DNA of 64,000 nucleotides, from the NCBI GenBank assembly GCA_024220505.1, contig JAKZZE010000022.1:124001-188000 (forward strand), in the 5' to 3' direction. Source of the DNA: Rhizopus arrhizus. Taxonomy: Eukaryota > Mucoromycota > Mucoromycetes > Mucorales > Rhizopodaceae. Below, piece after piece: positions 1 to 64,000 of this stretch; position 1 is the stretch's first letter, and every line of letters begins with the position of its first letter. The notes beneath the pieces are model-generated. The model saw only the letters and a list, made by a program, of their open reading frames with translations. It ran no database searches and was not told where the DNA came from. The position numbers and the translations under genes are program-made.

Positions 1-37
1 ACAATTATTTACATTAAAATACAGTTTTTGTTTTGAT

Positions 38-505
38 TTAAATCATGGAGCCATCAATTTCGAATGTGCCAACAATTTTTCTGTTACTATCTCTGATTCT
101 CACCATCCAGTTTCCATTGGGTAATTTGATATAAAAGTTAGAATATCCTTGTCCTGAATAATCCATTATGTTTTTTGATGAAGGGGTTGTCACAGCTGTT
201 TCAAGCTCTGTTGAAGCCAAGTTAAAGGATCCATTTGTTGGGGTTTTTATCAATTCATCATCGCTATTGCTGCTATCAGTTGATATCGTATCGTTTCTTT
301 CTAATGCCATTGGAATCATCAGCTTTAATTCAGGCTTCTTTTGGCGAGAGAAAATGCTAATTTTGCGACCCATAATAGTAGGTCTCTTTTGTAATAATGT
401 AGAGAATGATAATTTTCGATTCATTTTTTCTTGAAAAGTATTTAAGAATATGTTTGGGTAAATATTGTCAGTTTCTTGATTATAAAATTGAATGCTGTCA
501 GTCAT
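38..505 (-). CDS. Hypothetical protein, 155 aa, single exon
   Basis: An uninterrupted minus-strand frame. I place the start at the ATG whose first base is 505 (N-terminus MTDSIQFYNQ). The upstream extension to 652 reads as hydrophobic leader-type DNA (Phe/Leu/Ser-rich) and is probably 5' UTR. The product has a basic stretch near residues 30-60, an acidic/serine patch (DSSNSDDE) in the middle, and a C-terminal segment rich in G, N, W and R (NGNWMVRIRDSNRKIVGTFE). No signal peptide or membrane segment is evident after the chosen start. I do not recognise a family. Composition looks like a real protein rather than an antisense shadow; the plus-strand frame at 168-434 is its shadow. Confidence 0.6.
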   Translation of the reverse strand: MTDSIQFYNQETDNIYPNIFLNTFQEKMNRKLSFSTLLQKRPTIMGRKISIFSRQKKPELKLMIPMALERNDTISTDSSNSDDELIKTPTNGSFNLASTELETAVTTPSSKNIMDYSGQGYSNFYIKLPNGNWMVRIRDSNRKIVGTFEIDGSMI

Positions 506-2789
506 TGTTGTATGAAAAAATAAAATAAGAAGAGAAAGATGAGAAGGTAAAGAATGGAAAAAGAGGCGCGATTTTATATGCGCGCTTAAATTGTAGCACA
601 AAACAAAAAAGGAAATGGGCGAAGCTGCGGAAAAATTTTTTTTCTTGATCATTTGTATCCTTTGATTGTTTCATCATTATGATTAATCCAATTGGACTTT
701 GGCGCGCAGCTTCTACCGTAGCAACATTTTACTTGGTTTTTACCAACCGCAGCTTTTTAAACAATCATTGACAACCATTCTACATATTCTTGAGGAATGG
801 CATCCAAAACAAAGATGGCTTTTTCTTCCTTTTTTCCTTATTAAGATCCGGCCCGAGAATCCGCACAAAACTTAGCTTGTAAACCATTGTAACAATCTTC
901 TTTCTCTTGCAACCTTTGTTTTGATTGTCTCCTAGGATACGTAATGTTGCTTTTTCCCTTTTTTTTAAAAAAAAAATGTTGTTTTCATTAAAACTTTTTT
1001 AATTTTTGGCATAGTAGTAAAGGAAAAAAAAAAAAAAGGAGACAAACAGGATCTTCGATTTATGCGGGAAGGGAGGTTTTCACATATAAACAAAGAAGCA
1101 AAAATCATGTCCAACAAACAAGCTCGTCAATAACCTAAACATGATGCGAATAAAATCAACAAAAGGAAAGCGGTTGTTGCCAAGGTTACCAAATATTTCA
1201 CATCCCGACTTTACAAAAACTTCAAAAAACGTGTATTTCCTAAAAAGCCCCACTTTATGGAAACATACGGAATAATAGACAGTACAGATAAATGGCTTTT
1301 TCTTACTTTAGTAACATTTATTTGAATCAAGATCGCCGAACTCTCGCAAATAGAAAAAATGAAGTACATATCTCCATTTATCTCAGATTCGACTGGGCTG
1401 TGTATGCAATACGTAAAAAAGGATTCACAGTCTAGCCTCTCCTATTCATCCTCCCCCCCCCCCTCTCCTCTCTCAGCAAATCTCGGTAGATCAGAGAAGA
1501 TCAAATGACGATAAAAAAAAAGGATAAAAAGTTGTTGCACACTGACAGTTGATTCGCAAATCGTGTTGATTTAAACATTATTTCGATAGGTGAATATTAA
1601 AAGGAATCTTTACCTTGTTTATCCAAATACACGTTATGATTTATAAAAATCTAGTTTTATGTTCTTATGCTTCCTGCAAAGATTATCTTTTTATGTGGCT
1701 TCAAAATTCAATGCCATTTTAAATGCGGTTAAATAGATTTTTAATTCATACAAATACCGCCCATCCTTTTCCGTATTTCATCCGAAAACAAGATTTCTTT
1801 TTTTTTTTCGATAATTAATAAAACATTTTTTTTCAAGCCATGTTTCGCAAAATCTAGTGTTATATTAAATAGTGTCACAAAAAGGGACTAAAGGGAAAAC
1901 TATACCGAACTGCCTATTTCTTTTGTGACGTTTTTCAAAACAAAAAAGTTTATTTATAAGTCAATCCCCATTTTTTACATCGTACGCCCCATAAACTGAT
2001 TTGAAAGGATATAATGCGTCCATGTACTATGTCATGAATTATTATCACAATTATGCCAAGCTATAATATACTTGTTAAAGATACTAGAAAGTTAAAAAAT
2101 TGCAAACACGATTGACGCCTTTTATTTAATAATCTCATAGGTAAATGATGCATGCAGTAGTACAAACAGTATGCTGTCAGTTAATTACTAATCAGTTTTT
2201 TGCTCACCTTTATCGGCTTGAGCGATATTAATATCACTGTATTTTTATTATCATTAGTCCTAACGTCATAATTATCCTACTCTAAAGTTTTCATTAGACT
2301 TATAGCTAAGCACATATTTATTTAGATGAGTCTATTTACTGGCAAAGAAACAATGTCGTCATCAGAAACATAATAGCTATACAAAACTATAAATAGCTAA
2401 TTGAAGTAATTCTAGTTGGACACTTGTTCTAATATACAGCATTCACTCAAAAGCTATGGGAAAGCTAGCTAGTTGATTGTTTATTTTTTAAAAACTTGTT
2501 GAATAAACAAAGAGAAATAAATCGTGTCGCTTAAAATGGCTTTATTAACCTAATTACCGACACAAGTGTGTTGACGCCACAATCAACAAGTAAAGAAACA
2601 AAGATGAAACGATTAGCTCCTTGATTTAGAACAAAGGGGGTCCGGCGATTTCCAAAATAGGAATCTACCATCGAACCTACCGGACTAAAGGTATATCGCC
2701 CGGACCATAGCTACCATCTCTCGTGGTTGCTATACATCCTTGATTCTGCAGAATAGATCACTCTCTCCCCCCCTTTCAACTAATTTAGG
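506..2789. other. Intergenic region, no gene seen
   Basis: No frame of convincing composition on either strand. It holds homopolymer runs of A and T (about 960-1040), a C/T-rich tract at 1441-1480, and AT-rich filler. The last 170 bp (about 2620-2789) are less AT-rich and end in a C/T-rich run just before the eL24 start codon. This is the likely core promoter and leader of that gene. Confidence 0.5.
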
Positions 2790-3477
2790 ATGAAGTAAAG
2801 AATACAAGGGAATCCATCCATCTGCAACACACCAGTTAATCAATTTACATTTTAGGCTCGAGATCTGTTCCTTCTCTGGTCAAAAAATCTATCCTGCCAA
2901 GGGTAAGACCTACGTTCGTATTGACAGCAGGTAATCTTTATAAAATATTAAGATACAATTGTATTCATTTTGTTTTGTTGTATAGAGTACGTACCTTTTA
3001 GAATAAAACAGACATTATAACATTCGAAATAACAATTTGCATCATAGACTTTCCGTTTCATCAATGGTAAGACTGAATCTTACTTTCTTCAACGTTTGAA
3101 CCCTCGCAAGATCAGATGGACCGCCATTTACCGTCGTTTGAACAAGAAGGGTATGACTGAAGAAGTTCAAAAGAAGCGTTCTCGTCGTACTGTCAAGCAC
3201 GAACGTGCTGTTGTTGGTGCCTCTTGGGATGCCATCCGTGCCAAGCGTAACCAAAAGCCCGATGCTCGTGCTGCTGCTCGTCAAGCTGCTATTGCCAAGA
3301 GCAAGGAAGCCAAGAAGACTGCTGCTGCTGCCAAGAAAGCTAACCCCTCTGTAAGTTTTTTTTTTTGTAGTTGATACACAATGAGATACTAATCTTCTTC
3401 AGGCTGCTTCTCAATCCAAGGTCAGCAAGCAACAAGCCAAGGGTTTCGCCCCCAAGGCTGCTGCCACTTCTCGCTAA
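2790..3477 (+). CDS. RPL24: 60S ribosomal protein eL24 (RPL24), five exons including a proposed 1-nt exon
   Basis: Exons: 2790-2794, 2856-2930, 2986 (one nucleotide), 3048-3350, 3403-3477; 152 aa, close to the yeast protein (155 aa). The product is a basic protein of the large ribosomal subunit. The N-terminus [15 protein letters not shown], the core [20 protein letters not shown] and the lysine/alanine-rich tail ending AATSR are diagnostic. Exon 1 is only ATGAA. Exon 2 ends GACAGCAG and the next conserved exon begins ACTTTCCGT (TFRF), so the frame needs exactly one extra base. That base is supplied by tatag|A|gtacgt at 2981-2992, giving the expected D-S-R-T-F-R-F. Skipping it produces a stop codon 17 codons later. 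Splicing elsewhere in the gene uses ordinary GT-AG sites. Family assignment is certain; the 1-nt exon is inferred. Confidence 0.93.
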
Positions 3478-6400
3478 GTTCTCTCCTATTCCTTTTGTGC
3501 ATAAACAATTTTTTTTTCTATTCCAACTAGCTTGAATAAATAATTTGTTATAAATTTGGATGTTGACATGTGTTTGGGAAGACTAATTGATTTAGTTTGG
3601 TTTGACTATGATCTACAGTATGATAATGGGTGAAGATTGCATAACAAATTCTATTGTCATACAATAGCTTGTTCTCTATTACTTTTGAACGCGACAAAGT
3701 ATAGCATACTTTGCACTTACCACAAATTGATTCTGAAGAGTGTAGTTTGAATATTTCATCAATCTTTGCTCAAAGTTTTCTACACAGTTGCTTTAATGGT
3801 TTTGTACATACTTCAATGGGACATTGAATAACTCCATTGGCAGTAGTCTTATCATATGTTGCATTGTTATTATTTCTTGTATCCGTTCTAAAGGCATCTC
3901 GCAAAAGAGCATTACTATTTGTCTCGTTTTCCATTCATAAGCTGATACACTGAATACCAGAAATTTTGTTTAAAAACACAAGATGGGATTTATTTTTGTT
4001 GATTTAAACGGACCAGTATGTAGTGATTGATAAATATGTGGGCTCTGATGATTATGCTTCTTGCATCTTTTGAAGCAGCCATTATTCTTTGCTTGAGATT
4101 GTAATGATATTAGGTGCGAACATATCAATCCAGAAGCAACTTTTTGATAAAGGTTTTTTTTATTATTTCCATCAAGATTGGTTGCAAAAACTTCGGCTTT
4201 GCTAGAAATATGGCTTGCACACAATGGCGATCTCGGACTTTTGTGGTTTGTTTACTTACAGCTAAAGCATTTGACATTTGGATCTCCTTAAATACTATTA
4301 CTTTTTTTTTTTTTTTTTTTTGCAAATCTTTTGTCATACTTAATATCTTTGTTTCTGGCCTAAAGCTCCAACTTTTGAAAAAGGAAGGTGGAGTTGGATA
4401 TATACTCTTATTCAATTACGTATATGTGCATTTTTGTTAATATTACAGCTAGCGGTGTCTGATTCAAACAACTTGTATTTAAAGTAATGCTTTAAATGAT
4501 GCCAGCTTAACTACAATCCTTACAGATGACATCATTATTAATATCATCGTCTTCTCCTCTTTGATCATATCATTAATGCACAACTTTTCGTCTTTTCCCT
4601 TCGCTTTATTTACCTTGCTCTTTCGTATCTCTTCTTTTTTTCTCCTTCACTGTACGTATCTTTCCAAGAATTTTTTATTTGTACATTTATATTTTTGATA
4701 ACAAAAAGATGAGCGACGAGAACAAGACACGAAAAAGGGGTAAATGCGAGTGACATCAACTTATGCACTTCTTAAATGAGACTGTTCAATTTCAAGAATA
4801 CTGTATCAAACCTCTTAATTGTAGTTATAAGGGAAAGTTTGATGATTTGATACCCTATCACTTGCCAGCCCCTCTCCAACTATAGTTTTATTTTTAATTC
4901 AGACCAACTTTTTACTTTATCTTGCTTATTTTTACTAATAAGAATAACTGTAATAGGTTGAGAGCTAAAAGAAAGCTTATAAAAACTAATACACTATCTT
5001 TAATAGCTTTTTGCTTTATAAAGTGATTTTAAACGATACTACTCGTCATCCATACCTGTTCTTCTGAGATTTTCAATTTTTGCTACGCCACGTAGAAATT
5101 TGACATCCGTAATGCATCGTGAGGGGTAGCTCTGCAAGGCCTAGCCATAAAAATAACCTGATCTGTAAGCAGTCAAGAACACAAGTAGCTTAGACCGAGA
5201 GCAACTCAAAGTATTAAATAAGTATATTTTAATGTATTACTTTTCAATTTAAACATTCAACAAAAAGATCTTACACCACCAGTCTGTTGGGTAATTTAAA
5301 AATCAAAAAAGCATAGAAGCAGAAAAAAAGCGTTTATTTGAGAAGAAAGTTAATGCACACATAACGATGCATACAATCCAAGTAATCCGTAACTAATAGC
5401 TTACACAGTACATAGTTCACGACCAACTGATAAAACTAAACAGTATATTTTAAGACAAGTTTTACATTGAATTTTAAAGCTTGAAAAACAAAATGCGTTT
5501 CCTTGTCTCCATTTGTTTCTTGCTTCTTGTTGAGCATACTATGATAAATTCATTTGTGCCGTATTCATGTTATGTAGCTTCTAGATCTATCTTGTTCTAT
5601 AAAGCTGCTTTCATTTATTTAGTATTGTTTAACCTTGTTGATTTTTGGAAAAATTTCATTTTTTAAACTTTACTATATTTGTAAAAGAAGTGTGCTTAAA
5701 ACTATCTTGTTCAATTTGTTGTACAATTGGCATTTGTAAATAGACATAGTTAGATTGCTTTTGATACCTATGTCCTTGCAAGTTTGGTTGAACAGATTCA
5801 TTTAGCAAGAATTCTCTTAGACAATTTGAGACATTATCTTACAACAGCTTGAATGTGTTGACATTTCACAGCTATTCAAACAACAATGGCCTTATCTGCT
5901 GTCAATAAGTATAAGAGAGCTTGTATTGATGGTTTTTAAAAAAGAACTGTTGTCACATTAAGCTATTTTTAAAACTGTCGTCGACAACCAGAAACACCAG
6001 ATGTCCATAGAAACCAATATCACTTTCGTTGGTATACTTAGCAACACGATCTTCTATTTGAATGAACACATCCCAACTAGTCACAAAAAACCACTGGCTG
6101 TGGACCAATACCACACTCTACAAGAATGTGTTTCCTTGATACTATACCAATTATTGAAGCTTGTCGATTAAGCTTCATCGTATCTGTTTAAGTAGATACA
6201 GGCATTAATGTATATGTCATCATTTTTTAAGTCATCGACTGCTATCAACAAAGGAACACTCGTTTTTCAGAGAATAGAAGCTAGACTTTTGATTTTCTGA
6301 ATGTTCAAGATATGCTACTAGTATGACCTCAGTTTTTCTTGCCTCTTCCTCTTTTTTAAATTGTTTAATTAGCAATTTACTATTTGCTGTTTAAAATTTT

Positions 6401-7344
6401 TAAATAGTTCACACGAATCTTACAAATGAACAAGATAAAATATTTCATAAATTGCATATAGTGAATCACTAAAGCACTGATCAAATACGATAATAACTGA
6501 ATGAAACAAACATTGAACTATTTTATTCCAAAGATACTATTTCAAAGGTGCTTGAGAAAATTATTTGTAAGTTCAGTAACTTCAACAGGAGCTTTTTTAA
6601 GTTAGCTGTTTTCTATAAGCTTTGACATAAAATGTCAACCTGAGATACAATAATATAGGATGCAATTAATACAGTCATCGATTTGATGTGAAGAATTTGA
6701 ATTCTTGAGTGTTGAAAGTAAGAAAATTTTTATCCTTAGCGTAGCATAATTCTACATCTGTTTTTATGACATCTCAAACTATAATCCGTCTTTCCAGCTA
6801 TCCAAGTAAGCCAGTTAACAATGGTGTGAGAGAGCCATGACTCTCTCTCATGATTGCTTACTTTTAATTATGTTTTCTACATACGTATTGATTTGACAAC
6901 ATGCGAAGAATACCACTCGTACTGAAATATCAATACTCAACAGATTTGGTAGACGATAATTTACCATTAATAGAAAATAGAGCTTCAGAAAAGGATAGTG
7001 AATACCTTGAATTTTATAAAACCAAAAGTGCAGTTTTATAGAATACAGTAAATTTACATATTTTTTATTTTATTCTTTGCAGTAAGAAAATGCTTTATTG
7101 GGAACAATAAAATTACCATATTGATAGGTTTGAAACAAAATTTAGATAAAAGCAAAAATAAACAAGTAAAAGGATGAGAACTCTTGTCAATTAATCATTA
7201 CTGCTTATAATGCTTGTTTGCTTTATTTTGTAACATTTGCGGAGTGCAAATATTGTACCTTCTTTTTACTGTAGGTGGACGAAAATCCCGACTCCACGTT
7301 TTTTCTTATTTTTTCTCTCCTTTTAATACATCAGACATAAAACA
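3478..7344. other. Long gene-poor interval
   Basis: About 3.9 kb of AT-rich DNA with short frames only. A T18 run lies near 4303-4321. Apart from the small spliced candidate at 4709-4885 I find no frame with protein-like composition. The hydrophobic 61-codon frame at 5481-5666 starts like a secretory signal (MRFLVSICFLLL) but has no supported continuation. It could be a relic. Confidence 0.5.
4709..4885 (+). CDS. Possible two-exon small protein, 39 aa, unknown
   Basis: Tentative exons 4709-4739 and 4797-4885. A pyrimidine-rich, promoter-like leader (about 4550-4660) precedes an ATG reading MSDENKTRKR. A GTAAAT donor follows, then a 57-nt intron ending TTTCAAG, and a second open stretch of 29 codons (YCIKPLNCSYKGKFDDL...) to a TAG at 4883-4885. 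Phase is kept across the junction. I recognise no family. The second exon could equally be a chance frame, or the locus may be the truncated 5' end of a once larger gene. Confidence 0.22.
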
Positions 7345-7890
7345 ATGGAAAAACCTCAAGTAAATAGTAATTAAAACATAAAATGCACAAGCTTTTCTAA
7401 ATTTTATTCAGAAGGAAAAAGCATTTAGCACAGAAGATATAACAGTCATTATTAAAGAAGTAAAATATATGTGAGCTTTACTAAACTATATATTCATTTT
7501 TTTTCATAAAGGTAGTTGAAGGAGCAATAGGCGATGCAGACTATACACACACAAAATCTCCAGGATGGAACAACGCCATTGTAGAAGGCTGTTTAAAGAA
7601 ATTAAAAGACAAAAATAAGAACTGCAAATATGTTGGTAAAGAATACTATTGCTTTAAATTTTTTTTTTTGCTCATATTTATTAGTAACATGTGTTATTAT
7701 GCAAAAGAAAGGAGCTGGATTCTATGCTGGAACCTCAGTTTACTGGGATAATGAAAACGATGGTAAAGAATGTTTTTCTGTTTTATGTATAAAGCTAACA
7801 TGTAATTTATTTTTATTAGCAAGCGCAAGTTATAGATATGAAACTAAAACATTATACGCGGTTGTCAATGTTTTTGCTTTGAGTCTATAA
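7345..7890 (+). CDS. Dynein light chain, Tctex-type (DYNLT family)
   Basis: Exons 7345-7359, 7412-7459, 7512-7635, 7685-7762, 7820-7890; 111 aa, the family's usual length (human DYNLT1 has 113). The protein reads EKAFSTEDITVIIKE, then GWNNAIVEGCLKKL, then the near-invariant YVVTCVIMQKKGAGFYAG and the C-terminal ETKTLYAVVNVFALSL, all typical of Tctex1 light chains. These chains dimerise and attach to the dynein intermediate chain on the cytoplasmic dynein motor. All four introns are 49-57 nt GT-AG. The start is the first ATG in an A-rich context, followed by a five-codon exon. Its stop codon (7888-7890) lies inside the last two codons of the convergent M16 peptidase gene, so the two coding regions overlap by 6 bp. 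Confidence 0.93.
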
Positions 7891-10800
7891 ATCTAACTTT
7901 ATATCATTTAAATTAATGGATTTCATGTTGAATCCCAATTTTTGGAATGCGTCTTGAATGTCTGCTATTTTAGAAGGTGTACTAACAACTACAACGTTAC
8001 TTGTTCTTGGGTTAAACATGTTTACAAAATACTTGTTTAATACACGTTGTAAATCGTCCAATGTGACATTCTTAAACAAATAAAAATCAGTATTAAGTTT
8101 CATTTGAATTTCTATATAATTACCTGAACAGCAGTCATCATATCATGGTTGTAAGAAGCCGGCATATTCATCAAAACTTGACTTTCAAATGATAAACGAG
8201 CTGCTCGATCCATAATGCTTTCTTTGTGCACTAAACCATAGATAACAGCGCTCTTGGCTCCATCCACTGTAGAAGGATCGATTTCCATTTCACCATTACC
8301 CAACTGCTCAACAACTAATTTGGCTTGTTCAAATGCTTTGAAGGCATCAGGAGAATTATAAATCGAAAAATAAAGCAATCCTGACTCGACGCTTTCTCTT
8401 AATCGAGTTGAATATGCTAATCCTTTTCCACGAATAAGTTTCCAGAAGATACCCTCCATGGCATCTAAAAGCTCCATTAAGACTAATGTAGGGGCAATAT
8501 CAGGATCGTCAAACTTGCTAGGTCCCTTGGTAGAATGGAATGAAAATGTACTTTCAACAGCAGGCAAGTTAACAATCAATCCTTGGTTTCCTGGTTCCTT
8601 TCCTGCATTAGAAAGGACATGTTTGGCTAAGGTAGTGGATGCCAAAGAACCAATAGTTTTTTGACCTAAAAAGTCTTTGAAAGCCGATCTAGGGTTCTCA
8701 AGATTGAGGATGTCACTAATAACATGAATTCTGATATTCTCAGGTGAACACACTAAAAAAACATTGTGTTAACATGCTTGACCTGTATATCCAACAATAC
8801 TTACAAGCTGCACGATATTCATTCAAATCGGCCAAGACTGAAGAAGGATCTTCTTCTAATCGATCGATTACTTTTTGCAAAAATTCATTTTGATATAATA
8901 TGTTGTTGGCAGCAAATAGAGACTTCTTTGGATCAAACTCGAGTGTTTGAATAGTATCAGCAGCCATCTACAGATACTAGATAAGAACCCCATCATTGAT
9001 TTTTCTTTCGTATATAAGCTTACGCTGTAGCCATCTCTTTTGGCTTGAGGAAGATCACCCAAGATTTGAGTTGCGACAATCTTCAACCTTTCAGCAGTAA
9101 ACCTAGTATTCCATAAGATATCCTTAAGCCATTGAATAATATTTTTAAATTTTGATGTCTTTGCTTTCAGTTTGAATACAACCAATTCCTTAAACTTATA
9201 GGTAGAAGTACCAAGATCAGCTTCATAGTATATTGTATCCTCTTCCAAACCCTTCACAACATCTTCATAAGGAATAAGTTTCCCATCCTTTTCAATTGGA
9301 AGTGAAAAGATGCACTGAAGAAAGAGCCGAGTGTAAGGTAGTAGGTGAAAAGGTATGGAAGAACCACTGATGTAAGCAGAAAGATTCACAAAGTGCGATT
9401 TAACATCTAATTACGTATTAACAAAGCGTATTAAGAACATATTGACTGCCCACTTACGATCGTATTGGATGAATAAAGGTATATCTGATTCATTGTCTTC
9501 GTTGATACAATTTTGAATGTGATTGGAACTATAATCATTCTTTCAGAAAAGCATTTCAAGTGCTGACTCTATACACTTACATATCTTTGTCGTTATTTCT
9601 GGCAGTTACAACATCAATAAACTTGATAGAAGAAATTGGGGGAACCTTGAAACCTTCCAGTAATTCCTTTGGAACTTCGACATTATTTTTTGCGGTTGCT
9701 TCGTCCAACTTTTTCTGAAGATCCTCTAATTTTTCTGATCCAAGGTTAGTACGCTGCTTCATAAGACGCTGGCTTTCCTCTTCACTCTGCTGCTTGGCAT
9801 ATTCTGCTGAAGGTTTTCCATATAAAATAATGTGGGGTGCATCAATATACCATCTATAATAAAAGTCTACATTATTTTCTTTTCTCTGCGTAATAAGGCA
9901 TTTCTATTTACTTTTTGAGAACATTCAACCAATCTTTGGCTGTATACTTTGTAAGAGTATCAAGGTATTCTTGATCTTTAACAGATTCCTTCAAGCTACT
10001 TCCATCCTCTGAGCCATACAAAAAATCAGAAATAGCAACAGCTGCAGCTGTATCATGAGCATCCATTTCAGCACTTTTCAGAAGCTATACAGGTTTAACA
10101 ATCTTGTATGCTCTCTTCTTCTTTTTTACTATTTTACCCCAAGTATTTCCTTTTCAATCACGGTTGCCATTCTTGACATATCAATGTCATTTTCAGCTAC
10201 TAAACGATTCAATGTTTTGAAAAACTCAACTGGAAGCCTTTCCATTTCTTCAATTGGCACACTTGAAGCTGTGAATGTTAAAGTGGACTTCAAGTGATCA
10301 GAGATATAAAAGTCGACATCTGTACAAAGAGGCTCTTCAATTTCAACGAATTCCCTTTGCAATACAGAAACAGATGAATCGGTAAGGTAAAGATTCAACA
10401 CCTCTAGTTCTTTTTGAGTAAAGTATTCCTATTGAGCTATTATATAAGCTTTCATCTCACCCTTATTTTATATCCCTCTTCTTTTTTCTGTTTTACTTAC
10501 GCTAGATTTGGGACCATTCCATGCAATAAGCAAAGTACCCATAGATTCATCTTCATCAGCAAAGAACACTGTTTCTTCAATGTTTTTTTCGATGTTAGGG
10601 AAATCACCTGTGTTTATCCAAGGTCTTTGCATTTCAGGAAGTGAGCCCTTTTCTAAAATAGATGCTTCCACAATATCTAAAGTCTTCATGAGCTCATCTT
10701 TATCGACTTTACCGGTGACAATTAAACAAAGATTATCTGGTCTATAGTAAGATTTGTGATAATGGCGAACTTTACAAAAAAAAAATAAGTAACAGTTCTA

Positions 10801-11679
10801 ATATTGAAGGTATAACTCTTTTACTTTGCTCTACACTTAATTCTCTCAACTTTTTCATTAGTCCACCAGTAACTGATCTATAACCACAGTTTTCTGGATA
10901 AATCAGCTGCTTCATACGATGATGAATTCTTTCATCTCCAGCAGATTCACACCCTTGCATTTCTGAATAAACAACCTATTGAAAGCTATGTATTAAATAT
11001 AAATTAACAAAAAACAAAACAAAAAACTTACACCAGCGTCTTCTCCTTTTCCATTAATATGATGTACTTCTGTATAATACCCAGATTCAGTTAATGTAGG
11101 ATATAATATATGATCTACATAAATAGGTAGAAGATTTAAAAATCCTTTTGATCCAGCCGTCAAAATCGTGTAACACGTATGATCCACATCTGTCCATGCA
11201 TTAGTGCCTTGAGCAAAAGCTCTATTAGCAAGTGAATCAAGTACACCCTTTTTAAATAAATCAGTTTCTGATCTTTTTTTATATGAAACACTTACCTTAT
11301 AAGGATATTGACGACTTCCTAAAAACACAAGACTTTGGAAAAAAAATTTGTTAAAAGTCTTTTATAAAAGTTAGTCAGACTCACTGTTCTAGAGTATGTG
11401 GACAGCCAAAGTCATCAAATGCTACGATAATATTAGTGACAGACTTCTTTTTTTTTTTTTCTCTCCCTTACTTTCTGTTGCCAGTGTGAAATAGCCATTG
11501 ACAGTAGGGGCTAAAAAAAAAACAGATCACTTTTTAGCTATAGCTTGTAATACACAACACATTATATAACCTTCAACATCTGCTAATATAACAGTTAATC
11601 CAGTTTTCTCGCTTTTGAATTTTGTAAATGTGACCCCAAATTTAGTGGGCACAGTGCAGATTTCCTTGTAATTATTCAT
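7885..11679 (-). CDS. M16-family zinc metallopeptidase (C05D11.1/YOL098C-like), 15 exons
   Basis: Exons from the 5' end: 11571-11679, 11472-11510, 11385-11421, 11296-11332, 11032-11247, 10825-10975, 10501-10769, 10138-10428, 9912-10084, 9581-9853, 9458-9528, 9024-9406, 8805-8967, 8124-8752, 7885-8070; 1,008 aa, all junctions in phase. It belongs to the inverted-zincin (pitrilysin) superfamily. The HxxEH motif is HTLEH at residues 58-62, followed by LVFLGSRQYPYKG, with a candidate third zinc ligand at E134 (YYTEVHH). Further family blocks are VVYSEMQG, RHYHKSYYRPDNLCLIVTG in the N half and LFIQYDH, VNLSAYIS and KGLAYSTRLRESVESGLLYF in the C half. Overall it matches the uncharacterised eukaryotic M16 branch of yeast YOL098C and nematode C05D11.1 rather than mitochondrial processing peptidase. 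Substrate unknown; likely cytosolic, since no targeting peptide is visible. Confidence 0.92.
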
Positions 11680-11819
11680 TGAAGGAAAGAAACGAAAACA
11701 CATACCACGCGTTCAAGTGTTAAAATACAACTCAGACAAATGCATCTGAATTTTTGTTCCGCAACGAAACTTAAAAGTAAACTCAATGCTCAAAAACAGT
11801 CTATTAAAGATACACTTTT

Positions 11820-12739
11820 GGCCAAATGGATTATGGAATAAACTGGTCCGAGCTCAATTCTAGCACAGTAGAACAGCTACTTTTGACGAGGATGCATCCA
11901 ATTTTGATCTCAGAATCTGTCCATCACAGCAATATGTACTGGAAATCACTTTTGGTAAAAGAAATATATAGTTTTAACATTTTTTATGTCAATCTTAACT
12001 CTTGAGAATTGTTTCCGTATAGACAGTATCAAAACAAGTCCGAAAATACTTGATTATTTTACAAACTGACCAAGTGATAGAAGAAATTTTCTTTATAACA
12101 CTTAAAAGCTCGCCTCACCGTTATTTTAGAGGTTTCATATCTGCTTTTAGTTTTTTATAACCTATACCCCAGTTTGAAAATGTAATCTCATCATTTCTAT
12201 CAAAAAATATGCCTGTAGCGAAATAATTGCCAAATAATTCAGAAACAAATATATGTTTCCTACAGAAAGCTTTCCATCATCTTACTCCAAGTTCAACAAA
12301 ACTTCCTAGAATGAGTTTTGAAGCTCCTTGACACCTTATCCAGCAAGAACTGTTTATGACGGCTTTACCATCCCAAGCCACCATCATGCTCTCGCCTACA
12401 CAAGACCATCCCACACTCTATTGCAGATGAAGGATGTTTATTGTGTGGAGCAATCAAAATTGACGAACATTTTCTATGGTCTTTCCCAGCCAAATGACAC
12501 ATATGAGATAATCTATTTCCTCGTTTTCTTGAATTGCATTCAATGCTATCTTATGCACAATTAACTCAATACGTTTAGACAACATCCAAAACACTTGCTT
12601 ATTGAAAAATTGACACCATTCATATCGTGGCATGCAGTGTTTTGAGATTATGGCGATCACATTGGAAATTTATTTTTGAAGAGGCATCTTTTTGGCCAAA
12701 TAAAGCAACAGCAAGAGCTATACTCTTACTCAGTCAGAT
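11820..12739 (+). mobile_element. Degenerate LINE (non-LTR retrotransposon) ORF2 3' end, older copy
   Basis: Broken plus-strand frames resemble the reverse-transcriptase zinc-binding tail and C-terminus of a fungal LINE. About 12330-12480 reads PYPARTVYDGFTIPSHHHAL in pieces with a Cys/His cluster. About 12640-12740 reads WRSHWKFIFEEASFWPNKAT then LLLSQIYYENV. The same order, including HWKHVFDPGPFWPNEA and LQLRRIYREI, recurs at 16374-16595. Frames are interrupted by several stops and shifts, so this is dead. Its C-terminal frame resumes after the nested insertion at 13136 (VPKQNTHKHSN). The 5' limit is not defined; the signal fades before about 12300. Confidence 0.6.
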
Positions 12740-12755
12740 TTATTATGAGAATGTA
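12740..12755 (+). repeat. Target-site duplication, left copy (16 bp)
   Basis: The 16-mer TTATTATGAGAATGTA is found here and again at 13120-13135, flanking the minus-strand LINE fragment between them. Joining across the insert restores the LLLSQIYYENV-PKQN frame of the older LINE copy, as expected for a target-site duplication. Confidence 0.8.
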
Positions 12756-13119
12756 TTTTTTTTTTGTAGGGGCTGGTAGGCCGTATTTTTATTGAAAGAA
12801 TAATAAATATATGAAGTCACGTGTATAACAGCGGTGAGCTCCTGATTAACAAAAAATAACATAAAAGAGAAGCGAGGTAATGTATAAGAGTGTTAAACTA
12901 TTGAGGACAAAGCGTCGGACCGGAAGGGACCAACTAAGGAGAGGATGTTTTGGAAGACCGTTGTGGGGTCGAAAGGAACTTTGTCAAAGATAAATCGCCA
13001 GTGGGCTTTCCATATACCAAGAATAGTGCAAGCAATGATGCTTTCGTTTGATATTAGAGATAATCTCTGAGGAGGGAAACACAACAGGTGGATAGCCCTG
13101 TAAACCTCATGAGTAGTCA
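12756..13119 (-). mobile_element. 5'-truncated LINE insertion, nested in the older LINE copy
   Basis: On the minus strand this 364-bp block starts inside ORF2 (THEVYRAIHLLCFPPQ...). It continues through the diagnostic C-terminal motif AHWRFIFDKVPFDPTTVFQN to a stop near 12893, then a 3' UTR of about 130 bp, and ends in A10 (T10 on the plus strand at 12756-12765). It is flanked by 16-bp direct repeats. The tail, 5' truncation and target duplication are the hallmarks of target-primed reverse transcription. The coding tail is open for 76 codons, so this insertion is younger than its host copy. Confidence 0.85.
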
Positions 13120-13135
13120 TTATTATGAGAATGTA
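13120..13135 (+). repeat. Target-site duplication, right copy (16 bp)
   Basis: Second exact copy of TTATTATGAGAATGTA; see the left copy at 12740. The sequence beyond it continues the older LINE frame. Confidence 0.8.
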
Positions 13136-13199
13136 CCCAAACAGAACACTCATAAACATAGCAATATAACGTCACAGTATTCCTTTAAGTTATTTGTTT

Positions 13200-14779
13200 A
13201 TACTTCACGTTTTTAAACTTTAAAATGTATGCCTAATGATGGCTCTGGAATAAAATCCTTAAACCAAAAAAAAAACATACCTTGCACCTATTTTCCTTGT
13301 AACTGAGTCTGAGGCTATTTTCACTTGAGCCTCAATGAATACATCCTCACTGAATCTCTTTCTAGCTTTTTTTTTCTATTTTTTATTTGTATATGAGTTG
13401 CTGTATGGATATGACAGAAAGTTTAATAAATTTTAAGCATTCAGTGCCAACATCTAAAGGTGAAAATATAAGAAAAAAAAGCAACCATTGCTAATAAATC
13501 GTTTGTAAAAATGGATATAATTCTCATTTATTTTTTCCTTAAATTTAATATGTAATATGAGAACCATTAATCGTGACGGATGAGTGAGAATCATGCTGAA
13601 ATGGCTGGAGACTTTATGCTAACCGACTATAGATAGGAGAATTTCCAGCATATCTTAAACTATGAAAAGTTCCTAAATCCAATATCAAAAAAGCGCTTCA
13701 TATTTAAAGGCTTGAAACAAGAAACTCATATAGCTACAGTATATAACGAATGCCTTACAGTGCATAACGATCACCTTATATTATATAATAATCGCCTCTT
13801 ACATTATAACAATTATCCAAATTACCATAAACAGAACAAAATCATAAATTCAAAAAATATATAAATAACTCTCACTTCTCACTTCACTCGTATTTTCTTA
13901 CCTCTGATTTTAACTTTTTCTTTTTATCAAATAAATATTTTTTGAAGAGGCAAATTACCTCTTATTTTATTTAACATCAAGAACAAGAAATCCCTTGAAG
14001 CCATCATACTTCATTGTAAATCCTTTTTTATTTTATTTTTTTTTTATTTTAATTTAATCAAAACAGTCTAATCTACTTTACAAGATCTGATCGTCACTAT
14101 ATCAAGTGAACCGAGCCAAATCCGACTCACATAGTCAATTCTTATGTCAATCACAACTCAAATCTCTGCTTATTTAAACCTTAATTAACAAATCCGACAT
14201 TATTACTGTAAGAATTTAAAGGTTCTTTAAAAAAGGACAGGTTTAAACTTATTTACAACAACCAGTTTATGTTTATTTAGTTACAATACGCTATGTAAAG
14301 TATAAGAGTGGAATTAAAAGGATTTTGTCAGAGTAACTGACATTTTTAACGTTTAAATTAGCAAGGAATTAACTATTTTGTTGAACTAAGCAATGAGGTA
14401 GTAATTGGCCCAACGTCCAATGGAGAAGTAAAAACACATTCTTTTCTTTTATTGAGCTATGTGCACTAATTTATTCATTGTTTGCTTTAACAGAAGCTCA
14501 AGTATGAAACGTAATTTGCTTGCCCATGCTACTATGAGCTATTCAAGGATGTGGATTCTTTAAGTATCCATATCACACATAAGCATAGTATCTTTAGTTT
14601 ACTTTTTTTGCGAGTATCATTTATTAATTACTTTTACCTTTTAGGTTTAGCCAAAGAAAATGAGCTGAATTTGGATGGATCACTTTTAAGTGTACAGAAG
14701 CTCTCAAAATTATTAGTTCCCTTCAGAATCAACAGATATAGTAAAAGCAGCAGAAAATGTATCATTAGATAATGCCATA
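13200..14779. other. Non-coding AT-rich stretch, possible LTR remnants
   Basis: No gene seen. The interval around 13550-13980 starts TGTAATATGAGAACC. It holds a TATA-like ATATATAAATAACTC followed by CT-rich sequence, reminiscent of a solo LTR promoter. I cannot find matching ends or a duplicated target site, so this is not called as an element. Confidence 0.35.
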
Positions 14780-16595
14780 AAATTATTGTACCCTGAGGAC
14801 AGTTGGACAAACAGTCAAATCATTCTAAATATTATCGTGTCCTTGAACTTGACGCCTTTGATATGTAGCCTAATTCTACAGATGATAGCCAACTCAAAGC
14901 CGCAGCCCTCGCCACACCTTCCCAATACAAACGTGTTTTGTATCTCAAGAAAGACATAAAGAGATTGAAGTTGAGCACTCCTGTTAAAAATGCTACTATC
15001 CCAGCTGCTGATTGTATATATATTAACAACTCGTCAAGCAATACAGCTTTTGATGAAATAATGACATTAAATCCATATCGCCAACTTCTGGCATTTGAGA
15101 TTACATTTAGATTACTGAAGAACACCTCGAATTATTGAATGCTCATTTGGGGAACGGTCCTGGATATCTATGGCTGTTTCACGATTATTGGCTGGTGCTG
15201 TCTTAGTCGATGGCAATCAAATACTTCTTTTGAGTGGTGTGGGGACATATAGTAGATACCCTAGCATTGGTGATCACTATGAAAAAGTTCAACCTACTCA
15301 GGAATCCTTAATACTAGACTTTACTTCACAATATCCAAATATGCTGAAAATAGCAAAAATATATGTCGATAATTCTGAAAAATTAGTAATTGGAACTAAA
15401 ACCTTCAACATTTTGACCATCTCAAGTATCAGAATTGATGATAGCAAAATAGTACCTGAAATCGGATCATCAACAAAGCAATTTACGCTGTCTAAAGGTA
15501 CACGCATTTTTTTATCCATTTCATTAATACAGCTCTTCACTAATAACCTAAAATCATCAAATGGTAAAGTGCTTCATGTGGGAATGGATAACTTAGTTCA
15601 TATAAGACATCTACGATCAAAATTCTACCAAATTACGTTTTCTCTAAGCAAATTATATAACATATTCACTCAAGGCGTCATTGTTCAACCTTTCACGATA
15701 TACATACTTTTAAACAGAGCCAAAAGTGATAATGATTATATTCTAGGATCTAAAGTTATGCTAGTAAAAGGCGCCTATTATTTTGACAGCTCGCAAGGTA
15801 TTCATCGTAGAATTCCCATTGAACCTACTACCAAGCGCAGGAACAAGCTCATCCAATATTTTGACTTACTATGCACCAACCGTATTCACAAAGCAGACTC
15901 CTTTGCACGCTTTACACGAATCCCATTTCAACAGCCTGATGCTTCCACCCAACTCATAAGATATCAATGCCCTGCGTCAAACTTCAATGCTATCATCACA
16001 TCTGAGCTACAGGATGGTACTGCTCTAATTTTCATGTCTACTAAATGGTTCAGGCTTTCTCATCTTAAAACACTTGATAATCTCCCTGATACCTACCCAC
16101 GTGCTTCCAAAGCATCTTGGCGCGCCTATTGGACAGCTCCTATACCGCATCCTGCCCGTACTGTCCTATGGCCACTATATCACAAGAAAATTTCATGTAT
16201 AACTCGACTCCATAATATCGTCCCTTCGTACTTCCCAGACCCCACCAGTGTCCTGTGTGGTCGCGAAGAAACTGATGGACACTTTTTTGGCCCTGTCCAG
16301 CTAAAACGCATATTTAATCTACTTTAGCTTCAAAATTTCTTATGAACTCTGAATCTCTCAATTATCAGCACATTTGTGCTCCTGGTCTGGCCAAATAGAC
16401 ATCCGTCCTGAATTCCTCTTTGATAGCCCTGCTTTTATCGCGTGTGCTATGTATGCAGTCTGGTGCCTACACTGGAAACACGTCTTTGATCCTGGACCCT
16501 TTTGGCCTAATGAAGCTGTCGCTCGTGCTACGCTCCAACTACGCCGAATATATCGGGAAATCACACAAGCTCGTAAGACTATAAACTACGCTTAA
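14780..16595 (+). mobile_element. Degenerate LINE ORF2 3' half
   Basis: Three consecutive frame pieces on the plus strand. 14780-15138 is broken (SQYKRVLYLKKDIKRLKLS). 15170-16327 is open for 385 codons and ends with ASWRAYWTAPIPHPARTV and the zinc-binding-like segment ITRLHNIVPSYFPDPTSVLC GREETDGHFFGPVQLKR. 16374-16595 carries the C-terminal AVWCLHWKHVFDPGPFWPNE and LQLRRIYREITQARK. The last two pieces are out of frame with each other. In the 'HFFWPC'-type motif the second cysteine of the knuckle and the terminal cysteine are lost (GREE, GPVQ). No poly(A) or target duplication could be seen at the 3' end. This is a dead copy of the same LINE type as at 11820-13119. Confidence 0.65.
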
Positions 16596-16599
16596 TTTT

Positions 16600-17442
16600 T
16601 ACCATTTTCTATCTTATGTTTCTCTTTATTTCCCATAAATAAGTGCATATCACTGTACGGCACCTGAGTAAAATTCCTTTTACAAAAAACAAAACTGTCC
16701 AAATGATGGTGGAAGCACTGTACAAAAAATAAATGATCATTGTTACTTTGCTGATATCTTGTAGATTTATGTGATACGCAGAGGTAAAGTTTGATTTTAC
16801 AGTTAAGATTGTCTAGTAAGTTGTTGTTCAATGTAGAGTTTAAGCGGATGCTTGATATTAATAGTGACCACTAGATCTTTTATATAAGATCAATACGATG
16901 TTTCTTGATAAAAAGTTATAATAAAAGAGCTCAACAGAGAACCTGTAAGACAAAGTTTAGATTTTTATTGTATGGATTGCATTGATATAAAGTGACCACC
17001 AGAGCTTGTTAAGTAGATTAGACTTGTTTGTAATAAGGCAACTTGATAAGAGTTTTGAAAATGTTTACAATGAAGATAATTGGTTTCAAGGGACTTGTCT
17101 TGCTTGTGTTTTAAGAGTGTTATACCAAAAGATTCAGGGATAAAGATACTTGATTTATTAGATAAAATATATTTAAAATAAGTAAAGTTAAGATATGTAA
17201 GTCAAGAGAAGTGAAGTAAAATAAAAATAAAAACTTGTTTATTTTATAGATAAAGGAAAACAAGCTTTGATTTTTGAAATAAAGTTCAAAATGGGGAATT
17301 CACAAGATGCAGTCATCATTGGCACTAACGTTATAACTTGCTTCGTCACAGTAGATTCTTCCTTATAGCAATATACACATCGACAAATGTAGGCAAATAT
17401 GTGCCCGGCTAAATATTTAAGCGAAATCCGGAAGAAAAATTT
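16600..17442. other. Intergenic, no gene seen
   Basis: AT-rich DNA downstream of the LINE remnant. Only shadow-type frames are present (for example a 79-codon minus frame at 16592-16831 rich in H, N and K, without family features). Confidence 0.4.
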
Positions 17443-17515
17443 GCCCGACGTCGGGTTCGAACCGACGACCTCTGTCGTGTGAAGACAGTATGATAAACCG
17501 CTACATCAGTCGGGC
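17443..17515 (-). tRNA. tRNA-Val, anticodon CAC
   Basis: On the minus strand a 73-nt cloverleaf can be folded. The acceptor stem GCCCGAC pairs with GTCGGGC (7/7). The D arm is short with a GG in the loop (TAGCGGTTTAT). The anticodon stem CTGTC/GACAG encloses the loop TTCACAC (anticodon CAC, reading GUG valine). The T arm is GTCGG-TTCGAAC-CCGAC. There is no intron and CCA is not encoded, as expected for a eukaryotic gene. Internal A and B boxes are present (TGATGTAGCGG; GGTTCGAAC). It is the only tRNA I can fold in the window. Confidence 0.93.
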
Positions 17516-17519
17516 ACAT

Positions 17520-20150
17520 TTTCTTCGTTGAGCTATAAATTATGATGTTCCCTTTAAACGGCTAAACAAATAACCGATCACGTGAACTAGAAAGATTTAT
17601 TGAAAACTACTGACCTGCAAGTAAAAAACCATTCAAAAATCAACAAGCATAGTCTTGTCTATTTCTTTAGCATTTATGCCTAAGATCTCTGCAGAAAGAA
17701 GCATTATTTTGACATCTCAAGATCTCGAACATTTGCAAATTAACCACCTGTTAAGTTGTTTTGTCAAGCCAGGGAGGAGAGAAAGTCGCGTTAAGGGCTT
17801 GAAGGTGCGAACCGCGAATAGGACACACAATGGTTGATAAGCAATAACGAGACAAAGATAAGAATAGACGGACAGTCTAATAGAGAGAATAACATTTGAT
17901 GATTGACTGATGTTTATTAAATAAAAGATTATGGGTATTTATACTATTATAAGAAACGTAATTTAATAAAAGAATTAACTTGATGTCGTATCCCAACATA
18001 CTTTAAACATGATTTATATTCAGTTTATAAGAAATCAGAGTAGTGAATGTTGTCGTATTTACCTCATTAAATACTTATTATTTGTGTGAGATTACTCATA
18101 TAAGAAATAACAAATACTGAACACATAATATTATTTATTACATATTCTCTAAGACTCATTTACAATATTAACCATATACAATATTTATATTGTTCAAGCT
18201 CAATACTAAAGTTGACCTTGAGCTCACTTCGGTCCCTAAATAATTTCATTTCCTAAATAAAGGCGTAGTTTGGTTAAATGGGTTCTCTCTCTCGTCTTGA
18301 AACCTAATAAAGAGGTTACATAGAGACTCATTCACTAGTTTTCAAGTACTATTTCCTTTCTATTTCTCACTTTATTCTCTGCAAATATCCCAAATATTTT
18401 ACAAAGATTTATTACAGACTTTTCTCTATTATTCGGATATAATTAATTCTATTCCTTCAACTCAGTACAAGTTGCTTTAATATGGCTCCTGAAACAATGA
18501 CATGTAGTTGAAAATAGATCAATTTAATGTAAACAGTCCACTTGAATAACCTAAAACAGATCCTCATGTCAAAATCTATTTATACTAGATCTATAGCTAT
18601 CTTGAAAAGGATATAAATACTAGATACAATAATATTAAATAAAAATATAACCTTTTTTTAGTTTCATTGAATTTTATAGTCTTTTTATTTTTAATAGATA
18701 TTAAAACTTCATTGTTCTTTAATTTGTCAAGAAGACAGTGGCTAACTTTTGTTCATTATGTTTTATTTATCCTCCCATTCTTCCCATATCATTACTTTAG
18801 CAGGTCAACTGAAATAGCAGTGAATTCTGATCCTTATCATGGAACAGGTAGTCAAGTTCATAAAGTATAGTGTAGATGACAGGCGATCGAATAAATCATG
18901 AAGGGGCAGAATGAGAGGAACACGGTATTCCATTTGGTAATTTTTTGAGAAGGAACAATAGAGGATCTTGAACTGTTTCTGGTGTTCGTAAGCGATGATA
19001 CATATCGAAACATTTTATTGCATATTATTTTTTGAGCATCTGAGTAGGATATCTTGGACAAAGTGCTAGTTTATCACCTGGTAGCCAGCCAAGGCGCCAT
19101 CGCAGACATCTATTTCTTTCAGTTCTTGTCACTGGTAGTCAGGGCACTGTGAAATTTACAGTATCTCCACTTCAGCTTTGACCAAGGTGGCAACTAAATT
19201 CGTCCAATAAAAGTTAAATTTTGACCAGAAGTGATAGTTCATTTCTCCCAGCTTTACTTACCTATTTCGCCCATTTATGAACACTTAATTTGACCAAATT
19301 AGAAAGGGGTTTTCTTTAAAAATAAAAACAAACTCAACCAAATAGTACTGGTCTTTCGACTGAAGCCAACATTTTCTTTGTATTGAAAATGAGCGTATTA
19401 ATAGTATTTATTTTAAGTGAACAAAGTGAGTATCAAATTTATACTTTTTGAACACTCAAGTATCGAACCCGAATCAAGAAGAACATCCAGTTGTTTTCCC
19501 AAAAGAATATCTTAAAAATAAGAAAACAAGTAAAAATCAATACCAGGCATATTCCAAAACAGAAAGGGGTCAATTTATTCAGATATATATGTTTATAAAT
19601 CTCAATTACAACCAAGTGGCGGAAAAATAGAATATATCTGCATCTACGTTTAAGTACCGGATGAATGACAGAGAGACTAAATGTATAGTATCAGCTGGTA
19701 CCGAATGGTTTATGCTTTTATAGTAGCTGTAGTGATACCTCATGTTTAAGGCTTTTAAGGTATAATGTGCTTACTGTTTTTCCTGGTGTCGCTTTATTAT
19801 TAAAGCTATCATAATAATACTGTCCTATTAAAGCATAGTTTGGAGTTTATTCTGCTCTCTGCATATATCATGTCCTCCAACAAACTAAGAATATCCCGTG
19901 CTCATGGTGCTTGCATAGTGTTTGGAAAGCCACATTCATGAGAAAATGAAGAGGAATGCCTTTAAAACTAGATGATATCGGTCATGGGCTTACTTTGTGT
20001 CATTACAGGGATCCTGAGTGACCGGTTCTGTTGACGAATATCTACTTGGATAAACACCCTTTACACTACACCAAATATCCCATTGATAATAGTTTAGAGA
20101 TTAGAAAAGATGATTCAAGCAGGGAGTTTCTTCCGAATATGGGTAGCTGT
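17520..20150. other. Repeat-rich, gene-free stretch with transposase scraps
   Basis: No intact gene. A 60-codon plus frame at 19448-19630 ends NQYQAYSKTERGQFIQIYMF INLNYNQVAEK. It resembles the N-terminal helix-turn-helix of Tc1/IS630-type transposases found in Mucorales, but it stops immediately. The rest (17800-18500, 18600-19150) shows LTR-like or LINE-like composition without anything I can name safely. Confidence 0.35.
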
Positions 20151-20157
20151 GTATATT

Positions 20158-20391
20158 CTAACTTAATTTACTTATTGTATCTAATACAACGAATATGGAG
20201 AGAGGGATATACTTGAATTCCTTAATACAACATTCAGGAACAGAACACCCGACTAGGAAGATACACAATTGTACCTGGTTGAAACCTTGAGCGTTGACAA
20301 GATTTACGATCGTGTCTCGGGTTTCATCAGCTGTTTTGACGATAAAGATGATTCTATTAGCGCCTTCAAAAGTTGGATAAAAACCCATCAA
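20158..20391 (-). mobile_element. LINE ORF1-like fragment
   Basis: A 77-codon minus frame reading YPTFEGANRIIFIVKTADET followed by DTIVNLVNAQGF. It resembles the nucleic-acid-binding region of LINE ORF1 (gag-like) proteins in fungi. No neighbouring frame extends it. Family resemblance is by pattern only. Confidence 0.35.
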
Positions 20392-20749
20392 CCAGGTTCA
20401 TGTCTCTTTCTTTCGTTCGAAAGAGAAAATGATGACAGACGGTATTGAGTAAAGGATCTGTAGAAGAAAAAATTATGTTTTGAGTCAGAACCACTGGTGT
20501 AAGTCATTACTTTAAAAGATGAATAAAAGTCATGTAGCCCCACAAAATTATTTACATAACCAGGGAAGGAGATTGATAATGTACTGGACCAATAGAAGAA
20601 ATACCTGGATAGGGTTCAAGAATGGAAGAATGAAAACTTGGGCCTTATTAGTTATGCAAGGAAGTCTCCCAATAAGGACGAGGATAACGAGAGTCGTGGA
20701 AATTGTTTAACACGAATGATAAATGTGCTTTATGATCGTCCTAAAACGG

Positions 20750-21300
20750 TAGTTGTGTTTTTGTAGCCGGTTTCTAGTCGTGATAATGATATTGAAAAGT
20801 TTACGCTTTCTCCGTTTTCATGCAGTGGTAAAACACAGGGTAAGAAGAAGACTTTGATTGAAGTTTTTAACAATCATTGATGTTCTAGTCGCGGACGGAT
20901 TGTGAAATATTTTGAAGGATCCTGTTAGGTAGGAATGGCTGGCCATTGAAAATACAATATCAGCGTGCTTTCTATACTAAAGAGAGCGCTGTAATGAGTA
21001 CTATATTAGTGATAGTAGCCCTGTTTGACAGTAGTTGGCTGAATAGAAATCGAGGGTTGAGAAGACGATGGAAATGTCCTGCGTGTCGACAGTGAGTCAC
21101 AAGGATTCACAGATAACACCTTGCCAAGCAGCAAGTTTTGGTGGACACGTAAAAATAAAGTGTTCAGTCGAGTCGACAACTACGTTACAAAGTGAGCAGA
21201 CTGGAGTGATGCATTTTGAAGACAGGAGGCGATGTAGCATAGTCTTATGCGGAATTCTTTTGTGAATTAATCTGAACAGGATATTTCTTTGAATTACCAT
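20750..21300 (-). mobile_element. LINE ORF2 zinc-binding tail, degenerate
   Basis: The minus frame at 21097-21300 reads ILFRLIHKRIPHKTMLHRLL, then CSLCNVVVDSTEHFIFTCPP, then KLAAWQGV. This is the classic reverse-transcriptase zinc-binding module (C-x2-C, H, C) found before the C-terminus of LINE ORF2. Downstream (lower coordinates) frames are broken (a LLSNRATITNIV-like piece near 20980). No intact end is visible. Confidence 0.65.
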
Positions 21301-21489
21301 TAATGCCAGAGACCAAAAGACGAGTCAGAGTTGTATTTGAATAGCAGTGAGAAAATGTGGTGGAGGATTCAACTAGTTGACAGTTTTGCGGAAAGTTTTT
21401 GTATCAATATTTCGAAACGTTTTAGGAGACAGTCAGAATTGTAGACAGTTGAGCAAAGGGTTGAAGCTAAGCTGATGTATCGGGATCGG

Positions 21490-22715
21490 TAGTTTGAGGC
21501 AGATAGTGTTTTCCGAAGAAGTAGTTGATGTATACGCTTCCGATATATATGTCACGAAAGGCTATTCTCTATGTTGTCCTTTTTTTTTCTCATTTTGGTT
21601 GATATCTTTAATAACAACCATGGTTATTATCACCAGAGAACAAGCTATACGTATATCCTATCATAAACCTTACGACAAGAGTAAAGCTTCTGAATTACTC
21701 AAAGCAATTGAAAATATAAATGTTGAACTTTGCTATAAAAATGATCCTTGAAAAACAATTCTTTTATATATGAATAGCATATGTGCAGATCCATATAACA
21801 TTCATACATATCAAAAGGCAAATGAGTCTTCTGGTATCAACAATGAAATTCAAGATAAAAAGAAATAAATCGGTACCTTTTAACAAAAAAAAAAAAATAC
21901 ATACTTTGCATATTGATTACTCATACACAGATTTTTTTTTGTACAGTTAATCAAGTACAACTCGCAGAATTCCTGAATGCTGTGATCCTGCCCACAAATC
22001 CAAACAATGAAGAGTCTTATAATTCCCAAAATTTAGTTTGGAAGCACACGGGTATTTTTATGAAAAAACTGTCTATGGTTTTAGCAAATGGTATGAATCA
22101 CACAAATTACGTTTAATGGAAAGCACGCTTAAGAGAAAAATAGATGAATCACAGTAGAGAGTCTCAATTCTTTTGCTTTATGTATTAAAAGATGAGTTCA
22201 TTGGTAAGATATACTTATATATTTTTTTTTCATTAGCATGCAGTTGATCTAGTGTTTAGGTGGTGTAAAAGAAGACACTGTGGAACATTTGCCTCGCTAC
22301 CAGACATTTATCCAGAGCTTAAAAGACAACTGTTATTATGTAGTAGGTTAAGCCAGAAAGTCCACAAATGAAAAAGATGACGGATCATGTGTGTTTGTTT
22401 AATTAAATGTGTAAAAACTTAAAGCAAAAACCCTTAGTCAGTAAAGTTTTTGCGTTTGCTTCCTGTAGACTTAATGAACCATTATTACAACGATATTTGA
22501 ACAAAAAGGGAAATCTATTGTCACAAGTGGATGTGCATGGTGATATGCAAGGTGAGAAAATGAAATATTCTATTGTTATAATCATAATTAAATTTCAGTT
22601 CATTTGTTAGATATGCTAGCGCACATCGCTACAAAAGAAAAAGTATATATTGTTGCGATTGATTTTGCAGGCTTAATAACAAACTGTGATGATTTATTAG
22701 TCTTTTTAAAGTAAT
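21490..22715 (+). pseudogene. Fragmentary coding-like pieces of unknown origin
   Basis: Several short plus-strand pieces look protein-like but do not join into one frame: 21620-21751 (ITREQAIRISYHKPYDKSKA), 21946-22056 (NQVQLAEFLNAVILPTNPNN), 22437-22549 (KVFAFASCRLNEPLLQRYLN) and about 22611-22715 (LDMLAHIATKEKVYIVAIDF). GT and AG sites lie near some edges, so a decayed multi-exon gene or domesticated element is possible. I recognise no family. Confidence 0.25.
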
Positions 22716-23473
22716 TTACAAAAAATATGATGTCAAAATAAAATGATTACTCGCAGCCTGTAATAATAAGAACAATTCTAACGTAAAGAAACTAATAATA
22801 TATAAATTATTAAAGTTACGCATAAATTCAGGAGGCATATCGTTATAAATCCTTGTGAAAATGAAAAAACAAAAAGTGAGTCTCATGGTTACAGGTACGC
22901 AAACAATTTTTTTTTTAATTTTAAATGTCATTTATTTATAAAGTCCATTTGAGCGCGGGACGTTTATCACATCTATTCGCCTGGAATAGTTTAATATGAA
23001 ATAAAGTAAAGTGAGACTAAAGAAACCTTTTGGGATCAAGGGTAAAAAAAAGGTCAATAGAACAGTATTTTGAACATGATAGCTTCCTTAATGTTTTAAG
23101 ATCCAACTTAGAAGGAGCTGACCATGTAGAAGTCTGGTACAAGTGTATATATGGTGGTAAAGATGATCCAGTTCAAATACGATTGAGCATATGGTTGACC
23201 AACGAAGGATCCAAGGGGTAGTTACACGGCCTGAACGAGGAACTTTTGTTGTTGGTGGGAGGTTTAAACGAAATGGCAAAGAGCTTCAATAGTGCTAAGC
23301 ATACGTAGCGGGTTATACATGTTGAGGCACTAGATATATGCGTTTTTGTCAACGTCTGATTCGGATGGATGAGACAGGGACAGGACCTAGGTTCGCAGCC
23401 AGGCAGTCATCCGAGGCGCCATCCTGTGCATAGGCTACGTTCTTTTCGGGTCATCGACAACCAAAGGATTGGA

Positions 23474-23793
23474 TCAAATGAGACTGTTGGTCAACAGCAA
23501 GGAAGCAATTTTAACTCCTAAAGAAGTGCTGTGACATTTTCCATATAAAAGCTTTATGTGCTTAATGTCTAGCTTCATATTGTTTCCACCATGATGTTGT
23601 TTCTGGATACCAGGAGGTTGTTTTTGCTCGTCGTCCTTATATATCTTTATGTAATATCGGGCAGTTCTCGTAACAGTGTCAGCAGTTAAAGAAGCTTGTC
23701 TTTCTGATATATATTTCTCTATAACGAGATCAAGTAGTGATTGTACCTGAGCAAGTGTATAGGAATAATAGTTTCTAACTTTCTTCGTTTCAG

Positions 23794-23831
<38 letters not shown>

Positions 23832-23872
23832 ATAGACTGTTCTTTCTGAGAGGCTGCAGTTGCTTCTATCAC
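23474..23872 (-). mobile_element. Transposase N-terminal helix-turn-helix fragment (Tc1/IS630-like)
   Basis: A 132-codon minus frame. After a poly-lysine stretch caused by a T26 run on the plus strand, it reads YYSYTLAQVQSLLDLVIEKY, ISERQAS, VTRTARYYIKIYKDDEQKQP. This is the layout of the N-terminal DNA-binding domain of Tc1-mariner/IS630-type transposases abundant in Mucorales (helix, 'VIEKG.S..AA', 'RTAQ.Y.K.Y'). No DDE catalytic domain follows within the window, so this is a truncated copy. The neighbouring stretches at 22940-23470 carry no nameable gene. Confidence 0.5.
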
Positions 23873-25206
23873 ATGCTCTTTGCAGACAGTTTAGTAACTA
23901 TCAAGGTCCAAAAGCCTTTTGGTATCTGGTCCTTGCGGCTGCATGGAATGCTTAGTGTCTGGTTGCCAATGGTGCCATTTCAACATCAGTCATTTTTACC
24001 TCTTCAGTATGTTTATTCTTGACATAAAAAAATACTTTTGTTCCTATGTACAATAACTTCTTTTAAAGATATAAACCAAAAGTATATTATGATGCTTTTG
24101 TTTCATTTTCAGTATAAAATCTATGTTTTTAAATGATTTATTAATTTTTGAAAAATAGCGTTCTTGAAATGAGTAATTTCATACTCTTGAAATTCAAGTA
24201 ATATTCGGTATTGTTTGAAGTGTATATCTTTCAAGTCTTTCATATTTGAGGAGTGTTATGAACCCTTATGGTTTATAAACCTTGACCGCGCCTGGTTCTA
24301 TTTTTAGGTTGCTGTTTAAAACAAATGCTTACTGTTTCGATTCTTTAAGTTCACACTTCATTTAAATTTATACCTAATCTTTTATATAATTTAGCTGAAT
24401 AGTCTCTAAATGCTATTTTTATTGCATTACAACTCTTTAAATGTCTGTTGACAATCTGAAAGAAGAAATTATTTTTGACAAGTATACAACAATAATATAT
24501 ATAATATTGATGTGTGTAGTTTGTAGTTGATTAAAAGTGAAATAAAATAAAAAAAAAAAGGAAACTTGATAATCGACGAGTCTTTTGAATCTCTTTATCA
24601 AGTGAAGACAAGAGGGAGTGCTCATTAAATACAAACTACGTATTGTTTTATAAAATTAATAATTGAGGAACCGATGACTATAATACTACGTATTATATAG
24701 GGGTAGCTTTAAATTATATAACATGGAGATCTTGAGTAATCCTATACGACATTTAAGTGTTTAATAAGGAAAATACGATAATGCACTTGTAGAGAATCAA
24801 TAAAATTATTGTTGTATTCAGTCCAGTCACTACATGCAACAGTAGAGTGACATTGTGGTTTCTTGTTAAAATAAAAGATTGTAAAATTCAACGAGACCGA
24901 AAAAGTACATTCTATTTAATATAATTATACTTTGTATTTATATTCTCTTCATAAAAACTACTCAATCTTTTCTGAGATACTTTAGTTAGTTGTCGCTATA
25001 GAACGAGGATAAATAAAGTTTTAAATCTGTTCTTGGTCATACAAGTAAACTGCCTATATTTATTTTTTAAGTTGATTGTTGTAAAGCATTCGTTATTCTA
25101 ATTCCATAATTTCAATATAAATCATGTTTAAAATGATTCGGAATACAATAAATTTTTTAAAATAATTACTATGTCAATTTTTATTACTTTTATCCAAAAG
25201 TGCTAT
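23873..25206. other. AT-rich intergenic, no gene seen
   Basis: Only short frames with antisense-type composition. It follows the transposase fragment and precedes the 3' end of the F-box gene. Confidence 0.4.
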
Positions 25207-26797
25207 TTATTGTATAGAATCAAAAGACCAAAGGCGCACACATGATTTCACTTCATCATTCATAAAAGCAACTATTCGGTCTTCGTCAAAACAAAGGGAT
25301 TTTATATGTTGAAAAGGAAGATCCTGTAAGCAAGATTGATTTCTATTTATGTTGATAGTTACTGTTTCCATATCATTATTCTTCAATAGGTTCCAAACTT
25401 TAATTCCTGATCGATCAGCACTTAATAACTTTTCTTTTTCCATAGCCAGCGCCTCTACTCTAAATGTATGACCATATATTGTTTTTTTAAAATAAACAGC
25501 TAATTTATGATCTTTGATGGATACTATATACTGTTTGATAGTATTATTAGGATGGGCTGTTATCAAATAAGGTGGAGAGTAGACCATGGATGTAATCAAA
25601 GAATTGTCACAATTATCATTATTATTGTTATGGCGAGAGTAATAGCTCATGCTTGAAGAAAAGAAAAATGGTTCAGATTCTAGAGCAGTAACATGTTGGG
25701 AGGATTTGATAGAAGTAGGCGATAATATAATTTCTTGTAAGCCAACCGAGCTAGCATGGTTTCCCATTGAAAGGCCAAAGCATACAATAGCCTTCCACAA
25801 AAGTCGATTGTTATTGTATGCGTGGATATCGATATTCACTGGGTTCCAATCAACAGAACTTTGTAGCTTGTGAATTAACTTGACTGAGTTTGTCTCATCA
25901 ATATAAATTGCTGATAATTCCATATTTTTTGTGCATAGCAGAATCATTGGAAAGCATATACCAATCGATATAACGCTGTTGTCTTCACTGAAATATGGGC
26001 TGTAATTCGCTATTTCCTTTATATTCAAATCACCAAAGTAATAATTAATCTCCCATAAAGCAAATCCTCCATTTGTATAGCCAGCGATCAATTGATGTGG
26101 ATTTCCTTCTATTAACTTCATAAATGTTATATTGTATGCTTTCAAAGCAGTTGATTCTATGCGATAAAGCAATTTTGAGTCATTTTCTATGTATTTCCAA
26201 ATATCTATGGCGTTATAGTTTTCTGATACTATAAAAACCAGATCTTTTACTATTTGGAGTAGCTGGCGACTGTTTGAATATAGTTTTGTATCATTTCCAG
26301 CAGGAATATTATCCACGTAACAATTTCCTATTGTTGCCGATTTCTTTATTAGAATATGATAAAGTTTTCAGCTAATAGAATTATATCTAGCTACCTGATA
26401 GCCAATTTTCATGAACTCTGTACTTTGCTTTCCAACTTCCTCCATAGCGTGTTACTGAGACTCTCCGCTTGTTATCAGTCAAATGTAATCCTTGCTCACT
26501 ACTCGTTATAGAATCACGAAAACGATAATAAAACAAAGGTTTCCACAACTACAAAAATAGGATTCAATATAAAGTATAATTATGACAATGCACCTTTTAT
26601 ACCATCTCGTCATTTGCTAATCGAGCCCAATGAGAACTAACAGCTGCGCATTGCACAAGATCGGCTGAAGACAAATAGCTGAGAACTTTAAGGGCTAATT
26701 CTTTTGAAAATAAATTCAAAACAAAATCAATACGTTTCTCGTTATGAGCTGTTTTTTTTAAGCGCTTTTGGCGTTTGCGTGCAGGCTCAAGATTCAT
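25207..26797 (-). CDS. F-box protein with C-terminal beta-propeller-like (WD40) region, 489 aa
   Basis: Exons 26603-26797, 26395-26548, 25207-26327 in phase. Residues 1-20 are strongly basic (RKRQKRLKK), a possible nuclear signal. Residues about 29-70 form an F-box (LFSKELALKVLSYLSSADLV, CAAVSSHW, LWKPLFYYRF), which recruits the substrate receptor to SKP1 in an SCF ubiquitin ligase. The remaining 370 residues contain weak WD-type repeats (IAGYTNGGFALWEINYYFGD; YGHTFRVEALAMEKEKLLSA DRSGIKVWNL; VRLWSFDSIQ at the end), presumably the substrate-binding propeller. I cannot name the orthologue. The start is the first ATG of the basic N-terminus; about 1 kb separates it from the divergent MED20 gene. 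Confidence 0.82.
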
Positions 26798-27835
26798 TTA
26801 AAAAGCATGATAAGAAAAAAAAATAATGCTTTCATAACTAAAAATTAAAAATAGTAATGTTTTATTGGATAAGACATTCTGAAACTTTAAATAAATCGTA
26901 ATCTTTATTGGTCAAATTCGCATAGTTCAGACAATAAACTGTCAAATGTCAACATATCTTCAATAGCCCAAATAGCACATAGTATTGCTAGATAAAGGTG
27001 GTATCTTTCATATATTTTTAGAGCTTAGAAACTTGTCAAAAATGTTTTACCTTGTTTTCAAATAAGCTTGACAGAATTATATGTTCAGTAAATTCAATTG
27101 AGAGTACCTTAAAAAGACATAATATTTTTTTATAAAATAATTGAAGTCGAATGATACATTTGTGATGAGTAGAAGAGCTTTTTAAGATATCTGTTCAAGT
27201 CAAGATGTAAAAAAAAATCTCCTTCTTGTTCAACTTATCACAGGTTTAATTCTAGCCTGTGCTGATTATTCGTATTGTTTATCTCTACTGCTATGAATAC
27301 CCTTAACGAATAGTTAAATATGTAAATAAAAGTTTACAAAATATTAAAAGTTAAAAATGCATGGTTTGTTCGAAACAACAAAGCTGACGCTCCATAGAAA
27401 CTATAATTCTTCATGTTAGTCTTCGATGTCCAACAAAATATAGTTATTTGATTTTTTTAAAAAAAAAAAATGCCTTTTTATGATAAAATGGTTTTTTACT
27501 AATTGAATTGGTTGTATAACAAATCAGTTCATGTGTTATAAAATTAATTACAAAAAATTTAGCCATCAAACTGTATTGCATTCTCATCCAATTTTTGTCA
27601 AGGCTTGAATCTATTATGCATATTCAAACAAATGAGTTGATCACTTTTTTTTAAATTCAGCCAATTTGACAAAATAGCTTTGAAATTAGCATACAACCAG
27701 GTACATTTATAAACGGGATTGGCCCAAACAACTATTTATTTTGTATCAGTCGCTAAGCCACACCTTTAAATGGTTTATTACTATTTTCATAAGCGCCTTT
27801 TTTAAAAATGCGCTTTTATTTTTCAAACTAAAAAT
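26798..27835. promoter_or_regulatory. Divergent intergenic region between the F-box gene and MED20
   Basis: About 1.04 kb without coding signal, holding the 5' regions of two divergently transcribed genes. It is AT-rich with several A and T runs (for example 27461-27470). No specific factor site can be named. Confidence 0.4.
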
Positions 27836-28621
27836 ATGGGCATTACTTGGTAATGTAACGTACAAGGCTTATCTAATTCACTGTTTATATACTCACCTAT
27901 TTGCAGTCTCGTTCGTTGGAAAAATGCGACAGGCATGCGTGATTTTACTTTTATAGCTGAACATGTCACCAAATCCTTACAAGGCAAAAATACGGGGCCT
28001 TGGTCACTTTCATTCAAAGTATTTCGTGACATTAATAATAACAAGGCGGTATCATTAAAGGATAGTAAATTACTTTATCAAGTCTCTCTTGGGCAACAAC
28101 CTGGAAATGTATATTGTATGGTGGATGGCAGCGTGGTTGTTGAAGCAGGAAAAGAAATGGAAATCATTTTATCGCGTCTCAAAAATCTATGGCAATTAAG
28201 GCAGAATGTCACAATAGAAGTAAAATACACAAAGACAAAACAAAACAACCCTCGCTTGTATTCACAATGTTTTTTATAATTGTAGGGGACAAGTTATGAG
28301 ATTGGTGATTTTACTTTAAGAGTAGCCAATATTTTATTAGGATCAACTTATAAAGGATTATTATTGGAGGTGAGAGATATAAAAGAAAAGACAACAGAAG
28401 ATTCACTCTTTTAGTAGATTGATTATCACCCTTGCTCAACACCAAACAATGCAAGTGAATTATTTAAAGAGTTTGTTCAATCCATTGTTCCTCCAACTGC
28501 TCAGTTATCATGTGAATATGAGTATAATTATGAAGCTGTAGGATTAAGTAATCATGAATTTACGACTGCTCACACAAGTTATCAATACATTATGCTTTTT
28601 AAAAATGATGGTCTATTTTAA
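27836..28621 (+). CDS. MED20: Mediator complex subunit 20 (MED20/TRFP), 204 aa
   Basis: Exons 27836-27849, 27907-28219, 28286-28369, 28418-28621, all in phase. The protein starts MGITCLVRW, as MED20 proteins do (MGVT-type start). It contains QVSLGQQPGNVYCMVDGSVV, EIILSRLKNLWQLRQ, SYEIGDFTLRVANILLGSTYKGLLLEIDYHPC (in blocks) and a C-terminal HTSYQYIMLF, all typical of the TATA-box-binding-related fold of MED20. It is a head-module subunit of Mediator that pairs with MED18 to contact RNA polymerase II. Length agrees with the family (about 200-215 aa). Exon 1 is only 14 nt. It converges on the GPI-protein gene with 60 bp between the stops. Confidence 0.88.
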
Positions 28622-28681
28622 TTCTTTATCTATTGTGTATCATATTTATAATACCCCTTTTTAAATAAATACAAAAAAAAT

Positions 28682-29541
28682 CTATAAAAACAAAGATACA
28701 AGGGCAACCAAGAAAACAATGCTTGGCGTTTTGTACGCAGACGCGGAACTTGCTACAGGATTTGGTGTTGTTGAAGCTAATTGGGTAGCAAGGTGTGTGC
28801 TAGAAGCAGTAGTAACAGCAGAATGTGTGCTAGAGGCTGCAGTAGTCATAATCACGGTGCTATGTTGCTGAATAGTGGAGGAACCACTAGGCGCAGCAGA
28901 TGAAATGGCGGAACTGTTAATGGAATTAGTGCCACCGGTTATGTTAAATGAGCTTGAATAAGAAGTCTCCCTGTAAACATTCAATGTACGTAAGATATAG
29001 TCCATTTGAATATCCTTCTTTTAAAACTTACATGCTACCATTGCTTGTAGAATAAGAAAACATAAATGAGTAAATTGCATTTTGTGACAGATTAGTGGGG
29101 ACCTAATACGTACGTATAATCCATATTAGGATATCAAGCACGCCTCAATTCAATTTCTTGCTTTTCAGCTTTTTTTATACCTTCCAGCTATAATTTCCAG
29201 CATCACCGTCAACATTAAAGGATATACCAGTCAATTGCATCGTTTTGGGATTTAAACCTGTCAATAAGTATACAGTTGTAATATCAGAAGTACCATTTAA
29301 CCATGCTAAATAACATATTTTCAATTGACTTGTATTAGGAGTGAGTAATTGTACTTACAAATAGTTACGCTACATAAGAAGGTTAATTTTTTTTTTTTCA
29401 AATGAGACAATAAAAATTTGAAAAGGCTTACTTGGTGCCTGCTTTAAATGATGTGCCCTGAATAGGATTAGTTATGTAGTAGGACCCAAAAACGCTTTGA
29501 GCTAAAAATGCCAAGAAAACTGTACAAATATATATTTTCAT
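28682..29541 (-). CDS. GPI-anchored Ser/Thr-rich surface protein with Kre9/Knh1-type N-terminal domain, 201 aa
   Basis: Exons 29432-29541, 29359-29369 (11 nt), 29181-29305, 29032-29102, 28682-28970, in phase. Residues 1-20 are a signal peptide (MKIYICTVFLAFLAQSVFG). Residues about 21-117 match the Ser-Thr-rich GPI-anchored membrane (Kre9/Knh) beta-sandwich domain: YYITNPIQGTSFKAGTNVTI, SWLNG, VYLLTGLNP, FNVDGDAGNYSWKVP and FSYSTSNGS. A low-complexity Ser/Thr region follows (about 118-180), a likely O-mannosylation stalk. The end is a hydrophobic tail (SIVFLVALVSLFL) after small residues, the pattern of a GPI attachment signal. It is probably a cell-wall or plasma-membrane protein. The 11-nt second exon is required to keep the NVTISW motif. 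Confidence 0.85.
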
Positions 29542-30813
29542 TGTGTGTAAATGAAGAAAAAGAATTAATAAAATAGAAAAAAAAAGCTTGAATTTAAAAT
29601 AAAATCATTCTATTTCCCGAACAACTTTTTATATGAAACTTAACCATGTGTCATGTTGTTTAATAAAAGAAAAAAAAAAGTTTTACAATAAAAAAGGACC
29701 CTGGCTTATGTTTTTTTTTCATTAATTTTTCATATTGCGTACGCATGGATTAATTTTATATTTATCGTGCATGTAAAAAAAAATAAACCAATCACTGTTA
29801 TATTTCTTACATTGAGATTCATGTGTATTTTGGGTTTAACACAATCGTCATAGACAAAAGGGTCAGTGCTGCTTAAGATGATACAGGGGTAACGTTACAC
29901 TGCGTTTTATTTTCTGCAATATAAGTAAGGACATGTTAATCGCTGTGTCTTACTTTTAGTTTGATAATACTTTAGTTTGTTATCAAGGTCCGTACCGATT
30001 AAATTTTTCCGTATTTTTAATTTTTATTTTTTGTTTAATTTTTATTATTATTGTCATACTTGAGCGTTTTATTTCCATTGTCAATATTCATGGCCTATTT
30101 GCTTTTCTATTCATCAAACATGGAAAGGGAGATACTTTAGATTTTTTTTAAAAAAAAATCTTTATTCGGTTAATTGATCTAGCGTTAGCTTTTTTTTTTT
30201 TATTATTAATTATAAAAAACCAAAATATTAAAAAGATAAATTAGCTTTAATGATGAACTCTTTCAGCTTCATTATCTTGAAGTATATATTCTATGCTTAA
30301 AAGGAAGAAGTATTTGTCCATTTAAATATTAAAACAATCTTTACTTTATTTACTAGAAACCTTTTAGGATTTTGTACCTTTTTTAAAACTGAAACCTCTC
30401 CGATTTAATTTTATTAAAAAGCCAATTGCAATACTTGGTAACCAATCATTATAGTAATACGGTGATGATACAATTTTTTAAGTCTTTAAGAATAGACAAG
30501 GGTTCATTTTGCTTATTATACCTATTCTTTAATATATAATACCCTATTTTATTATTTCCACATAGCATACGGTCCAGTCTCAATGATCTGCACAAGTGTA
30601 ACGTTTTCTGCAAATCAAAGTTTGAACGTTGTACAGTATCTCCACGTGCTCTCTTTTCTTTAGTTCCTGAAGATCAATGGAAGACATTTGAAAACAATTT
30701 CAATTTTATTATTATCAATTAACCTCTCTTTCGAAAATTATTTGCAATAATTAACCTAATTTCGATGATAAAGTATGCTTAAACTTATGTTCACAGCAAA
30801 TATTCTACTCTCC
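29542..30813. other. Intergenic, no gene seen
   Basis: AT-rich, with many T and A runs (for example 30190-30200). It contains the upstream region of the GPI-protein gene. No coding signal on either strand. Confidence 0.45.
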
Positions 30814-31464
30814 TTCTCTATAAAGCAATCAAACATCAAGACCTTTAGCTAATTATTTGATCCTTATTAAATCAAGAGCGTCATAAATAAAAATCTCTTA
30901 TTTTAATAAATCTTCTTATTTTTGTGGTGCATTTATGCTTTCTGTTGATAAAAACATCTATTAAAAATGTCGACTCTTTCCAGCACATACCTCATTGAAT
31001 GTGTAAGCACAAAGTAAAAAAGGATCAGGTATATTTTCTTTATAAAGGAATTTACTGTAAAAATGAAAGAAGGTGATGCTATGTCTTTTATTATGTAAAT
31101 GAGGGATAGGTAAAGAGAGAAAAGAAAGAAAAAAAGATTGTATAGAGCATGATATTATATTTGATTCAGATACTGAAATAATTAAGGACAGTTTGTCTTG
31201 GAAAACAGATACAAGCAGGCACCTTTATAACCCTATTTATTCTAAAACAAAATTAAACCGACAAGAATGATTCAATAGAGACAAAAGATTTTATATGAAC
31301 ATGAATTCGTCAGCTAATAGTTCAATGGAAGACCACTATGCCAAAGCAGCCGTATGCTTGGCAAAAAAGACAGCTTTATCTTTTGATGCAGATGTATATA
31401 TATATATATATAAAGGGAAATGGTTCACCAAGCAATTTGCATGACAAATATTACCACAAGATAG
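30814..31464 (+). repeat. Dispersed 650-bp repeat, copy 1
   Basis: Nearly identical to 39701-40352 in the same orientation, with only scattered substitutions plus a short difference where this copy has (AT)n at 31393-31412 and the other has A/G runs. Both copies carry the short plus frame MNMNSSANSSMEDHYAKAAV followed by CLAKK and a GTATA donor-like site. Homology begins at TCTCTATAAAGCAATC and ends at ACCACAAGATAG; flanks differ. No inverted terminal repeats or target duplications are obvious. Confidence 0.88.
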
Positions 31465-32142
31465 GTAATATTTGTTGGTTCATCATTTAATAATGAACTT
31501 TTGATTTTGTCTTGGAACTCATTCCTTTACCTTCTTTTCGCACCACTGAATGGCTTATTGGACTGATATTCTTGTTCTAAAACAAGAGAAACCATGAGAA
31601 ATACACAAAATCTACTCGGTCTATTCGGGCTTCGTATCATAGCCTTTTTGTATTTTTTTTTTGGATAGCTCGCCATCTTTGTTGACATGCTGTCCAGTCT
31701 TGGTGTGGTACTGCCCAAGGTCCATCTGTTTGGCACCATGCCTTAATATTGAAGTGTCGTATCTATGCCCTGAATCTTTTGAAGGCTATGCGGACGAGCC
31801 GCTACACCATGGTATGATTCATCATGGACTTTGAGTTAGTCATAAATAAAAGAACAGTGATTCAACAGGCTGTTGGAAGCTTGCTAAAACTACAATAAGC
31901 AAAGCTTCTCTGTGGGCACCGCTTTATAGAGCATAGATCAAGAACTTCAAACAAAAAGAGGAAAGTATCAAGCACTGTTGCAAAAAAGGCATGCAAAAGC
32001 AGTAATAATCTCCGAACTATTTGTCACATTCGGTAAATGTTGGATTATGCAACTATCAACAATACATAATCCCCACTTTGTATGATTTTATAAAACAAAA
32101 AGTAAGGGAATGATATAATAAAGAAAAAAATAAGCTTTGTGC
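31465..32142. other. Intergenic with decayed coding traces
   Basis: No intact gene. The minus frame 31527-31739 and plus counterparts look like debris, possibly transposase-derived, but nothing can be named. T and A runs are frequent. Confidence 0.3.
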
Positions 32143-34188
32143 CTAGGAATATAAAGTCAAAAATGACACCATTGGCAGATCGTTGAGTTTTTTTTTTTCT
32201 TCATCACTCAGTTTTGGTCTTCCTCTTCCTCTTACCTTCTTTACATGATCTATATCATCGTTACCACTGTTGCTGCTGCTGCTAATAAATTGCTCAACGT
32301 GTGATGTTTCCATTGCTGTTTGCTTTTTTTCCCTTAGCAAGTTGAGAGATATCAGTAACGGTTTTTTTTACACATTTAAATTCGTAAAGAAATAAAATAC
32401 TTTTAAGCTTTTCTCTTTACGCCTCAAGGGAACGACCAACCTATCATTTTTTGCTTTAGACATATTATCTGAATACATATTGTCTAATTAAATTACAAGA
32501 AAGCGTGTTAAAATGATGAGACAAAAAAAAAAAAAAAACTATGCCATATTATGGTTGATTACTTACTGTCAATATCTTCATTAGAAGGAGAGTTGAGTAA
32601 ACTTCTAAATTCTCTTTTCAAAGAGCTCTCAGAATCAGCAATCGATACATCAGATATAATTGACCGACTTCTACTGTGCAGAGGATGTATCATAGTGATC
32701 TTACTATAACTTTCCAAGGGATCATTATCAATAGTCATGGTTGAAGCATTAGGGCCACTAACAGCTGCTTCGTCCAAAGATGATCTATTTCTATTACGCC
32801 TTATAATTTCTTGAAGAAAATCTAGTATCAGACAGAAAACACAGTGTAAGCAATGGATCTTGCTGTTGTAGTTATAGCTTATTCAAACCTATTACTTACT
32901 ATGACAGTCATTTGAAGTATATGTAATTTCTCATGGAGCGGTGTGATTTGAATGGTCTACCATTCTGCTTGTTACTGGGGTTGTTATCATATGCCATGTC
33001 ATTTGCTTGATTGTTTTGTTGAACTCACTGCTTTCAACATCTATTACGTAATATATACACATATTTATGATTTTTTGATTTTTGCCTTATATAAAAGATT
33101 TTCAAATACATACCATCAAAATGAGAAAGATCGATAAGCGGGATGGACACGTTATCATCCCTATCTGTTCTTATTTTCTGAACATCTATTTGATGCAGGC
33201 CTTCACGTGCATATCTCATCCTTTCTTCTGTTAAAGCACCTTCGTGCTGGCCATGATCCTACAAATTTCCATCCAAACTAGGGTCGGATATACACAAGAT
33301 ACCAAAGGAATTTTCTGGAGGAATACGTGACTTATCTTCATCTGTGTAATACATGTTGTAAGAGTGAGGCTCATTATTTCCCGTTGAATCTGGTATTTCA
33401 ACGTCGTCACCACGAGATTCCTGGTTTATTTTTTGATTTTCTTCCAGAATTCGACTCTCGTTTTCGTTTAATGAACAATAAATATAGATAAATGAGTATA
33501 ATTAAGTATGGCTCTTTATCAGAGTATTGAGCTTTTTCTTTTACCAAGTCCTTCCCCAGTAGCGGTATTTTCGTAAAGCTCAGTATCATTCGAAAGTCTT
33601 TATTCATTGATAAGTTTACGTAAAAGTATCCTTCTTTCACATCCTCTCCAAGTTGAATAGGTGTTATTTCAGGATGGATCATTTTTCTTAGTCTTTCTGG
33701 TATGAGAGAGGCCCTTAGTGTAATTGTTATGGCAAGTGCTTGCATTTGAAACTTTTCTTTAATAACTTTTCCTAAGAACGCCCTGATAGTAGGTTGCTGT
33801 TTCATTGCACTGGTAGCGAGTAAAATTAAAGGATATTCCTCCTCATTTGTTCTACTGATATTCTATTCATTGTCATAACTATGAATTGTTTATTGAACAA
33901 AATCCAAACCGACAATCACCTTTACACCGTAATTTCTAGAAAAAAATTTAGTTGCGAGTTTTTTCCAATCAATAGAATAAAATCGTAAAACAAGATTTTG
34001 CTTGTCGTTATTCTTTGAAATATTACATTTACACGTAAATGTTTATATTTATAAATGTGATGATTATGAACAACTTACGCAATATAAGGTTCATAGAGTA
34101 AGAAATATACCTTCCCGTTAGCATGATCAAGCTCCATTGAGTGAGGGAAAAAAATACCAGCAAAAGTGGAAGTAATAATAGATTGCAT
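32143..34188 (-). CDS. AT-hook protein of unknown function, 431 aa, nine exons
   Basis: Exons from the 5' end: 34111-34188, 33920-34012, 33545-33838, 33303-33456, 33114-33239, 32961-33023, 32567-32821, 32441-32483, 32143-32332; all phases agree. Residues 1-155 look like a folded domain (LVLRFYSIDWKKLATKFFSR; EYPLILLATSAMKQQPTIRA; ALAITITLRASLIPERLRKM). The middle is acidic, serine/asparagine-rich and probably disordered. The C-terminus has an AT-hook, RGRGRPKLSDEEKKK, which binds the minor groove of AT-rich DNA. This suggests a chromatin or kinetochore-type role, but I do not recognise the N-terminal domain. Several internal exon edges (33240-33302 and 32822-32960) are inferred from phase and need transcripts. 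Without the first of these introns the frame meets a TAG. Confidence 0.7.
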
Positions 34189-35887
34189 TGTCTGTAGTAT
34201 TCTTAGTCTAGTTTTGGAGTTAATATAGAACACATATCAAGTTTGGCTGCAGTTCATTAATCTATATTCTCGGAATGATTCACAAATATAAAAAGCGTGA
34301 TTAATCAGCTATAAACTAAGCTCATGCTCTATCTCTTTTTCTGCTCAAGGTTGCCTAATTAATTAATTAGCATACAGCGATTGTTTGGTCTTGTGTGTAA
34401 ATTACGAGTATTTTTTGTTTATGTTGTGATTCAGATGTGCAACATCGTGTCAACTCGCTTTGAACATTTTTTTTTGTAATCTACAATACAAAGCGTCTAG
34501 TGGTTATTGAAAGCTCGTTTCCTTGTACTTTTCTAGAGTGGTCTATCCCAGTATGCTTCAGAAATTTTGTCCTCTATATAACAAAATTTTTGACAACACA
34601 ATTTGATACCAATTAAACAACTATAACTCAATGATGTCTACAGACTTTCAAACATGAAGCTATGAAAATCATATTTTTTTTTCAACCAGGTTCTCTTGGA
34701 TTGATGTTAAATTTTGATTGTTTAAAAATGTCATGTCAGTGGATTTATGAGCAAAAACTTCCTCCCCCCTGATGCTGCTATTTATGGGCATGTTTGGGTA
34801 GAAATGTCATGGCTTTCACAGCAATCTGCAAAAGCTTTCCATGAATCTCCGTAATATGGGCTGACATCACAATGATAACGCATATCGCTCCAGCAGTAGT
34901 GAGTATCAGTTGCTCCAGTACGCGATTTTTGATGAAATAACATGTCTATGTACTGGTCTCTCTTTAAGATGCAAGGGCCTTGATCTTATATGTATTTTGT
35001 GTATCTAAAACGAATAAGGTGTGATTCTCAATGGACTCACTATTTTTTTGTATGCCGTTAAAAAACGTCTTGTATTACCCACTCAGTTTATTAAAGCTAT
35101 GTTTACTGAATGAAGAGAATACATAGGAGCCACAAAAAAATTTGATGGCATGAATACCATGAAAGCGTACTGAAATAAAAGAGGTGTTAATAAAGTGAGT
35201 ACGAAGTAACAAATGATCAGTACATGATTAAAAGTGAAAGCTATGCAAGCGATCCATAATAAAAATCTTACTGTTATGATTGAATAAAAAAGTGGAATTA
35301 GTCTTAATTCTATGTTAACTGATGGTAAGCATTCATTTGCACTGTGTATGTTATATAGCACTTTGCTCTATATACAATTTATACCGTACTACCTCAATTT
35401 CCAAATCACATTGTTATGTTCTAAGGTATAGTTTGTATCGAACAAGCTTTCTCTTTCTCCCTTACATAATAAAGGTATTTAAGAGATTTATCGATTGCTT
35501 GTCTTATTTATTGGCTTTATTCATCGAGAAATATAGCATGTCTATTTCACACTGGTCAAAAGAAGATAACGTAAAGAAAACTTTCGTGTTTCAGTTACCT
35601 GTTTTTGTGTTTCCTTAGCAGCTGGGTGATGTTGGCTCCTTCCTCCTTACTTGGCAGGAATATTTTAAGATATGATTCCTTTTTCTAGACATAAGAAATA
35701 AGTTTTATATATACTGTCTTTGTATGATTTGCATGTATATGTAATGGCTCGGTTATATAAAAATGGTATGAGCATAACGTTGTTGCACCAATTAAAGTGT
35801 TCTTGTACACAGATTCTTAAATGCGTCTGTTAATCAGAAAAGCATAAACTTTTCTTTTCTTTATTTCAGTATCATTGTATATCCATA
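34189..35887. other. Intergenic with a possible membrane-protein relic
   Basis: Mostly non-coding. A minus frame at 35083-35361 is very hydrophobic (FLLWIACIAFTFNHVLIICY) but has no plausible start context or extension. It could be a relic of a membrane protein or chance. The last 200 bp hold the 5' region of the 722-codon ORF. Confidence 0.3.
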
Positions 35888-38056
35888 ATGGATGAGCTAT
35901 CTGATGTTTACAGCAATGTGAACCGGGAATCTTTAACATATGATGGAATAGACTATGACCATTTGCGTGATGTAGTGATTGCACAAGTAGAAAATTTAAA
36001 AGAACAATTGAATTTGGAAAATACTACACTTCCTGCTGATGAAGACATGTTTCGAATTGCTGGTACAAGTGCACAAATTCAAAGACAAGAACAAGAAGAG
36101 GAAAGCCAATTGTTGAACTCTGGTGTATCCGAGTTATCTGATTCGTTGTCAGATTGGGGCGTTTCATTTACACCAATAAAAGTGCCGCTGATGATTACAG
36201 ATATTTCCATAAGTTTGGAAACACTGGTACCTCGTTTAATTAAACTAGGTATCGATATTACAAAGCTAACTGCTAAGGCATGGGGAGGTACTCGCACAAA
36301 GAATATACCAGATGTTACTGTTCTTGGTCCGTTTCTTCCAGTACTGGAACCTATCATTGGTTTTGGAGAACCCATATCATATGAAAAGTACGAAACTTAC
36401 TCGGAAGGAGAGTTGTTGGTAACCAGCCCAAGTGTGACGTTTGAATTTTGGACAAGCTTGATGCCAATATTTCATACAATGTTATTTTGTGGATCCCTGG
36501 TTAATGGTAATCTGAATTCCGGGATGACAGTCAGACGTGGCTTTGCACATGGGATACTTCCTCTTGGTCTAAATGGTGTAAGGGTAAACCAAGCGTATTA
36601 CTACCTTTTGAAAATGGCTGAAGAAGTCTGGAAAAGGGGAACTTGTGCGGAAGATTGGAACGATCATAGATGGCAACAATGGTCAAATCAATTCAATCCT
36701 AAATCCAAATGCAAAGCTTCTGTAGTTCGAGATCTTGTTAGGATTGCTATAATTGGTGGCAATGTGGCTATACGAGTATCAGACATTGAAACTGCAGCAA
36801 TCGCATTTGCTTTGGCGCAGGTAAAGCTTTGCAGGATTGAAGCGTTGGATTTTGGTCTTGGTCCAAGAATTTATGGATTAGAAGAAGCTGGTTTCAAAAC
36901 ATTGAATCTGAAAGCATCAAGAATGGAAAAAGAATTTTTTACGTATCGATACATCAATCGAAAGTCTGTTTTTAACTTGTGTGGAGTGTCAGCTGAGTTT
37001 GAGGAAGATTTAATGCGTTGGCTAGACGATGAAATTGCGAGAACAATTTTTCTTGGAATCGAAAACGGTGATCCTCCTGGTACAGTAATAATGACACCAA
37101 GCTTTTGCGTTTTAGCAGACACAGGTGCAATCAAATCATTGGGACCGCTCATAAAAAACATCGCTATGGACATTGCTGAGAAATGTAGAGAATGCAAAGG
37201 AGCATGTATCAGTATGATACTCAAGATGGGTAATATGTCGTGTGTTGGATGCCGCACTGCACTTTTTCTCAATGCTGTTGTCTCTAACTATGTTGCTGGT
37301 GTTCTTTTGAAAGGTGGTATGGCAATCGACCAATGTACACTCTGTGGCGACTTGGAACGTACTTTGAAAAGCTTAAAACGGTTATCTCGACAAGGTGTGT
37401 ATGGGCTTGGAGCCTTTTTGACCAGTTGGTATATATTACGTAGTGGTGAAGATGCTCCTCACGAAGATTATGGTCCAATATTAGGAATTGAAATGGATGG
37501 TAAAGTACATGGTCTACGATATGCTATCAAGCCTGGCACAAAAGGATCCGTTTTGGTTAGTTTCAATGGACATATACATAATGGATCACATGCGTCGGCA
37601 TGCCTCGTATTTGAAGAGCCAGATCAATTCCACCATGAGTTAAATACAGCTAGGGTCGAACTAGTTACGGAGCAAACTCCAGATGTAATCCCGCAACAAA
37701 TTTTATTCGTTCGATCAGAACCCAATTATATTGCTGTTGATGCTTTTTTGGTGTATTCTACTGGTGAGCATTTACAAGTAGGACTAGGATCATGGAATTC
37801 TAGGAACAAGCATAGATGTATTGAAACAGCTGAAAATCTAGCAGTGCCCTTAAATGTGTCTCAATGTGTTGATGGACGCAGTACTGTCAGGCTCTTGGAT
37901 GATTTTAAGCACGTACTACACACTTATGGCAATGAATCATTACAATCGTGGATTAGTGGAGCTTTTATACGTGAACTATTATGGTTTCAAGGTTGTAGGC
38001 CTCTGAATAATGCTCTGGCATTGGTTTCACAAGGTGGTATATTGATTGAAGGCTGA
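35888..38056 (+). CDS. Intronless 722-aa orphan protein, possible endogenous viral capsid-like gene
   Basis: One uninterrupted 723-codon frame (stop included) from ATG 35888 to TGA 38056, in a window where genes of this size usually have many introns. The N-terminal 100 residues are acidic (QEQEEESQ). The rest alternates hydrophobic and polar segments with no signal peptide, no transmembrane run and no motif of an enzyme I know. A cysteine-rich patch lies near residues 432-460 (CRECKGAC, CVGC, then CTLC at about 483). An A-rich tract follows at about 38193-38224. Size, lack of introns and composition are compatible with a captured gag/capsid gene of a fungal dsRNA (totivirus-like) element, but I see no conserved motif that proves this. 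A lineage-specific fungal gene is the alternative. Confidence 0.6.
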   Translation: MDELSDVYSNVNRESLTYDGIDYDHLRDVVIAQVENLKEQLNLENTTLPADEDMFRIAGTSAQIQRQEQEEESQLLNSGVSELSDSLSDWGVSFTPIKVPLMITDISISLETLVPRLIKLGIDITKLTAKAWGGTRTKNIPDVTVLGPFLPVLEPIIGFGEPISYEKYETYSEGELLVTSPSVTFEFWTSLMPIFHTMLFCGSLVNGNLNSGMTVRRGFAHGILPLGLNGVRVNQAYYYLLKMAEEVWKRGTCAEDWNDHRWQQWSNQFNPKSKCKASVVRDLVRIAIIGGNVAIRVSDIETAAIAFALAQVKLCRIEALDFGLGPRIYGLEEAGFKTLNLKASRMEKEFFTYRYINRKSVFNLCGVSAEFEEDLMRWLDDEIARTIFLGIENGDPPGTVIMTPSFCVLADTGAIKSLGPLIKNIAMDIAEKCRECKGACISMILKMGNMSCVGCRTALFLNAVVSNYVAGVLLKGGMAIDQCTLCGDLERTLKSLKRLSRQGVYGLGAFLTSWYILRSGEDAPHEDYGPILGIEMDGKVHGLRYAIKPGTKGSVLVSFNGHIHNGSHASACLVFEEPDQFHHELNTARVELVTEQTPDVIPQQILFVRSEPNYIAVDAFLVYSTGEHLQVGLGSWNSRNKHRCIETAENLAVPLNVSQCVDGRSTVRLLDDFKHVLHTYGNESLQSWISGAFIRELLWFQGCRPLNNALALVSQGGILIEG

Positions 38057-39700
38057 TCTCAAAATTACAGGGCTATTGCCAATTGATGTACGAAATCTAT
38101 TATATCTACCATCATGAAAAGGCTTGATTATCACAAAATGATTTTGACAAGTAACGAATAAAATGGCTTTTACATTTTCAAAGATTCCAAATGTAAAAAA
38201 TAAAATAAAAATAAATAATTAAAATGGATCACTGGAATTTCATGATCATATGAAACTTTTTGACTCTATATATTATCATTATCAACTTACTATTCAAGAG
38301 AATAAAGATTAGTTGAGAGATATCTGCAGATAATATTTCGAAATTATGTGGTACTATTTAAGCGAATCAAAAAGAGTGCTGACAAGTGAAACATGAGTGA
38401 GTTTTAAACATGTGTAAAGAACAGATTAACAGTGTCGGTGACAACGAGGTTGACTTTCACAACAAATGGGTGTTAATTGATTAAGCAGGATTTTAGACCT
38501 ACAAGGCCCATAGCATGGGGTGATCATGTAAAGGAAAGTCATCTATTATTACTGTTCTCAGCCACAGGACAATCATTGCCATTATACTCAGAGAGATACA
38601 TCCTTGCAGCATGGTCAACTTAATGCTTAGGAAATTGGGATTCAGGTTACTGGGGATCTTGTACACAGACTTTATGTTATAGGCTTTAGAATGACAGCTA
38701 TGGTATATTCCATTAAACAATACCCATAAATTCTGTCAAAAACAACTTCACCATCTGCTTTAAATCGTACATGTCGAATACTGCCCTAAGTGATAACTAC
38801 AAAACCTGTTGGTATGAAAGGAAGAAAAGATTAATATGCTATTGTCTGAGCAGTGTTTTATAATTTTAATATTGTTTCATTCTATCGTATCCATTGTATG
38901 CTTATATCTGTAAGTCTTTTATACGTCCATGATAAAGCTTGAGAATGCCGTACGATAAGGTCTTATGGATGCATCTATTTATTTTTATCTCAGCTTTGCA
39001 AACCAAATATCCATTTTATGCATCAAAGACGAAGCATTACGTTAATTAAAATGCACTTGACCGTCATCTTTATTTTATTTGATTAAAAAAAAACTGAGCA
39101 AAAACATAATGCTATCGCTTTGCATATTCAGATAATATATTATTTAACGTTTAGTGAAGTGCCAAGGAATAGAAAATAGTTTTTTAATTAAAGTATCTTC
39201 CATTTTATTGTATCAAAAGAGAGTCTGTAGATACCATCCCCTTGAGTAGATTGTTTGGCGTAGGGTAATGTGATCATAGAGGTGGTGGTAACAATACTGT
39301 ATATAAGGGAACGTAGTACAGTATTTTAGGACTTGGATTATTCTATGTCGTTCTCAAGCAAACTTCCATTCTAAAAACGTCATACTTTACATCCCTATCA
39401 AAACCAAGACTTACATGTTTGGGGTCTGTGCAATGCTTTTATTAAATTCATCAAACTATAATAAATTAATATAACTACTTTTATTTAAAAACCTTAGCAA
39501 CTTCATTTTTATAAGTATTCAAGGTTAATGTGTTGGTCGGAAGCTTCCAAGCATAGATATATACATATTTAAAGAAAAAGTACAAATTAGGAAGAGGTGA
39601 AGAAAGAGGAGCGGAAAGGACAAGTTTGCTTGAAAATAAAAATGGGTCGAATTTATCTGTCTCTTTGGTCAAAATTGGACTACATCTTTTATTGATTTTC
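38057..39700. other. Intergenic, decayed coding traces only
   Basis: About 38490-38720 shows short frames on both strands with several stops (plus-strand GDHVKESHLLLLFSATGQSL). This could be an old transposon fragment but is not identifiable. The remainder is AT-rich without coding signal. Confidence 0.35.
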
Positions 39701-40352
39701 TCTCTATAAAGCAATCCAACATCAAGACCTTTAGCTAATTATTTAATCTTTATTAAATCAAGAGCGTCATAAATAAAAATCTCTTATTTTAATAAATCTT
39801 CTTATTTTTGTAGTACATTTATGCTTTCCGTTGATAAAAACATCTATTAAAAATATCGACTCTTTCCAACACATACCTCATTGAATGTATAAGCACAAAG
39901 TAAAAAAGGATGGGGTATATTTTCTTTGTAAAGGAATTTACTGTAAAAATGAAAGAAGGTGATGCTATGTCTTTTATTATGTAAATGAGGGATAGGTAAA
40001 GAGAGAAAAGAAAGAAAAAAAGATTGTATAGAGCATGATATTATATTTGATTCAGATACTGAAATAATTAAGGACAGTTTGTCTTGGAAAACAGATACAA
40101 GCAGGCACCTTTATAACCCTATTTATTCTAAAACAAAATTAAACCGACAAGAATGATTCAATAGAGACAAAAGATTTTATATGAACATGAATTCGTCAGC
40201 TAATAGTTCAATGGAAGACCACTATGCCAAAGCAGCCGTATGCTTGGCAAAAAAGATAGCTTTACCTTTTGATGCAGATGTATAAAAAAAAAGGGGGGGG
40301 CGGGGAAATGGTTTACCAAGCAATTTGCATGAAAAATATTACCACAAGATAG
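39701..40352 (+). repeat. Dispersed 650-bp repeat, copy 2
   Basis: Direct duplicate of 30814-31464, about 8.9 kb away. The same short frame MNMNSSANSSMEDHYAKAAV is present. Differences from copy 1 are mainly single substitutions, plus an A9-G7 tract at 40285-40301 in place of the AT microsatellite. Sequence immediately outside the shared block is unrelated between the copies. Confidence 0.88.
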
Positions 40353-40371
40353 TTACCTACCTTTGTAGAAA

Positions 40372-40606
40372 TTAAATCACTCATCGACACAGCAGTATCT
40401 TTGTCAGTGTTCGAAACATTGTCTTTCAACGAAAACAAGATATTAGATACTTTGTCTTTAATATCTCCCATGGCACCTAGCAAACAAAGTGCAATAAAAC
40501 TACTTGACAAGTCTACTTGTCGCTTAGAGTACTCTTGAACTTGAATCATCAAATTTTCAGAAAATTTAGAAAAAATGAAGCTTTGCCCTTTTTTTTTATG
40601 CCGCAA
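40372..40606 (-). CDS. Possible exon of an unknown gene
   Basis: A protein-like minus frame reads FSENLMIQVQEYSKRQVDLS, then LGAMGDIKDKVSNILFSLKD and TDKDTAVSMSDLISTK. It ends at a GTAGGT donor-like site at 40371, right beside repeat copy 2. No downstream acceptor exon can be assigned. It may be the 5' exon of a gene disrupted by, or carried with, the repeat. No family recognised. Confidence 0.3.
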
Positions 40607-41521
40607 AAATTACATAGGAGCGTGTTTGATGCAGTTGGTGTGAATTGAACCCTATTTTTCGTCATGGAACAATGGTTTAAAGATTTCAAATTCAGTTGGT
40701 GGCTAAAGTATTTGATAGAAAAGTGATGGGTTTTTTTTTAAAAAAAATCGCAACAGTCTGCTTTCATGCTCCTCGTTTGTTTATTCGTGTTAATTATGTG
40801 ATTCCGCATTTTATGTTCAATAAAAGTTGCCATCTGCAAAAAAAAATAGATTGCCACAATAAAAGAGTAAGAAGCTTGCAAGAAAAGAAAGATGGATGAA
40901 AACAATGATTTTGTATTCATTTGAACAGGAAGCGCTTGATCTACATTAGGAAACTGTCAATCGGGCCGCAACCGGATAATTGCATGCTTATGCAGTTTTA
41001 CTGTGTAAAGTAGGGAGCAGGCAAAAATCTTTGTAGCGCACAGGACAGGTGTTTGACAAGATCTTTGTGGAATATATTTAAAATAACAAGTTCAAATAAA
41101 TAAAACCAAAGAATTTAACTTTAGTATTGTTTCTATGATTTTCATACAAATTCAACACAGCCTATGACGATGCTCAATCTTGGATTTGTCGTCAAGGTCA
41201 GTTATGAACATAGTTAATCATCTTTTCTGAATTTAATTAATTTTTTCATAAGTTTGGCAAAAAGGTGTCAATAAGGTTGATATGGAAACATAATGTGCTT
41301 TCTAAATAACATAAATAAAGGGTCACTTTGATTTAAAAAAAGACCTTAGACTACTCTCTTTCTGTAAATGCATTTTTCCGTTTCTCATGTTCTTTTAAAT
41401 TATTAATTTTTTTTTACGAGCCTGATCTATTAAAAGGATTATGTGGGGTGTTGCTTATTCAATAACCGCAAAAAGCAAATTTTTTCCAAAAAAAAATTAG
41501 CTTTTTTTTTCTCCACATAAA

Positions 41522-43676
41522 ATGGGAAACTTATTTTCAAGATCTGTCAACGATCTAAATAAAGGAAATAAGCGATCGCTTGAACCAGAAGAAATAAATG
41601 GTGATTATAAACGAGTTCGGCTTGAAAGCATAGTAACAGAAGAGAATGTGGGTATCATTGCTTATGTGAATCCAAATCTTCCCGGGTTCCACAGTATTTT
41701 GAAATATAGGTATTAAAAAAAAAAAAAAGCGAAATAATAAGCAAAGGCTAAATGATAAATGTAGAGCTGAGGACTTTCTTGTGAATGAAGTGGATATGGA
41801 AAAAAACATTATACATCTTACTTCTTTAGAAGCTCCAAACACAAAAGCTAAAGTAAGTACCAGAACATGTTTTCCAGTGTTTAACTAAAGCGCATCGTAG
41901 GATCAGGAAATCGATATACTTGAACCTAAGGAGTTTGATAATCAGGTTGCCAATATCATGGGAGAAGAATTTGCAGTACAATTTCGTCAATTTTTAGAAA
42001 ATCCTGAAGATAAAGATGCTGTTCTTACTGTTCCTGTAAACAAAGACAGAGTTTATATAACAATACAGATTTAACACATACTTTCCAGGCTGACAAGGAT
42101 CAACGTATCAAGCTTTATCGTCTGTTAGAAAATAATTTAGAAACAAAACTGTACAGTCGTGGTAAAGATGGAAATATGATTATAAAATGGCCAACGTCTA
42201 CCGAATATCAAGAGGGTATACAATTTAACAGACAAAAAAAAAAAAGGTTAATTACGTTTTTTAGAATATATTGATTGGAATACAATTGGAGGAGATTATT
42301 TACAAGTGCACATGTATAAATCAGGCATTGATACAATGAATGCCATCAATGTGATTTCAAGTAAAGCAGGGCAAGTACACGCACAAAGTGAATCTTATTG
42401 TATTAACATGTCAGTAGTGTTCACGCAAAGCATTTTGGATATGCAGGAACAAAAGATGCTAGGGCAATCACAACCCAAGCTTTATCATTAAAACGAATCA
42501 AACCAGGTCGTTTTGTGGCTGCAAAAGAAGAGTTGATGAAGAGTGGAATTTACATTGGTGATTACAAGTGAGTGGTGCACTATTTGACATTTTTTCATAC
42601 CTAATTCATACTGCTTTAGGTTTGTAAAGAACGGATTGACCCTTGGGGATCTTGGAGGAAACCATTTTACTATTGTCCTCAGGTAAACAATACAAAACCA
42701 TCAAGTTATCCTGTAACTCATCCTTTTTATCAGAGACGTGAAGGATATTACTGAAGCTGGTTTACAGACGTCTTTAGAATCATTAAGAGATAATGGATTT
42801 TTGAATTATTTTGGAATGCAACGATTTGGTACAAGCACAGTTTTAACTCACACCATTGGATGTGCCATCATGAAAAAGAGATATGAAGAAGCATCCGATT
42901 TGATTCTTTGCCCAAGAGAAGGGGGTACATGAAAACGGCTGTGTTTGTTTTTTGTAGCTCATCATGCTTGATATAGAACGTGAGGATTATAATAATGCAA
43001 GACAGCTTTGGAAGGACACCAGAAATGCTGAAGCTACTCTTGCCATTTTTCCTAAGAGAGCTATGGCTGAACGCAAACTACTCATGTTTTATTCAAGAAA
43101 TCCAGGTCAACATGCTAATGCAATTAAAAACGTAAAGTGCATGTTTCTTTGCTGCAATAGGCCCCTTGATTTACTGTTTTTTTTTTTTATAGTTACCCAG
43201 ACACATGTTGTCTTTGTATTCTCACGCATATCAATCTTATGTTTGGAACCGAGTTGTCTCTGAACGGGCTAGACTTTATGGATCTCATAAGCCTTTAGTG
43301 GGTGATATTGTTCTTATTGAAAATGAAAAGAAGGATGCTTCTAAACGTGATTCTAAAAGAGATCGTGTTGGAAGACGTGATTTTAATAGCGTAAAATGAA
43401 AAAAAAATGATTTACAGAAGAATTCAACTCTTTTTTTTTAGCGCAAGGTTCCCAAGGTGTTGACTGAAGAGGATGTAGATAATTATTCAATAGAAGATGT
43501 TGTCTATCCTTTACCCGGTAGATTGTCTGTTTACCCAGAAAATGAAATAAAGAAACTTTATGTAGAAATTATGGGTAAAATAATATAATGGTTAATGTTA
43601 CGATAACTGATGAACTGTTGTATTTAATAGCTGAAGATGGTATTTCGATAGATAAAAAGGACAGGCATTTTGAGTA

Positions 43677-43709
<33 letters not shown>

Positions 43710-44122
43710 ACCTCCTTTTTGGAACAAGAAGCTAATACAAAATATGATAGGGGCTTAAATGGAGATTATCGTCCCTTGTTGGCAAAACCAGAACAGATGA
43801 GCTGGTAATTTAATTGATAGATAATAGCCTCAGTTTTCTTATATTATCTCAGGTCTTTTATTCGTTATAATGATCCAGTCGAAAAGCTCTGTAACACTGA
43901 TATAGACAGACTCCATGGTTTACCCGAACCTACTGGTGTACAAGGTAAAAGTACAAGATAGGTTGCGAACAAGAGCTAATCCTATTCATTACAGATGGTC
44001 AGTATTTAGCTTTAAAAGTTGAATTTACTTTAGGAACTAGTCAATATGCTACAATGGCATTAAGAGAAATCATGAGAGCAGAAACCTCTTCTCAAGTTCA
44101 ATCTACTCTTTCACATCATTAA
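41522..44122 (+). CDS. PUS7: Multisubstrate tRNA/mRNA pseudouridine synthase Pus7 (TruD family), 616 aa, 15 exons
   Basis: Exons: 41522-41709, 41765-41852, 41901-42035, 42089-42215, 42265-42370, 42418-42567, 42620-42682, 42734-42924, 42977-43131, 43193-43390, 43442-43574, 43631-43673, 43751-43804, 43853-43944, 43995-44122. TruD motifs are clear: RAEDFLVNEVD, then GVHAKHFGYAGTKDARAITT with the catalytic aspartate D228. Next come NGLTLGDLGGNHFTIVLR, NYFGMQRFG (residues 310-318), SYVWNRVVSERARLYG and the C-terminal LNGDYRPLLAKP. It isomerises specific uridines to pseudouridine in tRNA, snRNA and mRNA. The intron after 42370 starts with GC (GCAAGT), needed to keep the conserved GV-HAKHFGYAGTKD frame. 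The intron 43674-43750 contains a T28-type run. It lies upstream of the uricase gene on the same strand. Confidence 0.92.
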
Positions 44123-44341
44123 AAATGTTAATTTTGCATAAATTATATATTTTTTTTTCCCTTGTATCAATTTAATCATACCACAATTTGACTCTGAGTC
44201 TTAAAGATATAAAATATACCTCCTGTATTCTCACTCTGATAATACCCTATCCAAATTAGGTTAATAGTACTGTCTATATAAATCAAATGGTTTATCTTTT
44301 TTTTTTTATCTCCCTTTTTTCTTTATTGATAATAGTTCAAA

Positions 44342-45397
44342 ATGACTGTAAATTCCAATGTTTATCTGAAGCATGCTCGTTATGGTAAAGATCTTGTTCG
44401 TCTGTTGAGAGTATATAAAGAAGGTGATGTTCAACACTGTACAGAACTTACTGTAAGTTGTATGATAAGATGGGACGTGTTTATGTTAATATCAAATTAG
44501 GTGAGATTGTTATTAGAAGGTGATATTGAAACTTCTTATACCAAAGCAGATAATTCGGTTATTGTTGCTACAGGTAAAATAAAAAAAAATAAAAGGAAAA
44601 AGAAAGATGGACTGAGATATAAAGAAGATACTTGCAAGAATACGATCAATATATTAGCAAAGAAAAGTGATAATGTAGACAATATCGAACTCTTTGGTCA
44701 AGAGATAACAAAACACGTATTGAAGCAATATGCTCATATCTCTGGTGCATTTGTTGATATCATCAAACACAAGTGGACAAGGATGATTGTTGACGGTAAA
44801 CCACATAACCACTCATTTTTACGGGATGGAGAAGATATTCAGACAACCTCTGTTCATCACTATCGAGTTGGCAATAAGATTCACATCACCTCCGGACTTC
44901 AAAAACTTCTTGTGTTAAAGACAACTGGTTCTGCTTTCCATGGGTTCTATAAGGATGAATATACGACACTTGTCGAGACCTGGGATCGTATATTTTCTAC
45001 TTCGGTGGATGCCAAATGGACTTTTAGCTCTAATTCTCCTGATGTACTTTCCAAGATTGATTATAAAAAGATTCATGCAGGTGTCCGTCAAATTACTTGT
45101 GACACATTCGCAAAGGATGATTCAGCCTCTGTACAAGCCACACTTTATCTTATGCAGCAACAAATCTTGACAAAATTCCCTGAAGTGGCAGAGGTTTCTT
45201 ATGCTTTACCTAATAAGCATTATGTTGGTATCGATTTGAGTAAATTTAATATTGATAATACTGGCAAGAATACTAGTCTTTATTATCCTCAAGCTGATCC
45301 TTCAGGTAAAATATGTTATTTGATTCATGTTCAAACTTAACTGTTTTCAATAGGTCTTATTACAGCTGTCGCAGGTCGTAAAGACTCTAAATTGTAA
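44342..45397 (+). CDS. Urate oxidase (uricase), peroxisomal, 301 aa
   Basis: Exons 44342-44452, 44501-44573, 44628-45305, 45354-45397. It oxidises urate to 5-hydroxyisourate in purine breakdown. Family marks are HARYGKDLVRLLRV with the catalytic lysine K16, VATDTCKNTINILAK with the active-site threonine T61, VDGKPHNHSF, LLVLKTTGSAFHGF, WDRIFSTSVDAKW and NKHYVGIDLS carrying the catalytic histidine. The C-terminus is SKL, a canonical type-1 peroxisomal targeting signal encoded in the short last exon. Length is that of the family (about 300 aa). The acceptor at 44628 is chosen over one 3 nt upstream because it gives the family sequence VATD. Confidence 0.95.
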
Positions 45398-46356
45398 TGT
45401 TTAATAAAATAAATAGATTTAACAATGTTAAAAAAAGGGGTTGTGTAACGGTTCTATTTGATGTTACACTTTCAATACCAGTGACGTCTTCTCTTTTACC
45501 AGTGGAGGTCTACTGCTGACTAAAAAGAGTCATGTTTTCCTTGACGTGATCAGTTTGCATGAAAGATACGCAACATGACACAAAATAAATTGTGAGAGGA
45601 CACTGTTGTATAACAAATGATGTGGCATCATCGGATTTCTTATAAATAATGCAAGTAGTGAAAGGGATTGATCAAACAGAGATGAATGACACTAGACAGT
45701 ATTCATTTTGTCATCAATAACCAGAGTTTTCAATAAAATTATTCACAATCATTCGTCTGACAATAACCCTAGGATCACAAAATAAGATAGATATCCAATT
45801 TGTTGTCAATCTTTAGAGCATTGAGAGACATCGCTGTTTAAATTGTTTTTATGTTATAAAATACATTAGCTTCACTGATGAGTGAAAATAAAATGAAATT
45901 TTAACTTATTCTTGGTAACAAATAAATTATGATTCAATTTATCTTAAACATAATTATTATTTATATGAAAAGATGAAACAAAAAAATAGCTGAGAATCGT
46001 TTACAAATCGTGTGTACACGGAATGTATTCCGTTACAATCATTCGGAGATTGGGTTTATCAAAACAAGGAAAATAATAAAACTGTGGTTGAGTTTATAGA
46101 AAGAAAGAAAAAGAAAAAAACCTCAAGGCTGTCACGTTGGATATGTAAATGCGTGTATGCGTGTGATAAATGGTTGTTATGACTTATTGACAATGTGTTG
46201 TTATTATTTATTGTTGTCATGGTTTTATGTAAAAAAAAATTTTTTTTTTGTTATGGTTTCTATTGCCTATTTCAGACACTATATTTTTTCTTTTTGCAAG
46301 TATAAATACCTTTTTTTTTATATTTCTTTTTTCCCTTTATTCTTTTCTCTTTTAAT
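45398..46356. other. Intergenic, no gene seen
   Basis: AT-rich. It serves as the uricase 3' region and the SANT-gene promoter. A pyrimidine-rich leader precedes 46357. No coding signal. Confidence 0.45.
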
Positions 46357-46957
46357 ATGAATGGTAATTAATAAATTGTGTCTCTTTTTATTATTATTAT
46401 TCGCAGTGAAATAATTCTTTTGTTTAGTGTCAGATTTACTTAATCCTTTGACAACACCTTCAACTATAGAAAAAAGTCAAAGAATAAGATGTCTGTCAAC
46501 ACCTTTACTTCATAAATATCAGCCACATCCAGAAGACCAAGTTATAAATAAATCTCGTAGTCGATTTTCAGAATATGAAGATAACATTATTCGAGAAGGT
46601 GTTGCTCAAGGACTCACTTGGGGACAAATATCAGAATTATTACCACATCGTAAGCGTGCTACGTGTTTTAATCGCTATAGAACATTACAAGGTGTCAGAA
46701 AATCACGTAAATCCAGTACGGATGTTACCTCCCCTAATCTCATCCTACAACCACAACAGCAAGATATCCTCTATCAAACTAAATTCTCTGTAAATGAAAT
46801 TCAGAGCGAAATACTATCATCGTCATCATCACTATCATCTGATGATGATGACAATGAATCATCTTATTCACCTCCTCCTATGACCAAAACACATCGTTTA
46901 CATCCAATCAATCACACAAATTTATATCGTCGTCATTCTGCTTTTCATCATTTCTAA
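46357..46957 (+). CDS. SANT/Myb-like DNA-binding protein, 178 aa
   Basis: Exons 46357-46363 (7 nt, ATGAATG) and 46428-46957. The start needs the tiny first exon, because the second exon has no suitable ATG before the domain. Residues about 48-95 form one Myb/SANT-type repeat: RSRFSEYEDNIIREGVAQGL, TWGQISELLPHRKRATCFNR, YRTLQ, with two of the three spaced aromatic/tryptophan positions visible. The C-terminal half is serine/aspartate-rich (SSSSLSSDDDDNESS) and low-complexity. It is likely a small transcription regulator; the target is unknown. Confidence 0.75.
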
Positions 46958-47432
46958 ATTCATCCATACACTTTTATACAGCTCTTTACTATTCATCACA
47001 CATCTCACTGGTTGTTTTTATCACCAACCAATTCATCTTTCACTGTTTGTCTGAGATGATACCAAGAAAACCCTTTGACCTATTGTTTTTCTCTAATAAA
47101 TACTTTTTTTTTTTTTTATTGTAAATAAAGTTTCTTTTTTTTTTCTTTAAAAAAAAAAAGCATCTTTTATGTTACAATCATCAGCTCCGTGATAAAAAAA
47201 AAAGATGTAAAGATACACTATATAAATGGATTCTATTATACCTCTTAATCTCTTTATTATAAATGTAGATTGAAAAACATGTTGATAATAAAGTTAGATA
47301 TTTTGCTTAATCACAACAATCAATTTTTGATTGTGAATAATACTTTTTTGTTTCTGATAAATGAATCATAGGTAATAAAACATCTTAATGATCAGTGAGA
47401 TCGTTTGGATGATTGTTATGCTTGATAAACAA

Positions 47433-47466
<34 letters not shown>

Positions 47467-47488
47467 TCTTTTTTAATTCTTTTGTATC
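46958..47488. other. Convergent 3' intergenic region with homopolymer runs
   Basis: Lies between the ends of the SANT gene (+) and the RraA-like gene (-). It contains T13 and A11 runs and an A29 run at about 47435-47463, probably the 3' UTRs of both genes. Confidence 0.4.
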
Positions 47489-48391
47489 TTAATCTCGATA
47501 GGTTGCAAATGTTTCTTTCACACTCTGTCCTTCTTGAAGTGCTTTCATACATTTCTTGTCAATTTCAGTATACTTTTTGCAGTTCAAGATTACTTGTTCT
47601 ACTTTATCCTTTGGTACACAAATCACCCCATCCACATCGGCCACAATCACATCACCCGGATTCAATACGACCGATGACAGTGTGATGGGAACCTGAATTT
47701 CAGAAGGTCTCACAAATGCATTTTGTGGTAAAATCGAGTGAGATTTGGCAAATACCTAAAAGGCGTATTCTAGACTCTATTAAAAACACTGCGAGAAACT
47801 TACAGGAAATTTCATTTCTCGATGTTCATTTAAATCCCTGACACGTCCATCTATCACTACACCTTGGACACCCTTGGCTCTTGCTCTAGCCGTCATCAAT
47901 CCACCCCAAACAGCGTTCTTTACATCTACAGTCAAATGAGTTTTTACGTGAATAATATTTGTTTCTAAAACCTGAAGGGGCAGATATAAAAACAATCGAT
48001 CCTGGTTCAGCTGCATCAACCTATCATTTCCTTTTTTTTTAAAAAAAAGTTGAAACAAGAATCATCGACTTACAAAGTGGTCGGTAGGGGTTGGTGAAGT
48101 CTTGTCTTCTTTATAAACCATCTATTCATCCAATTTAGAAATCATGACCAAAAAAACCTCTCTAATTTACTTTGACAGTAAATGCTGGACCCACAATACG
48201 TGTATCTCCTTCACAGTAAGCAGGTGACCACATTTCAATATCAGGTACATAGCCTCCCCAAGGTCGTTGACCCAACTTTAAAAGAGCATCTGCAATCTAT
48301 ACCAGTTGTCAAGGTTGTTTTCTTAAACTATTTCTCTCTCTCCTTTTATTACTTCACAAGTAGAAAAATTCTTTAATTCTTCCAAGGACAT
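47489..48391 (-). CDS. RraA-like / HMG-aldolase family protein, 216 aa
   Basis: Exons 48353-48391, 48171-48296, 48074-48121, 47972-48020, 47804-47925, 47489-47755. Family features are the N-terminal MSLEELKNFSTCEIADALLK, GPAFTVKMV, HFVDAAEPGSIVFISAPS, NAVWGGLMTARARAKG and VQGVVIDGRVRDL. The latter two hold the residues that bind the divalent metal and the oxo-acid substrate. The end is PGDVIVADVDGVICVP. Bacterial and plant relatives are 4-hydroxy-4-methyl-2-oxoglutarate/oxaloacetate aldolases; the fungal role is unproven. Phase shows that 47926-47971 is an intron even though it could be read as coding on the minus strand. It is divergent from the next gene across 196 bp. Confidence 0.88.
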
Positions 48392-48587
48392 TGATTATAT
48401 ATAAATAAAAAGAAAAAAAAAAAAAAAAAAAGACCAAAAAAAAAAAATAAAGTATTTGAGCGGGTATTCAATTGATCGCATGAATATCGCTTTCTTGCTT
48501 CAAAATTGAACTAGAAGGCTGTACACAGAGTAAAACGAATAATTTCCGTAAAGGCTTTCTTTCTCTTTCTTATTCATTCCTTCTTCA

Positions 48588-49544
48588 ATGTCCTTTAGTG
48601 ATATGATTGAAAAACCTTCTCCGAAATCATTATTTAATTCTATACTTCAAGAAATCGAACAAGAAAAATCAACCAGTCGCGTTCCTGAAATTTCCGACAA
48701 ATCCATAATAGAGACAACTGATATCTTTACACATCATAGTATAAAGATGAATTCTCACAATGAACCACAAAACATGAATCTATCATTTAACCCTGATCTC
48801 AGTCTATCCAGACTTGCAGAGGATGAAGCCCCTCCTCTTCCTTTACCTAAAGACAATTTAAAGAAACAAGAGGATGGAACCATCAATCCATGGGAGTCGA
48901 TTTTCAATCCACAGACAACGTTCAAGCAAAACAACAGAGGTGAGTTAGAGTATGCTGGCTTGGATATTTCTCAATTATCACTTCAGGCTCATGTCTCGGC
49001 TGTTTGCAATCCCTCAATCTCTGCCACAATTCCAAACATCATGCCAAGTCCTCCCTTGGAATCCTTACCTAATCAAGAACCCAACGTTCAGCCAAGAGGT
49101 CAAGAGGGACATCATTATGACATCCTTCGAAACGTGCTCGGTTCACCTCTTCTGAACGCAAAAACCACTGTCATACAAGATAAAGACATGGACGAAAAGG
49201 AAAAAGAAAGAGGATCGATCAAGAATACAAAAAATCATCTATTGAAAGCCTTCTTTTCAAACAGACAGGATCTAGAAAAGTCCACGATGGAAGAAGCAAG
49301 ACCTGCTCGATGGACACAGCAGCAACTCTTTTGGACAGGCTTCGTATGTCCTCTGCTTTGGGTCTATGGTAGCTTCCAACACAGCACGATTGATTCCGTC
49401 TGGCGAAAACGATGTCGTTTTGCTACACTTTATTTCTTAATCTTGCTCGCTCTCATCATCCTCGTGGTCACTGTCAGAGTCAGTGGGGGTGCAGGCACAC
49501 GCCAAACACAATCTGACACAATACGAGCTGTCATTGCTGAATAA
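48588..49544 (+). CDS. Single-pass membrane protein, 318 aa, unknown
   Basis: Single exon. The first 230 residues are hydrophilic and low in order, with a proline run (APPLPLP) and acidic/basic stretches. The C-terminal part reads WTQQQLFWTGFVCPLLWVYG, then WRKRCRFATLYFLILLALII, giving a short hydrophobic loop and one clear transmembrane segment near residues 273-295, followed by a 23-residue tail. The pattern 'GF..P.LW..GS....W..R.R.A' recurs in fungal plasma-membrane or ER proteins of unknown function. Its stop lies 28 bp from the stop of the convergent FCF2-like gene. Confidence 0.75.
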   Translation: MSFSDMIEKPSPKSLFNSILQEIEQEKSTSRVPEISDKSIIETTDIFTHHSIKMNSHNEPQNMNLSFNPDLSLSRLAEDEAPPLPLPKDNLKKQEDGTINPWESIFNPQTTFKQNNRGELEYAGLDISQLSLQAHVSAVCNPSISATIPNIMPSPPLESLPNQEPNVQPRGQEGHHYDILRNVLGSPLLNAKTTVIQDKDMDEKEKERGSIKNTKNHLLKAFFSNRQDLEKSTMEEARPARWTQQQLFWTGFVCPLLWVYGSFQHSTIDSVWRKRCRFATLYFLILLALIILVVTVRVSGGAGTRQTQSDTIRAVIAE

Positions 49545-49572
49545 GAACAAAACCTTTTATTACAATAAACGT

Positions 49573-50508
49573 TTAGAATTTCATTTTTCGTTGTGCTTTC
49601 AATTTTTTGTAATCTCTTTTGCCTCCACGATTCGATCTTGTCGACACTTCATTGTGCTTACGTTTATAGTACTGCTTTTGTTCGTCACTGGCCAACAGCT
49701 CATCCACGATGGTCTGCTTACGTTCCTTGTTTGTCATACGGGCCGAGAAGAATTCGGTAGGGCCTTGGATGATGGTGCCCACTTGGAAATACTTTGGATC
49801 CTCTTGTTTACCCATCTTTTTATAATGTCTCTTTCGATCCAAGACATGACGCATCTTTAGGATCTGTAAATCGCGCTTGAGCTCCGGTGTGATCTCAGGG
49901 CGCGGCATGTCAAACCAGTCCTTGCCTGTCGTCTTTTCTCGTTCAATCTGTCGTTCCTTTCGACTCGATCGTTTCTCGAGTGTATTGTTGGCTTGTACTA
50001 CTAGTGGTGAATCCTGAGCGGGCCTCTGGCCGGGCTCGACCAGCTGAACGGCTTCGGATGCCAGGCTGACTTTTCCGTTGGCTGCCTTGAAATACAGAGA
50101 GGGATCTAAGCCTGTGTTGAGTTTGGAAAGTCTTTGAGATGTTGGCTTCTTTTCTAGTGATAAATCATCTTGGTTGGATACGAGAGCGGCTTCGGCTTTG
50201 TTCAACAAACTGTCTAAATCTTCTGATTCTTCGTCAGAAGAGAGATCGCTGCTGTCAGACTCACTGCTCTCTGACTCGCTGCTGTCATTCTCTTCTTCTT
50301 GTCCATCTATCATTTTTTGCTCATCTTTGGTTTCCTTTTGTTGATCAACAACATTTTTTTTGTTTTCTATCATTGCTGGTTCTTGTTTTTCTATCACTGT
50401 TTGCTTTTTTGTATTGGATTCTTGTCTTTGTGTTAGTGATTTGATAGATTGGCTATTTTCTTTAGGTTTATTTTCAAGTCTTTTACGTTGTGAACGAGTT
50501 ATTGTCAT
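49573..50508 (-). CDS. FCF2: rRNA-processing protein, Fcf2 domain (FCF2/DNTTIP2-like), 311 aa
   Basis: Single exon. I start at the ATG 50508 (MTITRSQRKRL). An in-frame ATG at 50598 would add a lysine run encoded by a T-tract and looks like leader. Residues 1-110 are charged and repeat-like, with the acidic/serine stretch SSESESSESDSSDLSSDEES. The C-terminal 130 residues are the Fcf2 domain: DWFDMPRPEITPELKRDLQI, LKMRHVLDRKRHYKK, PKYFQVGTIIQGPTEFFSAR, and the end RGGKRDYKKLKAQRKMKF. Yeast Fcf2 is a nucleolar factor of 18S rRNA processing in the small-subunit processome. It shares a 526-bp divergent promoter region with HAT1. Confidence 0.9.
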   Translation of the reverse strand: MTITRSQRKRLENKPKENSQSIKSLTQRQESNTKKQTVIEKQEPAMIENKKNVVDQQKETKDEQKMIDGQEEENDSSESESSESDSSDLSSDEESEDLDSLLNKAEAALVSNQDDLSLEKKPTSQRLSKLNTGLDPSLYFKAANGKVSLASEAVQLVEPGQRPAQDSPLVVQANNTLEKRSSRKERQIEREKTTGKDWFDMPRPEITPELKRDLQILKMRHVLDRKRHYKKMGKQEDPKYFQVGTIIQGPTEFFSARMTNKERKQTIVDELLASDEQKQYYKRKHNEVSTRSNRGGKRDYKKLKAQRKMKF

Positions 50509-51034
50509 TTGTATGTGTATAAATGTTTTTTTTTTTTTTTTTTTTAAAAAAATAATAAATAAATTGGGTAAGAGGGAGATTACAAGTGGCTTGGTCATAA
50601 AGTACAGTCACAATGCTTATAAAATGCTCGAATTGTTTCCATTTCTTTTTTTTTTTTTCTTTTCTACAAGACACTTTCGAAGCTTTTCGTGTTTAATCAT
50701 AATATGTCACGGGAAGTCAAAAAGATGGCAAGATCTCTTATTATATGAAAAAAATTCTAATGAAAAAAAAGAGGGAAATAATGATTTTTAGTCTTTGATC
50801 TAAATTTAGTGATACTTTTCCGAGGTATTCTCTTATTAAGATCAGCTAAATTCTTCGGGTACAACTTTTTATACAAAAAAAAACAGATTTCTGATTTTAC
50901 AATAAAATTTGTTCTATTCCTTGACTTGCATGAAAAGAAATTTTTTTTTAAGTCATGTCGGTACTTGAAGTTGCACGGCTTCAAACACGTATCCGTTTTT
51001 TTTTTTTTACTCTTTTTTTTAAAAAAAGAATAAA
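50509..51034. promoter_or_regulatory. Divergent promoter region FCF2 / HAT1
   Basis: 526 bp between two divergent start codons. It contains T17, T12 and A/T-rich runs and no coding signal of its own. The several frames seen here are homopolymer artefacts. Confidence 0.45.
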
Positions 51035-52592
51035 ATGGAACCTGAGATTGCCCCTCATCCAGCGTCCACTGAGGTTGTTGATTTTGCTGATTGGGCAAGT
51101 AATGCAACTTCAGTTTTAGATATTGGTCTAGGTAATTACCTACTTAAATTAAACATATTTTATTCATCGATTGCAATAAAAAGTTCAACCACAAAAGGGA
51201 AATGAGGATTCTACTGAACCTATAAAAGCTACTTCATTCAATTCAGATTTTACATATCCTATCTTTGGAGACCATGAAACAATTTTTGGATACAAAGACT
51301 TGTCTATTAAAGTAAGATGCATACATCAAAGCTTGCTTCTTTTTTTTTTTTCGTGTTTTAACATGTTTTTCAGCTTCAATATACTTCTGGATCACTTGTT
51401 CCTTATTTGAAAGTTGACTATTCCTCTAAATATAATGGATCATATCCTATCGACAATATAACTAAAGTTCTTAATGAACACCTTCCAAAAATGTACTTGA
51501 CAAATCAAGATAGTTTTATCAACAGCGTAAAGACAGATCATATACAATTCAAACCAATTGGAGAAAAGATTCATGAATATACTCGAGAAGTCAAGCATGG
51601 TAACGAACATTTTGAGATTTACAAGGTAAAGAGGAAAAAAAAAAATCATAAAGACAAACAGAAAGATTTAATTGTTTGACAAGAGTTCTTTTTCCAGTCA
51701 AAAATTCAGAGAGTATCATGCACGTATGAAGATTTTTGTATTATTGTTTATTGAAGGAGGAAGTTATATTGAGGACGATGATGAAAAATGGGAAATCTTT
51801 ACAATGTAAAAGATAAAAAAGATTTGTAAAGTGAAATGAAACTGATAGGCAGAATTGAATTATAGCTTCAAGAGAGAAGGTAGCCATGAATCAACCTCTT
51901 ATCATTTTGTTGGTTACAGTACAGTATATCCATTTTACTATTGGCCTGAAAATATGAGAATGAGAATAAGGCAAGCAAGCAAAGGATCATTAACCATAAC
52001 CTTCTAACAAATTCATAGTCAATTTTTAGTTCTTCCACCATACAAAAAGCAAGGACACGGAAGTGAGTTGTATCGAGTTCTTTATCAACTGTTCAAGTCA
52101 CGTAAAGATGTATCTGAAATAACAGGTAAAAAAAAAAAATCCTCACATTCGTTCAATCATCTTACATCTTCTTTAGTGGAGGATCCTAGTGAAGAGTTTG
52201 CAGATATGAGGGATAAGAATGACATTCGTTACATGTTGGAACATGAAGGATTTAAGGGATTAAAGGCACCTGTCTCCAAAGAAACCTTGAGTACATTACA
52301 GCAAGAATACAAATTAACAGATCGGCAGTTACACCGATGTATTGAAATTTACTTGTTATCCAACGTAGACAAGTTGAATGAACAAGATTACAAAACTTAT
52401 AGACTTCAAGTAAAGCACCGTCTTTACACATTTAATTATGTAAGCATTATATATATATAATAAGACAGCAATCAAACCAATCATTTGTAGGATGTTTTAC
52501 AAGGACTTGAAGAAGAAGAGAGAAAAGAAAAGTTACATGAAACGTACTTAAATTTGGAAGATGAATATCATCGAATACTTGAATTGATATAA
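51035..52592 (+). CDS. HAT1: Histone acetyltransferase type B catalytic subunit (HAT1/KAT1), 391 aa
   Basis: Exons 51035-51131, 51184-51311, 51374-51625, 51684-51805, 51866-51970, 52019-52125, 52177-52439, 52491-52592. It acetylates newly made histone H4 on K5 and K12. Blocks: YPIFGDHETIFGYKDLSIKL, LQYTSGSLVPYL, KIFVLLFIEGGSYIED, YHFVGYSTVYPFYYWPE and ISQFLVLPPYKKQGHGSELY, where QGHG is the acetyl-CoA-binding Q-x-x-G-x-G-type loop (about residues 244-249). Then VEDPSEEFADMRDKND, with E272 in the place of the general-base glutamate. The end is YRLQVKHRLYTFNYDVLQ. The intron after 51970 begins GCAAGC; only this GC-AG splice yields the conserved RI-SQFLVLPP. It converges on the KH gene with 70 bp between stops. 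Confidence 0.93.
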
Positions 52593-52662
52593 TAAAACAA
52601 TAAGGAGGGTATTTTTTATATAGAATATGAGTTAAAAAGAATAAGAAAGGGGGTATATAATT

Positions 52663-55600
52663 TTATGGGTTAAAGCGTCCTTGTTGTTGTTGCACATTAA
52701 ACAATAATGGGTCGATACGATGATGGTTATTGCGCTGATGTGGAATGGGTGTACTTAAGGAGCTTGAAGGTATCTTTCCTACTTAAAATAGTTAGAAAAT
52801 AACATAAGCCATCATTATACATGTACACTTTACTATCTAATAAAGGATAATAATAGTCTCCAGAAGGATAGTATTTACCACTATTAGTGCTATTACTAGT
52901 TGGTAAAAGAGATGTGCTTCTTTGTCTAGAATAATGATTCATGCTAAAAGGTGTATAATCCGGTACAAATTGAAAACGGTTGTTGCTACTGTTACTGTTA
53001 CTGCTGCAGCTGCTGCTTGGATAATCAGATTCAATGGCATATGCATCATACAAACTGTTGAGTTGAAAGTTATTATTTTTTTTTGGTCCCTAAAATAGAA
53101 AAAAAAAGGAGTAAGTATATTTACACACTTGTCAGGCTTCACTTTACATTTCCCCAAGGTTGAAAAAAGTTATGACTATCATTTATAACGTGTCTTTTAT
53201 TATGCTCATCTATAATAAAGAAGGTTAGTTTGTGTCTTTGATTGTATATCGGATAGATTTACATGATTCAGGGTGATCAATGAGATGCATTACAGAAGGG
53301 CTTATATGTTGCATATCTTCCGGACTCGGCGATCCATTAAGCATATTATGGAGTGTATCATCTAACGGAACAAATCGGCTACCCATAAAGGCGTCAAACA
53401 TGGCTCTAGCCTGCTGCAAATGGTGCTTGGTGTTGTAATCAAAGCAAAACTTGAATGTCAACACCCTACTATCGAGCGTTGTCATCTGACTGTGTCCTTC
53501 GCCTTCAATCACGAAAAGGGGAGTACTGCTCTCTTTTAAGGACACGATATGTTCTGGCAATAAGAGATAAATACCCGTCCTTTTAAATATTTTAGCTTCC
53601 AGATCTTCGATTTCTTCAGATTGCAGTATACGTTCAAGTGCTACAGAAGCAGGCACCTGTATGTGAATGTGCTGCGGTAAAAGGCTTTGTATCCTTAAAC
53701 TCATGTCATCCATGTGTGCTTGTGGTCCAATCATCAGCACATGTTCTGTTCTGTTGCTTTGGGGCCAAATCAACTTGGTGTTGTACAATCTTGCCTTTTC
53801 GCGCAAATATTTCCCACTCGAGTGCAATAGCTGTCTTTGAACGTAATAGGGCACGTATTCTTTCTTGGTCGTGTAATCCTTGTCCTTTTGAAAGGGAATA
53901 AAATTCATGACGGCCAATTTGAGCAATTCGAGACTCGCCTTGTTCTTTTGTGGTGTTCTTGCAATCACATTATGCTCATTTTCGAAATAACCACCAAATG
54001 TGGCGAGTTCTTCATGACTTGAAAATTTTACATAGACTCCATATTGTTTCATGACCCTTTGAATATTTTTACCTGCTACACCAATAATACGACGGTGACA
54101 GATTTCAGGTACATAAAATGATATTTCTGCTGGAAGTTCGTCTTGAAGTGAGTCGAAGCCATCTCTGGCTTTACTGAAATCGTTACTTTCAATCGTAATT
54201 AAGAAATTAAACTGGTTAAAGGTGTGGAAATCAATATGTGTATCACAAGTTTTCATAATTTTGTTGATCTTTCCATTTTTTTTTCCGCTGATGAATTCAC
54301 GTTGATCGACTGCTAATTCAATATAAAAAGTGGTAGACTCATGGTACTCCTATATGTAAAAAGGTGAGAAAAAGAGAGCTGGGAATGTGGGAATATAATA
54401 TACTTGTGACAATGGCAATTTAGATATAAATTGAATAGCAGATTGAATTTGTTCTCTAGAACCAGTAATGACTAGTTGATGGTTGTGATTATATATGACG
54501 TGAACGTCCAAATTTTTCATAACGTGAAATATCATGTCTTTTGGTTGTGACATTGAAAGCTGAATGATAACTTGAAATACATGGCTTGTCTAACAATAAA
54601 ATGAATATATGCGTGGATGATTAGATACACATGGTATTACGTACAAGATAGTTTAAGGATCGGAGTGTACGATCAACATTGATATAATTTTCAGCATAGA
54701 CTTCCACAGTGTTTTGTTCAGAGCCAAATGTAGAAAAACATATAAACGAACCTATGCAATAGTAAGCATTTAGTGTACAACATTTATTTATATTTACCGT
54801 TTTCTTTCATTATTTTTGTTAATTCTTGCTTTTTATAAAGCAATAAATAATCTCTTTTTTGTGAATTTAAAATAGATTTCGAGTTACACATTGTTTTGAT
54901 CTATAATAACATTAAAACAAAGCCCTTTTATTCTTCTTATTCTTACCTTCTGAGCTAATAGCTTTTGAATTAATGTAATCGCTCTTTTTACATCTTCATT
55001 TGTATCACCCATTATGTATATCGTCACTTCTTCAGTTATATCATTTATATCTTGCCATAACGTTGGAAAGTAAATATTGCATTTAGTTTCTTCCATAATG
55101 GCTACATATTGGCCGTGTCTTTTGCCTCCTAATGAATTTATCATATAGAATGGTATCTTTGTAGTTTCTAAGACCAATCCAGACTATGTATCTATTAATA
55201 AAATATGAATAAAACAACAAATGCAATAATTACGAGCGTGTCTGCAAATATTAAAGTGTCTATTCGTGCCTTTTCGATTTTATCGATAGGGCCATTGAAT
55301 TTTACAAGTAACTGATCATAATTGATAGTGATACGAATTTGGTTGTCAACGGCAGTCTTTGTAAGTTGATCATGTAGCTTTTGTCGAATAATGCTTTTAT
55401 AGGCTAATCCTGGGTATAAAGCATGAATAGATAAATTAATCTAAACATGTATATTAGTAAAAACACAATATATTTACAAAGTACTTGCCTCGGTAGGTTG
55501 TAGTCTATAAATATCAATTTTGGCTGGTTGAATATCCGAGTCCTTTGTTCCTGAAAGTAAGAGACAAGTTGAAAAGGAATGAATAGTCTGTGGGTGTGTT

Positions 55601-55665
55601 GACTTTAGTTGGTCATAAAATCCTTTACAACCATTACCAAAGCTAAAAGAACAAATGATAAACAT
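52663..55665 (-). CDS. KH-domain RNA-binding protein (YLL032C-like), 831 aa, ten exons
   Basis: Exons from the 5' end: 55489-55665, 55234-55440, 54947-55183, 54798-54900, 54645-54751, 54404-54589, 53263-54349, 53148-53209, 52879-53089, 52663-52781; phases agree throughout. Several KH-like modules are visible. The clearest is EICHRRIIGVAGKNIQRVMK with its GxxG loop (AGKN) in the large exon. A degenerate one is FYMINSLGGKRHGQYVAIME near residue 140. The C-terminal 110 residues are Ser/Asn/Tyr/Gln-rich and disordered. The architecture matches fungal KH proteins such as yeast YLL032C, presumed mRNA-binding and cytosolic. The first intron (55441-55488) has a GC donor (GAG|GCAAGT). The start at 55665 lies inside a segment that also resembles an intron end (TTTTAG at 55643-55648), so a further upstream exon is possible. 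Confidence 0.82.
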
Positions 55666-55716
55666 GTATAAAATAATAAAGTAAGAGAAAAAAGGGAAAC
55701 GATTTTTTTTTTCTTG

Positions 55717-55747
<31 letters not shown>

Positions 55748-55828
55748 GCGAAAATAGTTTCGCTCATTTAATAAATAAATTTCAACTCAGGTTCATTTTG
55801 CTTAAACATGCACCTACAGGATTGGTGA

Positions 55829-55945
55829 CATGCTCATTGAGCCTCTATCACTGATTAAAATTGGAACGATACAGAGAAGATTAGTATGACCCCTGCACAA
55901 GGATGGCACTAAATCACTTACAGCATTGATTTTCCAATGGTATTG
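55829..55945 (+). pseudogene. U6 snRNA-like pseudogene
   Basis: Contains the U6 core: AAAATTGGAACGATACAGAG (with an intact ACAGAGA box), then AAGATTAGTATGACCCCTGC, then ACAAGGATGGCAC. In functional U6 the stretch after the box reads AGC in the catalytic triad; here it is AGT. Further changes follow (ATGACCCC for ATGGCCCC, GATGGCAC for GATGACAC), the 5' hairpin is poorly kept, and the 3' end lacks a clean T terminator. I therefore call it a decayed copy. It lies upstream of the KH gene. Confidence 0.75.
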
Positions 55946-58128
55946 CATTTCTCACGGCCTTTCTTTTCTGGAGGAATAGCCTTTGATTTATCATATTTAC
56001 AACTTCATTTATTTTGAAGATATTCTATTTAAAAACAGTATGTTCTGCTTATGCTTTTAAATGAGGACTTCAGCTTTTATTTTCTAGTTTCTATATTTCG
56101 ATACCTGGGTATATTTAACTTGCCGATGTTTGATATATATGTTCTTCAGGACCATAGCCTTCTTTCTTGTTGCTTTTAACAAAGAAGTTTTCTCAAATCA
56201 TTTATTCATTCAAATCGTACAGATTATTAAAAGAGATTTAATGTTCCTTTTTTTCTAAGACCTATGCCAAAATCTTGAATGACCTGAATATTGAATTACT
56301 AAGCTTTTTTTTGGAAGTTTTCAATTGATTTTAATATCTCAAGAGCATATTTATACTGTTTAATTAATACTTGTATAGGCAAAACAAAACCAGATTACAG
56401 GGATGCATTTTAGCGCAATATCTTTTTGTGTCAACACGAGGAATTTCTGTGATACGCATAGAGTTGATAAGGTAGTCCCTTAATGGATGCTACTGAGCAC
56501 TGTAGAAGGGGCATAACTATTAAACATCTTGCTTATAGTATTAAAAGAAAAGTCATGCATCTCTTACTACAAGATCTGTGTTCTTTTGCTCCACAACGGT
56601 ACTTCTTTCAATATTAGCATCAGCTATTCTAAAGCTAGGATAATACTGGAACGAAAAAGTTTAGAGCAATGATATCCTTTCGTACTTTGTATCCCAAAGT
56701 ATCTCGCCAACCAGGGGTAATTCCACACGTTCATAGAGCATGAAAAGCATGTAGAGTATCTTTTCCATTTGTCTTTTCTCCCTGATTTCCCTGCCGGTGT
56801 GGCATTAGACTTTTGCATGTTGAAGGCGCTGTCATTCACTTAGAGAATATGATTCTAAGAAATTTTAAAACGCATCACGACAATGCTATAATCCACTCAA
56901 CAGACTCTTCGAGTCATTAGTAGTATGTTTGTTCATCTTTTTACTTTTACTTTCTTTTCGTTATTCGCATTCAACTTTTAAAACAAATTTTATGTATCAA
57001 TATTGTCTATTATATTTTTGAAACAGCCAAGAAAACAATTCCGTAGGCTTGAAGGAGGGGGAGGAATGATTTCAAAGCCAAACCTATCTTTATATCTGTA
57101 AATCATTTTCAAAACTCTCATTACAAGTGAAATGATTATTATATCTAAAAACTGATAATCTTAGAATGTGGGTATTTTCTATAGTAAAATAAGCTTATCT
57201 CTTCTCGCAAAGAAATTTTATAAAACTGTTCATGAGTGTTTTCGAGCCGATGTTGAGCTGGAGTCTGATTTTCCAAAAAGAAATATGTCTAAAGATGTTT
57301 AGCAACAAATTTTTAAATAGTTTTAGATAGTTGACCTCTATTTTAATTTGAGAAATAGTTAACACAAAAAGGCAAGTATAATCTGCTAGCTAGTTTGCTC
57401 GATGAGCCTTTGATTTGAACACTGTATCAACGATGTGAATTAGTCACAAAATCAAAAAGAATCTAAAGACATTTAGTTATTGAGAGATCTTTGTATGCTC
57501 TTGTATATGTTACTGTCATTTCTACTTTGACTTGATTGAAAAATAAAGACGGGTGTTATATCTTGAACAATGCAAATGATTAAATATTGAATCTTACTAC
57601 TTGCATATGAAGAAATAGCTAATAGACTTAAACGGTGTAAATTGAGGCAGTATTCATAAACCAAATGGCTTCTAAAAACCTTCACCATAAACACGGCCAA
57701 TTTTTTCTGTTGTTTCATTTCCTTATTTTATTAGCATATTAGCTTGAAAAAAATTCATAAAGCATAGGAAGAATACGTAGAATCTTTAGAAAAGCCACTG
57801 TCTTTTGCAGCAGTAGCCAAGCTTCTTTGTGCGAAAGGAGACGTTCCTTAAATAGACAGGACCCTTCTGTCTGTGTAACGATTACCAAAAAGATGCAGCT
57901 CAGCGAGAATGTAGTAAATTTAGTAAGCATAAAAAAACTAACTCATATAAAGATATCCGTTTTCAAAGAAAGTTCGACGTGCTTATCATTTTTTTATCCT
58001 ACAATCCTTAAAAGATTCAATTGCGTCATGTTTACTGGCTCATGTATTCTTATTTTGTGCTAGGCACGTTGGTTTCCCTTATTTCGCTCTTTTTTTTTTT
58101 TTTTATTTTTTTTTTTTGCAGTCTTCCA
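55946..58128. other. Gene-free interval, AT-rich, some decayed frames
   Basis: No intact gene. Minus frames at 56624-56839 and 57473-57718 show no recognisable family. The last 60 bp before 58129 are T-rich ending in TTGCAG, which looks like an intron acceptor. The EPG5-like gene may therefore have an upstream exon here. Confidence 0.4.
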
Positions 58129-61100
58129 ATGGATAAGGAATTAGCATCTTTACTTGTAAATTATAAAGCATGTCTTGAACAAATATTTGAAATAAATAAT
58201 AAAGTGGATCAACTTAATACTTCAGAACAACTAGCCGCAAATAACGAGAAAACTCCTGAGAAAGTGACTGAATTAATTAGTAAAGTGAAATTAGACGTTG
58301 ATACAGCACTTAAACGAAGATGTACAGAAGCAAATACGGCGAAATCTGATGTGCAGTACTATATTGATGATGCACTTTGGAATTGTGCTTGTCGAACTAC
58401 TCTAAAGCCAACAAAGGAAAGTGACAAGTATCGGCTAGAACAAGTGATGTGTACCTTATTTGATATAGAAAAGCAGAGCCACGATAATATAGGTGATGAA
58501 AATAGTGTGAACCAGTTTCATGAGGATCTTCATCAATGGTTACTTCAAGTAGCAACAATTTATATCACAGTTTATACCGAAATGGAGGATCAAAAGAGGG
58601 TTTTTTTGTTTTTGCTTGATACCCCACATGTGATATGGGCTGTTCCTTTGATTCAACTACCTCCCATATACGACACAAGACAGATGGATTCTTATATAGA
58701 AATAATGTCACAATTACTGGAAAAAGCTACTTGGACAGAGGAAGACAACTATCTTGCAATATTAGATCAGTTAACAGTAGATTATCACTATGGCAGATTT
58801 TTAGAATCTTATAGATCTAAGGACAATGAAGAAGAGGCTGATTTGTTGAACATCACAAATAAATTGACAAATATTCTTTTCAATGGTACACGACGCTTTC
58901 ATGACATGAGAAGCTTAACCAAAAGACTGTGCCAGACTATTATCCAGATTACACAGCTTTTTATAGAGGGCACAAACTATGATCAAGATCGGATAGACAC
59001 ATTCTTGACTGACTTGATAGACTTATTTCACAATACAGAGAATTATACCACTTGGATGTTTTTGTCACAGTTTCCATTCAAAGCCCTGTCTATTCAAGCA
59101 TTATGGCAGCTTACTCTTCAATTACTTCACTTGAATGATTTTCCAGAACCTGTAACTCTCGAAAAAACATTGGAATCACCGCTTGGCATGGACTCTTTCA
59201 AGAGTCTCCTGGAAGATAATCAGACGCACGGTATTTTCATGCTAAACAGCTTAACAAACATGTGTACCAGTATACCTTCTGGTGTCGATCAGTTATCTCA
59301 GCACGACCCGATTGCCACTTGCATTCTTATAGTTGTATCATATGCTTTGTTTCAAATTGCTTTTATAGACAAAAAGCTGCGAAATATGTACTATAAGGAT
59401 GTGAGAGATCATTTTGACATCGTATGCCAACAACATTCGTTCATTGCCTCATTACTACTTCGCTGGACTGTTGAACATATGTCTGAAATGCAAAATATGG
59501 CGCTTTACCTGTTTCATTCGTTGCCAATTAATAAATGGACAGTATTGAAAAACGATCTGAAATGGTTACATCAACTTTTATTATCTGAAAACACTGTAGA
59601 CATTCAATTAGCAAAGTATATTATTGAAAATCTCAATTATGGGTATACGTACGTTATGGATCCTGAGATCTCTAAATCACAACCGTGGCACAGTAGACGA
59701 CGACCCTTCCTGAGTTATGATATTCATGAGGACCTTGCATTTTTGATCTTGGACGCCTGTCAACGATTCCAGCCACTATCTGATACAAACAAGGGCACAA
59801 TTGACTTGGTCACCTCTGCTGTAGTTTCTAACTATATTGCAACCAATAGCGGCAACGATTTTATTCATTGGTCTTGGACAATTGTTCAGAAACTTAAGTT
59901 ATACGACTGCCCCCTCTCAACAAGGGCTGCTGATATCGAACTATCACTCACACCCACATTTTTACGTACGGTGCTCAACAGCTACAGCGATATGTCTGCA
60001 TCTCACAGCGCTCTCGTCATTTATGTCTCACTCATGCTTTCAGCTACCTCGCGCCACTTTTTACGGTTTGAATCAGGTGATGGTTGGCTCAAGTTGCTGA
60101 CCATTTTAAAACGAGGTAAGCCAGAGGCTGTGATTCAAATCATGAGCGAAATGATTCCTTCCTTTGTGTACATGCATGGTGATGATCTCTTTAATGATGC
60201 AAGTCTCTCGGATTTCCTGAAGCATTTGTTTCTAGCCAAGGTTCAGATGGAATCTATCATTGGAGCTAATGTGTGGCAAGCTCAACTGATTGATGATTCA
60301 GTCATGGACCAAGGTTTTGGATTTTCATATGTTGATCTAATGATACATTGCTGGTTGAAGACTGTTTTTCGGAAAAATGATTGGATTAATCAAAGGGCTT
60401 TGATTGCTATTATGGATTCTCTTTGTAGACTTGCGTTTATACTGAAAAGACGAAAATTGATACATCCAATGTTGATAGAGGAATATAGGCGGCTAGAACG
60501 CCAAGGTAATCAGCAACTACAGCAGCAACAACAACAACAGCAACAGCATTTTGGTGAGAATAATGGATCGCCTAATCTGGCTCGTTTTATTCGAAGTATG
60601 GTTTATGAAGGCAATGTAGTGCCTACTTTATTAGCCAATAACGACGAATGGTTTGGTCTTAGAGGGATTAATATCAGTAAAGCACCTGGAATTAACAATC
60701 ACCACATCTGGTTTGTATTTGAAGCACTGATAGCAGAAACGGCCGTTGAAAGACCCTACAGGGAAGAAATTCTAAAAGAAAACTTTAAACATCCAAAACG
60801 ACCGCTAGATTTTTTTTCCATCTATCGCTGGTTACAACATATCCTTATCATTCCTGCAGACCATCCATTACTACCTCTATTTCTGCAAATGTTTTTTTGT
60901 CTCCACTATCAAAAGTTAGATGATACTACCACATTGGGTTCTATTCTTTTCAACAAAAAGCCAGAACTTTTATCCAAATTGCGTGATTATATTGCCAACG
61001 TTCAAACCTATTTTGGACAAAAGATGATTGTGGCTCCTGATATTGCCGAGCGATTTCAACAATTGTACTATGCCATGTGGCTTTGGTTGGGACACAACGA

Positions 61101-61422
61101 GTTACTCAAGCATGATTATGATCTGCAACAACTTCCCACTCACTACAACGTAGATAGACTCAAATCATGCTATTTGCGTACGGAGGATGAACAGCCTTGG
61201 TATGATGAATCACTCTATTGGGTGGATTTAGTAGATAGAAACCGATTATTGCAAGAATTCATGCAGTATCCTTGGGAGTCATCAGAAAGATTTAGAACGA
61301 AGGGCAAGTCTGAGGATTGTTCCACCTCTTCATTAAAGAGTAGACGATCTAAAATGACAAGTGAATCAACAGCAGCTCCTTTGCCACCAGTGTACTTTAG
61401 AGAGCCAAATAAAGTAACATAA
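58129..61422 (+). CDS. EPG5-like autophagy tethering protein, at least 1,097 aa, single long exon
   Basis: Open from the ATG at 58129 (MDKELASLLVNYK) to TAA at 61422, an all-helical protein with no membrane segment. A poly-Gln run occurs at about residues 795-808. The C-terminal third resembles the end of metazoan EPG5: FIRSMVYEGNVVPTLL, then DHPLLPLFLQMFFCLHYQKL, LWLGHNELLKHDY, LPTHYNVDRLKSC and WVDLVDRNRLLQEFMQYP. EPG5 tethers autophagosomes to late endosomes/lysosomes through RAB7. The metazoan proteins are about 2,500 aa, so this is shorter and covers mostly the C-terminal half. A TTGCAG acceptor-like site lies 9 nt before the ATG, so the true start may be further upstream. Assignment rests on recognised C-terminal blocks. 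Confidence 0.72.
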   Translation: MDKELASLLVNYKACLEQIFEINNKVDQLNTSEQLAANNEKTPEKVTELISKVKLDVDTALKRRCTEANTAKSDVQYYIDDALWNCACRTTLKPTKESDKYRLEQVMCTLFDIEKQSHDNIGDENSVNQFHEDLHQWLLQVATIYITVYTEMEDQKRVFLFLLDTPHVIWAVPLIQLPPIYDTRQMDSYIEIMSQLLEKATWTEEDNYLAILDQLTVDYHYGRFLESYRSKDNEEEADLLNITNKLTNILFNGTRRFHDMRSLTKRLCQTIIQITQLFIEGTNYDQDRIDTFLTDLIDLFHNTENYTTWMFLSQFPFKALSIQALWQLTLQLLHLNDFPEPVTLEKTLESPLGMDSFKSLLEDNQTHGIFMLNSLTNMCTSIPSGVDQLSQHDPIATCILIVVSYALFQIAFIDKKLRNMYYKDVRDHFDIVCQQHSFIASLLLRWTVEHMSEMQNMALYLFHSLPINKWTVLKNDLKWLHQLLLSENTVDIQLAKYIIENLNYGYTYVMDPEISKSQPWHSRRRPFLSYDIHEDLAFLILDACQRFQPLSDTNKGTIDLVTSAVVSNYIATNSGNDFIHWSWTIVQKLKLYDCPLSTRAADIELSLTPTFLRTVLNSYSDMSASHSALVIYVSLMLSATSRHFLRFESGDGWLKLLTILKRGKPEAVIQIMSEMIPSFVYMHGDDLFNDASLSDFLKHLFLAKVQMESIIGANVWQAQLIDDSVMDQGFGFSYVDLMIHCWLKTVFRKNDWINQRALIAIMDSLCRLAFILKRRKLIHPMLIEEYRRLERQGNQQLQQQQQQQQQHFGENNGSPNLARFIRSMVYEGNVVPTLLANNDEWFGLRGINISKAPGINNHHIWFVFEALIAETAVERPYREEILKENFKHPKRPLDFFSIYRWLQHILIIPADHPLLPLFLQMFFCLHYQKLDDTTTLGSILFNKKPELLSKLRDYIANVQTYFGQKMIVAPDIAERFQQLYYAMWLWLGHNELLKHDYDLQQLPTHYNVDRLKSCYLRTEDEQPWYDESLYWVDLVDRNRLLQEFMQYPWESSERFRTKGKSEDCSTSSLKSRRSKMTSESTAAPLPPVYFREPNKVT

Positions 61423-61689
61423 AAAAGCTTGCCATACTTGCAATTTATCCCTTCTTTCTTCATTTCTTCACTATTGCATTTATGCAAACAAGTAGGTGTT
61501 CAAAAATCGTGGAAAGAGGTCCAATTACTTGTTGTATGCATAAAAAACTATTAATTCATGTTAAAAACAGCATATTGCTAAAGAGAAAACAAAACAAGTA
61601 ATAAGGAACAAATAGACCCTTTAAAATAAGAACAGCATTAGTAATCAAACCCTTTAATTTTCGTAAATACAATGAAAATAAGTATACTT
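61423..61689. other. Short intergenic, no gene seen
   Basis: 267 bp of 3' region downstream of the EPG5-like gene. AT-rich, with no coding signal. Confidence 0.4.
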
Positions 61690-61959
61690 TTAAATTGGCA
61701 TGTATTGGTTGGTTGTTTTGTCTCGCGCAAACTCGTCTTTATTGGCTGATAAAATGTTCATCAGAAAAAATATTTTTTCTATTAAGATAGAAAAAGTTTC
61801 AGTGTCAATTTTCAAATCTCTCATGTTAAAAGGTAATTGTACTCGAACTTCAATCCTTGTAACAACCTGGTATACTTCAACCTTTAAAATAAAAGCTTCC
61901 AAGCATACATGCTCATTTTCATTACGCCAAATTAGAGCATCGACAACGCTCACTGACAT
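61690..61959 (-). CDS. Unassigned 89-codon ORF antisense to the start of the T5orf172 gene
   Basis: A minus frame with balanced, protein-like composition: MSVSVVDALIWRNENEHVCL, then EAFILKVEVYQVVTRIEVRV, then ending TTNQYMPI. The plus-strand frame across the same bases is poor in acidic residues, as antisense frames often are. It could be a 3' exon of a gene I cannot recognise, or chance. It has no upstream extension. Confidence 0.25.
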   Translation of the reverse strand: MSVSVVDALIWRNENEHVCLEAFILKVEVYQVVTRIEVRVQLPFNMRDLKIDTETFSILIEKIFFLMNILSANKDEFARDKTTNQYMPI

Positions 61960-62886
61960 TCAAACACCAGTAACCACTCCTGACACAAATAATCTCAAAG
62001 CTGTTTTCAGGCGCTGTTCTGGATCAACAAAAATAACAGGAAGGCCATGTTCTAGACTGATTAGCGCCGATCCTTTATTACCACTGGACCATAAAGTTTA
62101 CTGCTTTCAACATAAACTTGTTTCACAGCCAACAGTCATATTTCGAAAAACGGGATCGTCTAAGATGGTGAATATTGGTGATAATATAAAGGATGCTTTG
62201 GGTATGAAGGGATCAAAAAAACAAAATAACCTGGCTGAATTAAACGATTGTTGGGATTGTACAGTATGCGCCACTTTCAACACCCAGAAGGGAAGACGTG
62301 TATTCTAATATTTCTCTATAAAGTATGGCTAGGAAGCTGGAAATGCAAAACAGCAAAAAACAAAATGATTCGAGAAATGATCAAGCCAACATCAAAGGAT
62401 GACAAACCAGGGTTTATTTATGGGTATTCAATTCAGAAGGAAGTTGTAAATTCACAAGAAAAGTATGCGTATTTTAAAATTGGAAGAACAGTGGATCCTC
62501 ACAGAAGAATGTATGCACTATCGAAAATATGCAAATATGATCCCAAAGTCATTGAGCTGTTTCCCAGTCTACCTGGAAAGGGTCGTATGCCGAACAATTT
62601 ACAGATGATTGATGGAAAAATAGATAGTATGCTTAAATGCCCAATTACCCACAGGGTGGAAAGATTGATTTTACTGGAGATGGCTTGTTTATTTAAAAAA
62701 GTTAATACCAAATGCCCTGTATGCGGTGCACGACATAGAGAATGGTTTAAAGTAGAAAGAAAACAGCATCCGAAAGAAAATAGATTAATGACAGATCGTG
62801 AATTGTGGATAACATGTGTGAGACCAATTATATTACGATGGATCCAGTATGGTGTCATATTTTCCGCTATTAGCAATAATAAATAG
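61940..62886 (+). CDS. T5orf172 (DUF1766/Mug113-type) domain protein
   Basis: The 3' exon 62324-62886 and the 5' exon ending at 62258 are supported. The 5' boundary near 61940 is not resolved, and an upstream exon is likely. The first part holds a cysteine-rich block (RRCSGSTKITGRPCSRLI, then LDHKVYCFQHK), usual before this domain in fungi. The second exon holds IREMIKPTSKDDKPGFIYGY, then YAYFKIGRTVDPHRRMYALS, CPITHRVERLILLEMACLF and a CPVCGARHREWF zinc-type end. The domain is a GIY-YIG-like fold first seen in phage T5 Orf172; the yeast relative Mug113 is induced in meiosis. Catalytic activity in fungi is unknown. The proposed intron 62259-62323 is one of several phase-compatible choices. Confidence 0.65.
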
Positions 62887-63104
62887 ACTATTTTTGAAAC
62901 TATTAAATAATGTTCAAAAGCTTCTATCTTATTAAAATCAATTTGTATATCTCGTAGTGTAAAGCGCACTTTTTTATACCGGTACAAGAACATTTTGACT
63001 AAGCACTCATTATATTTATCTAATAAGAGAATGACTTATTTTTAATCATTGCCATACTGTAGATGTCTTCTTATTAATGCTCATCAAATGTTTGAATGTT
63101 CTTG
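62887..63104. other. Intergenic, no gene seen
   Basis: Short AT-rich stretch between the T5orf172 gene and the proline dehydrogenase remnants. Confidence 0.3.
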
Positions 63105-63470
63105 AATACGACACATCAAAGATGAGGTGGCTTTGATATAACCAAAGACTTCCATACTTCTTACAACAATGCTGTTTACTATATCTTATCAAAAATCAAA
63201 AACAACCAATTAGAAAACGGGCAGCTTATTGTCAACTCAATGTCTCTTATTGTTTTCATAATTGCAACTCATAATAAACAATCAGATATACTGACCTTAA
63301 AAGAGCTGGAGAGTCAGCAAGCAAATCATCAAGTAGGAGTAATTCATTTTAAACAATTATATGACGATCAGGATTCAATGACTTACATAGTTGGTAAAAA
63401 CGGCTATTCCGTTTACAAGTATTCGCCATATGATACAGTTCATGTATATTGGTGGGGCATATTTTTTTTT
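63105..63470 (+). pseudogene. Proline dehydrogenase fragment, C-terminal part
   Basis: Plus-strand pieces read KDEVA / FDITKDFHTSYNNAVYYILS, then IIATHNKQS, then VGVIHFKQLYDDQDSMTYIV and GKNGYSVYKYSPY. This follows the order of fungal proline dehydrogenase (FAD-dependent, mitochondrial proline catabolism): 'ATHNKQS' strand, 'FGQLYGM.D..TY.L...G', 'KY.PYG'. A frame break near 63132 is present, and after KYSPY the sequence diverges from the expected 'G.V.EVIPYL.RRA'. The fragment has no start and is surely non-functional. Confidence 0.6.
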
Positions 63471-63729
63471 GAGCGCTATATAGTTGTAAATGAATATGAC
63501 GTACACTTCTATTTTTTTCTCTTTTGCCTTTCGCTTAACATCCAAATAAGACTATCGAGCTATTTTGAGCAAACACGAAGCCATCGCGCTCTGCTCTCTC
63601 AATATCTCTTTCTATATTTATTTGTGCTTTTTTGTTGTAAATTTGATCTAATATGAAAGCCAAATTCGATCATTCTATCTCAAATCCCTTTTAACTTTCT
63701 CTTACAAAAGGAGAAATTTATAGGCAAAT

Positions 63730-63901
63730 TGTTAAGATTGCCCTTTTGACTTTCTTTTGCTTTCAAGCCCATCGTAATACAGTTTATGGCATAAAAGTAC
63801 AAGTGCTCAGCATCAATCTTTATTCCAATATGGTGCTCTTTGACCAAAGCATGCATTTTATCCAATTGGCCAACCAATTTATCATAGACATGTAAAGCCT
63901 T
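63730..63901 (-). pseudogene. Proline dehydrogenase fragment, middle part, inverted
   Basis: The minus frame reads KALHVYDKLVGQLDKMHALV, then KEHHIGIKIDAEHLYFYAIN and CITMGLKAK. This matches the proline dehydrogenase segment around 'I DAE.TYF..AID.I..GL'. In an intact gene this segment lies upstream of the part found at 63105-63470 and on the same strand. Here it is on the opposite strand and beyond it, showing an inversion. The window ends soon after. Confidence 0.55.
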
Positions 63902-64000
63902 CCCTTTAAAAATACTATAGTTTCTGTTGAAGCATTATTTGTTTCCCATCAAACATTATGACTATGATCCATTAATTGGAATGATTTAATAAATTCAATA

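Follow-up and report, generated by a model that had tools for sequence, protein, structure and literature searches.

The window, a stretch of 64,000 nucleotides at positions 124001-188000 of contig 15, contains a gene for the ribosomal protein eL24, the parts of which are collected in Table 1. The product is recognised as eL24 by the PF01246 (Ribosomal_L24e) model, which matched above cut-off, exon by exon, and in a full-length structure-sequence comparison the solved eL24 chain 7pzy_7 matched query residues 1-152 with an E of 4e-45. Between the end of exon 2, ..GACAGCAG (2930), and the next conserved exon, which starts at 3048, lies the element TATAG|A|GTACGT (2981-2992), in which a single A would stand between an acceptor and a donor. 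An earlier sequence-only reading of this DNA had located the end of exon 2, the A, the element and the start of the next exon correctly, in letters as well as in coordinates.

Table 1. Predicted parts of the eL24 gene, in window positions.
Feature	Positions	Strand	Description
eL24 coding exon 1	2790..2794	+	ATGAA, 5 coding nt
eL24 intron 1	2795..2855	+	61 nt, GTAAAG..TTTTAG
eL24 exon 2	2856..2930	+	75 nt, ends ..GAC AGC AG, phase 2
Upstream intron of the pair	2931..2985	+	55 nt, GTAATC..TTGTATAG, 3′ end T-rich; position common to 4/4 paralogs
Predicted single-nucleotide exon A	2986..2986	+	third base of the Arg27 codon AGA; flanks YAG|A|GTRNGT in 4/4 paralogs
Downstream intron of the pair	2987..3047	+	61 nt, GTACGT..CATCATAG; position is that of the phase-0 intron of two RLP24-type genes
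eL24 exon 4	3048..3350	+	starts ACT TTC CGT (T-F-R)
eL24 intron 4	3351..3402	+	52 nt
eL24 exon 5	3403..3477	+	stop codon TAA at 3475-3477

The genome (50.3 Mb, 41 contigs) was searched for the L24e family, and the 12 matches obtained belong to six genes, i.e., four eL24 genes, on contigs 15, 9, 41 and 11 (C15, C9, C41 and C11), and two genes on contigs 40 and 12 that we take to be of the RLP24 type. In each of the four eL24 genes, the last two bases of exon 2 are AG, followed by GTAA, and the next exon begins with ACTTTC or ACCTTC, while the junction element reads TATAG-A-GTACGT in C15 and C41, TTTAG-A-GTAAGT in C9 and TATAG-A-GTAAGT in C11. Exactly one base would thus be enclosed by the predicted 3′ and 5′ splice sites in each of the four paralogs. 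The upstream introns measure 55, 59, 66 and 52 nt and the downstream introns 61, 73, 53 and 70 nt; judged from sequence, these flanking introns (52-73 nt) are complete, with GT-AG ends in eight of eight, and their lengths are near those of introns 1 and 4 of the same genes (47-61 nt). The intron regions of the four copies align with scores of 7.0-28.0, against shuffle means of -5.6 to 1.8, so that their shared descent is visible. Outside the element the introns have diverged; TAGAGTA is the sole 7-mer common to the four regions, and no longer common word was found in them. The copies have two further features, namely a first coding exon of five coding bases (ATGAA) in all four, and an extra Ser codon at the end of exon 4 (window 3342-3402; NPS-AAS) in C15 and C9, absent from C41 and C11 (NP-AAS).

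The A is required both for the reading frame and for the conserved protein. With the A included, each of the four copies encodes an eL24 of 151-152 aa, nearly identical from copy to copy. When GACAGCAG is joined directly to ACTTTCCGT (2930 to 3048) without the A, the frame shifts and 16 wrong residues are followed by a stop at the 17th codon, which agrees with the stop predicted 17 codons on by the sequence-only reading; the same premature stop upon skipping of the A is obtained in 4/4 copies. A one-base frame problem is the usual sign of an assembly or sequencing error, and the window copy might be suspected of a sequencing slip, or of being a pseudogene. However, the same one-base need recurs at four loci, on as many contigs, all of them otherwise open and with a 151-152 aa product, which makes an assembly error very unlikely and in practice refutes an error of any of these kinds, whose probability is vanishingly small.

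Alternative splice joins were enumerated in the four copies. A first scan, which required a ten-residue upstream motif, found no open single GT-AG join in any copy, and the two-intron GT-AG scan gave 6, 4, 4 and 2 open solutions, all of which alter the protein except the one-base exon. A wider single-intron scan, from which the upstream anchor was dropped, found 13, 13, 11 and 13 open GT-AG joins, with residues lost in every one; the mildest, TAC|GTTCGT, uses a donor at 2914, which shortens exon 2 by 17 nt and deletes VRIDSR. Exon 2 joined to A and exon 4 is the sole enumerated canonical join that rebuilds the full V-R-I-D-S-R-T-F-R-F, and it does so in 4/4 copies. In the three solved eL24 alignments listed, of 86 matched, this stretch is represented by D-(S/N)-K-x-F-R-F of equal length. 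The assertion in the sequence-only reading that no alternative restores the frame holds for GT-AG pairs with both ends inside the interval, but not for a donor within exon 2 or an acceptor within exon 4, where in-frame joins exist at the cost of residues.

Several other structures were considered alongside these joins. Single canonical, GT-AC and AT-AC introns were set aside after the splice-join scans, and translational frameshifting was also considered. A zero-nucleotide recursive splice site was ruled out by the AG-A-GT found in 4/4 copies and by the frameshift upon loss of the A, and a stwintron by the fact that GT and AG are intact in both introns, with one exon base between the two, so that neither interrupts the other. 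A single non-canonical intron deserves a closer look: it would be either GT-AC, running from the donor at 2931 to an end in AGAC, or would have a TA donor or acceptor shifted by one base. The GT-AC form is in frame in 4/4 copies and gives D-S-S-F-R-F, one residue short, and a one-base shift at either end also yields Arg (AGG) and hence D-S-R-T-F-R-F. Such an intron would, however, be about 117-135 nt long, approximately twice introns 1 and 4, and would require four genes to share splice-site types that are rare or unknown, while leaving unexplained both the conserved internal element and a set of public protein models that read DSRV(R/S/C) at this point (see below). It is therefore extremely unlikely.

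The frequency of the element was compared with that in dinucleotide-shuffled versions of the intron region of each copy (5000 each, at least 35 nt on either side of the element). The strict form, YAG-A-GTRNGT, was found in 0, 0.18, 0.02 and 0.06% of shuffles for C15, C9, C41 and C11, respectively, and is observed in 4/4 copies, while a looser YAG-R-GT arose in 2.1-6.6% of shuffles per copy. Because the four copies are homologous, they are not independent trials and these rates must not be multiplied; the junction element exceeds chance. A second strict YAGAGTRNGT is present in the window at 11390-11399 on the + strand and is probably a chance occurrence.

The signals flanking the A are of good quality. 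The donor that follows it is GTACGT or GTAAGT, with G at +5 and T at +6 in 4/4 copies, compared with 0/4 for the donor of the upstream intron (GTAATC, GTAAAC, GTAAAA, GTAAAG). The acceptor that precedes it contains 11, 10, 9 and 9 T in 15 bases, and the acceptor of the downstream intron 5, 6, 6 and 5. Such signals are not unique to the element, as the intron 4 acceptors have 7, 9, 10 and 12 T in 15 bases and the intron 4 donors likewise have G at +5 and T at +6 in 4/4 copies. In a motif scan of the eight flanking introns, a TAAY branch-like motif was located 13-27 nt from the 3′ end in seven and was absent near the 3′ end of the eighth, the upstream intron of the window copy.

The single A is flanked by strong sites, which suggests constitutive use of the predicted exon. 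It has to be asked whether skipping of the A could instead be regulated, tuning the level of eL24 through mRNA destruction in the manner of a poison exon, an idea that is compatible with the one-base exon. Splicing autoregulation is known for other ribosomal proteins, and in 4/4 copies the skipped product would stop after its 16 wrong residues at a point 248-251 nt before the intron 4 donor. Yet the strong donor and the T-rich acceptor argue against regulated skipping, and a frameshift upon skipping is expected of any one-base exon. Regulated skipping appears unlikely, and constitutive splicing would be a simpler view than an autoregulatory switch.

Further evidence comes from public protein models. 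Three protein searches were run, from each of which the best 120 matches were listed (out of 315, 2000 and 298), and 255 distinct proteins (P0001-P0255) were counted; the orders to which the named genera are assigned in these counts are those we presume them to belong to. P0216 and P0217 (Lichtheimia) were counted as Mucorales, and the group of other organisms includes unnamed proteins. P0245 was scored intact by eye because its F-V-S was missed by the pattern, and P0253, an unnamed protein that is 97% identical to Lichtheimia ramosa and starts downstream of the junction, was set aside. In the first listing, 0/54 non-Mucorales models were aberrant, but the ranking favours intact models; since this first control was biased, searches centred on the Mortierella-type P0055 and on Lichtheimia were added. 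Among the matches listed, the junction is broken in 43 of the 62 Mucorales models, in all six Umbelopsis models and in one of the 186 others, the exception being P0132 (Benniella), whose start lies approximately at the exon that follows the junction. Gene finders are reported often to miss the smallest exons (PMC8831610), so that species with a one-base exon should show damaged models precisely here.

The nature of the damage is informative. V-R-x-D-S-R is kept in 15 of the 43 broken Mucorales models listed, and 8 of these 15 continue with V-(R/S/C): these represent five genera, with one model each from Mucor fragilis, Absidia glauca, Rhizomucor pusillus and Lichtheimia ornata and two each from M. 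circinelloides and Rhizopus stolonifer. If translation had run over the donor of exon 2 (AG|GT..), the R would be followed by a codon with T as its first base, and not by V, which means that R-V reflects AG, a purine and GTN. DSR-V-(R/S/C) is as expected if a one-base exon had been translated into its own donor, AG|A GTR NGT. The other seven of the 15 show different patches, among which P0029 and P0093 carry the frameshift L-S-V-S expected of direct joining. P0029 (Rhizopus arrhizus) also has a 38-residue stretch that is encoded exactly by the region upstream of the C9 copy, and P0023 (Rhizopus delemar) starts MLFCIEY-TFRF, where MLFCIEY corresponds to C41 translated over the T-rich tract, the acceptor and the A. 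The Umbelopsis models are damaged, and inspection by eye found the element directly exposed in none of them. The junction is intact in 19 of the 62 Mucorales models listed, whose protein alone fits either a one-base exon or another structure.

These models also bear on the mildest of the single-intron joins, by which one ordinary intron would begin at the cryptic donor TAC|GTTCGT (2914), end with the AG that precedes ACTTTC, and yield a protein without V-R-I-D-S-R. The join is canonical and in frame in 4/4 copies, and nine of the 43 broken Mucorales models among the matches listed, including P0006, P0016, P0048 and P0065, lack the six residues as a donor at -17 predicts. However, the equivalents of these residues are kept, with the same spacing, in 185 of the 186 listed models from outside Mucorales and Umbelopsis, the exception starting downstream, as well as in the three solved eL24 alignments listed. 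GTTCGT is simply a Val-Arg codon pair, and its use as a donor would account neither for the good donor at 2931 nor for the conserved YAG-A-GTRNGT. A structure of this kind is very unlikely, and the one-base exon between two ordinary introns of 55 and 61 nt, as put forward in the sequence-only reading, is the best reading of the four paralogs and the broken Mucorales models together. The same one-base exon would probably explain many of the wrong eL24 models of related fungi. Scans of genome-contig and viral-contig collections with the exon 4 protein returned no eL24 DNA of other Mucorales; from the protein models we infer conservation beyond the Rhizopus arrhizus genome, across Mucorales.

It is very likely that the one-base exon in eL24 is real. 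The model that we consider highly probable, as deduced from the sequence, is one in which two ordinary GT-AG introns lie one base apart in the eL24 pre-mRNA and are removed one after the other, the A at 2986 being retained constitutively as an exon and supplying the last base of the Arg codon (AG|A) in D-S-R-T-F-R-F, and the upstream intron being the younger of the two. The spliceosome would use both sites around the A. The shortness of the introns leads one to expect intron definition, and complexes assembled on an acceptor and a donor separated by a single base would presumably collide, so that sequential removal is expected. AG is the end of exon 2 as well as of the acceptor, so that the donor would meet the same ..AGA|GT before and after splicing of the upstream intron, and either order of removal could work.

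As to the origin of the pair, both RLP24-type genes contain one phase-0 intron (51 and 60 nt) at the same codon boundary, S-K|T-F-R-F, and no extra base. The downstream intron hence looks old, and the upstream intron was probably gained one nucleotide away from it. The simplest history would be that the downstream phase-0 intron is ancestral and that the phase-2 intron at AG|A is newer, inserted one base upstream, either in the Mucorales line or in a common ancestor with Umbelopsis. The Benniella model among the matches listed begins just before S-F-R-F, which hints at the same intron boundary in Mortierellales. As the four copies are homologous, part of their conservation is shared descent, and this was counted against the one-base-exon explanation. 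A more specific history, in which the one-base exon dates from an ancestor shared by Mucorales and Umbelopsidales and was kept in most eL24 copies because skipping controls the eL24 level, seems improbable.

One-base exons are already known, and eL24 would be a further, apparently old example. The statement in the sequence-only reading that Arabidopsis APC11 is the one reported case is outdated, since plant VPS55 and Fusarium CYP621A are also in print. The single-nucleotide exon of APC11 was shown experimentally, and its authors, Guo and Liu, favour sequential removal under intron definition on collision-type reasoning (PMC4674806). As in eL24, one A stands between two spliceosomal introns and is needed for the frame, but APC11 is a plant cell-cycle gene with a 422-nt interval (PMC4674806), whereas eL24 encodes a fungal ribosomal protein, its two introns are short and it has four copies. 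The 1-nt microexon of plant VPS55 is described as conserved throughout a large clade, absent from annotations and followed by a strong GTRAGT donor, in likeness to eL24, yet transcripts with and without it occur in some plants, and gene and kingdom are unrelated (PMC8831610). The Fusarium CYP621A exon is likewise fungal, consists of one base within a short interval (139 nt in F. graminearum) and was revealed by a frame conflict in a conserved motif; it is backed by sequence reads (PMC12940212). Its base is a G in the middle of a Gly codon of a rarely expressed Fusarium P450, whereas that of eL24 is an A, predicted over an order.

Related arrangements differ in their construction. Stwintrons resemble the eL24 pair as adjacent fungal introns needing consecutive reactions (PMC9024468, PMC5639578, PMC7138796), and joining of the outermost sites is reported to have given a frameshift in one case (PMC9024468), but there a splice element of one intron is interrupted by the other intron, whereas both eL24 introns appear complete, with one exon base between them. 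The mitochondrial one-nucleotide exons described in Ophiostoma rnl (PMC12308204) and placozoan cox1 (PMC5436844) also place one base between introns; these are organelle genes, and the Ophiostoma pair consists of group II introns (PMC12308204), as opposed to the spliceosomal introns of eL24. Titles and the beginnings of abstracts, partly sampled for broad queries, disclosed no one-base exon in eL24 or Mucorales, and an intron survey covering 76 ribosomal protein genes from 22 eukaryotes, Rhizopus oryzae among them, makes no mention of L24 in the main text (PMC1764039). If the present reading is true, a one-base exon occurs in a conserved ribosomal protein gene and was kept through duplication into four copies. 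It would offer a simple reason for the frequent errors in the listed Mucorales and Umbelopsis eL24 models, and eL24 would constitute a natural system for how the spliceosome treats two introns one base apart.

Some minor observations concern the matched proteins and their labels. On contig 9, approximately 870 nt upstream of exon 4 of the eL24 copy and on the same strand, lies a stretch that matches the starts of P0020 and P0021 of Rhizopus delemar, two proteins in which a stretch bearing PF09415 (presumably CENP-X) is fused with the second half of eL24. P0230, an eL24-type protein from Spiromyces aspiralis, bears the public label of a ferric-chelate reductase. P0124, an eL24 recorded for the plant Anthurium amnicola, shares 72% identity with a Mortierella-type eL24 along its entire length and may represent fungal contamination.
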